Origin: Zophobihabitans entericus
Lineage (GTDB): Bacteria; Pseudomonadota; Gammaproteobacteria; Enterobacterales; Orbaceae
Assembly (NCBI RefSeq): GCF_011745665.1
Contig: NZ_CP050253.1
Coordinates: 2,207,418 to 2,271,417, forward strand
Direction: 5' to 3'
Length of the DNA stretch: 64,000 nucleotides
Positions 1 to 64,000 of the stretch are shown here, one piece after another (the stretch's first letter is position 1; the number at the start of each line of letters is the position of its first letter). A model generated the notes under the pieces. The model ran no database searches and had not been told where the DNA came from. It saw only the letters and a program-made list of their open reading frames with translations. A program made the position numbers and the translations under genes.

Positions 1-703
1 AATAAGCGACAAGTGCGAAGCTTGCAGCCAGTGTGGCAAAAAAGGTGATGCGGATAAGCTCTGGTGAGAAGATTTCACTAATAGAAACATTCACTGGTTC
101 ACCTTTTTGTAGGCGCTCTTCACGTTGCTTTTTCCACACTTCTGATTCAGGCACAAAAAGATAAATATATAAAGCTGCAACCAGTGAACCCGCACCAGCT
201 AAAAATAGTCCACGCCAGCCATATAAAGGAATAATAACTGAAGCTAAAAAGGCAGAAATACCAGCGCCGGCAGGGAATGAACTTAAGACAAATGCAGCAG
301 CACGACCACGTTGTTTAGCTGGCCATGTTTCAGCGATATAAGCAGCGATAATACCCCAGACACCACCAAGTCCAAGTCCGGCTAAAAAGCGTAAGATTAG
401 AATGGTAATCCAGTTAGGACTTAGTGAAATAGCAGCGGTTAAAATACCAAATAGCACTAAACTCCAGATAAGTGCTTTTCTTCTGCCATAGTTATCAGAA
501 TACCAGCCAACTACAATACTACTAATACCAACACCAAGCAGAGTCGCTGTACCAAGCAGACCACCTTCAGCCATGGTCATATTCATATCTTTCATAATGA
601 CAGGCAAAGCAACGGCAAGTAAGGTAATATCCATGGCATCAAACATATAACTAAAGAAACCACCGGTTAAGACATGCCATTTGTTCACAATTTTTTCTTT
701 CAT
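1..703 (-). CDS. MFS transporter, partial (C-terminus beyond window)
   Basis: Open frame read leftwards from an ATG at 703 with no stop before the window edge (234 codons visible). The protein begins MKEKIVNKWHVLTGGFF and has successive hydrophobic segments. After the second segment it carries the MFS motif A-like GWYSDNYGRRKAL. A helix with GLGLGGVWG and the AETWPAKQRGRA loop resemble the aromatic acid:H+ symporter/sialate-type MFS branch, so it probably imports a small organic acid across the inner membrane; the substrate is inferred only. It starts 23 bp after the cyclase gene stop and is likely co-transcribed with it under the TetR protein encoded upstream. Confidence 0.85.
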   Translation of the reverse strand, partial: MKEKIVNKWHVLTGGFFSYMFDAMDITLLAVALPVIMKDMNMTMAEGGLLGTATLLGVGISSIVVGWYSDNYGRRKALIWSLVLFGILTAAISLSPNWITILILRFLAGLGLGGVWGIIAAYIAETWPAKQRGRAAAFVLSSFPAGAGISAFLASVIIPLYGWRGLFLAGAGSLVAALYIYLFVPESEVWKKQREERLQKGEPVNVSISEIFSPELIRITFFATLAASFALVAY

Positions 704-726
704 CGTTCTTATCCTTATTATTATCG

Positions 727-1494
727 TTATGACAAGATTGCAACGGTTCTGGTCCAGCCAGCACTCGCTTTATGAATTTTAATTGGGAAACATGATACCT
801 TAAATCCAAAAGGAGGTAATTGTTCCAAATTAGTGAGTTTTTCCAGATGGTAATATTCACTTTCAATACCGGCAAAGTGACCTTCCCAAATAATTGATGA
901 ATCGCGTGTTTCTCTAAACTCTTCTGCTACCAAAGGAAGAGGACGATCCCAGCTCCAGGCGTCGGTTCCGACAACTTTAACTCCCTGACTTAACAGATAG
1001 AGAGTTGCTTCTTTCCCCATGCCACAGCCTTTCACTAAATATTCTTTTGTGCCCCAATACTTTTGAGCACCGGATTGAATAAGAACAATATCCAGCGGTT
1101 TTAAAGTGTAATTAATGCGTTTTAGTTCTGCTTTAATGTCAGCTTCTGTGACCAGATAACCATCCGGAAAATGAGAAAAATCCAGCATTACACCATCAGA
1201 AAAACACCATTCCAGAGGCATATTATCAATAGTTGTAGCTTCTTCACCATGATTCATGGTTGGATGATAGTGCCACGGCGCATCAAGATGAGTGCCACTA
1301 TGCGTGGTGAGAGTGATATATTCAATAGACCAGCCAAGCCCACCCGGTAAATCATCATCGGTGGCTTCAGGAAAGAATGTTTTGATATGTTCAGCACCTT
1401 TAGAGTGATCCCAATAGTCAATATTAGTTGGCATTGAAGGAGGATCACAAGGCGTTTGATGTTCGATAGAAACGCTTAAATCAATTATCTTCAT
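727..1494 (-). CDS. Cyclase family protein (kynurenine formamidase-like metal hydrolase)
   Basis: 255-aa protein of the PF04199 cyclase/KynB-like family, metal-dependent hydrolases acting on formamides or cyclic amides. The family metal-binding motif is seen as HSGTHLDAPWH at residues 65-75. I chose the ATG at 1494 because AAAGG lies about 8 nt upstream; an in-frame GTG 18 bp further out (1512) has no such site. It is followed by an MFS permease gene 23 bp downstream, suggesting uptake plus hydrolysis of one compound. Two operator-like palindromes lie just upstream. KynB activity is not proven: no other kynurenine-pathway gene is in the window. Confidence 0.85.
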   Translation of the reverse strand: MKIIDLSVSIEHQTPCDPPSMPTNIDYWDHSKGAEHIKTFFPEATDDDLPGGLGWSIEYITLTTHSGTHLDAPWHYHPTMNHGEEATTIDNMPLEWCFSDGVMLDFSHFPDGYLVTEADIKAELKRINYTLKPLDIVLIQSGAQKYWGTKEYLVKGCGMGKEATLYLLSQGVKVVGTDAWSWDRPLPLVAEEFRETRDSSIIWEGHFAGIESEYYHLEKLTNLEQLPPFGFKVSCFPIKIHKASAGWTRTVAILS

Positions 1495-1554
1495 AGTTTG
1501 TACCTTTTGCACAGTTATTTTAGGAAAGTAAAACTGTGCTAACCATAAAATTAA

Positions 1555-1624
1555 TTGAACGACCGATCAATTTTTATTTATTGTAAATTCGAGGCTGATC
1601 ACAATTATTTGAACGACCGACCAA
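1555..1624. promoter_or_regulatory. Pair of TetR-type operator palindromes
   Basis: Two near-identical 16-bp imperfect palindromes, TTGAACGACCGATCAA (1555-1570) and TTGAACGACCGACCAA (1609-1624), are spaced 54 bp start to start between the TetR gene and the cyclase-MFS pair. Length, symmetry and position fit binding sites for the neighbouring TetR-family repressor. Binding is inferred. Confidence 0.7.
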
Positions 1625-1668
1625 ATAATTTGATGGAAAATAAAGCGCTATTTTTATAACAGTTTGAT

Positions 1669-2388
1669 TTATTTGCGTTTTTTATTGTCAGCTGTATGAA
1701 TTAAGGTTAATTCAGAAAAAGTATTAGTAAAATCATAAGGTTGCTGACTCAGTACGGCTTTTAAACCGGCTGTGGCAAAATTGAATAAATACTGACAGGA
1801 AACTTCTGGTTTTTCGGTAGAACATAAACCAGAGGAGAGGCTATTGATGCGGTCAACTTCGGCAAAAGTATTACACATTGCACCGACTAAAAAATCAAAT
1901 CCCCATTGAACTTGTTGCTCTGTTGCCTTTGGTGCTGATTTACGGATTTCTGCCAGAAAAAGTTCAGCACTAGGGTCAAACTGTTCTTGTAGAATGGATA
2001 AAGACAGATTAGAGCCTGATGAGAGCAGGCGAGCTACCAATTTAGCATAATCACGCCAGCCATCACCGCCATTTAACGTATTATAAAGATATGGCGCGAT
2101 AAAAGACTCAACAATAAACTCCAGTGGAATCGCTTTTTTACCGTAGGATTCTTTATGTTTCATAAGTAACTGAGTTCTGTCACGACTTAAAATACCAATA
2201 CGACGCTTGATGAGGGTACGATAAAGCTCTTCTTTAGAACCAAAGTGATAATGTGCCAGTGCCAGTTTGACTTCTGCCGTTTCGGTAATCTGACGAATAG
2301 ACACTTCATTGTAGCTGTATTCGGCAAAAAGCTTCTCAGCAGCATTCAGTATTTTTTCGGCTGTTTTTAACGGTTTAGATTCTTTCAT
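1669..2388 (-). CDS. TetR/AcrR family regulator (CecR-like)
   Basis: 239-aa regulator with an N-terminal TetR helix-turn-helix at about residues 8-55 (EKILNAAEKLFAEYSYNEVS, then LALAHYHFGSKEELYRTLIK). The C-terminal ligand domain length and sequence resemble the CecR/DUF1956 branch. It lies upstream of and in the same orientation as the cyclase and MFS genes, with twin operator-like palindromes in between, so it most likely represses that pair until an aromatic or related ligand binds. The C-terminal tail is Lys/Arg-rich (NKKRK). The ligand cannot be read from the sequence. Confidence 0.85.
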   Translation of the reverse strand: MKESKPLKTAEKILNAAEKLFAEYSYNEVSIRQITETAEVKLALAHYHFGSKEELYRTLIKRRIGILSRDRTQLLMKHKESYGKKAIPLEFIVESFIAPYLYNTLNGGDGWRDYAKLVARLLSSGSNLSLSILQEQFDPSAELFLAEIRKSAPKATEQQVQWGFDFLVGAMCNTFAEVDRINSLSSGLCSTEKPEVSCQYLFNFATAGLKAVLSQQPYDFTNTFSELTLIHTADNKKRK

Positions 2389-2537
2389 GGATCACTCAGT
2401 ATGGATAATAAAACGCTTTATCATACGCTGTTTTGCCCAATAAGAAAATGTTAAGTTGAGCTTTTCCTTTGAAAATAAAGAAGTATTGCGGATAAGTAAA
2501 TAATAAAATGAAAGTAATAAGATAGAGAATAAGAAAT

Positions 2538-2570
2538 AAAAAAAGCACCAACATAATTTGGTGCTTTTTT
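2538..2570 (-). terminator. Rho-independent terminator after ddh
   Basis: GCACCAA/TTGGTGC stem with a short loop, flanked by A and T runs on both sides, 15 bp beyond the ddh stop. The symmetrical A/T runs would allow it to work in either direction. Confidence 0.8.
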
Positions 2571-2584
2571 GTTATTAATACAAA

Positions 2585-3484
2585 CTAAACTAAATGAGCA
2601 ATAAGCTCATCAGTTTGACCATGCAGGAAGTTAATTGGAGCGACTTCGATTACGGTATAAGCACCACTTGCTTGTTTCATTGACGCGCGAGCAGAAGAAA
2701 CTAAGAACTGTGCAGTCAGAGCCGGGTTATTAATACGCATTGAATACTCAAATAATTGATTTTGCGTTTCACCAGAGACACCTTTATGAGTTAAATGTAC
2801 GCCGTGTCCCATATCTTTTAAGGCATCAATACTTGGTACTTGTTTAACGTGGGTTTCATCAGAAGCAAAATAAGCATCCGCTTTTAAAGTTTTTTCAACA
2901 GTCGCAAAATCAGCGCCATTTTCCAGCTCAATATAAACTAAGCGACGATGTACACCAGTACCCAGTGGAATCGTCATTGATAGCGCATCTTTAACACCAG
3001 TGATAGCTTTAGCTGCCACGCTGTGCCCCATACTCATACCCGGACCAAAGTTAGTATAAGTAATCCCTTTTGGTGCCATGGCCAGCATTAACGTTCTGAC
3101 GATTGAATCTGAACCCGGATCCCAGCCAGCAGAAATAATTGCTGTACTGTTATGTGCTTTAGCCATTTTATCCAGACTGTGTTTTAGGTCAACGATTTGA
3201 GAGTGAATATCAAAGCTATCAACTGTATTAATCCCTTTTGCCAGAATAGCCAGAGCGGTTTCTTTAATTGCACGAGTAGGGGAACATAAAATAGCAACAT
3301 CAACGTTATCGAGCTTATCAATTGAATCAACAACTTTGTAAGCCGCCAGTTCTGCAGGATTATTTTGAGTACTGCGTCTGACAATACCTGCAATTTCAAA
3401 ATCTTCTGCAGCGTTTAATGCTTCTAAAGTATATTTCCCGATGTTGCCATAGCCTATGATGGCAGCTCTGATTTTTTTCGTCAC
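2585..3484 (-). CDS. ddh: meso-Diaminopimelate D-dehydrogenase
   Basis: 299-aa NADP-dependent oxidoreductase. The N-terminal Rossmann motif is GYGNIGKY (residues 11-18), followed by a central DapDH domain with SAGWDPGSDSIVR, MGHSVAAKAI and GVHRRLVYIE segments typical of the family. Length matches the usual 300-330 aa. It converts L-tetrahydrodipicolinate, ammonia and NADPH directly to meso-DAP in one step, for lysine and peptidoglycan synthesis, bypassing the succinylase route normal in gammaproteobacteria. It appears monocistronic, with its own terminator. The enzyme can also run in the catabolic direction, so the in vivo role is inferred. Confidence 0.9.
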   Translation of the reverse strand: MTKKIRAAIIGYGNIGKYTLEALNAAEDFEIAGIVRRSTQNNPAELAAYKVVDSIDKLDNVDVAILCSPTRAIKETALAILAKGINTVDSFDIHSQIVDLKHSLDKMAKAHNSTAIISAGWDPGSDSIVRTLMLAMAPKGITYTNFGPGMSMGHSVAAKAITGVKDALSMTIPLGTGVHRRLVYIELENGADFATVEKTLKADAYFASDETHVKQVPSIDALKDMGHGVHLTHKGVSGETQNQLFEYSMRINNPALTAQFLVSSARASMKQASGAYTVIEVAPINFLHGQTDELIAHLV

Positions 3485-3730
3485 AATTCACTCCTTCTGA
3501 ATAATTGATCTTAATATCTTAAAATAAGACGAGATCATTTTATTTACGTTTAATAATGGCTAAAAATTATAAAGGATTTCTAAAAGCAGGTTGATAAATA
3601 ATTTTAATATCAGAATGTCTGATATAACCGACACTATAGCAAATCTGGTAAGTTAAATAGAAAATATTATGGAATATGCTATGATGCGCCCAATTAATTT
3701 TGATTTTTATCAGACCATTAAATAACTTAT

Positions 3731-5260
3731 ATGAAAATACTGTTAACCACATTAAATGCCCGATATGCTCACACTTCTTTGGGACTGCGCTATTTGTATG
3801 CCAATTTAGGCGAGCATCAAAAAAATGCGGTTATTTGTGAATATACGTTAGATCAGCGTCCAATTGATATTGTTGAGCAGCTACTCGCACAAGAGCCAGA
3901 TGTGATTTCTCTGGGGGTTTATATCTGGAATATTCATCAAAGCGAAGCGATTGCTAAAATGATTAAAGCCGTAAGACCAGACATCATTTTAATTATTGGC
4001 GGGCCGGAGGTGAGTTACGAGCATCACTTAAACGCGATTGTTGATGTCGTTGATTATGTTATTTGTGGCTGGGGTGAAGCTAGTTTACCTAAACTCTTAT
4101 CTGATATTGAAAACCAGCGCCGACCAGTGAATAAGATTATACAAGGGATTAAGTTACCACTTGATGACATTAAATTCCCTTATGATTATTATACCGATAC
4201 TGATTTAGCTCAGCGTATTTTGTATGTGGAAGCATCACGTGGTTGCCCGTTTACCTGTGAGTTTTGTATTTCAAGTCTGGATGAAAGTGTACAGGCATTT
4301 AATATTGACGCTTTTCTGGCTGAAATGGAGAAGTTATTCCAGCGTGGTGCCAGAACGTTTAAATTTGTCGACCGTACATTTAATATCAAATTAGAAAACA
4401 GTAAGCGTATTTTACAGTTCTTTTTAGATAAGATTGCAAAGTATCCGGAAGAGGGGATCTTTGCCCATTTTGAGGTAGTACCTGATTATTTACCCGAAGA
4501 GTTAAGAAGGCTAATTCAGGCTTTTCCTAAAGGTGCCCTGCAGCTTGAAATTGGTATTCAGACACTAAATCGGGATGTGCAGCGCAATATCTCTCGCCGT
4601 ACTCATTTAGGTAAGGCGAAAGAAAGTATTTCCTGGTTATCAACTCAAACCGGCGCTCACTTACATGTGGATTTAATTGCCGGATTACCGGGAGAAAATT
4701 TAGCCAGTTTTGCTAAAGGTTTTAATGAGCTCTGGAGCTGGCAACCACAAGAGATTCAACTTGGGATTTTGAAGCGTTTAAAAGGCACGCCAATTGTCAG
4801 ACATACGGATAGCTTTGAATTTGTTTATGACGAATTAGCCCCTTTTGCAGCGTTAAAAAACCGTGATTTATCCTTCGTAGAATTACAGCATATTAATCGC
4901 CTGTCACGTTTTTGGGATCTTATTATTAACTCAGGACGATTCCCACATACTACGCCATTGATTTTAGGTGAAACACCGTTTGAAAATATGTGGGAGCTTA
5001 GCGACTGGATTTTTAAAACCACTAAACAGACCCATAAGATTGCCTTAGATCGACTGATAAAACTGATTTTTGACTGGTTAACTTCTAAAAACCTGCCAAA
5101 GCAAGAAATTATCAGCTTACTGAGTGCTGACTTTATGACAATGGGAATTCAGGGCTGGCCACATTATTTAGGTTCTCCACCAGAAGGATGGCGAGCTAAA
5201 GTTAATAATAAAGGGAGTAAAGGTACAGTACGTCAGGATCGTCATATGGTGGGTAATTAA
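3731..5260 (+). CDS. B12-binding domain radical SAM protein (DUF4080 type)
   Basis: 509-aa protein. Residues 1 to about 130 form a cobalamin-binding-like Rossmann domain (MKILLTTLNARYAHTSLGLR, IIGGPEVSYEH). A radical SAM core follows with the CX3CX2C [4Fe-4S] cluster motif at C172, C176 and C179 (GCPFTCEFC). A C-terminal DUF4080-like helical region ends the protein. Such enzymes cleave S-adenosylmethionine and often methylate or rearrange unactivated carbons; the substrate of this widespread family is not established. It stands alone on the plus strand with no partner gene that would suggest a target. Confidence 0.85.
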   Translation: MKILLTTLNARYAHTSLGLRYLYANLGEHQKNAVICEYTLDQRPIDIVEQLLAQEPDVISLGVYIWNIHQSEAIAKMIKAVRPDIILIIGGPEVSYEHHLNAIVDVVDYVICGWGEASLPKLLSDIENQRRPVNKIIQGIKLPLDDIKFPYDYYTDTDLAQRILYVEASRGCPFTCEFCISSLDESVQAFNIDAFLAEMEKLFQRGARTFKFVDRTFNIKLENSKRILQFFLDKIAKYPEEGIFAHFEVVPDYLPEELRRLIQAFPKGALQLEIGIQTLNRDVQRNISRRTHLGKAKESISWLSTQTGAHLHVDLIAGLPGENLASFAKGFNELWSWQPQEIQLGILKRLKGTPIVRHTDSFEFVYDELAPFAALKNRDLSFVELQHINRLSRFWDLIINSGRFPHTTPLILGETPFENMWELSDWIFKTTKQTHKIALDRLIKLIFDWLTSKNLPKQEIISLLSADFMTMGIQGWPHYLGSPPEGWRAKVNNKGSKGTVRQDRHMVGN

Positions 5261-5357
5261 TATATTATTACTATTTACCTGTCTGGTGGGTTTTAGGTAA
5301 ATGATAACGATGCAATTCTTTTGGTTACTTTATTTTAATTTTTATATATAGATAAAT

Positions 5358-6953
5358 TTATCTCTTATACACATTTGGGTGCTGGTAGTAGAAGGTTTCT
5401 ATCGCTTTATTTAAAGCAAGTTTCGCTGCTTTTGTTGACGTAAAATTATCTGTGATTTGTGAGATGAAATGGTAAGTTTCTGATTGATTATCTTCTGTCA
5501 GATACTCTAAATAAGCCACATACTCTTTGGTATCAATACGGTTAATAATACGTAATCGGTAGTGATAATCTGTATCCTCAAAACCTATTTCCCGGTAAGG
5601 GTGCTCCTGATAGACGTAGTGATTATAAAAATAACAGGTCTCAGAGCCTTCGTTAAGGAATATTTTACAGCGGACAGGTAACTCTGCTTGCATCACCGGG
5701 TGGTTAAACAGTTTATTAAAACGTGCGTCAATATCGAGTGTAAACTCAGAGTAGTTACTGTTTTTTGTCGTATCGATGACAGATTTATTATTGATTATGG
5801 CATCAATCACATCACTATCTTCCGGAAAATCCATGTCCCAAAGGACTTCTGTTGAAATATCATCCATTAGAATATCTTGGACGATATGAGTACTTGGATA
5901 CAGGCTCAGTTTTTTTATTTCATGATTCTGTTCATCAAGTAAGTCGTCAATGGCATAAATATCGTTCCTGCTGATAATTGATGCAGCATGCATTTTGCCA
6001 ATATAGCATTTCATATCTACAGCAATAATACTTGAAACGTATAATCCACCATGAACATGTAGTTTTCCGTGATTATATTTAGCGTAAATCAGTTCACCAC
6101 GGACATTCCCACCAATATAATGTGTATGACCACAAAAATGCATATTTTTAGCTGATAAATTACCCAGCACAATAACAGCAGGAGAGAAATCAAGATCTTC
6201 ACACATCAGGTAGGTTTGAATATGTAAATTTTTTAGAAAAATAATCCCTTGCACCTCAAAATCAGTAATTTGTTCACTAATCTCTGAGAGGTCAAATTTT
6301 GATAAATTAACATCATCTTTTGCTAATAGAAAACAGCTGTTGGTTTCTGCCAGTTCAAAAGAATAGGCATCATAGAGTTTCTCGTCACTACCAACACCGT
6401 GCAGTTCTTTAATATAGCTAAAGGCGTGTACTGCATCGATAATATCAAACGTATAATCACTAAATTGTATTGTTTGAGCCTTAAACGTTCTGGGAGTATT
6501 AAGCAGAGCGATTCGCCGTTTAAAATCTTCAGCACGATCTTGTTTTTGTTGCTGATAATTTTGTTCAGCAACTTCAAGATCCATTACCAGCTCTTTAAAT
6601 CTAGCAAGCGCTTGCTCGTAGTGTTTTTCTGGCTGATTTTGCAGACTTTGCTGACTAAAAATAAAATTATCACCAATACTAATATGGGACTGATAAAAAA
6701 GCTCTACGGCAGATTGATGAGTTAATATGTAGTGATAGATCTCAAAATCATCTTCTTTGTCTGTATTACGATAACTTTTAGCCAGACTAATGCGTATAGT
6801 GTGATTTACCTGGTCTTGCTCAAAAAGATAAGTATATTTATTTCCAACATATTGATACTCATAGTTTTGTAAGTTTTGCACAAAATCACTATTGATGAGT
6901 TTTTGCATCAAGGCTGGTGTAATATATTGGTTAAATTCGTTGATCTTATTCAT
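5358..6953 (-). CDS. Unknown 531-aa protein with a beta-solenoid-like segment
   Basis: I do not recognise this protein. The open frame extends to 7103, overlapping the upstream LysR gene by about 100 bp. I prefer the ATG at 6953 (MNKINEFNQY), which lies 49 bp past the LysR stop; the ATG at 6971 is an alternative, and neither has a strong ribosome site. Residues roughly 115-150 are charged and coiled-coil-like (QNYQQQKQDRAEDFKRR). The middle (around residues 245-345) contains short Gly/Ile-spaced turns such as GNLSAKNMHFCGHTHYIGGN and GGLYVSSIIAVD. These resemble polymer-forming/bactofilin-like left-handed or right-handed solenoids. No signal peptide or membrane segment is seen, so it is probably cytoplasmic. 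Confidence 0.7.
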   Translation of the reverse strand: MNKINEFNQYITPALMQKLINSDFVQNLQNYEYQYVGNKYTYLFEQDQVNHTIRISLAKSYRNTDKEDDFEIYHYILTHQSAVELFYQSHISIGDNFIFSQQSLQNQPEKHYEQALARFKELVMDLEVAEQNYQQQKQDRAEDFKRRIALLNTPRTFKAQTIQFSDYTFDIIDAVHAFSYIKELHGVGSDEKLYDAYSFELAETNSCFLLAKDDVNLSKFDLSEISEQITDFEVQGIIFLKNLHIQTYLMCEDLDFSPAVIVLGNLSAKNMHFCGHTHYIGGNVRGELIYAKYNHGKLHVHGGLYVSSIIAVDMKCYIGKMHAASIISRNDIYAIDDLLDEQNHEIKKLSLYPSTHIVQDILMDDISTEVLWDMDFPEDSDVIDAIINNKSVIDTTKNSNYSEFTLDIDARFNKLFNHPVMQAELPVRCKIFLNEGSETCYFYNHYVYQEHPYREIGFEDTDYHYRLRIINRIDTKEYVAYLEYLTEDNQSETYHFISQITDNFTSTKAAKLALNKAIETFYYQHPNVYKR

Positions 6954-7002
6954 ATTAACTGAGTGAGTCATATTCTTAGGGCTGTATTTTAGCGCATCTA
7001 AA

Positions 7003-7860
7003 TTATAAAGATAGCTGATCAAGCCACCAACGTCCGGCTGGTCCGGGTGGTGAAACATTCGACCAGACAGCATCAATTGAGATGGTTTTTGGCCATCCGG
7101 CAATATTCAGCTCTTTTAATGGATAATGACTAAAACGTTTTACCAGCCAGCGCGGTAAGGCTGCCCAGCCAAAACCCAGCTCGGCCATTTCAAGTAAAAG
7201 AAGATAACTTGGTGCTGACCAGACAAGTCCCGATGACTTTAATTTATTATGCCCGGAATAGGTATTTAAATAGAGCTGACGGGAATTATTAAGTTGCTCT
7301 CTTGTTACTTGTTTCAAAGAAGCTAAAGGATGAGTTGCTGCTACAAAAATAGCAATATCTGTTTGGTGTGGTAAACGGTAATGACTGATGTCAGCCGGGT
7401 AAGAAGAGCGTGCTTCAATGACACCAATATTAGCACGACCCGTTTGTAACAGTTCTATCACATCTTCATCTTCTGCCAGCAGACACTCAAATTCAATATC
7501 CGGATATTGTTGTTCAAAATCATATAGATTTTTTTCATGGCGTTGAGAGTAATAAATATCTGATAAAATAAAGGTTAAACGAGATTCTGTTTGTGCTGAT
7601 AAACGGGTTGCCAATTCATCTAGTTTTTCATTAGCGAGTAATATTTCCTTGACCTGATTTAAAATACGTTTCCCTTCCTTTGTTAAAACAGGGTGCTTAG
7701 CTTGACGATCAAAAAGAACAACATTAAGATCTGTTTCCAGATTAGCAATTGCAGTGCTGATCGTTGACTGGCTTTTATGTAATTTACGTGCTGCAGCAGA
7801 GAAAGAACCTAGCTGTGCAGCTTCTACAAAGGCTCTTAAGGCTTCCGGTGAATATGTCAT
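7003..7860 (-). CDS. LysR family transcriptional regulator
   Basis: 285-aa LysR-type regulator. A winged HTH occupies residues 1-60 (LRAFVEAAQLGSFSAAARKL, KSQSTISTAIANLE), followed by a periplasmic-binding-like effector domain from about residue 90. It is divergent from the PACE efflux gene at 7976, separated by 115 bp, the classic layout for a LysR regulator controlling its neighbour. That control is inferred. The effector domain is somewhat short at its C-terminus (GRWWLDQLSL) but the gene seems intact. Confidence 0.9.
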   Translation of the reverse strand: MTYSPEALRAFVEAAQLGSFSAAARKLHKSQSTISTAIANLETDLNVVLFDRQAKHPVLTKEGKRILNQVKEILLANEKLDELATRLSAQTESRLTFILSDIYYSQRHEKNLYDFEQQYPDIEFECLLAEDEDVIELLQTGRANIGVIEARSSYPADISHYRLPHQTDIAIFVAATHPLASLKQVTREQLNNSRQLYLNTYSGHNKLKSSGLVWSAPSYLLLLEMAELGFGWAALPRWLVKRFSHYPLKELNIAGWPKTISIDAVWSNVSPPGPAGRWWLDQLSL

Positions 7861-7975
7861 ATCTATCGATTTTCTAGATGGTTAATATCTTTTAAGTATC
7901 TCAAAAAACGATGATAATAACCAGCCATAACACAAACTATTTATAACACAAGTATTAGAGTCAGAGTCGAAGTTT

Positions 7976-8437
7976 ATGAACAAATATAGCAGAACATTAT
8001 ATGAACGTATCTTTCATGCGGTCTGTTTCGAGGTGATCGCCATTTTAATTACCGCACCGGCATCAGCACTCATTATGAATCGGCCTATTTTTGATATGGG
8101 AGCACTGGCAGTTATCTTATCGACTGCTGCGATGCTGTGGAATGTTATCTATAATTTCATTTTTGACGTGATTTGGCCGGTGATTAAATATCCAAGAACC
8201 ATGCGGGTCAGGGCGCTGCATGCTGTTGGTTTTGAGGTCGGATTTGGTGTTTTAGGTATAGGGCTTATTATTAGCTGGTTGGGTATTACTATTTTACAGG
8301 CATTAATGCTGGAGATAGGTTTTTTACTTTTCTTCTTACCTTATACGATGGTCTATAACTGGATTTATGATTATCTGAGAGAAAAGGTTATTAACAGAAA
8401 GACCCAAAAGCTGGCTGCTCAGGAACCAAGATACTAA
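7976..8437 (+). CDS. PACE family multidrug/biocide efflux transporter
   Basis: 153-aa inner-membrane protein with four TM segments made of two tandem bacterial transmembrane pair (BTP) repeats. Repeat 1 begins RTLYERIFHAVCFE and repeat 2 begins RVRALHAVGFEVGF; both keep the W-N-x-x-[YF]-N-x-x-[FY]-D element (WNVIYNFIFD, VYNWIYD). This is the AceI/PACE family, proton-coupled exporters of chlorhexidine, acriflavine and short-chain diamines. Divergent LysR gene next door. It ends at a bidirectional terminator shared with the facing autotransporter gene. Confidence 0.9.
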   Translation: MNKYSRTLYERIFHAVCFEVIAILITAPASALIMNRPIFDMGALAVILSTAAMLWNVIYNFIFDVIWPVIKYPRTMRVRALHAVGFEVGFGVLGIGLIISWLGITILQALMLEIGFLLFFLPYTMVYNWIYDYLREKVINRKTQKLAAQEPRY

Positions 8438-8458
8438 AGATAATTTTTAAATTGGTAT

Positions 8459-8489
8459 AAAAAAACGGTGACATTTGTCACCGTTTTTT
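8459..8489. terminator. Bidirectional terminator between convergent genes
   Basis: Perfect stem AACGGTGACA/TGTCACCGTT with A and T runs on either side, between the PACE gene and the convergent autotransporter gene. Confidence 0.85.
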
Positions 8490-8503
8490 GTTACTAATCT
8501 ATC

Positions 8504-10924
8504 TTAGAAATTATAGCGATAACCTAAGTTCACCATAGTTTGATCGAACTGATTACCTTTAGCATAAGTGAAATCAATATATAAGTTATGTACGTTATCA
8601 ATTTGTGCATTCACACCCACTGCATTATCGATCATATGACCTTTAAAGTTATAAGAGTTATTTTCCATACCATTAAATGCATAGGTTGTATTGCCTTCAA
8701 ACTCTTTGACGTAACCTGTTTTTACATAGATATCAACCTGGTTATTGTTTTTATCATATGTGGTATAGCCAAGCAGGGCACTAACACGACCAATGACAGA
8801 CTCATAAGAACCTAAGTTTGTTTTTAAGCCATTACTTGATGAAATAGTGGCTGCACTTTGGTGAGAGTATGTAATTTGAGCTTGTGGCTCAACATACCAG
8901 CGACCTTCATCTACTGTTGGTTGTTCAGTAAAGTAAAAACGTTTACCTGTTTCAAGTGATAAGCTGAATCCTTTAGAATCCCCATCACCATAAACTGAAT
9001 AGCCACCACTCGTTGTTGTATTAAAGCTATTATTCATATTCAAATATTTAGCCACACCATCAACATAGAAGCCATTAACATGTTTGTAAGTACCGTAGAA
9101 ACCTACATAGTAGCTATTAGTACTGCCGTCACCTTCCTGAAAATCAGTATAAGCACGAGATAAACCAACTACCGCACCGCCATAAATATCATAATCCTCT
9201 TCTGTGACAAATTTCTTATCAACACCGATTTGCATGCCCTGATATTTTACTTTAGAGTCTGATAGTGCCTGACTGCCAAAAGAGGTGAGGGCACCAGCAT
9301 AAACACGACCCCAAACATCACCGTCCATATTAGGGGAACGTCGCAGTTCACCCATACGTTGTAATAATGTTTGGTTTTCAACATAGTTTAATAGATAGCT
9401 AATATTTAAGATATTAGCTGAGTTATCAGCAGTATTCGTTAAGCCTCTTTGACTGGTTAAATACCAGTCACTGGTACGTTCACTACGTATTGTGTCACCA
9501 GTACTAAGGCCATATTGATAAGCGCCCACATCAACAGTGCCACTGGCATTACTAATAGTAAAGTTTGCATTACCGCCTTCAGTTTTGATGATGTGAATGC
9601 GCTCATCACCAGTAACAGTTGAGCCACCATTTAAACTATCATTTACTGTTGTTTTATGATTACCATTTGCCACACCATCAATAACTAAAAAGTCAGTATG
9701 GTTATTTGAACCATCAATTTCAGAACGGAAAACGAAAGTACCAGAACCTTCAAGAGTTTTAGCTGTTAGTGTCACTTTATTACTAGGAATAACTGTACTT
9801 GTTTGATCTCCAAGTTGAATAGTTGCACCACTGACTTTTAAATCAGTAACAGTTGATGAGTTACTCATACGCCAGAGACTATTAGTACCACTAATATTTA
9901 AATTTAAAGTAGAATTCGCATCAACCGTAGTATTGCCTAAGAAGACAGAACCGTTTGTCATATTCAGGTCAATTTTACCGCCAGTTTGTGCCCGCATATT
10001 ACCAGTTACAGTATAAACGCCTGATGTTCTGGTACCCGTATCTGAATTATTACTTGAAATAACAGAACCTGCACCAGTTGCCTGCATGGCATAACCGTTA
10101 TTAACAACTGTGACTTTAGTGTCTCCTAATAGATCAACAACACTGCCACGAGTGACGCCACCGGCTGAACCTGCTTCAGCAAAAATACCGTAAGCATTTG
10201 CTTGTTTAGTTTCGATTTCAGTGCTACCAAGTTGAATAACACCACCACGGTTAGCATAAATTGCGTGGGCAGATGAGCCATTGGTTGTAATTTTGCTGTT
10301 ATTACCAATTGTTACTCTGGCCTCACCCACAGCAGACGACGCTGTCCAGCTACGGATACCGGCATAAATACCATAACCTTTTGAGTCGAGAAGGTTTGAA
10401 CCGCTACCACCAGTGATTACTTCTAAGTTGTCACCAATTTCGATAATGCTTGATACACCAACAGTTTTAGCGATGTTAGCACGTACACCTACACCATCTT
10501 GAGAGTAGATATAAGAGCCATTCCCCACTCTTACTGTTGAATTTAGTCCTGAAACATTTTCTGTGACGTTAATACCATCAGCAGAACTACCATAAGCATT
10601 GATAGTTAATTTTTCATAAGTTTGAAGAAGACCACCCGCATTCACCTGAATAGCATCAGCGGTGCTACCTTTAGTCGTAATCGTTACATTTTTTAAAGTA
10701 TAGTTATTTCCATAAATGCCAAACCCCTGCAAAGGTGTGAAGCCTCCAGCAACAGTATTTGTATCAATAATAATTTCATCGTAGCTAGAAAGAGGAGTGG
10801 AACCTGAATAATAATAGAGAGTATTATTATAGTTTAGTGTTCCTGCCGCAAATATTGACGTGCTACTCATACCGAGGATTAATCCTATATGAGTATATAG
10901 AATTTTCTTTTTGAAGCTTTTCAT
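8504..10924 (-). CDS. Autotransporter outer membrane protein (type Va)
   Basis: 806-aa classical autotransporter. The start is the ATG at 10924 (MKSFKKKILY) with GGGA 9 nt upstream; a TTG 15 bp earlier gives no better site. A Sec signal peptide ends near residue 26 (SIFAAG). A Ser/Thr/Gly/Asn-rich passenger of roughly 480 residues shows repeated short beta-helix turns (TVDANSTLNLNISGTNSLWR). The autotransporter beta-barrel covers about the last 270 residues, beginning near VWGRVYAGALTSFG and ending in Tyr-Arg-Tyr-Asn-Phe as required for BAM recognition. No protease triad is evident in the passenger, so an adhesin/aggregation role is more likely than a SPATE-like one. Confidence 0.9.
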   Translation of the reverse strand: MKSFKKKILYTHIGLILGMSSTSIFAAGTLNYNNTLYYYSGSTPLSSYDEIIIDTNTVAGGFTPLQGFGIYGNNYTLKNVTITTKGSTADAIQVNAGGLLQTYEKLTINAYGSSADGINVTENVSGLNSTVRVGNGSYIYSQDGVGVRANIAKTVGVSSIIEIGDNLEVITGGSGSNLLDSKGYGIYAGIRSWTASSAVGEARVTIGNNSKITTNGSSAHAIYANRGGVIQLGSTEIETKQANAYGIFAEAGSAGGVTRGSVVDLLGDTKVTVVNNGYAMQATGAGSVISSNNSDTGTRTSGVYTVTGNMRAQTGGKIDLNMTNGSVFLGNTTVDANSTLNLNISGTNSLWRMSNSSTVTDLKVSGATIQLGDQTSTVIPSNKVTLTAKTLEGSGTFVFRSEIDGSNNHTDFLVIDGVANGNHKTTVNDSLNGGSTVTGDERIHIIKTEGGNANFTISNASGTVDVGAYQYGLSTGDTIRSERTSDWYLTSQRGLTNTADNSANILNISYLLNYVENQTLLQRMGELRRSPNMDGDVWGRVYAGALTSFGSQALSDSKVKYQGMQIGVDKKFVTEEDYDIYGGAVVGLSRAYTDFQEGDGSTNSYYVGFYGTYKHVNGFYVDGVAKYLNMNNSFNTTTSGGYSVYGDGDSKGFSLSLETGKRFYFTEQPTVDEGRWYVEPQAQITYSHQSAATISSSNGLKTNLGSYESVIGRVSALLGYTTYDKNNNQVDIYVKTGYVKEFEGNTTYAFNGMENNSYNFKGHMIDNAVGVNAQIDNVHNLYIDFTYAKGNQFDQTMVNLGYRYNF

Positions 10925-11890
10925 ATGCCACATTCCCAATTTAATTATTTAAAATAATTATTCTGTTTTTTTATTATTGTTGTTTTTTTGCATAGCTTTT
11001 ATTTATAGATAAACCTTACTCATAACAAGGCTAAAAAAGTAGTACATTAATCAAATTTAATCGTTTTTAAACATAAAAAATACAATGTTAACGATCTATC
11101 ATTAAAGTGCGTCAATACTATACCTTTTACAAGTTGTGTAAATCTAAATCAGCACTAAAAGCTAAAGAATTTATACCCTAAAAAAATTATGTTTATTAAC
11201 ATCAATAAGATAATAATTTCCAATTTTATATAAAAGTGATAAGGATTTATTAACTCAATGATATTTTAACTATAAATAAGTAAATTTTCGTTAAGAATTT
11301 GTTATTTTATTGTGATGAGACTAGCAATATTTTAATTTAAATCAAATAATTAACATTATTTAGATTATCTGTTTAGAGTCTTATGGTTCTATATTTACCT
11401 GACTTTTGTAAATTCCAATAATTTAAATGTGAGTATATTAACGCTCTTTATAAATCATTAAATTTATCGTTATTGATTAAAGTACAGATAAGAGAATCGT
11501 GAAGAACGAAAAATGTATAAATTTGATTATTTATTCAACAAATAATTTTTTTAAAAAGCAGGTGGATAAAAAATGAGTAAGTTCATTTTTCTCATTTTTC
11601 TGTTTTTTTTATGCGATAACTCCTTTTATAAGTTATATTTATAAATATTCATTCAATTGATTAAGTTTAATTTTTTTATCTTTCTCAGTAGTTTTCATAA
11701 GATAAAAAACGAATTAATTATTTATTTCTCTTTTAAAATAACTTATTATGCATAGATTAAAACGATCGATCTTTTTTATTTGATCGGCAAAATTAATTAT
11801 TTTTATCTGCTTTTGCTTAATCGTTTTATTCAAAAAAACAATAATAAAAATAAATAAGTTATAGAAATAGAATTTGGGGAAAGAAAAAAC
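10925..11890. other. 966-bp AT-rich intergenic region between divergent surface-protein genes
   Basis: No credible coding frame. Very AT-rich and carries the divergent promoters of the autotransporter and the adhesin-like gene. A CGATC/GATCG inverted pair around 11763-11786 is the only distinct symmetry I noticed. This is an unusually long regulatory gap, as often seen upstream of phase- or environment-controlled surface genes. Confidence 0.5.
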
Positions 11891-13264
11891 ATGAATGAAT
11901 TTAGATTATTGAATAAATCTAGAATTGCCTTTGCTTTTTTACTGGTACTGCCTTTTAGTTCAACTCAGGCAGCTTATACAGCAACAACGATTGGTCAAAT
12001 TAATGGTACACCACCATATCTTAATGATCCTTTGGGTAACAAGGTAGAAGATTATACTGAGCTACTCAAGATAAGAGTGAATAATCCTGCCGGTGGTTTT
12101 GATGAATATAAAACAACCGGAGTCATTACAGTTCCCAGATATACTAATATGTCTGATATAGAGGCTGCTCTTCCTTTTGATGCCTCTTCAATATATTTAC
12201 TTGATAACAGTTATTCTCTCAATGATGATGATGGCGATACTCCAGCTACTTTTAATGGCTCTGTAAATATTACTTTTACAAAAAACAATCTAACAGTTGC
12301 TAAAGCAAATGTGCCTAATGAGGTTTTGACTAACTGTAATACTTATCAGTTAAGAGTTGCTGTTGCTGATATTAATGTAAAAACCACCGCAGGTTTACCA
12401 ACTTCTGATCCTGCTCAGACTCCACTATACAGCAGAATAAATACTTATACTTTTCAAACTGATAGACCTGCTTTATGCTATATTAAAACAGTAGATTTGG
12501 ATGTTTCAACAACGGCTAGTTATTGTAGGAATAACGCAACTAATTGTACTTATTCAGTTGGCTATAATCCAGATATCTATAACACGACTAATGGATTTCT
12601 TGTCGAGGCAGTAAGAAAGAATAACTTAAAATTCCCTGTTACCGCTTTCAGAGGCGCTCAATTTACATTAGTTGGCTCGGGGAGTGAAAGTGAGTGGAGT
12701 TGTAGTTCAACAAATAATACGAATATTTCATTATCTGGCTGTACGGTAAAATTTAATTCAAAAATGGCTGCACCAGCAACTATCACTATGACGCATACTT
12801 CAGGAGTGGTTGATACTTATGTGATTCCTGCAACTGAAACGTGGTTAGATCCATCACCAACCACATTAGCTTACTCCGCAAGTGCTACGTCTTATCCAGC
12901 AGCTTCATACTGTAGAGATGGCACAGCTACATCAGTGACAAGTCTGGCTGCAGCACATTCTTATTTTGTCCCGGTGAATAAGATTACCAATGCACCAGTA
13001 GAGTTAACGGGCTACGTACAAAATCTTAATAAGCGGTTTGCACGAGATTTAGATGGAACAGTGCTTGGTGAGTGGGGTAAATTAACAGCCTATACTGATT
13101 CCGGGTTTAATGTATTAAACTCAACAATCAGTTCATATAAAGATGTCTGGACATCGCAAAACTGGAGTGCGACTCAACAATTTAGTGTGGATGTGTCAAA
13201 TGGGGTGGTGAGAGCAAGTCCTATGAGTCAATCGGCATATCCAATTGCTGCTTGTAGCAGATAA
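11891..13264 (+). CDS. Secreted adhesin-like protein (possible DUF823-type C-terminus)
   Basis: 457-aa protein with a clear Sec signal peptide (KSRIAFAFLLVLPFSSTQAA, cleavage near residue 28). The mature part is rich in Thr, Ser and Asn and contains about ten cysteines, several in close pairs (YCRNNATNCTY, WSCSSTNN-SLSGC), suggesting disulfide-bonded Ig-like or adhesin domains. The C-terminal third, with GEWGKLTAYTDSGF and SQNWSATQQFSVDVSNGVV, resembles the enterobacterial DUF823 adhesin module; that match is from memory and tentative. No barrel, lipobox or sortase signal, so it is periplasmic, released or held by a partner. Start supported by GGGGAAAG upstream. Confidence 0.75.
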   Translation: MNEFRLLNKSRIAFAFLLVLPFSSTQAAYTATTIGQINGTPPYLNDPLGNKVEDYTELLKIRVNNPAGGFDEYKTTGVITVPRYTNMSDIEAALPFDASSIYLLDNSYSLNDDDGDTPATFNGSVNITFTKNNLTVAKANVPNEVLTNCNTYQLRVAVADINVKTTAGLPTSDPAQTPLYSRINTYTFQTDRPALCYIKTVDLDVSTTASYCRNNATNCTYSVGYNPDIYNTTNGFLVEAVRKNNLKFPVTAFRGAQFTLVGSGSESEWSCSSTNNTNISLSGCTVKFNSKMAAPATITMTHTSGVVDTYVIPATETWLDPSPTTLAYSASATSYPAASYCRDGTATSVTSLAAAHSYFVPVNKITNAPVELTGYVQNLNKRFARDLDGTVLGEWGKLTAYTDSGFNVLNSTISSYKDVWTSQNWSATQQFSVDVSNGVVRASPMSQSAYPIAACSR

Positions 13265-13296
13265 TTAAATTTTATTATAAAGCGTTCACTCAATTT

Positions 13297-13334
13297 ACCT
13301 CTTATAGAATAAACGACTATAAGAGGTATTTTTA
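13297..13334 (+). terminator. Terminator after adhesin-like gene
   Basis: Perfect 11-bp stem ACCTCTTATAG/CTATAAGAGGT with a 9-nt loop followed by ATTTTTAT, 33 bp downstream of the stop. Confidence 0.85.
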
Positions 13335-13554
13335 TATTTGCTTATTGTAATTTGTACATAAATATTAACCACAAATATAAATGAAATGGTTTCTATATAG
13401 CCACAAAATAAATAATCATTGTCGCAATTTTTATTAAAATAATCAGATGATTACTTTTTCTTTTATCTTTACTCGCTACACGCTATTCATTGTGGCATAA
13501 TGTGCGCCAAATCACATTCTAACTATTTTAGTTTCCTATTCGAGAGTAAATCCA

Positions 13555-15150
13555 GTGTTAACAACTAGTAATATCACAATGCAATTTGGTAGTAAGCCAC
13601 TTTTTGAAAATATTTCTGTCAAGTTTGGTAATGGTAATCGCTACGGCCTGATTGGGGCTAATGGTAGTGGTAAAACCACTTTTATGAAAATATTAGGTGG
13701 TGATTTAGTTCCTACATCTGGTAATGTTTCTTTAGACCCACATGAGCGCTTAGGAAAACTCAGACAAGATCAGTTTGCCTTTGAACAATACAGTGTTTTG
13801 GATACTGTCATCATGGGGCATCATGAACTGTGGCAAGTAAAAGAAGAGCGTGACCGTATTTATGCGTTAACTGAAATGAGTGAAGAAGACGGTTACAAAG
13901 TTGCAGATCTGGAAGTGCAATATGCAGAGATGGATGGCTATAGTGCGGAAGCCAGAGCTGGGGAGCTACTCCTTGGAGTGGGCATTCCAATTGAACAACA
14001 TTATGGACTAATGAGTGAAGTTGCACCAGGCTGGAAGCTACGTGTGTTACTGGCTCAGGCACTATTTTCTAATCCGGATATTCTACTACTGGATGAGCCA
14101 ACCAATAACTTAGATATCGATACCATTCGCTGGCTTGAGCAGACACTTAATGAACGCGAAAGTACCATGATTATTATTTCCCATGACCGCCACTTTCTTA
14201 ATATGGTCTGTACTCATATGGCGGATATGGATTATGGTGAATTGCGCGTTTATCCTGGTAACTATGATGAATATATGACAGCCGCAACTCAGGCCAGAGA
14301 GCGCCTGCTGGCAGATAACGCCAAAAAGAAAGCACAAATTAGTGAACTACAGTCATTTGTTAGTCGTTTTAGTGCTAATGCTTCAAAATCAAAACAGGCA
14401 ACATCACGAGCCAGACAGATTGATAAAATCCAGCTGGAAGAGGTTAAAGCATCCAGCCGTCAGAATCCATTTATTCGTTTTGAGCAAACTAAAAAGCTGT
14501 TTCGTAATGCATTAATCGTTCAAGATCTTGCAAAGGGTTTTGATAATGGTCCATTATTTAAAAACTTAAACCTGATGATTGAAGTCGGTGAAAAGGTGGC
14601 GATTTTAGGTACCAATGGTATAGGTAAATCGACTCTGCTGAAAACATTAATGGGTGAAATGGCGGCTGATAATGGTGAGATTAAATGGTCGGAGAACGCC
14701 AATATTGGTTATTATGCTCAGGATCATGAGTATGAATTTGAACAGGATTTAAATGTGTTTGACTGGATGAGCCAGTGGAAACAACCAAATGATGATGAGC
14801 AAGCGGTCAGAAGTATTCTTGGGCGTTTACTGTTTACTCAGGATGATATTAAAAAGAAAGTTAAAGTATTATCCGGTGGTGAGAAAGGGCGCATGTTATT
14901 TGGTAAGCTGATGATGCAACGCCCTAATATTATTGTTATGGATGAGCCGACTAACCATTTAGATATGGAGTCAATTGAGTCCCTGAATATGGCTTTAGAA
15001 CTTTACCAGGGAACGCTGTTTTTTGTCTCTCACGATAGAGAGTTTGTGAGCTCTTTGGCATCAAGGATTATTGAAATTACACCTAATAAAGTTATTGACT
15101 ATACTGGTAATTATGAAGATTATTTGCGTAGTCGGGGGATTGATGTGTAA
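13555..15150 (+). CDS. ybiT: ABC-F family ATPase YbiT
   Basis: 531-aa soluble ABC-F protein with two ATP-binding cassettes. Walker A sites are GANGSGKT (about residue 35) and GTNGIGKST (about residue 352). Signature regions are [13 protein letters not shown] and [10 protein letters not shown], with Walker [12 protein letters not shown] and [10 protein letters not shown]. The linker contains the Arg/Lys-rich [19 protein letters not shown]. Collinear with E. coli YbiT over its full length. It acts on the ribosome E site as a translation factor; no membrane domain is present. The start is a GTG at 13555, which matches the family N-terminus ([11 protein letters not shown]). Confidence 0.95.
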
Positions 15151-15353
15151 TTTTTAACTATTTGATTTTATTTAATAAATGTAAATTTCAAAACTATCAG
15201 AATAAATACGAATATTATCCTGGTAGTTTTGAATAATTGAAAGCTTAACTTTTTAATTTAACAAGAAAATTTGGTTAATATTAGATTTTTATCAATTTAT
15301 TCGCTATATTATTAGTCCGATTATCAATAACATATATTTAAGAATACTGAACT

Positions 15354-15881
15354 ATGAATACAGCTCCAAAATATTCTCCGTTACAAATGTTTATCCACTG
15401 GTTAAGCGCCATACTCGTTATTTTAGTCATTACTTTACCGCTTATGAAAGGTGTATTGGCTGACTCTTTTGGTGGAATGGGTAATCTGTTCATGATCCAT
15501 AAATCATTGGGTGTGTTAATATTTTTTATCACTATCTGTCGAATTGTGGTTATCATTCGTCAAGGTGTACCGGAAGTATTAGCTAAACATCAAAAGCTGC
15601 AAAGAATATTATCGAAAGCTGTACAGGGCATGATTTATCTTTTATTGCTTGTTTTGCCACTTTCTGGCTACTTAATGAGCTCCAGAACGATTAGCTTTTT
15701 TGGTTTATTCACTATTAATGGTCTCAATTTACCAGCAAGTCTGCAATCTTTTCTGCACTCAGTACATATTTTTTCTGCTTACTTAATTATTGCTTTAATT
15801 TTATTACATATTCTGGCTGCTTTATATCATCACTACTGGTGTAAAGATAATGTTTTAAGATCAATGTTACCAATCAAGTAA
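15354..15881 (+). CDS. cybB: Cytochrome b561
   Basis: 175-aa inner-membrane di-heme cytochrome b with four TM helices. Helix starts are at HWLSAILVILVITLPL, KSLGVLIFFITICRIV, MIYLLLLVLPLSGYLM and SAYLIIALILLHILAAL. Conserved histidines (H14, the HKS His, HSVHIF and LHILAALYHHYW) are placed as heme ligands in the CybB family. It probably passes electrons from ubiquinol, as a superoxide:ubiquinone oxidoreductase in E. coli. Monocistronic, followed by a hairpin at 15895-15926. Confidence 0.88.
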   Translation: MNTAPKYSPLQMFIHWLSAILVILVITLPLMKGVLADSFGGMGNLFMIHKSLGVLIFFITICRIVVIIRQGVPEVLAKHQKLQRILSKAVQGMIYLLLLVLPLSGYLMSSRTISFFGLFTINGLNLPASLQSFLHSVHIFSAYLIIALILLHILAALYHHYWCKDNVLRSMLPIK

Positions 15882-16196
15882 TTATTCTGCTGATGTGATT
15901 ATGCTCAGTTTGAGTGTAATCACATTATTCTGATTAACTCTCCGATTTTACCCCTCTTTTACAGTACACTTATAATCTTTGCAAAGTTACATTTTATATT
16001 GCTATATATCAGCAATAATCTATATACATTGCTATTTAAGGTTGAAAAATAGAGATAAAAAATAGACAATGTGACCTTTAAATGGTTTAGCTGTTATGAG
16101 TTTTCTGATTATTGAGTATTTGAGCAATAATGATAACTGACTATTATTTCTGATTCTTGTCCTGAAATTTAAAATAATTATAAAATAGGAACTATT
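15882..16196. other. Intergenic region with hairpin
   Basis: 315 bp without a gene. A TGTGATTA/TAATCACA hairpin (15895-15926) may terminate cybB, though it lacks a strong T-run. The rest is AT-rich and should hold the promoter of the sulfatase-fold gene; AGGA lies 8 nt before its GTG start. Confidence 0.5.
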
Positions 16197-18206
16197 GTGT
16201 GGTTTATTCGCTTTAAGCAGATCGTTGCTTTTTTATTATTCCCCTGGCTACTTTCGGTATTAATTCAAAGTGCAGGGCGCGTTTTTCTGGTTGTAACAAC
16301 TGATCTTTCAATTATCTTAACCTATTATAGAGAAGAGCTGTGGCGAGTTTTTACTACTGGTTTAGTTTTTGACATTCGTAGTGCCAGTATTGCTTATGCC
16401 ATATTATTGGTTATTTCTCTGCCTGTCCTATTTCTACCGACTGTTATTTCTAAAATCTGGCAAACTTGCCTGTTATGGCTTTCAACGTTATTTACCACCA
16501 TATTTTTAATTTTTACTCTCATTAATATCTTCTTTTATGATACTTATGATCGGCATATTGATGTTTTTATTTTTGGTCTCATTGATGATGATACAAGCGC
16601 TATTTTACAAACTGTCTGGTATGATTATCCAATTATTTGGGGAACTCTGGCTATTTTACTGGCGACTTATTTGATTGGGAAACTCTACCAAAAATGGCAA
16701 CAATTTCTGTTACCTAAACTTAAGAAAACACAATCAAATTTCGTTGCGGTACCATTTCTTTTTCTTACTTTAGTTATCACCTTTATCGGTTGCCGTGGCT
16801 CAGTTGATGTTTTTCCGTTAAGAAAATCAGATGCTCAGGTGTCACGTAATAAAACGCTTAATATGTTTGTACCAAATGGATTAATTGCATTTGACTGGGC
16901 TTATAAAGATTACTTAGTCAATAATCAGTTTCTGGATATTTCTGATGAAATGAGCCAGCAATTGTTAGATTACTTTTTTATGCAACCAAAACCTAATTCA
17001 TTAGAGGTTTTTGCCGGTAAAACAGCAACTAATTTAACTGCAGAGCAAAAGCCACCACATGTTATTTTGTCTGTAATGGAAAGTTTAGGCACGCATCTGT
17101 TTTTGTTTGATTCGCCACGCAATGATTTACTTGGTTCACTGCGACCGCACTGGCAGCAAGGCTGGAAGTTTACCCGTTTTATCTCTGAAGGTGATGGAAC
17201 GATTGATACACTAAATCGTTTTTTTGTACGTAGTCCGGTGAGTAAAATTAGTCAGTCATCTGCACAATTTACTGACTTTGACAGTAATATGTTTAAGCCT
17301 TTTCTGGCAAAGGGTTACAAAATTGTTTTTATCACGACAGGTAATGGTGCATGGCGTAATTTGAATCAGTTTTTACCACATTTAGGTGTCAGTGAATTTG
17401 TGGAACAAACAACCTTAATTCATGAGTTTCCGGAAGCTTCAGCTGATGCATGGGGAGTCCCTGATGAATATATGTTTAAATATGCACAAAGACGCTTACT
17501 TGAGGCAGAAGAACAGGGCGATCATCTGCTGATTATGATGCTTTCTGTCACCAATCATCCTCCGTTCCATATCCCGCAAAGTCATGACTATATTAACTTT
17601 ACATTAAATGCAGCAGAGCAGAAGCGTTTGTCTGATTTTGGTCCGGATGAAGAGGTCAATGATATGCTAAATACTTTCCGCTATAGCAATGATCAGCTTG
17701 GTGATTTTATTGACTGGATTAAATCTGAACCTTTGGGTGAGCATACGATTATGTCATTTACTGGTGATCACAATATGCGGGGGATTGGTTATCCTGATCC
17801 AAGAGAAAGAGTCCTCAGTCACGGAGTGCCTTTTTATCTGGATATACCTGAAAAATACCGGGTAAATGCTATCTATGATCCTGAGCGAATTGGCAGCCAT
17901 AAGGATGTTTTCCCAACGCTCTATCAACTTGCCTTATCAGAGACTAATTACTATCAAACTGGTTGTAATTTACTGGCAAAACAACCAGACCCAATATGGT
18001 GTGGTGTAGGCTATAACCCGTATACAACGATCGACCAAAATGGTGCTTATTTTCTACAGGATAACGTATTTCATCCATGGCAAAATCAGTCAGAACTTTT
18101 GTTAGCTTCACCACAGCCGTTAACGTCTAACGAGGAACAGACTATGTTACGCTGGCAGAGTTTTTCTCAATTATTATATTGGCAAATTACCAAACAAATT
18201 GAATGA
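16197..18206 (+). CDS. LTA synthase family sulfatase-fold membrane enzyme
   Basis: 669-aa protein with five N-terminal TM helices (residues about 5-195) and a periplasmic alkaline-phosphatase-like domain (about 285-620). The metal/nucleophile elements are VMESLG (E295), EGDGTIDTLNRF with the probable catalytic Thr335, VTNHPPFH, and FTGDHNMRG. These fit LTA synthase/phosphoglycerol transferase or phosphoethanolamine transferase relatives. In a Gram-negative cell it probably transfers a phospholipid head group to a periplasmic glycan or LPS; the acceptor is unknown. GTG start at 16197 with AGGA 8 nt upstream. Stands alone. Confidence 0.85.
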   Translation: MWFIRFKQIVAFLLFPWLLSVLIQSAGRVFLVVTTDLSIILTYYREELWRVFTTGLVFDIRSASIAYAILLVISLPVLFLPTVISKIWQTCLLWLSTLFTTIFLIFTLINIFFYDTYDRHIDVFIFGLIDDDTSAILQTVWYDYPIIWGTLAILLATYLIGKLYQKWQQFLLPKLKKTQSNFVAVPFLFLTLVITFIGCRGSVDVFPLRKSDAQVSRNKTLNMFVPNGLIAFDWAYKDYLVNNQFLDISDEMSQQLLDYFFMQPKPNSLEVFAGKTATNLTAEQKPPHVILSVMESLGTHLFLFDSPRNDLLGSLRPHWQQGWKFTRFISEGDGTIDTLNRFFVRSPVSKISQSSAQFTDFDSNMFKPFLAKGYKIVFITTGNGAWRNLNQFLPHLGVSEFVEQTTLIHEFPEASADAWGVPDEYMFKYAQRRLLEAEEQGDHLLIMMLSVTNHPPFHIPQSHDYINFTLNAAEQKRLSDFGPDEEVNDMLNTFRYSNDQLGDFIDWIKSEPLGEHTIMSFTGDHNMRGIGYPDPRERVLSHGVPFYLDIPEKYRVNAIYDPERIGSHKDVFPTLYQLALSETNYYQTGCNLLAKQPDPIWCGVGYNPYTTIDQNGAYFLQDNVFHPWQNQSELLLASPQPLTSNEEQTMLRWQSFSQLLYWQITKQIE

Positions 18207-18367
18207 CTTATCAAGATAAGAGTAAATGATATTGTTCGTGTTATTTGAGGTTTTATTTCTGCCTTAAACCAATTTGGATTTGAGATGTTTTCAACCTTTA
18301 AAGTTCTGGCTGTTTTTTCCTGCTTACAGTATGATTATGCTTAACTTATTTATAGGCAGGAAAAGCG

Positions 18368-19384
18368 ATGTCTTCGTTACGTTTATTCATTTCTCACTCT
18401 TATGATCCCTGGTTTAATTTAGCGGTTGAAGATACTATTTTTCGACAAATGCCAACTGATCAAAGAGTGTTATTTTTATGGCGTAATGACAATACGGTAG
18501 TCATTGGCCGGGCGCAAAATCCCTGGAAAGAGTGTAATACCGGAAAAATGCAGGCTGATGGTATTAAATTAGCCCGTCGTAGCAGTGGTGGAGGCACCGT
18601 ATTTCATGATCTGGGTAATACCTGTTTTACTTTTATGGCCGGTAAACCTGAATATAATAAAGAGATTTCAACTCAAATTATTGTAGATTCATTAAGAACA
18701 CTTGGGCTGGACGTGCATGCTTCTGGTAGAAATGATTTAGTTCTTAAAACAGCTGATGGTGATAAAAAGATATCAGGCTCAGCTTATAAAGAGACGCTCG
18801 ATCGTGGTTTCCATCATGGTACTATTTTACTTGATGCCAACTTAAATAAACTGGCGGAGTACTTAAATCCGGATCCTAAAAAACTCCAAGCCAAGGGAAT
18901 TACCTCTGTTCGTTCCAGAGTAACTAATCTGAAAGAGTATCGCCCCGATATTAACCATGACATGATATGTCAGGTAGTTACGCAAGCATTCTTTAACCAC
19001 TATGGTGCAGAAACTCAGGCTGAGATCATTTCTCCGGAACAGCTGCCTGATTTGCCCGGATTTAAAGAAATATTCGCCAAACAATCAAGCTGGGAATGGA
19101 ATTTTGGTAATGCACCAGCCTTTAGTCATATATTGGAAGAGCGTTTTAGTTGGGGTGGTGTCGATTTTCATTTTGATGTCGAGCAAGGAGTAATTAGCCG
19201 ATGCGAGATGTTTACCGATAGTTTAAATCCTGCTCCAATCAGGGAATTTGCCAGTTTATTATCCAATCAGCGATATAGTCCCGAAACCATTCAATTTGTA
19301 ACCAGAGAAGTGAGCACTAGATATCCTGAGTTTGCAACTGAATTACTGGAAATGTCGGAATGGCTTATTCAATCCATTAAATAA
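18368..19384 (+). CDS. lplA: Lipoate-protein ligase A
   Basis: 338-aa cytoplasmic enzyme collinear with E. coli LplA. It activates free lipoate with ATP and attaches it to the lysine of lipoyl domains in the 2-oxoacid dehydrogenases and GcvH. Seen motifs: [26 protein letters not shown] (lipoate-binding loop, residues about 70-84), [11 protein letters not shown] with the catalytic Lys, and [13 protein letters not shown]-terminal accessory domain follows from about residue 250. Start preceded by GCAGGAAAAGCG. Single gene with hairpin downstream. Confidence 0.95.
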
Positions 19385-19478
19385 TTTTGTCTGTTTTTTA
19401 TACAAATAAGTAAGAAATCAGACTAAATATTTTACATTATTTGATTGTAATCAATTATAAATAAATTTCTCTTTTCAT

Positions 19479-19512
19479 AACTTACACCTATTTTTTTGAT
19501 AGGCGTAAGTTT
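19479..19512. terminator. Hairpin downstream of lplA
   Basis: AACTTACACCTAT/ATAGGCGTAAGTT stem with one mismatch and a T-rich loop, about 95 bp past the lplA stop, with no T-run after it. Possible terminator. The remaining gap (19385-19822, 438 bp) is AT-rich with no coding frame. Confidence 0.4.
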
Positions 19513-19783
19513 GCATCTCTTTGTTATATCAGAGCTTTTCCATGTTTTTTAATATGTAAAATCGATCAATAAATTTCATTTAATAGATTTTATCTATTTC
19601 AATTGGCAATATTGATCGGTATAAACGATTTTTATTTACTTAATTATTAGTTGATAATTTGCAAAAACCAGCTTAAAGCTTAACAGTTAGTGATTCTGAT
19701 TTTTGATAATATATGTATATAAATTATATATTTATTAAATCAGATTCTCATGATTTATATAACGTTTAATAAAAAATAATCAT

Positions 19784-19813
19784 AAATATTATAACAATAA
19801 ATATTATAACAAT
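19784..19813. repeat. 15-bp tandem repeat, two copies
   Basis: AAATATTATAACAAT occurs twice head to tail directly before the start region of the acyltransferase-like gene. Being two 15-bp copies in a promoter-proximal position, it could be a slippage site or a recent duplication. Confidence 0.8.
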
Positions 19814-19822
19814 AATGAACGG

Positions 19823-20305
19823 ATGAAGATTATTATGATTAATGGCAACACTAGAATAATATCGCCAAAAATCTATCCGGATGAGCTTTTTAGTGAATCT
19901 GAAATTTTGGGCATATTATTATATTTGTGGTATCAAAATGACAAACATCGGGTTGTCGCTTTGGATGTCGCTATTGATAATATTATACCTATCATACAAT
20001 CTCGCAATTTTGCTATTTTCATCGTCGATGACGTACCAATTGGTTATGTTAATTGGATCTATTTGAGTGAAGATCAGCAACAACACTATTTAAATAATCA
20101 GCTCAGTTACGTTGAAGCCGTCAAAGCATATTCTGTCGATGGTGATCATAAAGATATCTGGCTAATGACCTGGTTTAATTGTCAAAAAAATCATCGTATG
20201 CACCGCCTGAGTGAGAAGTACATTTTTAAAGGCAGAAAAGTCTGTTTTGTTTATCACAAAAGCACGGGCAATACTAAAAAAATCATATCAAGAATAGTAA
20301 ATTAA
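19823..20305 (+). CDS. HlyC-like toxin-activating acyltransferase, lacking the catalytic Asp
   Basis: 160-aa protein of the HlyC/RTX toxin lysine-acyltransferase family, which moves a fatty acyl group from acyl-ACP to an internal lysine of a secreted protein. Visible family features: LGILLYLWYQNDKHR with the active-site His (H42), IIPIIQSRNFAIFI, and NWIYLSEDQQQHYL. The second catalytic position, an Asp in the W-x-x-D-W-I-x-P-F-G motif, is Thr116 here (IWLMTWFNCQ), and P-F-G is also lost. It sits 46 bp before an autotransporter gene, not an RTX toxin gene. ATG 19835 is an alternative start with GGATGAAG upstream. Whether it is active, altered or a chaperone-like relic is open. Confidence 0.7.
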   Translation: MKIIMINGNTRIISPKIYPDELFSESEILGILLYLWYQNDKHRVVALDVAIDNIIPIIQSRNFAIFIVDDVPIGYVNWIYLSEDQQQHYLNNQLSYVEAVKAYSVDGDHKDIWLMTWFNCQKNHRMHRLSEKYIFKGRKVCFVYHKSTGNTKKIISRIVN

Positions 20306-20351
20306 TTTTCTATAAAAATAACTGATAACGTTGATTATCAAGGGGAATGGA

Positions 20352-23300
20352 GTGAATAAAGTCTACAAATTAAAGTGGAACAAAAGTACGCAGACTTTTG
20401 TGGTTTGTTCTGAATTATCAAGATGTATCGGTAAACTGGGTCGCGTTGCGACGATGGTATCCATGCTGGCTTTTCCAGCAGTCAGTTTTGCTGTTGATTG
20501 TGTGCCTAACGGTAATGGTTCTTATAATCCTGGTGGAACAGGGGCTAACTATAGTTGTGATAATGTGCCAGACTCTGTAGGTATCGTTAATGTGACTGAT
20601 TATTATGTATTGATAGATACAGGTGTACATGGAACTGTAACCATTGGTGATATTAATGGTATTGTGACCGGATGGGCGGGTATTGTTAACCGTTATGCCT
20701 CTGCTGCTTATGGCGGCTCACCACAAATTATTGCAGGGAATGTTAATTTAGAAATTAATATGGCTGATGGTAGTGCCGGTGGTATTGGTACTCATAGTGG
20801 TGTTAATTTAACAGCAAAAGATGTAGCGTTAAAAATTACCACAGGATATTCCGGCGGTAATAGTAGTGGAGGTGTTGCAACCTATGGTGTTTTAGTCGGT
20901 TCAACTGTTGATAGTGGTGAAAAAGATCCTAATAATAATGGTAAATTTGTGACTATTACTATGGATAATTTGAAACTTGATCAGACCGTAACCGGAGGAA
21001 AGCTTGTTCCTGTACTCAATACTGGTCTTAGAGCTATTCAGGGTGCAGCAGATGATAGTGGTGATGGTTATTCAGGACAAATTGTTGTTCATAATAATTT
21101 AGATATGACATTAACTGGTAATCGTATTGAAGCGATTTATGTTTCCGGTTCTGCAACAGATGCCAGTGGTAATGAGGCTACTTCTCAGGTTGTATTAAAT
21201 AACTCTAATATCAAATTAATCCAAAACTCAACGACCAATAACCAAAGTAGTGTGATTAAAATTGGTAAAGCACGTCCGACTGGTACAGGTAAAGGTGCGG
21301 TATATTCACAGGGAATGATGAATGTAGATGCTTCAGGTGCAGTTGGTGATGCTATCAAACTGTATGAGACAGGTTCTCTGTTAAAAGCAGATTATAGTAC
21401 AAGTAATACTAATGTCTTAGCTAATAAATCAGTTCTTTCTGTTAACTCTGCAGACTGGCAAGTTGCAGCGGGTGTGAATGCTGCTAATGATGTTGTTGCT
21501 TCATTTAGAAATGCCAACTTTAACACGGTAAGTACTACAGATTCTTTAGTTAAAGTCTATGGTAATGCGGATAATTTCACGCTCAATATTTCTGGCGATC
21601 AATCTGTGTTAAATGCAGCGAGTAATGGCTGGTTAATTGATGTGGGTGATGCTAGTCAGGCTGCCAGTTCAGCAACATTTAATGGGAGTGGTGGTAAATA
21701 CTTTGGTTTAAGTAATGTGGCAAGCAATGCTTCACTAACCATGAATTTAACTGGTAGTAATACTGTCTGGTATCTGAAAGCTAAAGGAACCAGTAAAACA
21801 GCAACTGTAACTGAACTTAATCTGGAAGATGGTGCAACATTAAATGCATCAGGTACCGTTACTCCAGGTAGTCAGACTATTTCAATGCATGATGGTTACA
21901 CTTTCCAGGCTGCTGATGGCAGCAATTTAACAACAACGGCGCTAACTTCAGATAATGATTTTACACTAGTCGGTAATGTTAATAATCTGTCTGGTGTTAT
22001 TGATTTGGCAGAAGAGAAAGATCTTAATGCCTTAACTCAATATGTTACTACGTTGACTATTGATGGTGACTACACTGGTGGAAGTAATCAGCCAACTGAA
22101 GCTCAGCCTCAACCAAGTGGTAATGGTACGTTAATTGTCAATACGATCTGGAATAATGATAATGACTCTGTGTCAGACTCATTACATATTACCGGCACAG
22201 CAACCGGCTATACCGAAGTAAAAACTAAGAGCGGTATTATTGGTAATGTCACACAAGGTGCAACTGAAAAATACTCTGTAGCTGTAGTAACTGTGGATAA
22301 CCATCAATTAGATTCTAATGCCTTCTATGGCTTTGCTGATACAACCGGAGCTGGTCAGGCGATTTTAGTTCAACAAGATGCGAATAATTATGCCTGGTAC
22401 TTACCAGTTGGTAGCTCTACTGTCGATCCAATTAAACCAGAAATTCCTGCTTATAGCTTAATGCCAAGAGCCAATATGGAACTAGGATTTAATATCTTAG
22501 GGACATTACATCAACGTATTGGCGAGCAACAAACTATGGCATGGGATGATTGTTCTGAGTGTCAGACTGAACATAATTCAGGACAAATCTGGGGACGTCT
22601 GCTTGGTAACTATAGCAAAAATAAAGGTGATGACCGATTTGGCTATCGTTCTAAGATGTGGGGACTTCAATTTGGCTATGATTTTGATATCAATTATGAC
22701 GCGGAGAATAACTCAAGACGCCATACCGGTATGATGTTGACTTATGCGAAAGATAATCTGAAATTTAATGATACTGACTATGTCACTTTTGACCAAAATA
22801 CGGGTGATTATGTGAGTGGCAATGAGCAGACCGGTAAAGGTCAGTCAGATATGTTTGCCCTTGGTGTATATTCAACTTATTACAGTGAGTATGGCAGTTA
22901 TTTAGATTTAGTGGGGCAAATTGATTATACACGTAATAAATACAGTTCAATTCGTTCTGATAATGTTAAAAATAACTCTTATGGATTATTACTTTCTGCT
23001 GAAGTGGGGCGTCCATTTGCGATTGCACAGAGCCAATGGTTAATTGAGCCACAAGCACAGCTAACTTATCAATATCGTGATTTCAGTAGTTTTAAAACTT
23101 TCCATGATGTGGATGTTGATCAGGATAGCCGTAATGCATTACGTGGCCGTGTTGGTTTCAGACTTGGTTATAATGACGGGACTGAACAGCTAAAAACTCA
23201 GACAGTTTACTTCACCGCGAATATTATTCATGACTTTATCGATAGTGATCGTGATGTACAAGTTGGTGATGACAGAGTAAAAGAGAAACTTGCCAGAACC

Positions 23301-23447
23301 TGGGGTGAGCTTGGTTTAGGTCTTCAATTACCGATAGGTGAGATGTCTTATATCTATTCTGATGTTCGTTATGCACACACATTTACTAATGATGATGGCT
23401 TAAGAAGAGAGTATCAGGGTAATTTAGGTATTAAGTGGCACTTTTAA
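20352..23447 (+). CDS. Autotransporter with extended signal peptide, linked to acyltransferase-like gene
   Basis: 1032-aa type Va autotransporter. I place the start at GTG 20352, with AAGGGG upstream, because it yields the extended signal peptide MNKVYKLKWNKSTQTFVVCS; the hydrophobic core and cleavage (PAVSFA) follow near residue 50. The passenger (about 50-690) is Ser/Thr/Gly/Asn-rich beta-helix-like sequence. The beta-barrel starts near YSLMPRANMELGFNILG and ends GIKWHF. Unusual cysteines occur at the mature N-terminus (DCVPNGNG and SCDN) and just before the barrel (DDCSECQTE). It lies between an HlyC-like gene and an OmpA-like lipoprotein gene, suggesting a three-gene surface unit. Function is probably adhesion or contact; no enzymatic motif seen. 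Confidence 0.88.
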   Translation: MNKVYKLKWNKSTQTFVVCSELSRCIGKLGRVATMVSMLAFPAVSFAVDCVPNGNGSYNPGGTGANYSCDNVPDSVGIVNVTDYYVLIDTGVHGTVTIGDINGIVTGWAGIVNRYASAAYGGSPQIIAGNVNLEINMADGSAGGIGTHSGVNLTAKDVALKITTGYSGGNSSGGVATYGVLVGSTVDSGEKDPNNNGKFVTITMDNLKLDQTVTGGKLVPVLNTGLRAIQGAADDSGDGYSGQIVVHNNLDMTLTGNRIEAIYVSGSATDASGNEATSQVVLNNSNIKLIQNSTTNNQSSVIKIGKARPTGTGKGAVYSQGMMNVDASGAVGDAIKLYETGSLLKADYSTSNTNVLANKSVLSVNSADWQVAAGVNAANDVVASFRNANFNTVSTTDSLVKVYGNADNFTLNISGDQSVLNAASNGWLIDVGDASQAASSATFNGSGGKYFGLSNVASNASLTMNLTGSNTVWYLKAKGTSKTATVTELNLEDGATLNASGTVTPGSQTISMHDGYTFQAADGSNLTTTALTSDNDFTLVGNVNNLSGVIDLAEEKDLNALTQYVTTLTIDGDYTGGSNQPTEAQPQPSGNGTLIVNTIWNNDNDSVSDSLHITGTATGYTEVKTKSGIIGNVTQGATEKYSVAVVTVDNHQLDSNAFYGFADTTGAGQAILVQQDANNYAWYLPVGSSTVDPIKPEIPAYSLMPRANMELGFNILGTLHQRIGEQQTMAWDDCSECQTEHNSGQIWGRLLGNYSKNKGDDRFGYRSKMWGLQFGYDFDINYDAENNSRRHTGMMLTYAKDNLKFNDTDYVTFDQNTGDYVSGNEQTGKGQSDMFALGVYSTYYSEYGSYLDLVGQIDYTRNKYSSIRSDNVKNNSYGLLLSAEVGRPFAIAQSQWLIEPQAQLTYQYRDFSSFKTFHDVDVDQDSRNALRGRVGFRLGYNDGTEQLKTQTVYFTANIIHDFIDSDRDVQVGDDRVKEKLARTWGELGLGLQLPIGEMSYIYSDVRYAHTFTNDDGLRREYQGNLGIKWHF

Positions 23448-23503
23448 TTTAATATGTGAGTGTAAGGTAATCTCACTCACATAACTAATAAGGTATTTAA
23501 AGA

Positions 23504-24022
23504 ATGAAAATAAAATTATTTAAAACAGGGATTCTGTCACTTTCTACTCTGGTGTTGTTTGCCTGTTCAAATATTGATGACCGCCTGAATGTTAAAAATA
23601 GCTGGTGCGCTGAAGAGGAAGAGCCAAAAACAATTGAAATTTTGGAACTATCTTCTGATGCGATGTTTGTTTATAACGGTTCTAAAGTGACCGATCTTCT
23701 GCCAGAAGGTCAGCAAAAGCTACAAGAACTGATTTTAATTTTACAAGATGACTATACGTCAATCAGTCAAATTACGATTACGGGTCATACCGATAGAATA
23801 GGTTCAGATAACTACAATGATAAGTTAGGTCTGGATCGTGCAACAGCGGTGAAAGCCTATCTGATTGATCATGGTTTAGATGCGACATATATCATTGAAA
23901 CTAAAGGTAAGCGTGAACCGGTAACAAGTAGTTGCGTGGGTAATAAAGCGACGGCAGAGTTGAAAGCCTGTTTAGCGCCAGATCGACGTGTAGTTTTAGA
24001 TATTGAAGGAATTAAAGAATAA
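23504..24022 (+). CDS. OmpA-like peptidoglycan-binding lipoprotein
   Basis: 172-aa lipoprotein precursor with lipobox LFAC (Cys21). The C-terminal OmpA domain (about residues 50-168) holds ITGHTDRIGSDNYNDKLGLD and RATAVKAYL, where the Asp and Arg contact diaminopimelate of peptidoglycan. Length is typical of Pal/YiaD-type proteins. Further cysteines (C34, C145, C158) are unusual for the family and could form a disulfide. Its start is 57 bp after the autotransporter stop, and it is probably co-transcribed, perhaps anchoring or assisting the autotransporter at the outer membrane. Confidence 0.85.
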   Translation: MKIKLFKTGILSLSTLVLFACSNIDDRLNVKNSWCAEEEEPKTIEILELSSDAMFVYNGSKVTDLLPEGQQKLQELILILQDDYTSISQITITGHTDRIGSDNYNDKLGLDRATAVKAYLIDHGLDATYIIETKGKREPVTSSCVGNKATAELKACLAPDRRVVLDIEGIKE

Positions 24023-24052
24023 TTACATAACAAAAGGAGGTACTCTGGGAAT

Positions 24053-24181
24053 ATGAGTTTTTTACCGGTAAAAGATTTTGTATTTACTGGTGAGAATAGA
24101 CAGTTCTATGTTTATTTTCCACCATTCTTACATTTCCGATTTTTGCCCTGCCTGTGCAGGGCCTTTTTATGCTCAGAGTAA
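24053..24181 (+). CDS. Possible 42-aa small ORF after the OmpA-like gene
   Basis: A near-perfect ribosome site AAAGGAGGT (24033-24041) precedes an ATG 11 nt later that opens a 42-codon frame. The peptide begins MSFLPVKDFVFTG and is aromatic-rich; its 3' end runs through the terminator stem. Only the strong ribosome site supports translation. It may equally be 3' UTR of the preceding operon. Confidence 0.3.
   Translation: MSFLPVKDFVFTGENRQFYVYFPPFLHFRFLPCLCRAFLCSE
24145..24168 (+). terminator. Terminator of the acyltransferase-autotransporter-OmpA unit
   Basis: Perfect GCCCTGC/GCAGGGC stem with CTGT loop followed by CTTTTTAT. Confidence 0.9.
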
Positions 24182-24271
24182 AACAAATAGATAAATGATC
24201 TTTTAGTGATTGCAATAATCATTTTTTCTATTATTATGTATACCGATCTACCTAATTGAGGTTTTAATAAG

Positions 24272-24883
24272 ATGAAATCAGCAAAAGATAAGATTCTAGA
24301 TGCAGCATCTACGCTGTTTTATAACTATGGAATTACCAGCACAGGTATCAATACGATTACTGATAAAGCCAGTGTGGCTAAAATGTCGCTATATAATAAT
24401 TTTCCTGCTAAATCAGACTTAGTTTTAGCGTATATTCAGGCAAGGCATCAGGAGTGGCTTGATCTATATGCTAAAAGAGTTGCCAAGACTCACTCTCCAC
24501 AGGAAGGGATTCTGGCGGTGTTTGATGCTTATCAGGATCATGCAGAATTTGCTTATGAAAATGGCTTTAGAGGATGTGGTCTATTAAATGCTGCTGCTGA
24601 ATTTCCTGCTAATAGTCCGGAACGGCTCTTAATTAAAGAGCATAAGGATGAAGTGGAAAACATATTAGTAGGTCATTTAACGGAGCTTATTGTAGATAAG
24701 CAAAAAGTTTCTCACTTAGCCTTATTACTCGCCTTTATTTTAGAAGGTTCTATTGCTAAAGCGGGGCTGGAGAGTTCCAGTCACAAATTAATTGCTGCTA
24801 AGCAGATGGCAAAAGAACTACTTACAAAAAGAACAACTATAAAAATAACCATAAAAAACGATCATAAAAAGAAAAACTTATGA
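24272..24883 (+). CDS. TetR family regulator
   Basis: 203-aa regulator with an N-terminal TetR HTH (KDKILDAASTLFYNYGITST, then KMSLYNNFPAKSDLVLAYI). The C-terminal domain (about 80-185) is of the YcdC/TetR_C type. The stop codon overlaps the start of the EamA gene (ATGA, 24880-24883), showing translational coupling, so it most likely autoregulates and controls that exporter. The tail is very Lys-rich (TTIKITIKNDHKKKNL). Confidence 0.85.
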   Translation: MKSAKDKILDAASTLFYNYGITSTGINTITDKASVAKMSLYNNFPAKSDLVLAYIQARHQEWLDLYAKRVAKTHSPQEGILAVFDAYQDHAEFAYENGFRGCGLLNAAAEFPANSPERLLIKEHKDEVENILVGHLTELIVDKQKVSHLALLLAFILEGSIAKAGLESSSHKLIAAKQMAKELLTKRTTIKITIKNDHKKKNL

Positions 24884-25779
24884 ATTTATCAACCAATCTT
24901 AATTACGGTTTTATCGCTGTACTCGTTGCCTCATTTCTATGGGGGACAACTGGAACAGTAGCCTCTTTTGCTCCTGATTTAAGCCCGTTAACTATTGGTG
25001 CAGCAGCAATGGGTGGTGGGGGATTATTACAGGCACTGCTGGCCAGAAAGAATATCCGACAATGTTTTATGGCTATTCAATATAATATCAAAATTATTTT
25101 AATAGGTGCACTTTCTGTTGGGATATATCCGTTAGCATTTTATTCATCAATGTACTATGCCGGAATAACTATTGGTACGGTGGTGACTATTGGTGCAGCC
25201 CCTTTATTTAGTGCAATACTTGAAATGCTCTTTGATAAAAAACCTTTATCTATTAGTTGGTTAATTAGTTTTATTTTTGGTATTACGGGAGTGATTTTTC
25301 TGTCTCTGGGGGAATCTCATGAAGCAGCTCTTCCTCAGGAGCTGATTACTGATAATAAATTATTGGGAATATTGTTAGGATTGTTAGCTGCTCTGACTTA
25401 TGCTCTCTATTCATGGATCGCTAAAAAATTGATTGATCGAGGGATTGATTCTAAGGCATCGCTGGGGATTATCTTTGGTTTAGGTGCGATAATTCTATTA
25501 CCAACTCTTTTTTTCACTGGTACTAATTTGTTTACTGAAAGTATTAATGTGATTGTAGTTGGATATATGATGTTGATACCCATGTTTTTAGGTTATGTAT
25601 TATTTGGTTATGGACTTAAGAAAGTGCCTACCAGTCAGGCGGTGACGCTGACGTTATTCGAGCCTTTTGTGGCAGCTTTACTGGCGATGACATTAGTTGG
25701 GGAACAACTGGCGATGATTGGCTGGGTAGGGATGATTTTTATCTTTATTTGTCTGATTATTCTTTCAAAAAGCAATTAA
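24880..25779 (+). CDS. EamA/DMT family transporter
   Basis: 299-aa membrane protein with ten predicted TM helices in two five-helix EamA halves. The first half includes FLWGTTGTVASFAPDLSP; the second begins LLGILLGLLAALTYALYSWI, with the conserved end LFEPFVAALLAMTLVGEQL. This superfamily exports amino acids, metabolites or drugs. Overlaps the TetR stop by 4 bp (ATGA), with which it forms an operon. Substrate not readable. Confidence 0.88.
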   Translation: MNLSTNLNYGFIAVLVASFLWGTTGTVASFAPDLSPLTIGAAAMGGGGLLQALLARKNIRQCFMAIQYNIKIILIGALSVGIYPLAFYSSMYYAGITIGTVVTIGAAPLFSAILEMLFDKKPLSISWLISFIFGITGVIFLSLGESHEAALPQELITDNKLLGILLGLLAALTYALYSWIAKKLIDRGIDSKASLGIIFGLGAIILLPTLFFTGTNLFTESINVIVVGYMMLIPMFLGYVLFGYGLKKVPTSQAVTLTLFEPFVAALLAMTLVGEQLAMIGWVGMIFIFICLIILSKSN

Positions 25780-25913
25780 TTTAACTTATTGATTAATTTA
25801 AAGAATTTTTTATTGTGACAGGTTGTTTTATTGGTAATAAAAATACCAAATTGAGCGCTGATTTGAAGTAAATAATATATTAAACAGGCTGGATAGCTGA
25901 GTTTATAAGATAA

Positions 25914-26834
25914 TCAGACTCGTTTTTTAGTGATATCCTGATGTGGTGCTGCACCAAACTGACGTTTATACTCTCTGCTAAACTGCGGTACACTTTCATA
26001 TCCAACCTGAAAGGCTGCCGTTTTAGCATTTTTACCTTCCAGTAGCATAAGACGTTCTGCTTCATAAAGGCGTAGCTGTTTTTGTAGCTGGAGCGGACTA
26101 AAAGTGGTTATCTGACGAAAATATCGATGAAATGTAGAACCTGACATATTGACCAGCTTGGCCAGACTTGTCACATCAAGTGGCTGAGCATAGTTTTCTT
26201 TTAGCCATTGAACAGCCTGAACTATCTGGTGTGACTTTGTGCCTGTTGAGTTAACAAAACACAAACAATCGCCTTGGGAACTATTGAGTAGTAAAAAGTG
26301 AATTTCTCGAATAATCATCGGGGCCATCACTGCAATACTTGTTGGGTTATCAAGTAGTTCAATTAATCGTAAAAAAGCATCTTGTATCTCCTGACTTACT
26401 TCTGATACTACAATACCAGGAATGTTTTCTTTTTCAGGTAAAGAGCAGGGTGGCATCTCTGTTAAGAGCTGATTAATTGTGTACTTATCCAGTCGCAGTG
26501 CGACAGAGAGGAAAGGTTTCTCTGATGAGGCTTCAGTAATTTGATAAACACCAGGTAAATTAACCCCAACAACCATACAATGATTACGGCCATAAATATA
26601 CTCTTCATTGCCGATAACAGAACGTTTTATACCTTGTAATACAACAGTAATTGTTGGTTGATAGAAATGTTTTCTGGGAGGAAAGGTACTGTCATAGCGA
26701 GAAAGTGTCAGTCCTTCAATATCCGTCTGAACAATACCTTGATCGTGTTCAGGTAACCACTGAAGTAACTTTTCTTGCAGATATTTACTGGTTTGTTCTA
26801 ATCTATTCGTTGACATATTGCTGGTAAGTTCCAT
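25914..26834 (-). CDS. AraC family regulator
   Basis: 306-aa regulator. Residues about 25-185 form the PF06719-type AraC N-terminal domain (GLTLSRYDSTFPPRKHFYQP, ITVVLQGIKRSVIGNEEYIY). Two C-terminal HTH motifs follow (PLDVTSLAKLVNMSGSTFHR and KTAAFQVGYESVPQFSREYK). ATG 26816 is an alternative start. An exact 14-bp palindrome lies 14 bp upstream, suggesting autoregulation. No catabolic target gene is adjacent; the EamA gene converges on it. Confidence 0.88.
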   Translation of the reverse strand: MELTSNMSTNRLEQTSKYLQEKLLQWLPEHDQGIVQTDIEGLTLSRYDSTFPPRKHFYQPTITVVLQGIKRSVIGNEEYIYGRNHCMVVGVNLPGVYQITEASSEKPFLSVALRLDKYTINQLLTEMPPCSLPEKENIPGIVVSEVSQEIQDAFLRLIELLDNPTSIAVMAPMIIREIHFLLLNSSQGDCLCFVNSTGTKSHQIVQAVQWLKENYAQPLDVTSLAKLVNMSGSTFHRYFRQITTFSPLQLQKQLRLYEAERLMLLEGKNAKTAAFQVGYESVPQFSREYKRQFGAAPHQDITKKRV

Positions 26835-26848
26835 CTTTAACCATAATT

Positions 26849-26880
26849 ACCACTATAGTGGTTATCCATATGATATAACC
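26849..26880. promoter_or_regulatory. Palindromic operator-like sites upstream of AraC gene
   Basis: ACCACTATAGTGGT (26849-26862) is a perfect palindrome. It is followed by a GGTTAT/ATAACC inverted pair (26861-26880) and a further CTATAGTG half-site near 26885. Position over the AraC promoter suggests regulator binding. Confidence 0.55.
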
Positions 26881-26916
26881 TTAACTATAGTGATAATAAC
26901 TCAAAATGCAGCAGTA

Positions 26917-27099
26917 TTATTTATTATTAATACGTGGGTCTTCATTTAGTTGTGAAACAGTGAAAGGTTTATCTTGAGAAGCAGTAGCACTGATTTCAGT
27001 TGTTTCAACAGTTTTAGTGAAGTGGTTTGTATATTGAGCATAGCTATAAGAAGTCACTAAAGTAAGCATAGCCGCAGCAGTAATAATAAATTTTTTCAT
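26917..27099 (-). CDS. Small secreted protein of unknown function (60 aa)
   Basis: 60-aa protein with a Sec signal peptide (MKKFIITAAAMLTLVTSYSYA, cleavage near residue 21), leaving a 39-residue hydrophilic periplasmic peptide ending QLNEDPRINNK. A good ribosome site (AAGGA, 8 nt before ATG) supports expression. I do not recognise a family. It is divergent from nothing and follows a 330-bp gap. Confidence 0.65.
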   Translation of the reverse strand: MKKFIITAAAMLTLVTSYSYAQYTNHFTKTVETTEISATASQDKPFTVSQLNEDPRINNK

Positions 27100-27427
27100 G
27101 ATATGTCCTTAATATATAAATAAAAATCTTTATGTAAACTAACATAAAGTGTAGATAAATATATAAGGATTACCCGGTGAAAACTATACATAAAATTACC
27201 TAAAATTTGCCTAATTCTATCATACATGGTAATTTTTAAATTGTGACATAGGTCTCATTTTATATAAAAATACATATAAAAACAATATGTTATATATATT
27301 AATTTCACCCTCTATTTGACGACATATTATACATAGTTATTTATGCATAAAATAGCACGATTTGTTAAAAATGATAATGATTCTTAATTATAAAACAGCA
27401 CGTATAAGTATTTTCGTGTTCATTTTA
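27100..27427. other. Gap with Fur-box-like and CRP-like sequences
   Basis: 328 bp without a gene. TGATAATGATTCTTA (27372-27386) matches most of a Fur 7-1-7 half-site pair, and TGTGACATAGGTCTCA (about 27243-27258) is a weak CRP-like site. Both point toward the small secreted gene but are unsupported by anything else. Confidence 0.3.
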
Positions 27428-27796
27428 TTATTTTGTTTTAAAAGCAATGATAATTAACATAAACCAGCCAAACATAAAAGCAAATCCCCCAACAGGTGCA
27501 GTTCCAATGTTTGGTAAGCCAAAATAGGTGATGCTATACATTGTGCCAGAGAAGAAGATAATACCAAGAGTAAAAAGCCAACCTGCAATATTTAATAAAA
27601 GATTTTTCTTGTAATAACTAAAAATAGCTACACCAAAAAGAGCCAAAGCATGATAAAGCTGATATTGCACACCAAGTTTAAAAATATCGATCTGTTCTGG
27701 GGTCAAAATTGTTTTAAAAGCATGGGAGGAAAGGGCACCAAGAATAACACCGCTGGCACCAAATAGACCGGCTAAAATAAGAAAAATTCTGTTCAT
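27428..27796 (-). CDS. DUF423 (YgdD-like) membrane protein
   Basis: 122-aa inner-membrane protein with four TM helices; DUF423 family, role unknown. Conserved family pieces seen: GVILGALSSHAF, QYQLYHALALFG, and GTAPVGGFAFMFGW. I use ATG 27796 (MNRIFLILAG), preceded by AGGA, because it matches the normal family N-terminus; a further ATG at 27814 adds six residues. Confidence 0.85.
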   Translation of the reverse strand: MNRIFLILAGLFGASGVILGALSSHAFKTILTPEQIDIFKLGVQYQLYHALALFGVAIFSYYKKNLLLNIAGWLFTLGIIFFSGTMYSITYFGLPNIGTAPVGGFAFMFGWFMLIIIAFKTK

Positions 27797-28013
27797 AAAA
27801 TCCTGCTTAAACATCTCTGTAAATATCAGATAATTTTACCTAATAATCTTTATATTAACCAATTAAATATGGAGTAATGTTTGTTATGAGATATTTAATA
27901 TAATATCTATATCATATTAATTTATATTAAGATAATTTTTCTATATAGCAGAAGAATATTGAATAGGTAAAAAGAGATACTGATAGAAAGGTTTAGATGA
28001 TATTTTTTAAGTA

Positions 28014-28046
28014 AAGCCCATCATTTTATTCATCTATGATGGGCTT
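28014..28046 (-). terminator. Hairpin downstream of the lyase-like gene
   Basis: Perfect 11-bp stem AAGCCCATCAT/ATGATGGGCTT, 55 bp past the stop of the leftward lyase-like gene. The T-run on that strand is weak, so termination is probable rather than certain. Confidence 0.55.
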
Positions 28047-28100
28047 GTTAGCTATTTAAATTATTTATAGCGACTTTCTTTAAAAGTAGCAGACAAACAT

Positions 28101-29762
28101 TTATTGTCTCTCATAGGTTCTCAAGAACTCTGCTGATTTAGCAAAATCACCCGTTAATGGTCTGTCATAATCAATTACATCAATCAGCTTTCGGTATTCG
28201 TTATACAGTTTAGACGTTGCCGGTGACATATTAAATTGACCACTTTTTTCTCTTCTTAAATCAATCGCTTGAGCTGCGTGGAACAGCTCAATACCATAGA
28301 TTTGATATAAGTTATCAACCTGATGTTGAACTTTTTGTACCACATAAGGTGCATTAGTCGCAGCATCTTCAACCTGACCTTCTACCGGCGTGGTATTAAG
28401 CATTATAGGATTAGACAGGAACATATTTTCACCTTTAAGTGCAACTAATGGGTTTTGCATTGCACCCAGTGCATGAACAGTATTTTTAGTACCAAGGAAA
28501 CGAGTTAAATGGCTAAAATATTCATCACTCAGACGAAGTGTTCTTTGTGTTGCTACGTTAGAATTTGCACCCACAGTCAGAGATAATCTTTCCAGTCCAA
28601 CTACCCAAATTAATGGATCAAAGTTAGCGGTTGGAACAATCGCGCCACCACCCTGAATCTTAAATTTCATCTCCATTGGTGACAGGCTATTCGCTTTAGG
28701 TGAAATCAAAATACCTGGATTATCATCAGAAGAATTAAATTGAATGTTCATATCTTCATTTAGTTGATCAAAGGCCTGTTGTAATACAGCAATATAATAC
28801 ACAGAATCTCTGACACTTAACGGATCTTGTAGTACACGATCATCATTGACCTGCCATAAGTAACTACCTTGCAATAGATCACGTAGTTCTGCAGAAGTAG
28901 ATACAAAGTATTTAAATGGACGAAGCTCATTAGCTTCTGCAGAGAATGGTGCAATATTACCGTTGATCGCTTCAAGCGTTAACGCATAATTCAGTTTTGA
29001 AATTTTTAATAAATGCTCAACATCAGCAAGTAGCAGGGCAGTAAGTGCTGATGAATAAGCATTGGAGCTTAAAATTGATAGCGCATCTTTACCAAAAAGT
29101 ACGACAGGTTTAATGTTTTCTGCTTTAAAAGCATCTGCTGCCGGAACAATTTTACCCTGATACCAGACGTCACCTCTTCCCATCATCGCCAGACCAACGT
29201 GACCAAGAATCGTAATATCAGCCATACCAGTTGAACCTTTAGATGGAATAACCGGTAAGACATTTTGATTAAGCATTGTTTGTAGCATTTGTACAATTGA
29301 TTCCTGAACACCACTACCGCCATGAAGCATGTTGTTCAGACGTGCAGCGAGTACTGCTCTGGTGGTTCTGATGTCTGCCGGTGCGCCTAAACCGCCACTA
29401 TGTGAGTTAATCAGTCCGATATTAAATTCTCTTGAAGCGTTAATCACTTCTTCACTTAATTTGCCTTCAGCATTAACCATTTGGTGGTCTTTATTCATCC
29501 CCACCCCAACCGTTAATCCGTAAATTTCATGGCCAGTTTCAGCGCCATTAATTAAGATTTGATGAGAAATTTTAACCCGTTCCAGTGCTTGTGGCGCGAT
29601 TTTTACTTCTTCACCGTCAGCAATTTTAACGATATCGGTATATTTGACTGAGTTTCCATCTAAAGTAATAGTGGCGGAAGCGAAGGTAGTAACGGAGAGA
29701 AGAACAGATGCAAAAACAGCTTTACAACTTGTGGCTAGGGTACTCTGATACAACTTATGCAT
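28101..29762 (-). CDS. Exported HAL/PAL-family lyase homologue without the MIO Ala-Ser-Gly
   Basis: 553-aa member of the aromatic amino acid lyase fold (PF00221). A Sec signal peptide (KAVFASVLLSVTTFASA, cleavage near residue 30) predicts a periplasmic location. The conserved active-site Tyr region is present as IYGLTVGVG (Y81). At the position where HAL/PAL enzymes have G-S-V-G-A-S-G-D, this protein reads GSTGMAD (176-182). The Ala-Ser-Gly that cyclises to the MIO electrophile is therefore missing, with a one-residue deletion. Later blocks FNSSDDNPG and NVATQRTLRLSDEYF are kept. It may be a MIO-independent eliminase (ergothionase is, from memory, a precedent) or a non-ammonia-lyase. Single gene between DUF423 and catalase. 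Confidence 0.8.
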   Translation of the reverse strand: MHKLYQSTLATSCKAVFASVLLSVTTFASATITLDGNSVKYTDIVKIADGEEVKIAPQALERVKISHQILINGAETGHEIYGLTVGVGMNKDHQMVNAEGKLSEEVINASREFNIGLINSHSGGLGAPADIRTTRAVLAARLNNMLHGGSGVQESIVQMLQTMLNQNVLPVIPSKGSTGMADITILGHVGLAMMGRGDVWYQGKIVPAADAFKAENIKPVVLFGKDALSILSSNAYSSALTALLLADVEHLLKISKLNYALTLEAINGNIAPFSAEANELRPFKYFVSTSAELRDLLQGSYLWQVNDDRVLQDPLSVRDSVYYIAVLQQAFDQLNEDMNIQFNSSDDNPGILISPKANSLSPMEMKFKIQGGGAIVPTANFDPLIWVVGLERLSLTVGANSNVATQRTLRLSDEYFSHLTRFLGTKNTVHALGAMQNPLVALKGENMFLSNPIMLNTTPVEGQVEDAATNAPYVVQKVQHQVDNLYQIYGIELFHAAQAIDLRREKSGQFNMSPATSKLYNEYRKLIDVIDYDRPLTGDFAKSAEFLRTYERQ

Positions 29763-29979
29763 AACTACTCCTGATGTTAAGTAAAAAATACTAATTCAAG
29801 TAACTGTTAATTATAAGTAAATAAAGTATACCCACAACCATGTATATAACGATGTGTGATATATGTTGTAAAAAATTATTAAATATCAATATAAAATGAC
29901 GTTCAAACAAATAAATTAACGGCAGGGATTGAGGAATTTTTGACCAGAAGTGTTAGTATTTAGTCAAGATATTTACATA

Positions 29980-30009
29980 AAAAATGACCGGTTTTACCCG
30001 GTCATTTTA
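29980..30009 (-). terminator. Terminator after catalase gene
   Basis: AAAATGACCGG/CCGGTCATTTT type stem (AAAATGACCGGG-loop complement) placed just beyond the katA stop, with A/T runs on both sides. Confidence 0.8.
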
Positions 30010-30015
30010 AGTGAA

Positions 30016-31458
30016 TTATTTCATCGCTTTGATTGCAGCTTCAACACCTGCACCATATTCAGGATGAACATTACGGAATAGTTCAATTTGACGTTTTTGA
30101 ATTTCTTCTGGTACCTGACAAAGCTCACCAGCAATACGTTTAAACATACGCTGATGCTCTTCTGCACTTAATAGATTATAAAGTGCACGTGGCTGGCTGT
30201 AATAGTCATTATCATCTTCACGATGGTTCCAGTGATCAGCAGCGCCACCAAGATTTAGTGGTGGTTCGCTAAAATCACGTTGTTCCTGATACAGACCATA
30301 GCTATTTGGTTCATAAGTTGCAGTATTGCCACTGTTACCATCAACACGCATAGCGCCATCACGGTGATAGTTATGGAACGGACAACGTGGTGCATTCACC
30401 GGAATTTGATGATGATTTACACCTAAACGATAACGCGCGGCATCACCATAAGAGAATAGACGACCTTGTAACATTCTGTCAGGAGAGAAACTAATACCTG
30501 GTACGACGTTAGCCGGATTAAATGCTGCTTGCTCAACTTCTGCAAAATAGTTTTCTGGATTGCGATTCAGCTCAAGAATACCCACTTCAATTAATGGATA
30601 ATCTTTATGTGGCCAAATTTTAGTTAAATCAAATGGATGATAAGGGACTTTGAGTGCATCTTCTTCTGGCATGATTTGTACATAAAACTTCCAGCTTGGG
30701 AATTTACCTCGTTCAATATGATCATACAGGTCACGTTGTGAACTTTCTCTATCCTGACCAATTAAAACTTCAGCTTCATCATCCATCAGATTCTTAATAC
30801 CTTGCTGAGTTTTAAGATGGAACTTAACCCAATAACGTTTATTATCAGCACTGATAAAACTAAAAGTATGACTACCAAAGCCATGAATATGACGATAAGA
30901 TTTTGGTAAACCACGGTCACTAAAATCAATAGTTAATTGATGGAGAGATTCGGGTAATTGAGAGAAGAAATCCCATTTATAAGTTGCACTACGCAGGTTA
31001 GTACGAGGATCACGTTTTACCACATGGTTCAGATCAGGGAATTTTAGCGCATCACGGAAGTAGAAGACTGGAGTATTATTACCAACTAAGTCCCAGTTAC
31101 CTTCTTCAGTATAGAACTTCATCGCAAAGCCACGAATATCACGTTCTGCATCAGCAGCACCGCGTTCACCGGCAACAGTTGAGAAACGGATAAATAGATC
31201 AGTTTTCTTACCAATTTCAGAGAAAATCTTAGCTCGAGTATATTTAGTAATATCGTGGGTAACAGTGAACGTTCCGTAAGCACCAGAACCTTTAGCATGC
31301 ATACGGCGTTCAGGAATCACTTCACGGTCAAAATGAGCCAGCTTCTCAAGAAACCAGACATCTTGTAACAGCATCGGGCCACGTGGGCCAGCAGTGACTG
31401 AGTTATTGTTATCAACAACAGGTGCTCCAGCTCCAGTCGTTAGTTTCTTCTTCTCCAT
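30016..31458 (-). CDS. katA: Heme catalase, small-subunit clade
   Basis: 480-aa monofunctional catalase that dismutates hydrogen peroxide. Catalytic His54 sits in [12 protein letters not shown], Asn127 in [14 protein letters not shown], and the proximal heme Tyr in [14 protein letters not shown] (about residue 337). Length matches clade 3 small-subunit catalases. NADPH-binding-type residues are likely (HRDGAMR region). No signal peptide; cytoplasmic. Monocistronic with its own terminator; no OxyR site could be identified by eye. Confidence 0.95.
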
Positions 31459-31958
31459 GTTATCTCCTATATCAAGTTGAGTTAAACCGTAGAAACATAT
31501 TCACGCCGAATGATTACCAGAAATATGTTTCTTATTAATCGTTCACATGTATTTAAACTGTGTTTTTCCCTACCAGTTAACGACATTTGAATACAAATGT
31601 CATCCTTTATCCTTGTTACTTTATGAAGAACAAACAACCCATATTCTCTTAGCATCGAGTATATTGTGATGTAAGTCAAATAGATAAGTAGTAAATGACC
31701 AATTTTTTCTTAAATTCCACTCATTATAATAGATAAAAACTATGCTGAATATGTACTGATATATGGTAAAAATCAATCAGCTACCTGAATATCAGAGACT
31801 AATAATAAATAAGTTTCGTTCGTTATTTTTTTATAGGATAAGTGAGGAAAATAATACTATTATTGAATGTTTTTAGTTATTTTATTTCTGATAAGAAAAA
31901 GTAAAATTTCCTTAAAAAACATTGGGTAAATAATATATTAATGAATAAAAAAGAGATT
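31459..31958. other. Intergenic region between katA and tna operon
   Basis: 500 bp, AT-rich, carrying the katA promoter on the left side. I see no convincing gene; a 65-codon leftward frame at 31482-31679 has no family resemblance and no ribosome site. Confidence 0.5.
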
Positions 31959-32015
31959 TGTGATAACTGTCACTGTTTTTATTAAAAATATAGCTAAACT
32001 ACTTGCGACTATAGT
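31959..32015 (+). promoter_or_regulatory. CRP site and promoter of the tna operon
   Basis: TGTGATAACTGTCACT (31959-31974) matches the CRP consensus TGTGA-N6-TCACA with one mismatch. A TATAGT -10 candidate lies at 32010-32015, which puts the CRP site roughly 55-60 bp before transcription start, close to the class I position known for E. coli tna. Confidence 0.7.
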
Positions 32016-32046
32016 ACATTGTGTTGCTATTTCGGAGGGTTAGAGT

Positions 32047-32121
32047 ATGAACCTAATTTCAAATTTACATCCTTCTTGGGTTACCCTCGATCATCGTATT
32101 GCTTTTTACTTTCCTGAATAA
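32047..32121 (+). CDS. tnaC: Tryptophanase leader peptide TnaC
   Basis: 24-codon leader peptide MNLISNLHPSWVTLDHRIAF followed by Tyr-Phe-Pro-Glu and UAA. Ribosome site GGAGG lies 8 nt before the ATG. Trp11, Asp15 and Pro23 have exactly the spacing of the essential E. coli residues W12, D16 and P24, so tryptophan-induced ribosome stalling near the stop codon and blocking of Rho should apply. Unlike E. coli, one extra Glu codon follows the Pro and the stop is UAA, closer to the Proteus-type leaders that have residues after Pro. Confidence 0.92.
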   Translation: MNLISNLHPSWVTLDHRIAFYFPE

Positions 32122-32351
32122 TTCCTCGTTTTTATTTTGTGTCTTACTGACACGATTCATTAGTTTATTTGCGTGAATTTATCATCGTGTTGAATATTTC
32201 ATTTTGCACGCTGTGATGAGTAGTTGTTTGCGTTAAATAGCTAAAGATCTACCAGAAGTTCTCTATAAACATTTGTTTTATTAACAATACTGTCCGCCTG
32301 TCTTCTTGACGACCGGGGTATCTAATTAATTATTAATTGGAGGTATTGATT
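32122..32351 (+). promoter_or_regulatory. tnaC-tnaA transcribed spacer (attenuation region)
   Basis: 230-bp untranslated spacer between the leader peptide stop and tnaA. In E. coli this stretch holds the rut site and Rho-dependent pause/termination sites controlled by TnaC stalling. No strong intrinsic terminator is visible, consistent with Rho. Ribosome site GGAGG precedes tnaA. Confidence 0.6.
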
Positions 32352-33743
32352 ATGGCCATTAAGTATTTTCCTGAACCGTTCCGTATTAAATCTGTTGAAC
32401 CTTTACGCATGCTAACCCGCGCTGAGCGTGAACAAAAAATCAAAGAAGCAAACTATAATTTATTCTATTTGAAAGGTGAGGATTGCTATATCGATCTGTT
32501 AACAGATTCTGGTACTAATGCCATGAGCCAGGAGCAGTGGGCAGGGGTTATGAAAGGTGATGAAGCCTATGCTGGTGCATCAAGTTATTACAAATTAGTG
32601 GAGGCGGGCAGAGATATTTTTAATTATGAATATATTCAGCCGGTACATCAGGGTAGAGCGGGGGAGAAAGTGCTTTTTCCTCTCTTTTTATCCAAGGGCA
32701 AAGTAGCTATATCCAATATGTTCTTTGATACAACACGAGCTCATGTTGAACTCGCTGGCGCCAGAGCTATTGACTGTGTCATCGAAGATGCTAAAGATCC
32801 GGCTAAACGCGTTAAATTTAAAGGGAATATGGATGTTGCTAAACTGGAAGCCTTAATTAAAGAACACGGTGCTGAAAATGTGGGACTGGTCGTTATGACT
32901 GTCACAAATAACTCAGCAGGTGGGCAGCCGGTTTCCATTAAAAATATCCGCGAATCCGCAGCGGTGTGTAAAAAGTATCATATTCCATTCCATATTGATG
33001 CAGCTCGTTATGCTGAAAACGCTTTCTTTATCAAACGTGATGAAGAAGAGTTCAAAAATACTTCAATTAAAGACATCATCCGTGAAACATTCAAATATGC
33101 AGAAACCTTTACTATGTCAGCCAAAAAGGATGCCATTGTTAATATGGGGGGCCTGATTGGTGTAAAAGATGGTAATTCTGATTTAGTGCTAAAAATTAAA
33201 GCTAACTGTATCTCCTTTGAAGGATTCTTTACTTATGGTGGACTGGCCGGGCGTGATTTAGAAGCGCTGGCTATTGGTCTATATGAAGGTATTGATGAAA
33301 GTTATTTACAATATCGTAATGGTCAAATGGAATATCTTGCTTCACGCCTTGATGATGCCGGTATTGCTTATCAGGCACCAATTGGTGGTCATGGTGCATT
33401 TATTGATGCTAAAGCGATGTTCCCAAATATTCCATATTATGAATTCCCGGGACAGGTGCTGGCAATAGAACTTTATAAAGAAGCAGGTATACGTACCTGT
33501 GATATTGGTTCTTATATGCTGGGAAATGATCCTGATACCAAAAAACAGCTAAAAGCAGATTTTGAGTTTACGCGTTTAGCAATTCCACGCCGTGTCTACA
33601 CTCAGGCTCATATTGATATCATGGCTGATGCCTTGATAGAGATTAAACAAAATGCACATAAAATTACATCCGGCTATAAAATTACCTGGGAGCCACCTAT
33701 CTTAAGACACTTCCAGGCACATTTAGAACCTGTGAAAAAATAA
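32352..33743 (+). CDS. tnaA: Tryptophanase
   Basis: 463-aa PLP enzyme of the tryptophanase/tyrosine phenol-lyase family. It splits L-tryptophan into indole, pyruvate and ammonia. Visible motifs: [27 protein letters not shown], and MSAKKD with the PLP lysine at about residue 259. Start ATG 32352 chosen because GGAGG lies 9 nt upstream; an in-frame ATG 15 bp earlier overlaps that site. Sequence is nearer the Proteus-type tryptophanase than E. coli. A TnaC leader and a Trp permease gene around it favour tryptophanase over tyrosine phenol-lyase. Confidence 0.92.
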
Positions 33744-33931
33744 CATTTAACTACGATACATAAATATATTAAGCAGTAGATCATTTGTAAAATATCAGCA
33801 AATGATCTACTGAGAGGATATCTGTATCTGTTTTTCTGGCATAAAATAAATTTAAACGTGATTGTATCTTATTAATTAATAAAAGATATTTTCATAAAGT
33901 TATTATAAACATGATATTGTCAGGAGAAGTT

Positions 33932-35185
33932 ATGTCTAATTCATCTCCACAGCGTTATCACTCTTCCAAAGGTTCTCTGTTTGGTGGAGCAATGATTATC
34001 GGCGCAACTGTCGTTGGTGCCGGAATGTTTTCATTACCTATTGTGATGGCTGGCTCCTGGATATTTTGGGGTGGCCTGGTTTTAGTGTTAACCTGGTTTT
34101 GCATGTTAACGTCAGGAGCAATGCTTTTAGAGGCTAATCTACATTATCCTGTAGGATCCAGTTTTAATACGGTAGTTAAAGATTTGTTAGGTAATAAATG
34201 GAACGCATTAAATGGCTTTACTGTTGCATTTGTACTTTATATTTTGACCTACGCGTACATTTCGGCAAGTGGTTCTGTATTAAGTTTAACCGCGATTGAT
34301 AAATTTGGTATACAAATTCCAGCCAGAATTACCGGGACTCTTTTTGCTCTGGTATTTGGCTTTTTTGTATGGGTAAGTACAGCTGCTGTCACACGTGTTG
34401 CGGCTTTTGTTTTAGGTGTCAAAATTCTTACTTTCTTTTTAACGTTTGGAAATTTACTTGGACAAGTCGATCCTTTTATTTTACTTAATGTTAATGAGGT
34501 TGATGCAAGCTATTTTCCTTATGTACTTATGATATTTCCTTTCTGTTTAGCTTCTTTTGGTTTCCACGGTAATGTCCCAAGTTTAATGATTTATTACGGT
34601 AAAGAACCAAGGAGGATTTTTAAGGCATTACTTTTTGGTTCACTGATTGCGCTGGTGCTTTACGTAATCTGGTTAATTTGTGCGATGGGAAATATACCAA
34701 GACCTGATTTTAAACCTATTATCGCTGGCGGTGGAAATATTGATACTTTGGTTTCAGCTTTAGGCGGAGTGAGTGAGAAAGGATGGGTACAGATTGTGTT
34801 ACTGGTATTTTCTAACTTTGCTGTTGCCAGCTCATTTTTGGGTGTCACGCTTGGGTTATTTGATTATATGGCTGATTTGTTTAAATTTGATAATAGTCCG
34901 ATTGGTCGTCTTAAGACTGCTTTGGTCACTTTTATTCCACCTGTTTTAGGCGGGCTGATTTATCCTAATGGTTTCTTATATGCGATTGGATTTGCTGGAC
35001 TGGCTGCAACGATATGGGCTGTTATTGTTCCTGCTTTATTAGCACAAGAATCCAGAAGGCGCTTTACTGTCTCGACATTTAAAGTCTGGGGTGGAAAGGT
35101 CATGATATATATTGTGCTGCTGTTTGGCATTATTAATATTTTGGCCTTTGTATTATCAAGTCTGGATTTACTACCGGTGTATTAG
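33932..35185 (+). CDS. tnaB: Aromatic amino acid permease (TnaB/Mtr type)
   Basis: 417-aa inner-membrane transporter of the HAAAP family with 11 TM helices. The N-terminus [20 protein letters not shown] is the family signature, and [16 protein letters not shown] lies in the centre. It imports tryptophan for TnaA. The start is ATG 33932 with AGGAG 5 nt upstream; a start 21 bp earlier has no ribosome site. It follows tnaA by 188 bp, as in the E. coli tna operon. Confidence 0.9.
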
Positions 35186-35301
35186 CCTGGGTTATGAAGT
35201 TTTTGCAAAGAAAAGTTTTGAGTTAAACAGTTAATCAATTGATTGAGAAGTTTAACAGGATGTTATTTTAACTGAATCTGAAATTAAGTGAGGTAGTCAT
35301 T

Positions 35302-35685
35302 ATGAAAAAGATTATTAACACAGATAAATCACCAGCTGCAATTGGGCCTTATGTTCAGGCTATTGATTTAGGGCAATTCTTATTTATGTCCGGACAGCTA
35401 CCTATTGACCCGGTAACAAATAAAATGCCTGCTGATGTGAATGAGCAGACCCAACAAAGTTTAGCTAATATTAAAGCGATTTTAACTGAAGCTAACTATG
35501 CTGTAGCTGACATCATTAAAACCACGATATTTTTAGCTGACATGAATGATTTTGTAGCGGTAAATACTATATATGAGCAGTTTTTTACTCATAATAAGGC
35601 CTCATTTCCGGCACGTTCCTGTGTACAGGTGGCTCGTTTGCCTAAAGATGCTAAGGTTGAGATAGAGATAATCGCATCAAAATAG
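35302..35685 (+). CDS. ridA: RidA family enamine/imine deaminase
   Basis: 127-aa RidA/YjgF/UK114 protein. Motifs: SPAAIGPYVQAI, MSGQLPID, FPARSCVQVARLPKDAKVEIE, with the key Arg in PARS. It hydrolyses reactive 2-aminoacrylate and related imines, products of PLP beta-eliminases. Its place just after tnaB, 116 bp on, suggests it cleans up aminoacrylate released by tryptophanase; co-transcription is possible but the gap is long enough for a separate promoter. Terminator follows. Confidence 0.9.
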   Translation: MKKIINTDKSPAAIGPYVQAIDLGQFLFMSGQLPIDPVTNKMPADVNEQTQQSLANIKAILTEANYAVADIIKTTIFLADMNDFVAVNTIYEQFFTHNKASFPARSCVQVARLPKDAKVEIEIIASK

Positions 35686-35724
35686 TGTTGTTTTTAATAA
35701 TCATCAAGAATGAAATGATAAGAG

Positions 35725-35752
35725 CCAGTCACCATCAGGGTGACTGGTTTTT
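35725..35752 (+). terminator. Terminator after ridA
   Basis: Perfect CCAGTCACC/GGTGACTGG stem with ATCAG loop followed by TTTTTTATTT. Confidence 0.9.
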
Positions 35753-35857
35753 TATTTATTATTAAATCAGAGTAATTATGACGGTAATCAGTTATGATGT
35801 AGCGCATATTTTACTGACTTGTTTTTATAAAAAACATTAATAATCTAAAGAGCTACT

Positions 35858-37231
35858 GTGGATTTATTATCTTTCTCATCATTACCTTTAAAAAAACCGT
35901 TACTGGATAATCTCCAGTTGATGGAATTTTCTTCAATGACACCTATTCAGGCACAATCATTACCATTAATCTTAACTGGCAAAGATGTTATTGCCAAAGC
36001 AAAAACCGGCAGCGGTAAAACCGTGGCATTTGGTTTAGGAATTTTATCTAAACTGAATGTTGAACAATTTACCACACAAGCACTCGTGATTTGCCCGACA
36101 AGAGAGCTCGCTGATCAGGTTGCAAATGAAATTCGTCGTTTAGCGCGTTTAATGAATAATGTTAAGGTATTAACACTGTGCGGTGGCGTGCCAATAGGAC
36201 CACAAATTGGTTCTTTAGAACACAGTGCTCATATTATTATTGGGACTCCTGGCCGTTTGGTTGATCATCTGCAACGACAATCCCTCGATTTAAGCCATTT
36301 GAATCTATTAGTTCTTGATGAGGCTGATCGAATGCTTGAGATGGGTTTTGAAGATGATATTGAGCGTATTTTGACTAACTCTCCTGTATCTCGTCAGACA
36401 TTATTATTCTCTGCGACTTATCCGGACAATATCATGCAAATGAGTAAACGAATGCAGAATTCTCCGGAGATGATTTCAGTTGATGAGCAAAATAATGAAA
36501 TTGAACAGTATTTTTATGAGATTGATAATTATCAGCGCGATCAGGCATTAGCGAAAATTATTAATCTAAATCCTTGTGAATCAACTATTGTATTTTGTAA
36601 TACTAAAATTGCGTGTCAGGAAGTTGAAGCATATTTGAATAAACAAGGTTTTAGTGCCATTGCTTTACACGGTGATTTGGAACAGAAGGAAAGGGAACAA
36701 GTCTTGTTTCAGTTTGCTAATAAAAGTCGTGCTATTTTAGTCGCCACAGATGTTGCCGCTCGTGGTTTAGATATCAAAGAACTGGATGTGGTGATTAATT
36801 ATCAGATTACGCCAGATCCTGAAGTGCACGTTCACCGGGTTGGGCGCACAGGTCGTGCGGGTGCAAAAGGTTTAGCAGTAACGCTTGTTGCAACTAATGA
36901 AATCCAAAGAGCAAATATGATAGAAGAAGTGCTAAACAGTAAGCTAGTCTGGCAAACATTACCTAATCTAACTATCGATTCTGCAAATATTGTTCAACCA
37001 AATATGCAAACCATTTGTCTGACTATTGGACGAAAAAATAAAATAAGACCTGGCGATATCCTTGGAGCGTTAACAAAAGATGCCAATTTAGATGGCAAAA
37101 ATATTGGTAAAATTAATATTACCGAACTCTATACTTATGTTGCTATTCATCATAATACCGTCAAACAGATGCTAACTTACTTTAAGGATGGAAAGATTAA
37201 AGGTAAAACGGTTCGGGCTCGGAAGTTATAA
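35858..37231 (+). CDS. dbpA: ATP-dependent RNA helicase DbpA
   Basis: 457-aa DEAD-box helicase for 50S ribosome assembly, targeted to 23S rRNA helix 92. RecA domain 1 holds AKTGSGKT, PTRELADQV, LVLDEADRM and SAT. Domain 2 holds TDVAARGLDI and HRVGRTGRAG. The C-terminal DbpA RNA-binding domain (about 385-457) includes RPGDILGALTKDANLDGKNIG, with the basic end GKTVRARKL. Full-length match to E. coli DbpA. GTG start at 35858 with AAAGAG upstream. Confidence 0.95.
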   Translation: MDLLSFSSLPLKKPLLDNLQLMEFSSMTPIQAQSLPLILTGKDVIAKAKTGSGKTVAFGLGILSKLNVEQFTTQALVICPTRELADQVANEIRRLARLMNNVKVLTLCGGVPIGPQIGSLEHSAHIIIGTPGRLVDHLQRQSLDLSHLNLLVLDEADRMLEMGFEDDIERILTNSPVSRQTLLFSATYPDNIMQMSKRMQNSPEMISVDEQNNEIEQYFYEIDNYQRDQALAKIINLNPCESTIVFCNTKIACQEVEAYLNKQGFSAIALHGDLEQKEREQVLFQFANKSRAILVATDVAARGLDIKELDVVINYQITPDPEVHVHRVGRTGRAGAKGLAVTLVATNEIQRANMIEEVLNSKLVWQTLPNLTIDSANIVQPNMQTICLTIGRKNKIRPGDILGALTKDANLDGKNIGKINITELYTYVAIHHNTVKQMLTYFKDGKIKGKTVRARKL

Positions 37232-37257
37232 TGCTTGATACAAAATAGAATAATGAT

Positions 37258-37343
37258 TGGTGCCTGAGGCCGGACTCGAACCGGCACACCCGAAGGCGGT
37301 TGATTTTGAATCAACTGCGTCTACCGATTTCGCCACTCAGGCA
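37258..37343 (-). tRNA. tRNA-Leu (anticodon CAA)
   Basis: Leftward 86-nt gene that folds as a class II tRNA. Acceptor TGCCTGA pairs with TCAGGCA; the anticodon stem-loop GTTGATTCAAAATCAAC reads anticodon CAA. There is a variable arm, GTTCGAGTC in the T loop, and an encoded CCA end. Very close to E. coli leuX. Confidence 0.95.
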
Positions 37344-37515
37344 TAAAGAAGTGTGTTTGGGTAAACTGCACAAATTATACCCGCCTAAGATTTCCTTTCA
37401 ACTGATTATTCCTGATTTAATTATTAATTGCATGAAAATGCAGCATTGATTAGAAATCTTGAATATTTTTGCTATGATATAGCCAAACCTATAACTCTCT
37501 ATTAGGAATATCGTG

Positions 37516-38565
37516 ATGTTTAAAAATGGAATTGTGATTGGTAAATTTGCACCGCTTACTCGTGGACATATCAACCTGATTAATATTGCTGCATGCCAAT
37601 GTGAGCACTTAAAAGTGATCATTTCTTATGATCAGCGCTGGGTTGATCAGCAAAATGTCCGTGATCGCAAGAGACTCGGGCTTAAGAATCGCAAAAAGTG
37701 GTTGCTGCATACTTATCAGGAGATTAAACATATCTCAATCCATGTTATTGATGAAGCAGATATTCCGTCTTTCCCGGATGGCTGGAAGGAGTTTGCCGGG
37801 TTATTACAACCATTTGTTGGTGAAGATTGTGCTATTTTCTCTGGTGAGCCAGAAGAGGTTGCTCAGCTAAAACAATATATCCCAAGTATTACCCCAGTGA
37901 TTGTTGATTCTCATCGTACTCGTGTTCCCATTTCTGCCACCATGGTGCGTGAAAATATCTATCAAAACTGGGATTATATTCCCTCTATTGTACGTAAAGA
38001 TTACACCATCAGTGTCTGTCTAATTGGGCAGGAAAGTACCGGTAAATCAACCATGGCGATGATGCTGGGTAAATTATTTAATACCAGCTGGACAGAGGAG
38101 TACGGGCGCACATTCTCTGAAAAAGAGCTGTTTATGGATGAGTCGTTGTATGAAAGCTATGATTACGCCAAAATTGCCTATCGTAATAAAGAGCTGGAAG
38201 AGCAAGCCTTAAAGAGTGCCAATAAAATTGTCTTTATTGATACCAATGCCTTTATTACTGAGTACTATCATCGGTTATATGAAGGTGTAAGTAACCCAAT
38301 TGTGACAGCAATCGCCGCCAGCGAGCATTATGACTATGTCATTCATTTAGCACCCACCGTGAAATGGGTTGATGATGGCTTGCGTGTTAACTCTGACAGA
38401 AGTAAAACATCACCACTGTTTGAATCTTTACTAAAAGAGTTCCCTAATCAATTACCACAAGGCAGAACATTGTCTATTACATCAGATAATTATCTGGAAC
38501 GTTTTATGCAGGCAGTTCAATTCGCAGATAAGATTCTGGAGACGGTAAAACAAGGTAAGTATTAA
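37516..38565 (+). CDS. nadR: NadR: NMN adenylyltransferase / ribosylnicotinamide kinase
   Basis: 349-aa bifunctional enzyme of NAD salvage. The N-terminal NMNAT domain (residues 1 to about 165) has the nucleotidyltransferase motif GKFAPLTRGH and the late ISAT element. The C-terminal kinase domain has Walker A GQESTGKST (about residue 178). E. coli NadR is about 410 aa with an N-terminal HTH repressor domain; that domain is absent here, so it should be an enzyme without the nad-regulon repressor role. ATG 37516 with AGGA upstream is preferred over GTG 37513. Confidence 0.92.
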   Translation: MFKNGIVIGKFAPLTRGHINLINIAACQCEHLKVIISYDQRWVDQQNVRDRKRLGLKNRKKWLLHTYQEIKHISIHVIDEADIPSFPDGWKEFAGLLQPFVGEDCAIFSGEPEEVAQLKQYIPSITPVIVDSHRTRVPISATMVRENIYQNWDYIPSIVRKDYTISVCLIGQESTGKSTMAMMLGKLFNTSWTEEYGRTFSEKELFMDESLYESYDYAKIAYRNKELEEQALKSANKIVFIDTNAFITEYYHRLYEGVSNPIVTAIAASEHYDYVIHLAPTVKWVDDGLRVNSDRSKTSPLFESLLKEFPNQLPQGRTLSITSDNYLERFMQAVQFADKILETVKQGKY

Positions 38566-38586
38566 TCTCGTGATTGCTTTAAAAAT

Positions 38587-38617
38587 AAAGGCTTTGATTT
38601 GATTCAAAGCCTTTTTA
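38587..38617. terminator. Terminator between nadR and lptG
   Basis: AAAGGCTTTGA/TCAAAGCCTTT perfect stem with a short loop and T-run, usable by the convergent nadR and lptG transcripts. Confidence 0.9.
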
Positions 38618-38640
38618 TATTCTACAGTTTTTGAAAGTCG

Positions 38641-39705
38641 TTAGCGCTTCTTCTTTAACAAGAATATGCTGATTAATAAAAAGACAGTACTAGTGAGCAG
38701 GGCACCAATGATTGGATTAAAGCCAGCAACCACACTAAGTTGAGAGAAGACACTATCAGCTACGTAAAAGATGAACCCTCCAGTGATACCCGCCAGAACT
38801 CTTGCTCCCATTGATACAGAACGCAGTGGCCCAAAAATAAACGATAATGCCATAAGGGTCATTACCGCCACAGATAATGGTTTTAACAGTTTTTTCCAGA
38901 ACAGTAATTTATAGTTAGATGCATCCTGTCCGGTACTTTCTAAATATTGCGTATATTCATATAAGCCACTGGCTGATAAAGAGTCAGGGTCTAGCGCAAC
39001 AATGCTTAACTTATCAGGTGTGACATTGGTATTCCAGCGTTTATTTAACAAAGAAGTTCCCACTACGCGTTCCGGATTACTTAAGTCAGTTTCTTCAACT
39101 TGCATCATAGTCCATGTGCGATCTTTATAATAAGCATAAGCAGCATAAGTGAGCTTAGTCAGACGATCATTTTCAACTGTATAGATATTTAAATTATTGA
39201 CTGAATTATCACTATTAACCCGACCAATATGAATAAATGTTGAACCATCTTTAGCCCAGACACTGCCCTGACTGGAGATAATTGAACTGCCATAAGTTCT
39301 TTCTGAACGCATACTTCTCGCTGTTTGTTCACCAATTGGGGCTACCCATTCTCCAATAGCCATTGTTAAAAGAACCAGCGGAATTGCTGTTTTCATGACT
39401 GCTTTGGCAATTTTAATACGGCTAAAGCCGGCTGTTTCCATAACAACCAGCTCACTTTTTGATGCCAGCATACCCAGGCCAATGAGTGCGCCGAGTAGTG
39501 CCGCCATCGGAAAGAAGAGCTCAATATCTTTAGGTACCATTAATAGCGCATATAGCCCAGCTGACAGTGCGTCATAGTTCTCTTTAATTTTACGTAATTG
39601 ATCAATGAAACGAATGATGCCGGATAAGCTGACCAGCATAAACAGCGTAATACCGATAGTACCAAGAATTGTTTTGCCTAAATAGCGATCTAAAATTCCA
39701 AACAT
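38641..39705 (-). CDS. lptG: LPS export ABC transporter permease LptG
   Basis: 354-aa inner-membrane subunit of the LptB2FG transporter that extracts LPS from the inner membrane. Six TM helices flank a periplasmic beta-jellyroll domain (about 125-265). Family sequences seen: VLDRY-type start (GILDRYLGKTI), FMLVSLSGIIRFIDQL, and PLSVAVMTLMALSFIFGPLR. Its ATG overlaps the lptF stop by one base (TAATG), showing coupling. Confidence 0.95.
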   Translation of the reverse strand: MFGILDRYLGKTILGTIGITLFMLVSLSGIIRFIDQLRKIKENYDALSAGLYALLMVPKDIELFFPMAALLGALIGLGMLASKSELVVMETAGFSRIKIAKAVMKTAIPLVLLTMAIGEWVAPIGEQTARSMRSERTYGSSIISSQGSVWAKDGSTFIHIGRVNSDNSVNNLNIYTVENDRLTKLTYAAYAYYKDRTWTMMQVEETDLSNPERVVGTSLLNKRWNTNVTPDKLSIVALDPDSLSASGLYEYTQYLESTGQDASNYKLLFWKKLLKPLSVAVMTLMALSFIFGPLRSVSMGARVLAGITGGFIFYVADSVFSQLSVVAGFNPIIGALLTSTVFLLISIFLLKKKR

Positions 39706-40811
39706 TACGCTAATCCTTTTATTCTAAAGCGAATCTTACGCATAAACAGGCTATTCCAGAGATTAATCGCGATGGCAAATAAGAAGTAGGCACCATTAAC
39801 TACAGACATCCAGAGGACGGGATCAAGTCGTCCTTTTATCGCGTTTGCTTTAATGGCACTTTGTAACAGGAAATAGACCAGATACAGCAAAATAGCCGGT
39901 AAGAAGTTAGCCACTTTACCCTGACGGGGATTAACGGCACTGAGAGGAATTACCATAAAGGCCATCAGAGGCACGGATAAAATCAGTGTAATACGCCAGA
40001 AGTACTCAGTTTTGGCTCTTTGTGACCAGAGAGAGCGCAGCTCCGAGAAGCTTAACTGTTCAACATTACTGTCTTGTATACTGGAATCTATATCAACAGC
40101 TTTTGGCTGAATAATAGCCTGATAATCTTTAAATTCAGTAATTCTAAAGTCACGTAGTTGGGCGGTACCTTCGTAGCGGGTGGCGTCATTAAGCAGAATA
40201 ATCTGGTTACCGTCTTTATCCTGAGCGATATGGCCTTTGCTAGAAATAATAATAGAAGGTCGCTGCGTCTCAGAGTTATTCATCTGAGCAATGAACACAT
40301 TTTCCAGATTATTTCTGTTCACATTCCCTAAATATAAAACGGCATCACCTTTGGGAGAATGCTGGAATTGACCGGCTAATAGACCAGCTAAACTAGGATT
40401 GGCTTTAGCATTTTCAACCAGTTGCTTTTGCTGATACGCTGACCATGGCCCAAACCAGATGGAGTTAGTGAGAGTTAAAAGGCCGGTAACAATAGAGAGA
40501 AATAGCACAACATGATAAAGAAAACGCTTTTTTACCCCACATGCGAACATAGCCACCATTTCACTTTCTAAATACAGACGTCCAAAGGCGATTAAAATAG
40601 CCAGAAACAGACTAAGTGGCAAAATGAGTTGTGCCATCTCAGAAATCCCGAGCATAAGTAAAGGAAATATCAGGTTATTAGGAATATCACCTTCAACCGC
40701 ACTGGACAAAATACGGATCAGTTTTTGTGAAAAGAAAATAAGTAACAACACGAATAGAATCGCGAACTGTGTTTTTAGTGTTTCTTTTACGACATATCGG
40801 GTGATAATCAC
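39705..40811 (-). CDS. lptF: LPS export ABC transporter permease LptF
   Basis: 368-aa partner permease of LptG, with six TM helices and a periplasmic jellyroll domain. Starts MIITRYVVKETLKTQFAI and keeps LPLSLFLAILIAFGRLYLES, TRYEGTAQLRDFRITEFKDY and PLSAVNPRQGKV as in E. coli LptF. First gene of the lptFG operon, divergent from pepA across a 139-bp promoter region, as in other gammaproteobacteria. Confidence 0.95.
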   Translation of the reverse strand: MIITRYVVKETLKTQFAILFVLLLIFFSQKLIRILSSAVEGDIPNNLIFPLLMLGISEMAQLILPLSLFLAILIAFGRLYLESEMVAMFACGVKKRFLYHVVLFLSIVTGLLTLTNSIWFGPWSAYQQKQLVENAKANPSLAGLLAGQFQHSPKGDAVLYLGNVNRNNLENVFIAQMNNSETQRPSIIISSKGHIAQDKDGNQIILLNDATRYEGTAQLRDFRITEFKDYQAIIQPKAVDIDSSIQDSNVEQLSFSELRSLWSQRAKTEYFWRITLILSVPLMAFMVIPLSAVNPRQGKVANFLPAILLYLVYFLLQSAIKANAIKGRLDPVLWMSVVNGAYFLFAIAINLWNSLFMRKIRFRIKGLA

Positions 40812-40950
40812 ATCAAGGGCCTGTTACAAGAGAATAATTAAATTAATGTCAGATATTATAGACTGAAATTACCTGATCTTACATACATTTTTTAGTTGCT
40901 AACATTGTGGCAAACTATAGAATAAAGGAATCAATGTTAAGGAGATAACA

Positions 40951-42444
40951 ATGAAATTTTCAATTATTAGTGAAATTAAAAAACAAAAGATACCGTGTTT
41001 AGTTGTTGGGTTATTTGAGTCTGATAAATTATCACCCGCGATCAAACAACTGGACACCATTAGTGAAGGCTGGATTAGTCAACTGATTAAGAAAGGAGAA
41101 ATTAGTACTAAACTAGGTGACACAACTCTTCTTTATCAGGTTCCTAATCTGCTTGTTGATAAATTGCTTTTTGTTGGCTGCGGTAAAGAAGCTGATTTTA
41201 ATGAGAAAGAGTATAAACAGTTTGTCATTAAAGCAACCGGACAGATTATTACTAAGCAAATTTCTGATGTTGTCTTCTTGCTCTCTGATTTAAATAAATC
41301 TAAAGGTTATCAATTTGCTCGTCAATTAGTTGAAGAAGTTCATCAACAAGTGTACCGCTTTGACCAGTTTAAAGTGAAGAAAAAACAACCAGCTATTGCA
41401 TTAAGTTCAGTGAAACTGGCAATTTCTGGGTCTAAAGAGAATATTAAACAAGCTAAACTGGGTTTAGAGCATGGTCTGGCTATTAGTTCTGCAATCAATG
41501 CTACTAAGGATTTAGCAAATTTACCGCCTAACATCTGTAATGCTGCTTACTTAGCTGCACAAGGTCAGCAACTGGCAAAATCTCATACCAGTATTAAAAC
41601 GACTGTCGTTGGTGAAGCGGGGCTGAAGAAGCTTAAAATGGGTGCTTATCTTGCTGTTGGTGAGGGTTCAGCCAATGAATCTATGATGACTATTATGGAA
41701 TATCAGGGTGCAGCTAATAAAAAAGCGAAACCAATTGTTTTGGTCGGTAAAGGATTAACGTTTGATTCAGGTGGTATCTCAATTAAGCCGGCTGCTGGCA
41801 TGGACGAGATGAAATATGATATGTGTGGGGCCGCTTCTGTTTTTGGTGTTATGCAGGCAATTGCAGAGCTAAAACTGCCAGTCAATGTGACTGGTGTGAT
41901 GGCAGGTTGTGAAAACATGCCAGGTTCTAAGGCTTATCGCCCGGGTGATATTTTAACTACCATGTCAGGTCAGACTGTTGAAGTGATGAATACTGACGCA
42001 GAAGGGCGTTTAGTACTTTGTGATGTGCTAACTTATGTTGAGCGTTTTAATCCTGAAGCTGTGATTGATATTGCCACACTAACTGGCGCTTGCATTGTCG
42101 CTCTTGGTCATCACTATACCGGTGTTATCGCTAATGATGATGAACTGGCGGCGCGTTTAGTGACTGCTTCAAAACAAGCCAGTGACAAAGCATGGCAGTT
42201 ACCAATGGATGATGATTTCCAGAAGCAAATTGATTCTCCATTTGCTGATATGGCTAATGCTGCCGGACGTGATGGTGGTACAATTACTGCTGGTTGTTTC
42301 CTTGCTCGTTTTACCGAAAAATATCAATGGGCGCATTTAGATATTGCGGGTACCGCCTGGAAGTCAGGTGCTGCTAAAGGTGCGACAGGTCGTCCGGTAG
42401 CGATGCTGGTGCAATATCTGCTTAACCGTGTCGGTAAAAACTAA
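40951..42444 (+). CDS. pepA: Leucyl aminopeptidase PepA
   Basis: 497-aa M17 metallopeptidase that removes N-terminal amino acids; forms hexamers. Two-zinc active site elements: GKGLTFDSGGISIKP, YDMCGAA and NTDAEGRLVL (about residues 346-356). In E. coli PepA also binds DNA at carAB and in Xer recombination. Followed by holC 16 bp on, then valS. Confidence 0.95.
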   Translation: MKFSIISEIKKQKIPCLVVGLFESDKLSPAIKQLDTISEGWISQLIKKGEISTKLGDTTLLYQVPNLLVDKLLFVGCGKEADFNEKEYKQFVIKATGQIITKQISDVVFLLSDLNKSKGYQFARQLVEEVHQQVYRFDQFKVKKKQPAIALSSVKLAISGSKENIKQAKLGLEHGLAISSAINATKDLANLPPNICNAAYLAAQGQQLAKSHTSIKTTVVGEAGLKKLKMGAYLAVGEGSANESMMTIMEYQGAANKKAKPIVLVGKGLTFDSGGISIKPAAGMDEMKYDMCGAASVFGVMQAIAELKLPVNVTGVMAGCENMPGSKAYRPGDILTTMSGQTVEVMNTDAEGRLVLCDVLTYVERFNPEAVIDIATLTGACIVALGHHYTGVIANDDELAARLVTASKQASDKAWQLPMDDDFQKQIDSPFADMANAAGRDGGTITAGCFLARFTEKYQWAHLDIAGTAWKSGAAKGATGRPVAMLVQYLLNRVGKN

Positions 42445-42460
42445 GGTGTAACAAGATATA

Positions 42461-42922
42461 ATGAAAAAAGTCCTGTTCTATCTGTTCGAAGACGCTGCTA
42501 ATAGTAATGCTGTTAGCGGCCAGCTTACGCCTGAAGAAATTTATGCCTGCCAGAAAGCCATTGAAGCGTGGAAGAATAAAGTCCGTGTTTTGATCGCCTG
42601 TCAGTCTCAGACTCAAGCAGAAAAGATAGATGAATATTTGTGGCAACTCAATACTGAAGACTTTGTTCCGCATAATCTAGCCGGAGAAGGGCCAAAAGGT
42701 GGTGCCCCGGTTGAAATCTGCTGGCCACAAAAAAGGGGGAGTGGTGCTCGTCAGTTATTAATTAATTTGCAAGATGACATTCCTGATTTTGCAGCATTTT
42801 TTAGTGATGTGATTGATTTTGTGCCATCACCGGAGCAACAAAAGAACTTAGCCCGTGAGCGTTATAAATCATATAAAAATCTTGGGTTTAATCTAAAAAC
42901 GATTCCGGTTGTTAAATCATAA
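42461..42922 (+). CDS. holC: DNA polymerase III chi subunit
   Basis: 153-aa HolC, the clamp-loader subunit that links SSB to the replicase through psi. Family features: FYLFEDAANSN, the central CQSQTQAEKIDEYLWQLN and FVPHNLAGEGPKGGAPVEIC. The start follows the pepA stop by 16 bp, and order pepA-holC-valS is conserved in Enterobacterales. Confidence 0.92.
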   Translation: MKKVLFYLFEDAANSNAVSGQLTPEEIYACQKAIEAWKNKVRVLIACQSQTQAEKIDEYLWQLNTEDFVPHNLAGEGPKGGAPVEICWPQKRGSGARQLLINLQDDIPDFAAFFSDVIDFVPSPEQQKNLARERYKSYKNLGFNLKTIPVVKS

Positions 42923-43136
42923 GTTTTGAGTGATAAATACTGCATCTAAGTCTTGTTATTTGGCTCTTCGATTAAATAAAAGACAAAATTTCTTGATCAC
43001 TAAACATCTTATCGAATTTATAGTAATATATTCAGCAATTTTTAAATAAATCCGTAAATATCAAATACACAATAAACTGGCATAGTTTAAGTTTATTATT
43101 TGTCTGTTACTTTTAACTTGATTAGTCACGATAAAC

Positions 43137-46004
43137 ATGAAAAAAACATTAGATAAAACATATAATCCGTCAGAGATCGAACAACCTATTTACCGTCACT
43201 GGGAAGAGAGCGGTTATTTTCGACCAAATGGCGATAAATCTCAGCCAGGTTATTGTATTGCTATTCCACCACCAAATGTCACCGGTAGTCTGCACATGGG
43301 GCACGCGTTCCAGCAGACGATTATGGATGCGTTAATTCGTTATAATCGTATGCAAGGTAAAAATACTTTATGGCAGTCAGGGACTGACCATGCAGGTATT
43401 GCTACTCAAATGGTGGTTGAGCGTAAACTGGCAGCAGAAGAGAATAAAACCCGTTATGATTTTACTCGTGAAACATTTATTGAACGTATCTGGCAATGGA
43501 AAGCAGAATCTGGCGGTAGCATCACTCGTCAAATGCGCCGTTTAGGTGACTCTGTTGATTGGGAGCGTGAACGTTTTACGATGGATGAAGGCTTATCTAA
43601 TGCGGTTAAAGAAGTCTTTGTTCAATTACATAAAGATGGGCTTATTTATCGTGGTAAGCGCTTAGTTAACTGGGATCCAAAATTCCGTACGGCTATTTCT
43701 GATCTGGAAGTCGAAAACAAAGAAGTTAACGGCTCAATGTGGCATTTACGTTATCCGCTTGCTGATGGCGCTAAAACGGCTGATGGTAAAGACTACCTTA
43801 TTGTGGCAACTACACGTCCGGAAACTATGCTTGGTGATACTGGTGTTGCTGTAAATCCTGAAGATCCGCGTTATAAAAATTTAATTGGTAAATATGTTAC
43901 TTTACCACTGGTTAATCGCCGTATTCCAATTATTGGTGATGAACACGCTGATATGGAAAAGGGTACCGGTTGCGTAAAAATTACTCCAGCTCATGACTTT
44001 AATGACTATGAAGTAGGTCGTCGTCACCAGTTACCAATGATTAATATCTTTACTTTAGATGCTGATATTCGTGAACAGGCACAGGTATTTGATACTCATG
44101 GTCAGGAAAGTGATGTGTACTCAGCTGAATTACCTGCACAGTTCCAAAAACTGGAACGCTTTGCTGCACGTAAAGCGGTGCTGGCCGAAATTGAAGCACT
44201 TGGGCTGCTGGAAAAAATTGAACCACATAATTTAACAATTCCATATGGCGATCGTAGTAGTGTGGTTATTGAGCCAATGCTGACCGATCAGTGGTATGTT
44301 AAAACTAAACCACTGGCAGAAGTTGCCATTAATGCAGTAAAAGATGGCCAAATTCAATTTGTACCAAAACAGTATGAAAATATGTATTTCTCCTGGATGA
44401 ATGATATTCAGGATTGGTGTATTTCCCGTCAGTTATGGTGGGGGCATCGTATTCCTGCCTGGTATGATGAACAAGGTAATGTTTATGTTGGACGCAGTGA
44501 AGAAGAAGTGCGTAAAGATAACAACATTGCGGCAAACGTTGTATTAAATCAAGATGAAGACGTACTTGATACCTGGTTCTCATCGGGTCTTTGGACATTT
44601 TCAACGCTTGGCTGGCCAAATAAAACGGATGACTTAATGACATTCCATCCAACCAGCGTACTGGTGACAGGCTTTGATATTATCTTCTTCTGGGTTGCAC
44701 GTATGATTATGCTTACGATGCACTTCCTGAAAAATGCTGATGGTACGCCACAGGTTCCGTTTAAAACGGTGTATGTAACTGGTCTTATTCGTGACGAAGA
44801 AGGTCAAAAAATGTCTAAATCTAAAGGGAATGTTATTGATCCTTTAGATATGATTGATGGTATCTCGCTTGAAGAATTACTGGAAAAACGTACCGGTAAT
44901 ATGATGCAGCCACAACTGGCAGAGAAAATTCGTAAACGTACCGAGAAACAATTCCCAACAGGTATTGAAGCGCACGGTACTGATGCTCTTCGTTTTACAC
45001 TTGCTGCGCTGGCATCAACGGGCCGTGATATCAACTGGGATATGAAACGTCTTGAAGGCTATCGTAACTTCTGTAATAAACTATGGAACGCTAGCCGTTA
45101 CGTAATGATGAATACAGAAGGGCATGACTGTGGCTTAAAAGGCGGGGCGATGGATTACTCTCTGGCAGATAAGTGGATTCTGGCTGAGTTTAATCAAACA
45201 GTGAAAGAGTACCGTGAAGCACTCGATACTTACCGTTTTGATATTGCTGCAGGTATTTTATATGAGTTTACCTGGAATCAATTCTGTGACTGGTATTTAG
45301 AGTTAACTAAACCTGTGATTGCAAATGGTTCAGCTGATGAACAACGCGCGACAAGACATACACTCGTGACTGTGCTTGAAGCGTTACTACGCTTAGCACA
45401 TCCAATTATTCCGTTTATCACCGAAGAGATCTGGCAAAACATTAAGCCACTTAAAGGGATTACTGCTGATACAATCATGCTACAGGCAATACCTGAATTT
45501 GAGCATAAATGGGTTAATGAACAAGCCGTTGAAGATATTAACTGGATTAAGCAAGTCATTATTGCTGTGCGTAACATTCGGGCTGAAATGAACATTGCAC
45601 CAAGTAAACCACTTGAGCTGCTTATTCGTGATGCTTCGCCGGCCACACATCGTCGAATCAGTGACAATGTCACGTTTATTGAATCTTTAGCTCGCCTGTC
45701 TGAAATTGTTATTTTAGAGAATGGTGAGAAAGGGCCACTATCTGTGACTAAGCTGGTAGATGGTGCAGAGTTACTGATTCCAATGGCGGGTTTAATTGAT
45801 AAACACGCCGAGTTGGAAAGACTGACTAAAGAGATTGCCAAAGTAGAAGGTGAAATCAGCCGTATCGAAGGTAAACTATCTAATGCGAGTTTTGTTGATA
45901 AAGCACCTGAAGCTGTAGTAGCTAAAGAGAAAGAGAAGCTACAAGGTTATGCAGACGATAAAGCTAAACTACAAGAACAATATACTGTTATAAAAAATAT
46001 GTAA
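43137..46004 (+). CDS. valS: Valyl-tRNA synthetase
   Basis: 955-aa class Ia synthetase. The HIGH-type motif is in [13 protein letters not shown] (residues 44-56). The CP1 editing domain (about 190-330) contains [11 protein letters not shown], and KMSKS is in [10 protein letters not shown] (about 557). An anticodon-binding helical region follows, and the C-terminal coiled-coil arm (about 885-955) is rich in Lys/Glu. Terminator 28 bp after the stop. Confidence 0.96.
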
Positions 46005-46031
46005 TAAAATCAACTGGTTATAATTTCAACT

Positions 46032-46061
46032 AAACCACCTTATTTTTAAGGTGGTTTTTTA
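46032..46061 (+). terminator. Terminator after valS
   Basis: AAACCACCTTA/TAAGGTGGTTT stem followed by TTTTAT. Confidence 0.9.
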
Positions 46062-46085
46062 TCTGTCAAAATTAAGTGGATGATT

Positions 46086-46715
46086 ATGTTTGAAGATATT
46101 CTAAGAGGTGCCATTATTTCCGGTAGCCTGATTATAGCCATCGGCGCCCAAAATCTATTTGTTCTGAAGCAGGGATTAATGAGAAACCATATTTTTTGGG
46201 TTTCATTGATCTGTTTTTTATGTGATGCCATCTTAATTAGTATTGGTGTACTTGGTGTAGGAGGTATTATCAGTCAGAGTACGATTGCCACTATCGTTTT
46301 AGCCTGTGGTGGAGCAATCTTTTTGCTCTGGTATGGTTTTAATGCGTTTAAGAGCGCCTATAAAGGCAATAGTTTTATTGATTTATCAGATAAAGATCTA
46401 CGCAATAAAACCCCTCTGGCTAAAATTATTTTAGCAACACTGGCGATTACATTACTTAATCCACATGTTTATTTAGATACAGTTGTGATTATTGGTGGTA
46501 TTGCCGGAACATTATCTTTTGAACAAAAAGCCTCATTCTTAATTGGTGCCGCTTCAGCTTCTTGTATTTGGTTTTTTGGATTGGGTTATGGTGCGAGACT
46601 TTTAACGCCAATGTTTAGAAGTAAAAGAATGTGGCAAATTTTAGATATTTTTGTCGGCTGTGTAATGTTTTTTATCGCTTATGGGCTAATTCGCTACGCG
46701 ATAAGTATTATGTAG
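46086..46715 (+). CDS. argO: LysE/ArgO family amino acid exporter
   Basis: 209-aa inner-membrane exporter with six TM helices. LysE-family elements: AIGAQNLFVLKQGL near the N-terminus, TLLNPHVYLDTVVIIGG in the centre, and WFFGLGYGARLL. Closest remembered relative is E. coli ArgO (arginine export); lysine or another basic amino acid is possible. I start at ATG 46086 with AAGTGG upstream; ATG 46080 adds two residues. No LysG/ArgP gene adjacent. Confidence 0.85.
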   Translation: MFEDILRGAIISGSLIIAIGAQNLFVLKQGLMRNHIFWVSLICFLCDAILISIGVLGVGGIISQSTIATIVLACGGAIFLLWYGFNAFKSAYKGNSFIDLSDKDLRNKTPLAKIILATLAITLLNPHVYLDTVVIIGGIAGTLSFEQKASFLIGAASASCIWFFGLGYGARLLTPMFRSKRMWQILDIFVGCVMFFIAYGLIRYAISIM

Positions 46716-46792
46716 TTTAGTTTTTAAATATTTTATGACTGTTATTAAAAGCTAAAAGAGCGACTTGGTCGCACAAATGAAGACCTGTGATG

Positions 46793-46889
46793 TTATTAGC
46801 AGGGCTTTGCGGGGAGCACGCCCCGCGCACGTGTTTTAGTTTGTTATTAGCATTGGGTTAGGGGCGGACTGCACCGCCCGTGCGCAATG
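46793..46889 (+). repeat. Two forward copies of a GC-rich palindromic repeat (R1, R2)
   Basis: Each copy begins TTATTAGC and contains a strong GC hairpin: R1 (46793-46837) with GCGGGGAGCACGCCCCGC, R2 (46844-46889) with GGGGCGGACTGCACCGCCC. Related inverted copies R3 and R4 lie to the right. Base composition is clearly above the surrounding genome. Confidence 0.8.
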
Positions 46890-46916
46890 TTTTTGGTGAT
46901 ATTGCTTGTTCCGTGG

Positions 46917-46999
46917 GCTTGATGGCTGACCATACCATAGAGGCGCCCGCTCGGGGACTCGCTAAGACCTCTAAAGTATGGTTTCCATCAATCAAGGCT
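46917..46999 (+). repeat. Hairpin element H, left copy
   Basis: About 80-bp palindromic element. Outer stem CTTGATGG/CCATCAA, middle stem ACCATAC/GTATGGT and AGAGG/CCTCT, with the conserved apical segment CGCTCGGGGACTCGCTAAGA. An inverted copy is found at 47219-47300. Confidence 0.85.
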
Positions 47000-47070
47000 C
47001 TGGTGATGTCTCAAAATAGTTTCTCAATATCAAGAAACTACTATTTGAAAGAATTTGGATAAAAAAACTC

Positions 47071-47142
47071 TTAAATTCTTAAATTCTTAAATTCTTAAAT
47101 TCTTAAATTCTTAAATTCTTAAATTCTTAAATTCTTAAATTC
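47071..47142. repeat. 8-bp tandem repeat (TTAAATTC), nine copies
   Basis: Nine exact head-to-tail copies of TTAAATTC sit between the two hairpin elements. A perfect short array like this is expected to vary in copy number by slippage. Confidence 0.95.
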
Positions 47143-47218
47143 TTACAAGTATTTATTTTCTCTGTGTTGAATGTCAACAGAATAGGTTTTATTCTTTTTT
47201 AGCTACATCTCAGATGCA

Positions 47219-47300
47219 GTGATTGATGGAGAGTGTACCTCATAGGTCTTAGCGAGTCCTCGAGCGGGTGCCTATGGGGTGCGGTAGGCCATCAAGTCGC
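47219..47300 (-). repeat. Hairpin element H, right copy (inverted)
   Basis: Reverse complement aligns along its whole length with 46917-46999. The apical segment CGCTCGAGGACTCGCTAAGA is conserved with one change. Stem bases differ between the copies but the stems are kept, for example CATAGG/CCTATG here against AGAGG/CCTCT in the left copy. Confidence 0.85.
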
Positions 47301-47327
47301 ACTGAACCTGCAACCACATCAATAAAA

Positions 47328-47492
47328 CATCACGCACGGGGGCGTGCTCCCCCAATAAAACCCTGCTAATACAAACTCAAAACAAAAGCGATGACGAAAG
47401 GATGGCACTGTCTGCCACAACCGAATGTTGATAAAAATAACGACACAAAAAACACGTACGCGGGGCGTGTTCCCCGCTAAAAAACCGCTAAC
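47328..47492 (-). repeat. Two inverted copies of the GC-rich palindromic repeat (R3, R4)
   Basis: Read leftwards, R3 (47328-47371) is ATTAGCAGGGTTTTA then GGGGGAGCACGCCCCC. R4 (47446-47492) is GTTAGCGGTTTTTTA then GCGGGGAACACGCCCCGC and TACGTG. They mirror R1 and R2, so the island from 46793 to 47492 has the order R-R-H-(8-mer)9-H'-R'-R'. No gene in the island; a 60-codon frame at 46880-47062 runs through the hairpin. Confidence 0.8.
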
Positions 47493-47521
47493 AATACGAA
47501 ACCAAAATATCGTAATAAAAA

Positions 47522-47544
47522 AAGAGCGCTAAATAGCGCTCTTA
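47522..47544 (-). terminator. Terminator after gcd
   Basis: AAGAGCGCTA/TAGCGCTCTT stem followed on the minus strand by T-runs, 18 bp past the gcd stop. Confidence 0.85.
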
Positions 47545-47561
47545 TTATCATCTATCAAAAA

Positions 47562-49889
47562 TCACTTAGGCAAAGCATAAGCAATCACATAATCCCCACG
47601 TTCAGGAGATTGTCTTGCACCACCAGCAGAGATCACGACATATTGACGACCTGTAGCAGGAGAGACATAAGTCATCGGCGTACCCTGACTACCAACCGGC
47701 AGACGAGCTTTCCAGATTTCTGCACCTGTTGTGCTATCAAAAGCACGTAGATAGAAATCTTGTGTACCGGCGAAGAATAATAGACCTGATTTAGTCGCCA
47801 TTGAACCGCCAAGTGTTGGCATACCAATTGGCATTGGCAGATGCATCGGAATACCAAAAACACCTGTATCCATCACAGTACCAACTGGAACCTGCCATGC
47901 AATTTGTTGAGATCTTAAATCGATAGCCGTCATCGTTCCATAAGGCGGAGCCTGACACGGAACACCAATCACTGACATAAAGCGTTTACGCATTGCACCA
48001 AATGGTGTGCCTTCTTGCGGTACAATACCCATCTCAATACCGCTGGCATTTTGTGGGATTTGATCACGCGGAACCATCCAATTAGTTAAACCAATACGCA
48101 TATCATTAACAAACATATAGCCTGTGGTCGGATCAACTGAAACACTTCCCCAGTTCATACCTCCTAAAGAGCCCGGGTACTGCAATGTTTTATTCATTCC
48201 CGGAGGAGTAAATAACCCCTGATATTCAGAGCCAACAAAGTCGATACGACAGAGTAATTGGTCAAATGGTGTAGCTCCCCACATATCAGCTTCTGTTAAA
48301 GTTTCATTACCAATTGATGGCATACCAACAGAATACGGCTGAGTTGCTGAATATCGTTCACCTTCAACATTACCTTGTGGTACCTCAATTTCCTCTACTT
48401 CGGCAATTGGTGTACCTGTCTCACGGTTTAGTAAGAAGATTTCACCCGATTTTGTGGTTTGTACTAAAGCCTTCGTTACGCCACCCTGACCATTTGGAAT
48501 ATCGTACAACAATGGTTGAGAAGGTAAGTCATAATCCCACAAATCGTGATGCACAGTCTGATAAACCCAGTCTACACGACCACTTTGACGATCAAGAGCG
48601 ACAACTGAAGAGTTATGTTTCTCATCTGTCTCAGTACGCTGTGCACCATAGAAATCTGGTGTCGGGTTACCTGTTGCAGCATAGATTTTATCTAAGTCTG
48701 GATCGTATGAAAGGGTTGCCCACACATTAACACTGGAACGGGTATAAACACCATCAGCAGGCAGATTAGTTGTTGCTTCATTACCCGGATCCCATGCCCA
48801 CATTTGTTGACCTGTGATCACATTAAAAGCTCGTACAACACCACCTGGTTCATCGGTTGAGAAGTTATCTGCCACGCGTCCACCGATCACAATCATGTCT
48901 TTAGCCACAAGCGGAGCAGCAGTTGGCTCATAATAACCTGGTTTGATTTCTCCCATATGCTTGGTTAAATCGACCACTCCATGGTCACCAAAGCTTTCAA
49001 TTAACTCACCAGTTTTGCTATCTAGCGCCACTAAACGAGCATCAATCGTATTCATAATAATACGGCTGGTTGTGGCATCTTCATAGTAACTAAGACCACG
49101 ACAACGCTGCCAGTTGGGTGCTGTGGCATGTGGGTCATACTTCCAGCGCTGTTCACCGGTATCAGCATCAACAGCGTAGACAATATTGGTTGCTGTACAT
49201 AGATAAACAGTATCTTTAATTTGCAGAGGAGTACTTTGATCTTCCGCACCAGAACCATTACTTTGTGGAATATCACCAGTACGGAATGTCCAGGCGACTT
49301 CTAACTGATTAATATTATTTTTGGTGATTTGTTCAGCACCGGAAAAACGTGTGCCTTTGGTGGTATTAGCATATTGCTGCCAGTCAGTTGGTAAATCCTT
49401 TTGTGCTACAGGTAAAATCTCAGGCAGCGCAGAGTTTGGTATGACGTTATGGCGCATAAAGCCAAGGCCTACTGAAATCACCAGTAGCAGGGCAATAATG
49501 CCACCAAGTTTATAACCACCGGCAGATGGTCTTAAAGCAACGGCTTTTCTGAGTGATGGGTAAGCAAAAGCAACCAACATAGCAATTCCGCCAAGGAAGG
49601 CGAGTCTTGATAAGAGTGGCCAGTACTCAAAGCCCACTTCCCAAATTGCCCAGACGATAGTCAGAACATAAGCAATGCCATACAGCCAGGCACCAAAAGG
49701 TTTAAGTTTAAAGAAGTAGTATCCGGCAACAAGCATCGCAATACCCATGATAGCAAAGTACCAGCTGCCACCCAGAGTAATTAAATAAACGCCTGCAATA
49801 GTAAAAAATAGACCGGATAAGATAAGTAATAAGCCAACAATCCAGGCAAATAACTTACCAATGCTACTTAGATTATTATTAATTCCCAT
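47562..49889 (-). CDS. gcd: Membrane-bound PQQ-dependent glucose dehydrogenase
   Basis: 775-aa quinoprotein (E. coli Gcd is 796 aa). Five N-terminal TM helices (residues about 10-145) anchor it to the inner membrane. The periplasmic eight-bladed PQQ propeller begins near DWQQYANTTKGTRFSGAEQI, contains WAWDPGNEAT, VYQTVHHDLWDYDLPSQP and GSLGGMNWGSVSVDP, and ends GDYVIAYALPK. It oxidises glucose to gluconolactone and feeds electrons to ubiquinone. No pqq biosynthesis genes are in the window, so cofactor may come from elsewhere in the genome or the environment. Confidence 0.93.
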   Translation of the reverse strand: MGINNNLSSIGKLFAWIVGLLLILSGLFFTIAGVYLITLGGSWYFAIMGIAMLVAGYYFFKLKPFGAWLYGIAYVLTIVWAIWEVGFEYWPLLSRLAFLGGIAMLVAFAYPSLRKAVALRPSAGGYKLGGIIALLLVISVGLGFMRHNVIPNSALPEILPVAQKDLPTDWQQYANTTKGTRFSGAEQITKNNINQLEVAWTFRTGDIPQSNGSGAEDQSTPLQIKDTVYLCTATNIVYAVDADTGEQRWKYDPHATAPNWQRCRGLSYYEDATTSRIIMNTIDARLVALDSKTGELIESFGDHGVVDLTKHMGEIKPGYYEPTAAPLVAKDMIVIGGRVADNFSTDEPGGVVRAFNVITGQQMWAWDPGNEATTNLPADGVYTRSSVNVWATLSYDPDLDKIYAATGNPTPDFYGAQRTETDEKHNSSVVALDRQSGRVDWVYQTVHHDLWDYDLPSQPLLYDIPNGQGGVTKALVQTTKSGEIFLLNRETGTPIAEVEEIEVPQGNVEGERYSATQPYSVGMPSIGNETLTEADMWGATPFDQLLCRIDFVGSEYQGLFTPPGMNKTLQYPGSLGGMNWGSVSVDPTTGYMFVNDMRIGLTNWMVPRDQIPQNASGIEMGIVPQEGTPFGAMRKRFMSVIGVPCQAPPYGTMTAIDLRSQQIAWQVPVGTVMDTGVFGIPMHLPMPIGMPTLGGSMATKSGLLFFAGTQDFYLRAFDSTTGAEIWKARLPVGSQGTPMTYVSPATGRQYVVISAGGARQSPERGDYVIAYALPK

Positions 49890-50520
49890 AACGAAACTCC
49901 ATCTCTAATAAAGGAATGATACAAAGTAGTAAGATATTGATAAATCTAGTATGTAAAAAGATATGTAACACTATTTTGTTTGATAAAAATGTCGAATAAA
50001 CAAAATAGTAACTCCTATTCTAGAACTCATACCGTGTAAGTCAACCCGATAAAATACCAATTGAATTAATAAGTTATATTGATTGAAAAATTTTTTTGTG
50101 ACGTGAAGCGTTGTTTTCAGGAGAGTTACGTAGATTTTTGATTCCAAAAGTCACATGATTTTAAGTACTTAATTTGACATATTATTTTTATAAAAAGATA
50201 AAATAAGTATAAGCATCTAAATTTCACACAATAAACACAGGAATATATTCTTAAATATTCAATTACCACCACTCATTTTACTCATCAAAAAATAGAATAG
50301 ACCATTCTGTTTTTATCTTTATATCTGTTGTTAAAAGATATTTCTATTATTTTATCTAGATAAAATAAATTTCATATAAATTAATTAGATAATTTGATAT
50401 ATATCATTATTTTATCTGATATCTATAGACATGGAACCGGTAAATGAATTAGCATAGCAACCAGATAAAATTATCTAAATAATTACAAATATTAATAATA
50501 AATACTTACAGGTTTTATGG
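49890..50520. promoter_or_regulatory. cdiB upstream region with repeated AGATAAAA motifs
   Basis: 631 bp with no gene. AGATAAAA or its complement TTTTATCT occurs at 50196, 50311, 50350 (both strands), 50410 and 50463. One is an 18-bp perfect palindrome ATTTTATCTAGATAAAAT (50349-50366), another AGATAAAATTATCT (50463-50476). The clustering before the CDI operon suggests a regulator-binding array, though AT-rich sequence makes chance copies easier. Confidence 0.45.
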
Positions 50521-52194
50521 ATGAAAATAGCAAAGTTATTAACCTTTGCTGCGTTATTTCCCGTGGCGGCGTTTGCTGTTGAGACGTCATGGAGTGATCA
50601 GCAACTTATTAATCAACAAGAACGACAAAAAGCATTAGAAGAACGCCTTAATGTAAGTGCACCTGATATTAGTTTATTACCTAATATTCCTACATCTCAG
50701 ATTATCAGCTTTCCGGAGGAGTCACCTTGTTTTCAAATTGATCAGGTGATTTTAGAAAAGCGTGATGAGCTGCCGTGGTGGATAACACTCAATAAATTGG
50801 CCAGACAGGCAGAAGGGCATTGTTTAGGTTCTCAGGGGATTAATATCCTTATGACCGAGTTACAAAATAAGCTTGTCGGTCATGGTTATATTACCACTCG
50901 CGTTGTTGCTCCGCCTCAGGATCTCACTCAGGGTCAACTCATTTTAACACTGGTCAAAGGTGTGACTCGCTACGTGTATTACACGCAAGAAAGTGATCCT
51001 TATGCCAAACTGTCCACTGCGATGCCAGTGACAGAAGGGGAAATTTTAGACCTGCGTGATATTGAACAAGGTCTGGAAAATTTACAGCGTTTACCAACCG
51101 TGCGGGCTGAAATGCAACTGATTCCGGGTGATGAACCGGGTGAAACTGATATTGTTATTCACCGTGAACAGTCACGTTTTTGGCGTGTTGGTGCTTCTCT
51201 GGATGATTCAGGGACAAGAGCAACCGGGCGTTATCAGGGCGGACTGACTTTCTATTTAGATAACCCTTTCCAGTTAAGTGATTCTTTTTATGTCTCGGGC
51301 GGGCGAGATATTGATGGTGAAAGGGATCGCTACGGATCATATAACTATCTTTTCCATTATTCTGTACCATTTGGCTACTGGCAATTTAGCACTTCACTGA
51401 GTGGTAATAAATATTATCAAACAGTTGCGGGTATTCCGGTTAATTATGAATATAGCGGTCGTAGCCGTAATGCCAGTTTCCAGTTAAGTCGAGTCTTACA
51501 TCGTGACGAAGCGCAAAAGACTACGTTAACTTATGGTATTAATCTTCGCCAGTCACATAACTATATTAATGATGAAGAAATAGAGATTCAAAAACGTAAA
51601 ACCACCAGCTGGCAGCTAGGTCTGCAACATCGCCATTATATTGGTAATAATACTCTTAATTTAGGTGTGAGTTATCAGCAAGGAGTACGTTGGTTTGCTG
51701 CGCACAAAGCACCGGAAGAGTACATCGATAATGGTACGGCACTTTCACAAATATTTCGTTATAACTTAGGCCTTTCTGTCCCATTTAATCTCTCTGAGGC
51801 TAATTTTCGTTACAACTTAGATATTCAAGGGCAACATACCAGACGTGGTATGTTAACTGCACAGGAGCGTTTTTCAATCGGTGGGCGCTGGAGTGTGCGT
51901 GGATTTGACGGTGAACTTTCTTTATCAGCAGATCGTGGTATTTCTGTCCGTAATGAACTTTCATGGATCTTACCTGAAAATCAGGAACTTTATTTAGGCA
52001 TTGATTATGGGCAGGTTTATGGGAATGCATCGGAATATTTACTTGGAAGACATTTAAGTGGTGCAGCTTTAGGCCTGCGTGGTTCATATTGGGGATTCTA
52101 TTATGATGCCTTTGTCGGGACACCAATTTATAAGCCCGATCTGTTTAAAGCAGATGATGCAACCTTTGGCTTTAATATTAACTGGAGCTACTAA
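50521..52194 (+). CDS. cdiB: CdiB/ShlB-type two-partner secretion transporter
   Basis: 557-aa outer-membrane Omp85-family protein that exports CdiA. Signal peptide ends near residue 19 (PVAAFAV), with the N-terminal plug helix in QQLINQQERQKALEERL. Two POTRA domains run about 65-215 (SPCFQIDQVIL, GHGYITTRVVAPPQDLTQGQ). The 16-strand barrel has the conserved VRGF motif (SVRGFDGELSLS, about 459) and ends NINWSY. Only 2 bp separate its stop from the HlyC-like gene, so they are one operon. Confidence 0.93.
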   Translation: MKIAKLLTFAALFPVAAFAVETSWSDQQLINQQERQKALEERLNVSAPDISLLPNIPTSQIISFPEESPCFQIDQVILEKRDELPWWITLNKLARQAEGHCLGSQGINILMTELQNKLVGHGYITTRVVAPPQDLTQGQLILTLVKGVTRYVYYTQESDPYAKLSTAMPVTEGEILDLRDIEQGLENLQRLPTVRAEMQLIPGDEPGETDIVIHREQSRFWRVGASLDDSGTRATGRYQGGLTFYLDNPFQLSDSFYVSGGRDIDGERDRYGSYNYLFHYSVPFGYWQFSTSLSGNKYYQTVAGIPVNYEYSGRSRNASFQLSRVLHRDEAQKTTLTYGINLRQSHNYINDEEIEIQKRKTTSWQLGLQHRHYIGNNTLNLGVSYQQGVRWFAAHKAPEEYIDNGTALSQIFRYNLGLSVPFNLSEANFRYNLDIQGQHTRRGMLTAQERFSIGGRWSVRGFDGELSLSADRGISVRNELSWILPENQELYLGIDYGQVYGNASEYLLGRHLSGAALGLRGSYWGFYYDAFVGTPIYKPDLFKADDATFGFNINWSY

Positions 52195-52196
52195 CG

Positions 52197-52712
52197 ATGT
52201 CTGAATATCAGGTTATTGCACCACTGTTTTTTAACTCTAAACATAGTGAAGCCGAATGTTTAGGTATTGCTACCTGGCTATGGATGCATTCTGAGAATCA
52301 TAAATATACACCAATTTATGCTTTACCTACTCTAATTTTACCGGCCATTAAAAGACAACAGTTTATTCTGATCATAAAAGATAATAAACCTGTTTGTTAT
52401 ATGAGCTGGGCCAATATGAGTGAAGAGACAGAACAGAAGTATTTACAGGATAAGAGTGCGTTATCGTTAACTGAGTCTGATTGGTATAGCGGTACGCGTA
52501 TGTGGGCTATTGACTGGATTTCTCCTTTTGGTGAAACGCAAAAACTGGCTTCATTCGTTCTTAAAGACATTTTACCTGATTTTTGTTTCAGAGCGCTTTC
52601 TCATCAAGGGAAAAAGAGAGGCTTTCAGATAAAATTTTTCAAAGGTAAACATGTCTCTAAAGTTCAGGCACAACAGTGGCAAATAAATAATCCACTAATA
52701 ATTAATAACTAA
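52197..52712 (+). CDS. cdiC: HlyC-like lysine acyltransferase of the CDI operon (CdiC type)
   Basis: 171-aa toxin-activating acyltransferase. Family motif LGIATWLWMHSENHK supplies the catalytic His35; LPTLILPAIKRQQFILII and SWANMSEETEQKYL follow. RMWAIDWISPFG supplies the catalytic Asp106, so both catalytic residues are intact. Placed between cdiB (2 bp) and cdiA (39 bp). From memory, some enterobacterial CDI operons carry such a cdiC whose product lipidates CdiA to allow delivery; that role is inferred here. No RTX toxin gene is present. Confidence 0.88.
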   Translation: MSEYQVIAPLFFNSKHSEAECLGIATWLWMHSENHKYTPIYALPTLILPAIKRQQFILIIKDNKPVCYMSWANMSEETEQKYLQDKSALSLTESDWYSGTRMWAIDWISPFGETQKLASFVLKDILPDFCFRALSHQGKKRGFQIKFFKGKHVSKVQAQQWQINNPLIINN

Positions 52713-52751
52713 AACAATGACAATTTTAGCAAGGAATAAAAGGAAGTAAGG

Positions 52752-55700
52752 ATGAATAAACATTTTTATCGTGTGGTTTTTAATCGCGCTCGCGGTATGT
52801 TAATGGTGGTGTCTGAACTGGTGCGTAGCCACAGTGGTGAATCACGCAGTAGCCAAAAAGCAGAGGCAACAGAAGGTAAAACGCTGGTAGCTAAACTGAC
52901 ATCAATTAGTTTTTTAACTTATTTATCCTTAGGACTCCTGACTGTTACCTTACCGGCACAGGCGACAACGATTCGCGTTGACCCAAACGCGGATAAAACT
53001 CAGCGCCCAACCGTGATTGAAAGTGCCAATGGTACAACACAAATCAATATTCAGACTCCAAACAGTAATGGCTTATCCCATAACCGCTATACTCAGTTTG
53101 ATGTGTCAGACAAAGGGGTTATTTTAAATAACTCCAATAACTCATCAAATACTCAGCTGGGTGGCTGGATTAAGGGGAATGAGTTCTTAGGTGCCACAGG
53201 TGGCGCTAAAATTATCTTAAATGAAGTTAATACTAAAAATCCAAGTCAGATAGCCGGCTATATTGAAGTGGCAGGTCAGCGCGCTCAGGTCATTATTGCC
53301 AATGCAGCAGGAATTACCTGTAATGGCTGTGGATTTATTAACGCCAGTCGCGGCACCCTGACAACCGGTAAACCGATTATTGAAAACGGCCAACTTAAAG
53401 GTTATGAAGTGAGTCAAGGTCATATTGCCATTGAAGGTAAAGGGCTGGATAGCACGCGTCAGGATTATACCGACCTGATAGCCAGAACAGTGTCAATTAA
53501 CTCCAGTATTCATGCCAATAACTTAAATGTCGTCACCGGACGTAACAGAGTGAGTGCTGATGCCCAGCAAGTCACTAAACTGGCTGATGATGGTTCAGCC
53601 GTGCCTGTTGTAGCACTGGACGTGTCTGCACTTGGCGGTATGTATGCTGGTAAGATTCAGATGATAGGGACAGAAGGTGGTGTTGGTGTCCGTAATGCCG
53701 GCAGCATTGGGGCCAGTGCGGGTAGTGTCACGATTTCTGCTGACGGACGAATTGAGAATAACGCCAAAATTTATGCCTCAGAAAATATAAATATTCAAAA
53801 TAATCAAAGCACTATAAATAACGGTGAAATATCATCACAAAAGGGCTCAACCACAATTAATACCAAAGGTGAGCTGGTTAATAATGACAAGATTATTAGC
53901 CAGAATCAGCTGACGGTTACGGCTAAAGGAAATATTACCAATACAGGTTCAATGGGAACTATTGAGGGTAAAGCTGATATAAATAGTCAGGCAAATATTA
54001 TCAATAGTGGAGAGCTATCATCTGAAAAAGGTGATCTGGTTATTCATGCCAATAATAACCTGACAAATACCGGTAAAATTTTTGCGGATAATAAAGCTCA
54101 AATCAATGCCGGTAATGAACTGAATAATCAGGGAACAGGGTCGATTGTTGCTGATCATATTCGTCTGCAAGCCATAACGATTAATAATGTGGCTAAAGAC
54201 GATATTGCACCAGCTATTGCAGCACGCGCGCAGTTAGATATAGCAGCGCATACCATTAATAACGTCGGACATGCACTTATCTATAGTGATGGTGACATCA
54301 ATATTGGTGGTCAGTTAGCGGATGAAAGTGGTGTGACTGGTCAGGCAGAAGAACTGAATAATCACAGCAGTAATATTGAAGCTGCTGATAATATCCAGTT
54401 ATCAGTAAACAAAATTAATAATATCAATGACCATTTTGAAGTTGAAATTCAGGAAGTATCCAGAGAAAACATTATTGAATATCAACATGAAGGCTCTTAT
54501 AAACGTTACTCACCAAGTGAAGTCTATTTCACACATGGTGAAGTAGACTATATGTGTATAAGAAGTACAGGTTCATGTAACGATTACTTCTATAAATATG
54601 TTTATGAACGAGTGATTGAAGAGACCGTTATCACTCAAACAGATCCGGCAAAAATTATTGCAGGTAAAGATATTACCATCAAGGCAGATCACCTGTTAAA
54701 TGATAAGAGCCAAATTATTGCGGGTAATACGCTGACTATTAATGCGAATTCGATTGAGAATATTGAAGTTCCTGGACAGCGTTATATTAAAGATAACGGA
54801 ACGGCTATTTATTACTACCGAATCCACGAAAAAGGCTCGGACAGTCAGGGTACCAGTTACTCAACCTACCGACCGACAAAAGTTGAAGATATCACGTTGA
54901 GACCTTCTGAATTAAAGTCTGAAACGATCGTCAGTGAAAGCGGTAAAGATCGTCATGATAATGTGATTTCATTAGATAATCCAGAGGTGACTTTACCGCC
55001 ACCAAATAGTTTATTTCAGGTTAATCCGGATCCTCAAGGTAAATATCTGATTGAAACAGATTCACGCTTTACTAATCGTAGCGAGTGGCTGGGCAGTGAT
55101 TATATGCTGACGCTACTGAAACAAGATCCAGATAATATTCAAAAGCGCTTGGGTGATGGCTACTATGAGCAAAAACTGGTTCGTGAACAAATTATTGAAC
55201 TAACTGGGCAACGTTATCTGGGCGATTACACCTCTGACTTAGAACAATATAAAGCCTTAATGGATGCGGGTGTTGAGTTTGCTCAGGAACATAATCTCAG
55301 TATTGGTATTGCACTAACAGCAGAACAAATGAAGGCGCTTACCTCAGATATTGTCTGGATGGTCAGTAAAACGGTCACCTTAGCAGACGGGAGTCAGCAA
55401 CAAGTACTTGTGCCTCAGGTTTATGCCGTTGTGAAACAAGGTGATTTAAATGGTAGTGGCGCACTCCTTGCCGGACGCGATATTGATTTGAGTGTCAGTG
55501 GTGATATCAATAATCAGGGACGTATTATTGCCGGTAACGAGATTAATATTACTGCTGAGAATATTAGCAATGGTAAAGGCGGTAATATTCAGGGCAGTGA
55601 CATCTCTTTAACTGCACAGCAGGATATTAATAATATTGGTGGCCACATTAGTGCTAATGAAAGCTTAAGCTTAACGGCTGGCCGTGATATTACGATTAGC

Positions 55701-58700
55701 TCAACCATTAATAAAACTGAAGTAAGAGATGGTGATAACTCCTTTGTACAGAATACTATAGGTAGTGTTGGCTCGTTGTCTGTCAATAATGATGGTGGAC
55801 AGATGTCAATTAACGCTGGCCGTGATGTAAATCTTAATGCTGCGCAAATCACCGCTAATGGCCAGGAAAGTCAGATTGCCATTGAAGCTGGCAATAACGT
55901 CAATCTTGGTGTTGTTGAAACCACAACCGGGCAAGCAGTCTATTTTGATAGCGACAATTACACCAAACAAACCATTACCACAGAAGTCGGTAGCGCCATT
56001 TTAGGTAATGGTGATATTTCCATTAAATCTGGTAACGACGTTGCGATTAAAGGTGCACAAATCAGTGCGCAAGACACACTAGACATTCAGGCTAAAAATG
56101 ATCTGACGATTGAAGAAGCTCGTCAGCATATTGTTTATGAAGATCACACTAAAACAGAAGATCATAGCGGTGGTGGAACTTCACAAACGATCAATATGCA
56201 CACTGAGCTTGATCATAATTTAGCACTGGGTAGTCAGCTAAGTGGTGGAGAGGTTAACCTGTCCGCGGGTCGCGATATGCTGGTACAAGGCAGTCAGGTA
56301 GTGAGTGAAACAGCAACCAACCTTGACGCCGGACGTGACATTACGATTACTGCAGCGGAGGAGCGTTTCACTGATAATCACTTTGAAAGTAAAGAAAAGT
56401 CTGGCTTTATGAGCGGTGGCGGACTTGGTTTTACTTATGGCACATTCAAAGAGTCTACAGATCAAAATGAAGTCGAAAAAAGCTATCTTGGCAGTATGCT
56501 AGGTAGTACAGAAGGTAGTGTAAATATCAATGCTGGCCGTGATGTTGCAGTACGTGGTAGTGAAATTATCGCTAAAGAAGATATTGCTGTAAATGCGGAA
56601 AATATCACTATTGAGTCACTGGACGCGACAACGCGTTATCAGGAACAGTATGAGATGGAAAAAACCGGGATTACGGTTGCGATCACAGGAACTGCATCTG
56701 ATGTTTATAATGCGGGCCAAGCCGCACGCAATGCGCATGATCGTGGTAACTCAACCATTTCTGCTTTGAATGATATTAAAGCGGGACTGACCACCATTAA
56801 TGCCGGACTTGATGTGGCTATGTCAGCACAAGAGAATAATCCACAAGGAAATGGTGCATCAATTGGTGTGAGTGCTTCAGTTGGTACTGAGCGTACAGAG
56901 CGTACTATAAATGAAGAAAGCCACAACGTAGTCGGTTCTGGTCTGTCAGCAGGTAATAATATTACCTTAAATGCCAGAGGTAATGAGGCTGGAGAAGGCG
57001 GTGATATTCTTATTAAAGGCAGTGAAGTCAGAGCGGGCAATGATATTAATCTGAGTGCTGCTAATGATGTTAATGTCATTGGTGATGTCAATACCCAGCA
57101 CCGCGACATGGACGAGAAGAGTAGCAGTGCGAGCATTGGTGTGGGTGTTAGTGTAGGAGCTAATACCGGCTGGACTATCAGCGGCAATGCCAACTTTAGC
57201 CGTGAACGTGAAAACATGGACGGTTCAGCCTGGACAGAAAGTGTCATTGATGCGGGTAATAATCTCAATATTACGACCGGTCGTGATATGAATATCATTG
57301 GTGGTATTGTTAAAGGCGATACTGTCACCGCAGATATTGGTAATAACCTGAATATTGCCTCACTGCAAGACACCGATAACTACGATTACGATAAAATCAG
57401 TGGCTCCATCAGCGGGAGCTTTGGACCAAGTTCTGGTGCTGGCGGAAACATCAGCCTGTCCCAAACCGAGATGGAAAGTAACTGGTCAAGTGTCACAGAC
57501 CAGTCGGGTATTTATGCAGGTAGCGGTGGGTTTGATATCCGGGTAGAGAACAATACCGACCTGAAAGGTGCGGTGATTGCCTCAGAAGCCAAAGATAAGA
57601 GTGATAACGTCTTAGATACTGGTACTATTAGTTTTAGCGATATCGAAAATAAAGCGGATTATAACGTTGACCATGTCTCGGTCAATATTGGGACTAATGG
57701 CGGGCTTATCCCATCGGCAGGCGCACCGACAACCTATGAAAACAGTGACAGCGCCTCCAGCACCACTCACTCAGCGGTCGAAGAAGGCACTTTAATTGTC
57801 CGTGATGAAGATAAACAAAAACAGGATGTGAACGAGTTAAGTCGCGATACTGAAAATGCCAATAACTCGCTGGGACAAATCTTTGATAAACAGAAAGAGC
57901 AGGACAGAATGGATACGCTTGATCTGTTGAATGATATTGCCGCACTCGCTAAAGATAGTCTGAATAAAGTGGATATGAATACCGCTTTATCGGATTACAA
58001 TAATTTATCTGAGGATGAAAAAAGTCAGATAAAATTTGATGAATATTATAAAAATCGTCAGGAGAATGGTGAAACAGTCGGCGGAATGGGCAGCAGTGCC
58101 AATAAAGCGATTGATTCGGTTATCTCTATAGTAACGGGTTTAATTACCGGTGATGTGACTGGAGGACTGGCTGGAGCCAGTGCACCGTGGTTGGCTGAGC
58201 AGATTAAGAAAGCAACCACCACTTATGGTTCTGATGGTAAGCCTGTTGTGGATATGGAAGCGAATTTACTTGCTCACACCATACTGGGCGCTGTTGTTGC
58301 TGAGTTACAAGGCAATTCAGGCTTAGCAGGTGGTGCCGGAGCCCTGACCGGGGAGGCAGCCGCAGCTCTGATCATTAAAGAGTTATATGGTAACAGAGAT
58401 GTTTCAGATTTAAGTGAAGCTGAAAAACAAAATATTAGCTCATTAGCTCAACTGGCAGCAGGTTTAGCTGCGGCAGCGGGAAGTGGTGGTGATGTAGGGG
58501 ATATTGGTACAGCTGTTGCTGGAAGTAAAAATGCGGTGGAAAATAATAAGCTTTCACCTACGCAAAAATCAGAATTAGAAAAAGAAATTGCTGCTTGTGG
58601 TAGTGATTGGACATGTAACTTAAAAACTCAATTGAAATGGGCAAATATCAATCTACAACAAGACAATGCGTATGTTGATGGTCTAATTGTGGGATGGGGA

Positions 58701-59465
58701 GTGTCAGGGCCTATAGAATTAGCGGGAGCAGGATTAGCGGATATACTGGGTACATTTTCAACAAATCCAGCTGATTTAGCGAATAAAGATATAGAGCTGG
58801 GAAGTAACTTCTGGACTGTCATTGGTGCTATTGGTGATAAAGCAGAAACAATTAAAGACGGCTATATTAATTCAGAAGGCTATGAGTCTAACTTTAATGC
58901 AGGACAAGAGGCTGGAGAAGCCGGATTTAATGTTAAAATTTTATTAGATGGTGGTCGGTATATACTTGCCAATACCTCCAATAAAACAGCTGTAGTGGTA
59001 GATAGTACAGCTGGAACGACGAAAGTTATTGAAGGGGCAGGAAGTAGTGCTGGTACCAGTTCAGGTACAGGAAATGTAATCAACAAAGTTGAGAATATCA
59101 CTTCTGATGTAGGAAAGGGGAATACAGGAAATAAGGCCGTTAACTCAATAGAAACACAGGTAAGTGTTGATAAGAAATTGACTACATACTTACTGGATAA
59201 AGACCATCCAGTAGGAGGAAGTAAAGCTGAGTGGTTTGATAAAGCACTTGGTTTTAACCAATCTAATTCAGGACAATTATCTAAACAGATTGTATTTGAT
59301 ACTAATACAGCAGTTCAAACTGGAGTAACAGAATTTGGTACTAAGTATAATCAAGTAATTAAAATTACTGGAGCAAACGGAAAACAAATCGATGTTAATT
59401 TTGGTTGGATAAAAAATAATGATGGGGTGGTAAGATTAGTTACTGCAATTCCAACCAAAAAATAA
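52752..59465 (+). CDS. cdiA: CdiA contact-dependent inhibition effector with DUF6883-like toxin
   Basis: 2237-aa two-partner secretion effector. Residues 1-28 are an extended signal peptide region (MNKHFYRVVFNRARGMLMVV), with cleavage near 71 (PAQA). The TPS domain spans about 72-330 (NAAGITCNGCGFINASRG), then filamentous haemagglutinin repeats and a receptor-binding-like region with cysteines near 610. A second repeat block follows, then a pretoxin domain ending in VENN (1929-1932). The 305-residue variable C-terminus has a Gly/Ser-rich linker and ends in about 100 residues (LTTYLLDKDHPVGGSKAEWF, FGTKYNQVIKITG, WIKNNDGVVRLVTAIP) resembling DUF6883, a domain seen in polymorphic toxins. Target unknown. 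Ribosome site AAGGAAGTAAGG. Confidence 0.93.
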   Translation: MNKHFYRVVFNRARGMLMVVSELVRSHSGESRSSQKAEATEGKTLVAKLTSISFLTYLSLGLLTVTLPAQATTIRVDPNADKTQRPTVIESANGTTQINIQTPNSNGLSHNRYTQFDVSDKGVILNNSNNSSNTQLGGWIKGNEFLGATGGAKIILNEVNTKNPSQIAGYIEVAGQRAQVIIANAAGITCNGCGFINASRGTLTTGKPIIENGQLKGYEVSQGHIAIEGKGLDSTRQDYTDLIARTVSINSSIHANNLNVVTGRNRVSADAQQVTKLADDGSAVPVVALDVSALGGMYAGKIQMIGTEGGVGVRNAGSIGASAGSVTISADGRIENNAKIYASENINIQNNQSTINNGEISSQKGSTTINTKGELVNNDKIISQNQLTVTAKGNITNTGSMGTIEGKADINSQANIINSGELSSEKGDLVIHANNNLTNTGKIFADNKAQINAGNELNNQGTGSIVADHIRLQAITINNVAKDDIAPAIAARAQLDIAAHTINNVGHALIYSDGDINIGGQLADESGVTGQAEELNNHSSNIEAADNIQLSVNKINNINDHFEVEIQEVSRENIIEYQHEGSYKRYSPSEVYFTHGEVDYMCIRSTGSCNDYFYKYVYERVIEETVITQTDPAKIIAGKDITIKADHLLNDKSQIIAGNTLTINANSIENIEVPGQRYIKDNGTAIYYYRIHEKGSDSQGTSYSTYRPTKVEDITLRPSELKSETIVSESGKDRHDNVISLDNPEVTLPPPNSLFQVNPDPQGKYLIETDSRFTNRSEWLGSDYMLTLLKQDPDNIQKRLGDGYYEQKLVREQIIELTGQRYLGDYTSDLEQYKALMDAGVEFAQEHNLSIGIALTAEQMKALTSDIVWMVSKTVTLADGSQQQVLVPQVYAVVKQGDLNGSGALLAGRDIDLSVSGDINNQGRIIAGNEINITAENISNGKGGNIQGSDISLTAQQDINNIGGHISANESLSLTAGRDITISSTINKTEVRDGDNSFVQNTIGSVGSLSVNNDGGQMSINAGRDVNLNAAQITANGQESQIAIEAGNNVNLGVVETTTGQAVYFDSDNYTKQTITTEVGSAILGNGDISIKSGNDVAIKGAQISAQDTLDIQAKNDLTIEEARQHIVYEDHTKTEDHSGGGTSQTINMHTELDHNLALGSQLSGGEVNLSAGRDMLVQGSQVVSETATNLDAGRDITITAAEERFTDNHFESKEKSGFMSGGGLGFTYGTFKESTDQNEVEKSYLGSMLGSTEGSVNINAGRDVAVRGSEIIAKEDIAVNAENITIESLDATTRYQEQYEMEKTGITVAITGTASDVYNAGQAARNAHDRGNSTISALNDIKAGLTTINAGLDVAMSAQENNPQGNGASIGVSASVGTERTERTINEESHNVVGSGLSAGNNITLNARGNEAGEGGDILIKGSEVRAGNDINLSAANDVNVIGDVNTQHRDMDEKSSSASIGVGVSVGANTGWTISGNANFSRERENMDGSAWTESVIDAGNNLNITTGRDMNIIGGIVKGDTVTADIGNNLNIASLQDTDNYDYDKISGSISGSFGPSSGAGGNISLSQTEMESNWSSVTDQSGIYAGSGGFDIRVENNTDLKGAVIASEAKDKSDNVLDTGTISFSDIENKADYNVDHVSVNIGTNGGLIPSAGAPTTYENSDSASSTTHSAVEEGTLIVRDEDKQKQDVNELSRDTENANNSLGQIFDKQKEQDRMDTLDLLNDIAALAKDSLNKVDMNTALSDYNNLSEDEKSQIKFDEYYKNRQENGETVGGMGSSANKAIDSVISIVTGLITGDVTGGLAGASAPWLAEQIKKATTTYGSDGKPVVDMEANLLAHTILGAVVAELQGNSGLAGGAGALTGEAAAALIIKELYGNRDVSDLSEAEKQNISSLAQLAAGLAAAAGSGGDVGDIGTAVAGSKNAVENNKLSPTQKSELEKEIAACGSDWTCNLKTQLKWANINLQQDNAYVDGLIVGWGVSGPIELAGAGLADILGTFSTNPADLANKDIELGSNFWTVIGAIGDKAETIKDGYINSEGYESNFNAGQEAGEAGFNVKILLDGGRYILANTSNKTAVVVDSTAGTTKVIEGAGSSAGTSSGTGNVINKVENITSDVGKGNTGNKAVNSIETQVSVDKKLTTYLLDKDHPVGGSKAEWFDKALGFNQSNSGQLSKQIVFDTNTAVQTGVTEFGTKYNQVIKITGANGKQIDVNFGWIKNNDGVVRLVTAIPTKK
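57573..58547 (+). repeat. 3' cdiA segment duplicated in the orphan module
   Basis: 975 bp ending at the VENN codons, repeated at 61355-62320 in the same orientation. The last 450 bp are nearly identical; earlier parts differ by scattered substitutions and a 9-bp length difference. Forms a recombination target for toxin exchange. Confidence 0.9.
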
Positions 59466-59487
59466 CTTAATTTAGGATATGATTATT

Positions 59488-59709
59488 ATGATTCAAGAAA
59501 ACGATGTAGTTATTGCTAAAAAAGATTTATCAAAAATAGTTCTCAAAGGAAGTAAGGGGGCTGTTGTGATGGTATATAAAGAACCAAGATTAGGTTATGA
59601 AGTTGAATTTGTTAATAATCATGGTGAGACGTTGGATGTTATAACAGTTTACCCTGAAGATATTGAAGAACTACCTATAACTTCACCCAGAGGTAGAGAG
59701 AAAGGATAA
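59488..59709 (+). CDS. cdiI: Probable cognate immunity protein CdiI (DUF4926-like)
   Basis: 73-aa soluble protein. NDVVIAKKDLSKIVLKGSKG, YEVEFVNNHGETLDVITV and the final DIEEL match my memory of the DUF4926 pattern, a small beta-barrel family often found next to DUF6883 proteins. It starts 22 bp after the cdiA stop; I prefer ATG 59488 (AGGA about 10 nt upstream) over ATG 59479, which sits too close. By position it should neutralise the CdiA toxin domain. Confidence 0.8.
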   Translation: MIQENDVVIAKKDLSKIVLKGSKGAVVMVYKEPRLGYEVEFVNNHGETLDVITVYPEDIEELPITSPRGREKG

Positions 59710-59749
59710 CCAGTAATAATATTATAGGGAGTTATTACAATATGGATAA

Positions 59750-59827
59750 AAAGTATTTGAGCCAACAACTAATTTTATAATCCATTATTCAAAAACAGGG
59801 GTACATATAGTACCGGCGAGACCATAA
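59750..59827 (+). pseudogene. Remnant of a displaced toxin C-terminus
   Basis: A 25-codon frame without a start codon encodes KVFEPTTNFIIHYSKTGVHI then VPARP and a stop, 3 bp before the next immunity-type gene. The tail resembles C-termini of polymorphic nuclease toxins (Ntox50 or EndoU-like; family uncertain). Its place exactly where a toxin should end before an immunity gene supports a truncated CdiA-CT. Confidence 0.6.
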
Positions 59828-59830
59828 ATT

Positions 59831-60163
59831 ATGTATGCAGGTAAAACAAAAGAAGAACAAGTAAAAGTAGAAAATAGAATTAATCTATACACGATGTACG
59901 GTTTGATCGATCGAGCGTCTAAAAAGATGCGCGGAGTAACCGCAAGTATAGCTGGTCAAGATCTAACAATTGAAATGTTTTTTGATAGTGAGTTAACTGA
60001 GGAGGAAGAGGAGGAAATGGAATGTGCTCATACAGATGTTGTTTCCGATTTATATCAAGAGTTTGTCGGAATATATTTGAAGCTTACAGTTATTCCATCT
60101 TCCACACCGATATATGATCAAAGAGGTACTCTAGGCTGGATTTATCTGCGTAAAGAGTATTAA
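59831..60163 (+). CDS. Orphan immunity-type protein
   Basis: 110-aa acidic soluble protein. IDRASKKMRGVTASIAGQDL, IEMFFDSELTEEEEEEMECA and the C-terminal GTLGWIYLRKEY resemble a widespread immunity/colicin-immunity-like family (pattern of R-A-V-T, F-Y-F-D-x-E-x-[ST]-E-E, and R-K-E end) whose number I cannot name. Intact, while only the last codons of a toxin remain directly upstream, so it is likely an orphan cdiI that still protects against siblings carrying the lost toxin. Confidence 0.7.
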   Translation: MYAGKTKEEQVKVENRINLYTMYGLIDRASKKMRGVTASIAGQDLTIEMFFDSELTEEEEEEMECAHTDVVSDLYQEFVGIYLKLTVIPSSTPIYDQRGTLGWIYLRKEY

Positions 60164-60173
60164 TTAAAAATAT

Positions 60174-60204
60174 AGATTCCAGCCTTATAAGCTGGGATCT
60201 TTTT
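60174..60204 (+). terminator. Terminator after orphan immunity gene
   Basis: GATTCCAGC/GCTGGGATC stem with CTTATAA loop followed by TTTTT. Confidence 0.85.
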
Positions 60205-60330
60205 ACAGGGAAAGGAACGACGACTGTTAACACTCCAGATGGTATAAGTTTTAATATTGAACAACCTAAACATTTAGCAACTGTCGATGGGTTTACTCAA
60301 TCTAAAGGCATTTCAGAACCAAGTAGTTAG
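60205..60330 (+). pseudogene. Second toxin/CdiA-CT remnant
   Basis: A start-less frame reads TGKGTTTVNTPDGISFNIEQ, PKHLATVDGFTQSKGIS and stops after EPSS at 60330. PxGxxxxxxxPxHLxTVxGxxxxxGIS looks like the entry of a CdiA-CT toxin fold cut before its catalytic part. Family assignment is uncertain. Confidence 0.45.
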
Positions 60331-60375
60331 TGATGGAGCGAAGGAATAAAAAATATGGAGCAAGGGAATTAGATT

Positions 60376-60948
60376 ATGAATAAAAATTGCATGTTATATT
60401 TCTTTTTTCTTTTCTTTACCTTACTTATTCGAAGTTTAATAGCATTATTTGGCGCATATATATTTACTTTTTTTGTTTTAGATTTAATTAATTATATAAA
60501 TGTTGATTGGAATAAATTATTCATTTTATTTCCATTAAAAAAGTTGATTGGCGGAAGCTTCGTTATGGGAATAACTGCTTGGTTATGGAGTATTCATAAA
60601 TATAGAAAGTCCATAACAAGAGGGAAAGAAAGTTTAGAGATTTTATCTCAACATGGTTATAAGGCTGAAATTAATGATATATCTCCATTAATTACTATCC
60701 CATTTTACCAAATAAATGGAGAGCTTTTTCATAATCATTATCCATTAACTGCAAGAGATGTTAGTTTTGCTTTAGGGGGATTGAAAAAAATTATAAAAAA
60801 GAGCGAGATAAAAAATATCGTAATAAATTTAGTGGATGCTTCAGTTGATATTAATAAATTAAAGAAACAATTATTAAATAAGTATTCAGATAAATTAGAT
60901 AAAATCTTGATCATAGATAAGTCAGGCAATGTTATTTCTCTGAAGTAA
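60376..60948 (+). CDS. Two-TM membrane protein, immunity candidate (paralogue A)
   Basis: 190-aa protein: two N-terminal TM helices (about 8-40 and 55-75, LIGGSFVMGITAWLWSI), then a cytoplasmic domain with NDISPLITIPFYQINGELFH and ending IDKSGNVISLK. It is a clear paralogue of the 185-aa protein at 62939, which directly follows an orphan toxin module, so both are probably membrane immunity proteins against pore-forming or ionophoric CdiA-CT toxins. No toxin gene precedes this copy. Ribosome site AGGGA. Confidence 0.7.
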   Translation: MNKNCMLYFFFLFFTLLIRSLIALFGAYIFTFFVLDLINYINVDWNKLFILFPLKKLIGGSFVMGITAWLWSIHKYRKSITRGKESLEILSQHGYKAEINDISPLITIPFYQINGELFHNHYPLTARDVSFALGGLKKIIKKSEIKNIVINLVDASVDINKLKKQLLNKYSDKLDKILIIDKSGNVISLK

Positions 60949-61027
60949 TTATTATAAGTTTTGCCTATTAATTGTGGTACACGATAATTGAGCAATAGTG
61001 GAGTTAGGGCGAGATTGGGTAAAATCA

Positions 61028-61279
61028 ATGAGAGGAAATAAAAAATATATTAATTTATTATGTTCATTAGTATTTTGGATTTTTATTGGTATTTTCACTA
61101 TATTTATATCTTGCCTTATAGGATTATTTGTTTTAGAAAAAATCCATTATGTTACTGCTGATTGGAAGGTTTTTCTTGATTTAACTATACTCAAAAAAAT
61201 TATTATAGGTGGTGGATTAATTGGGATTGCAGCTTGGTGGGTCAAAACTTTTGGCTCTGAGAGTAAAAAGAAAAAATAA
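61028..61279 (+). CDS. Short two-TM protein, N-terminal-only relative of paralogue A
   Basis: 83-aa protein from ATG 61028 (MRGNKKYIN); an upstream in-frame GTG at 60998 is possible. Its two helices and the linker (CLIGLFVLEKIHYVTADWKV, IIIGGGLIGIAAWW) align with the first half of the proteins at 60376 and 62939, but it ends in SESKKKK without the soluble domain. Either a natural short immunity form or a truncated relic. Terminator follows. Confidence 0.6.
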   Translation: MRGNKKYINLLCSLVFWIFIGIFTIFISCLIGLFVLEKIHYVTADWKVFLDLTILKKIIIGGGLIGIAAWWVKTFGSESKKKK

Positions 61280-61292
61280 TCTCATAGAATTA

Positions 61293-61324
61293 GAAAAATC
61301 CCGGTTTAAAACTGGGATTTTTTA
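61293..61324 (+). terminator. Terminator before the orphan cdiA-CT module
   Basis: AAAATCCCGG/CTGGGATTTT stem with TTTAAAA loop and following T-run. It would isolate the orphan module from upstream transcription. Confidence 0.85.
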
Positions 61325-61354
61325 TATCTGAATAAAATGTAACATTGACATGGA

Positions 61355-62929
61355 GTGATTGCCTCAGAAGCCGAAGACAAATCGAATAATATCTTAGATA
61401 CCGGCACCATCAGTTTTAGTAATATCGAAAACAAAGCCGATTATGAAGTCACGCATGATTCCATTTCTGTCGGTACCGGTGGTTTTGGTGCAGGTGCACC
61501 GACAACCTATGAAAACAGTGACAGCGCCTCCAGCACCACTCACTCAGCGGTCGAAGAAGGCACTTTAATTGTCCGTGATGAAGACAAACAAAAACAGGAT
61601 GTGAACGAGTTAAGTCGCGATACAGACAATGCCAATAACTCGCTGGAACAAATCTTTGATAAACAGAAAGAGCTGGACAGAATGGAGACGCTGGAACTGG
61701 TCAAAGACATTGGTGCGATGGCAAAAGAGAGTCTGAGTAAGGTAGATATGGCCAGTGCATTATCTGATTACAATCAATTATCGGATGATGAAAAAGAGAG
61801 TATCAACTTTGATGATTACTATAAAAACCGGCAGAAAGAGGGTGAAACAATTGGCGGAATGGGCAGCAGTGCCAATAAAGCGATTGATTCGGTTATCTCT
61901 ATAGTAACGGGTTTAATTACGGGTGATGTGACTGGAGGACTGGCAGGAGCCAGTGCACCGTGGCTGGCGGAGCAGATTAAGAAAGCAACCACCACTTATG
62001 GTTCTGATGGTAAGCCTGTTGTGGATATGGAAGCGAATTTACTTGCTCACACCATACTGGGCGCTGTTGTTGCAGAGTTACAAGGCAACTCAGGCTTAGC
62101 GGGTGGTGCCGGAGCCCTGACCGGGGAGGCAGCCGCAGCTCTGATTATTAAAGAGTTATATGGTAACAGAGATGTTTCAGATTTAAGTGAAGCTGAAAAG
62201 CAGAATATCAGCTCATTAGCACAACTGGCAGCAGGTTTAGCTGCGGCAGCGGGTAGTGGTGGTGATGTGGGGGATATTGGTACCGCTGTTGCTGGGAGTA
62301 AGAATGCGACGGAGAATAATTTTCTTGATAAAATAGTACATCCTTCTACCGCCGACAATCTAGGTTCATATGTTCATAACGTACCCGCAATAGAATATAA
62401 ATACATAGATAAAAATGGCATTGAACAAGCAGACATTTATATTCCATTAAATAATGAAGATACCATAAAAGGATTAAATGATGCTATAAAAGGTACAGGA
62501 ATGCAAAATGGAAGTGATTATGCTTTAAAATGGGGAACTGAAACTCCGGTGATTGCAGCAACTTCTCTGGTTAGTGGTCCAGGAGGTACATATTTAGTTG
62601 CTACAGTTGTTGGTGGTGTAACTAATATTGTATATCAAATATCAACTAAACCATTAGATAAATTTGATATTACTGATACAGTTATCTCAACAGCTGTTTC
62701 TGCTCTATCAAAAGGAAAGGGTATTTGGGTTTCTACTGGAGTCGGTGGACTTGGTGGTTATGTGAATAGTTCCATAAAGGGTGATAATACAGTTTCAGGA
62801 ACATTGAGTGGCGCAGCAAGTTCGGCTGGAGGCAAAGTTATAGGAGATATAACTGGACCAGTTGGAGGTGCAATCACTTCTGAATTTATTAATAATCAAA
62901 TACAAGAAGCTCTCAGCCAATATGAATAA
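61355..62929 (+). CDS. Orphan CdiA C-terminal toxin module (Gly-rich, possible ionophore)
   Basis: 524-codon frame lacking signal peptide, TPS and repeats. Codons 1-322 repeat CdiA 1608-1932 and end in TENN (319-322) in place of VENN. The 202-residue C-terminus then differs completely. It contains an entry-like section (IVHPSTADNLGSYVHNVP) and hydrophobic Gly/Ala-rich stretches (TYLVATVVGGVTNIVYQ, GTLSGAASSAGGKVIG, GPVGGAITSEFINNQIQ), as in membrane-active toxins. The first codon is a GTG with no clear ribosome site, so it is probably silent until recombined into cdiA. A membrane immunity candidate follows 9 bp later. Confidence 0.85.
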   Translation: MIASEAEDKSNNILDTGTISFSNIENKADYEVTHDSISVGTGGFGAGAPTTYENSDSASSTTHSAVEEGTLIVRDEDKQKQDVNELSRDTDNANNSLEQIFDKQKELDRMETLELVKDIGAMAKESLSKVDMASALSDYNQLSDDEKESINFDDYYKNRQKEGETIGGMGSSANKAIDSVISIVTGLITGDVTGGLAGASAPWLAEQIKKATTTYGSDGKPVVDMEANLLAHTILGAVVAELQGNSGLAGGAGALTGEAAAALIIKELYGNRDVSDLSEAEKQNISSLAQLAAGLAAAAGSGGDVGDIGTAVAGSKNATENNFLDKIVHPSTADNLGSYVHNVPAIEYKYIDKNGIEQADIYIPLNNEDTIKGLNDAIKGTGMQNGSDYALKWGTETPVIAATSLVSGPGGTYLVATVVGGVTNIVYQISTKPLDKFDITDTVISTAVSALSKGKGIWVSTGVGGLGGYVNSSIKGDNTVSGTLSGAASSAGGKVIGDITGPVGGAITSEFINNQIQEALSQYE

Positions 62930-62938
62930 GGAAATTAG

Positions 62939-63496
62939 ATGATTAGAATTTTTTGTTATTTCTTACTACGTTTCATTATACTTAGCACTATATTTATATT
63001 TAGTGTTTGTGCTGTATGTTTATTTGTTTTAGATATAACTGGATATGTAAATATTAACTGGAGCAATGTTTTCACTTTTCCTAATGTTACAAAACTTTTA
63101 TTTGGTGGCGTAATTACAGGGATAGCTTCATGGGTTATGTTTTTTTATCAATATAAAAAATCAGTTGATAGAGGGAAAAGTAGTTTAGATATATTTTTGC
63201 AAAATGGTTATGAAATAGAGATAAACCAAATCTCTCCATTAATAGAAGTTCCTTTTTATAAGATTAATGGAAAGTTTTTTCATAATTATGCTCCAGAAGC
63301 AAGAGATATTAGTTATTTATTAAGCGGTATAAAGAAAATTGTAAATAAAAGTAGAACACGAAATATTGTTATTAATTTAATGGATTGTTCAATTGATCTT
63401 AATAAAGCAAAAAAACGTATCTTAGATAAGTTTAATGAAAAATTAGATAATATCTTGCTTATTGATGGCTCGGGTAATGTTATAAAGTTAAAATAA
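62939..63496 (+). CDS. Two-TM membrane protein, candidate immunity to the orphan toxin (paralogue B)
   Basis: 185-aa protein with two N-terminal TM helices (about 5-33 and 50-72, KLLFGGVITGIASWVMFFY) and a cytoplasmic domain (INQISPLIEVPFYKINGKFF, ending IDGSGNVIKLK). Starts 9 bp after the orphan CdiA-CT stop with AAGGA upstream, the standard position of cdiI. A membrane location fits a membrane-active toxin. Paralogue of 60376-60948. Confidence 0.75.
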   Translation: MIRIFCYFLLRFIILSTIFIFSVCAVCLFVLDITGYVNINWSNVFTFPNVTKLLFGGVITGIASWVMFFYQYKKSVDRGKSSLDIFLQNGYEIEINQISPLIEVPFYKINGKFFHNYAPEARDISYLLSGIKKIVNKSRTRNIVINLMDCSIDLNKAKKRILDKFNEKLDNILLIDGSGNVIKLK

Positions 63497-63522
63497 TTAA
63501 ATAAATACAAAGAGAAAAATAA

Positions 63523-64000
63523 ATGTTGTGCCTTAAATGTGAACAAAAAGAAGCGTTAAGATATTCAGAAAAATGTGCAGATTGTGAAAATAAAGATTTA
63601 GGTTTTCTATGGGTGGCTGTAATTGCGCTTGCTATATTAGTTATTTCTATTGTTTTTCAACTAATTCAAACAATTAACCTGAGTGTGATGTTAATGAATT
63701 ATAGCTATTACTATTTATTCATCCCGGTTATTTTTGAATTTGTTGGTTTATCACTTCTTTTGGCTTTAGCTATTTATACATGTAAATTATTTTGGCAGCG
63801 GAACAAGAAACTCCCTCTTATATTTATTATATTAGTCGTCTCTAATTTGATTTTTTACTTACTGGATTTAGCAATTACTTCTTATATTTACGAGATAAAG
63901 ATTGATTCATCACTTCTGCCTTGGTTTATTAAAAGCTTTGCATTTACTATATTTTGGAGTTGCTACTTTTTAATCTCTGAAAAAGCTAAAAAAGTATTTA
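63523..64000 (+). CDS. Zinc-ribbon plus four-TM protein (DUF2569-like), partial
   Basis: Frame open to the window end, 159 codons visible. The N-terminus MLCLKCEQKEALRYSEKCAD has two CxxC pairs of a zinc ribbon. Four TM helices follow, and the end LPWFIKSFAFTIFWSCYFLI with SEKAKKVF matches the DUF2569 C-terminal pattern as I remember it. Position in the CDI accessory region suggests another membrane immunity gene, but it could be unrelated. Ribosome site AAAGAGA. Confidence 0.65.
   Translation, partial: MLCLKCEQKEALRYSEKCADCENKDLGFLWVAVIALAILVISIVFQLIQTINLSVMLMNYSYYYLFIPVIFEFVGLSLLLALAIYTCKLFWQRNKKLPLIFIILVVSNLIFYLLDLAITSYIYEIKIDSSLLPWFIKSFAFTIFWSCYFLISEKAKKVF

Follow-up and report, generated by a model that had tools for sequence, protein, structure and literature searches.

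A predicted exported, MIO-less lyase of the ergothionase family in Zophobihabitans entericus and its possible activity on hercynine

The lyase gene and its surroundings

The window, i.e. the whole stretch of 64,000 nucleotides of the Zophobihabitans entericus genome that was analysed, carries an uninterrupted open reading frame of 553 codons, and the encoded protein (the window lyase) belongs to the HAL/PAL fold family (Table 1). Pfam family PF00221 covers residues 41–525 (E=2.7e-114; 382.8 bits vs. a gathering score of 27.3), and the AF2 model (pLDDT 89.7), which is confident from about residue 31, matches HAL folds. Furthermore, the protein retains 88 of the 98 columns conserved in its family. 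The neighbouring genes encode a catalase and a DUF423 protein. A terminator-like hairpin, read by eye and not among the items listed by a pattern scan for terminators, sets the upstream catalase gene apart and speaks against an operon with it; since the lyase gene also has a ribosome-binding site of its own, it is probably a single transcription unit. Its GC and GC3 values are ordinary for the window, so that recent foreign DNA is ruled out as far as composition is concerned.

Close to the lyase gene, on the opposite strand (32337–35185), a gene for a beta-eliminating lyase (tyrosine phenol-lyase or tryptophanase type) precedes those for a Trp/Tyr permease and a RidA-like protein. Farther along (50521–62929), the window contains a two-partner secretion locus with a CdiB-like ShlB protein, an HlyC-family acyltransferase, and a 2237-aa haemagglutinin-repeat protein with a pre-toxin VENN motif, followed by CdiA_C/VENN fragments. 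This is a contact-dependent inhibition locus with orphan modules.

Table 1. Features of the lyase gene and its upstream region, with window coordinates.
Feature	Position	Strand	Basis or remark
MIO-less HAL/PAL-fold lyase, predicted exported, 553 aa	28101..29762	minus	ATG at 29762, stop codon included at 28101; PF00221 and 6S7J fold match
Predicted Sec signal peptide, residues 1–30, A-x-A site ...TTFASA before TITL	29673..29762	minus	Sequence pattern; absent from enzymes of known structure
GSTGMADI, residues 176–183, in place of the MIO triad, one residue deleted	29214..29237	minus	Alignment; Met180 where ergothionase-type relatives have Glu
Asn437	28452..28454	minus	6S7J and canonical relatives have Lys, UrdA-paired lyases Asn/Asp
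Glu461	28380..28382	minus	Canonical set has Ala, UrdA-paired lyases Gln/Glu; covaries most strongly with 437
Ribosome-binding site AGGAG	29768..29772	minus	5 nt before the lyase ATG; read from the sequence
Terminator-like hairpin AAAATGACCGG-GTAAAA-CCGGTCATTTT, T-rich end	29979..30008	minus	Between upstream catalase and lyase; read by eye

Loss of the MIO triad and family membership

Ammonia is a poor leaving group, which is why MIO is needed in HAL chemistry, and ammonia elimination in the HAL/PAL fold, as established for HAL and PAL, depends on it. MIO enzymes share the motif GSxGASGD, whereas the window lyase reads IPSKGSTGMA-DITILGHVG in this region. In the alignment with P. putida HAL, Met-Ala stands for the Ala-Ser-Gly triad of MIO-dependent ammonia-lyases and aminomutases, with one residue fewer. 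The gap is not an alignment accident, as the Treponema denticola ergothionase (SSIGEG-DIT) and every full-length relative tabulated have the identical one-residue deletion. The window lyase thus combines the HAL fold with a deleted MIO triad, as ergothionase does, and MIO-based ammonia elimination should be impossible for it. Together with a score of 261.9 bits for the HutH model TIGR01225, which does not reach the cut-off of 539.15, the absent triad rules out an ordinary HutH or PAL.

A first-pass annotation had already proposed the replacement of Ala-Ser-Gly by Met-Ala with a one-residue gap (GSTGMAD) and the resulting loss of MIO-based elimination. Both are borne out, the former by the alignment with HAL, ergothionase, and the relatives, and the latter by the loss of the triad as in ergothionase, a MIO-less enzyme. 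The implied uniqueness is not, as the deletion is the hallmark of an entire family, one member of which has been characterised as a MIO-less enzyme; MIO loss in this fold is already known and not new in itself. The same annotation had suggested a different eliminase, with a trimethylamine-type leaving group as in ergothionase, or an isomerase. The ergothionase lead was right in kind, but we found no evidence for an isomerase. T. denticola ergothionase, which lacks MIO (PMC13405746), is the closest solved relative in a single-sequence search (6S7J, E=1.9e-75), in a profile search (E=1.7e-146 vs. 1.5e-86 for the best HAL), and in a Foldseek fold search (top match, E=2.2e-33, TM 0.91 on the target).

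Lyases of this family are rare. Scanning 84,980 species genomes yielded 80 relatives, and family members occur in one of 44 genomes of the host's own family, in 8 of 395 of its order, and in one of 399 of the phylum sample. The nearest relatives are Campylobacter proteins (51–53% identity), which form the sister group of the window lyase with SH-aLRT support of 98–99, although the terminal branch of the latter is long (0.87–1.0 vs. 0.1–0.26 in the sister group). None of the relatives scanned matched an NCBIfam ergothionase model used as a membership test, and no NCBIfam model set these MIO-less lyases apart. Some public records annotate family members as histidine ammonia-lyase although the residues that form MIO are absent.

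Predicted export

The N-terminus of the window lyase (KAVFASVLLSVTTFASA, followed by TITL) has the basic residues, hydrophobic stretch, and A-x-A site of a Sec signal peptide. It amounts to 31 additional residues, with residues 32–33 aligning to residue 3–4 of 6S7J and 7TQR; neither HAL nor 6S7J has an equivalent of this stretch, which AF2 models with low confidence. A home-made signal-peptide rule, which is simple and crude and misses some evident signal peptides among the relatives, accepts the window lyase and most Gram-negative relatives but rejects HAL and 6S7J. The protein is thus predicted to be exported. In this respect the signal peptide noted by the first-pass annotation agrees with the sequence pattern, the extended N-terminus, and the home-made rule, but export does not set the protein apart as implied, since most Gram-negative family members found likewise carry a signal peptide.

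Gene surroundings of the relatives

The lyase genes of the relatives recur in two settings, one respiratory and one catabolic. The respiratory setting has an FAD_binding_2 reductase, usually with a Tat-like signal, and often a small cytochrome c3 and a sigma-54 activator. In Campylobacter, the lyase gene is followed by genes for the reductase (interrupted or masked in the two assemblies looked at), a multihaem cytochrome, and a NapC/NirT-family cytochrome, and the C. gastrosuis locus additionally encodes a two-component system. The catabolic setting comprises thiourocanate hydratase, thiohydantoin desulfurase, ErtD (hydantoin-5-propionate amidohydrolase), and ErtE (N-carbamyl-glutamate amidohydrolase), each scoring over its NCBIfam cut-off in the representative tested. 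The lyases of this Ert setting, which also carry signal peptides, are ergothionases by association.

Several further loci are of note. A MIO-less lyase with GQAD/Ala437, annotated as hutH, is encoded on S. meliloti pSymA (L108, 6989–11972; also L034 and L036) near a DMSP_lyase-family gene (PF16867) and a peptide-type ABC transporter, and may act on another onium compound. A fourth pocket type, GxND/Gln437, is found in Shewanella (L144–L150), accompanied by its own FAD_binding_2 reductase, and represents a further lyase/reductase pair; the loci inspected also encode a small cytochrome c3. In Enterococcus (L085, 3070–8542; L092), a MIO-less lyase without a signal peptide and with His436 and Val437 sits between MFS transporter, CoA-transferase, and NMO-family genes, which suggests a CoA-dependent fate of the acrylate. 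The insect-derived Paraburkholderia sp. PGU19 (L107, 3896–10437) has a lyase with Lys437 and Glu436 beside a canonical urocanate hydratase, an ornithine-cyclodeaminase-family gene, and an MFS transporter; it is an exception showing that a simple code based on position 437 is incomplete. Finally, a record labelled Bacillus subtilis SK6B4 (L089, 5971–7650) contains a locus nearly identical to that of Pseudochrobactrum, and this assembly is probably contaminated or mislabelled.

Pocket positions and reductase partners

The window lyase retains the HAL binding residues, with Y81, H121, R318, and E465 corresponding to HAL Tyr53, His83, Arg283, and Glu414. Its departures from the ergothionases are K437N, A461E, and E180M, the last at the MIO position. 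Relative to HAL, residue 437 lies one helical turn away from the position of Met382, residue 461 precedes that of Glu414 by four residues, and residue 180 falls at the MIO place; hence, all three plausibly line the substrate pocket. Reportedly, the structural work on ergothionase identified four essential catalytic residues.

In the canonical set (n = 37 lyases), position 437 is always Lys and position 461 always Ala, as in 6S7J. This combination, also found in the Ert clusters, is absent from the window lyase, which instead has the Asn/Asp437 and Gln/Glu461 of the proposed UrdA-paired type. Three lineages change both positions together: Shewanella type II (GLSD/N437/Q461), Sutterellaceae (GDAD/D437/E461), and the window lyase (GMAD/N437/E461). 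The Asn437 and Glu461 of the latter correspond to different UrdA-paired lineages, in which Asn goes with Gln and Asp with Glu, and its Met180 matches neither exactly. We found no closer relative with the Met180/Asn437/Glu461 set among the 84,980 species genomes, the 44 family, 395 order, and 399 phylum genomes, and plasmids. By mutual information, position 437 is coupled most strongly to positions 461, 422, and 180, based on approximately 37 effective sequences and with values that shared ancestry can inflate.

In the relatives, the changes at 437 and 461 go along with a different reductase. The lyases of Shewanella type II and Sutterellaceae adjoin a reductase scoring 628–1293 bits against the S. 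chilikensis UrdA, which itself matches UrdA 6T85 with E=1.8e-261. The UrdA site residues (E177, F243, F245, Y373, D388, R390, F391, R411, H520, and R560) are kept in these reductases, with one E177Q exception. In contrast, reductases beside Lys437 lyases reach only ~200–280 bits and are without Y373 and D388. UrdA is known to act on urocanate, not fumarate, with D388 being critical (PMC7921117). Overall, UrdA adjoins the Asn/Asp437 and Gln/Glu461 lyases in 10 of 10 loci, representing only two independent origins, vs. none of the ~50 Lys437/Ala461 loci with a full reductase, a redundant set mostly from Shewanella and Ferrimonas; lyases with Lys437 and Ala461 adjoin non-UrdA reductases or thiourocanate-catabolism genes. 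Both kinds of pair co-occur in the genomes of S. chilikensis (L022/L024), Parasutterella (L037/L083), and Turicimonas (L069/L075), and on one contig of Sutterella seckii (L080), where the second lyase is cut by the contig end. According to a tree built without the trait columns, the 437/461 change arose three times, and as two of these origins can be paired with a reductase, a sign test cannot reach significance.

Proposed activity and alternatives

The protein is very probably an exported, MIO-less betaine lyase. After Sec export, it would fold as a HAL-type homotetramer, as expected from the family, and act on an aromatic alpha-amino acid with a pre-existing trimethylammonium group, a leaving group that would need no electrophilic activation by MIO. 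By analogy to established HAL work, Tyr81 on a flexible loop would take the beta-proton, Arg318 would hold the carboxylate, and His121 and Glu465 the imidazole, with trimethylamine leaving to yield an acrylate. The C2 sulfur of ergothioneine probably interacts with Lys437 in members of the ergothionase type, and Asn/Asp437 and Gln/Glu461 may serve an unthiolated imidazole. As relatives with the latter residues adjoin a urocanate reductase, hercynine (histidine betaine) is a better guess than ergothioneine, and its conversion would release urocanate and trimethylamine outside the cytoplasm. Still, the partnership with UrdA tells which acrylate is made, and not whether a betaine or another histidine derivative is its source. 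We assign hercynine, or a different unthiolated imidazole betaine, only tentatively as substrate, at somewhat short of an even chance. The full reading, a MIO-independent trimethylammonium-betaine lyase of the ergothionase family that is exported and has hercynine as its most likely substrate, comes close to being evenly balanced. To our knowledge, hercynine trimethylamine-lyase activity has not been reported.

More broadly, the family may form "eliminate, then respire" modules, in which a periplasmic MIO-less lyase would convert a betaine into an acrylate, which a partner flavoprotein would then reduce as an electron acceptor. That the window lyase is an exported hercynine trimethylamine-lyase within this family of modules, with positions 180, 437, and 461 setting the betaine used, is conceivable but on balance doubtful. 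No UrdA-type reductase adjoins its gene, and neither a UrdA-type reductase or FMN_bind domain nor a urocanase or other Urocanase-domain protein (thiourocanate hydratase) was found in the host genome, which is ~92% complete; hence, no urocanate user was found there. The only full-length FAD_binding_2 protein is SdhA/FrdA-like. Partner genes for thiourocanate use, which are not strictly defining for an ergothionase, were likewise not found in this genome (Urocanase domain, FMN_bind, and an extra FAD_binding_2 reductase). A respiratory role within the host genome was rejected, as no reductase or FMN_bind protein was found there. With an exported lyase but no visible user of its product, the organism might engage in cross-feeding or take up the product by a route not recognised here, or the gene might be decaying since its partner was lost.

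The main rival substrate is ergothioneine. An exported ergothionase proper would yield thiourocanate and trimethylamine, with Asn437, Glu461, and Met180 tolerated or compensated. The closest solved relative is an ergothionase, the Campylobacter relatives have Glu180/Lys437/Ala461 and a non-UrdA reductase, and other exported members are encoded in thiourocanate-catabolism clusters with scores over the NCBIfam cut-offs. We nevertheless consider this reading unlikely, as two residues invariant in 37 canonical relatives and 6S7J are changed here together with Glu180, and neither a thiourocanate hydratase nor a reductase was found in the host genome. The pocket could also have been remodelled again for another onium amino acid, e.g. 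an aromatic betaine such as hypaphorine or tyrosine betaine. This would fit a residue set seen in no other protein, and further pocket types with other partners exist (rhizobial GQAD/Ala437, Enterococcus Val437, Shewanella Gln437), but retention of the imidazole-side residues His121 and Glu465 and a 437/461 pair closest to the urocanate-linked types make it quite improbable.

Slightly less probable still is that a horizontally acquired lyase has lost its reductase partner and is drifting towards loss of function. An intact reading frame with signal peptide and ribosome-binding site, the conserved columns retained, and a confident predicted fold argue against such decay, and the changed sites correspond to a set of positions that covary across the family. 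The protein is, however, the only member among the 44 genomes of its family, it has no partner gene, and its long terminal branch could reflect relaxed selection. A true ammonia-lyase or isomerase acting on unmodified amino acids by a MIO-free route is hardly credible: only the HAL/PAL fold and the conserved HAL binding residues speak for it, whereas ammonia elimination in this fold depends on MIO, and the protein scores far below the HutH cut-off and groups with ergothionase.

Comparison with known systems and significance

As far as the literature searched shows, what looks new is a rare and mostly exported family of MIO-less lyases, many of them encoded beside a periplasmic flavoprotein reductase, together with its reductase pairing and candidate three-position code; no publication describing a reductase-paired, exported ergothionase turned up, which is no proof that none exists. 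The lyase/reductase pairing predicts that ergothioneine or hercynine could be turned into trimethylamine and a respiratory electron acceptor outside the cytoplasm of gut and environmental bacteria. In Parasutterella, Turicimonas, and Shewanella, the UrdA-paired type would provide a route to urocanate, and thus to imidazole propionate, that does not start from free histidine. Imidazole propionate has been linked to type 2 diabetes (PMC7921117). The candidate three-position specificity code makes the substrate assignment, a prediction and not a result, directly testable.

Compared with the T. denticola ergothionase (6S7J/6S7Q; ~32% identity in the structural alignment), the window lyase shares the HAL/PAL fold, the identical deletion at the replaced MIO triad, the NKD motif (residues 90–92), Ser232, Asn234, Leu315, Arg318, and Glu465, but differs by its signal peptide and by Asn437, Glu461, and Met180, where the ergothionase has Lys, Ala, and Glu. 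With HutH (TIGR01225), it has in common the fold, the catalytic loop Tyr, the substrate-binding Arg, and the His and Glu equivalents; unlike HutH, it is without Ala-Ser-Gly and hence MIO, is predicted to be exported, and scores well under the HutH cut-off. The lyases whose partners are a Tat FAD_binding_2 reductase and cytochrome c3 (Shewanella, Ferrimonas, enterics, and Campylobacter, the sister group) are likewise exported and MIO-less, but keep Glu180/Lys437/Ala461 and a reductase neighbour, whereas the window gene stands alone. The exported lyases paired with UrdA (Shewanella type II and Sutterellaceae) resemble it in having Asn/Asp437 with Gln/Glu461, although they are only 34–42% identical to it, occupy separate branches of the tree, and have a partner that was not found in the genome of the window. 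Finally, the Ert ergothioneine-utilisation clusters contain an exported MIO-less lyase of the same family; their urocanase-type gene was not found in this genome, and the pocket residues of their lyases differ from those of the window lyase.
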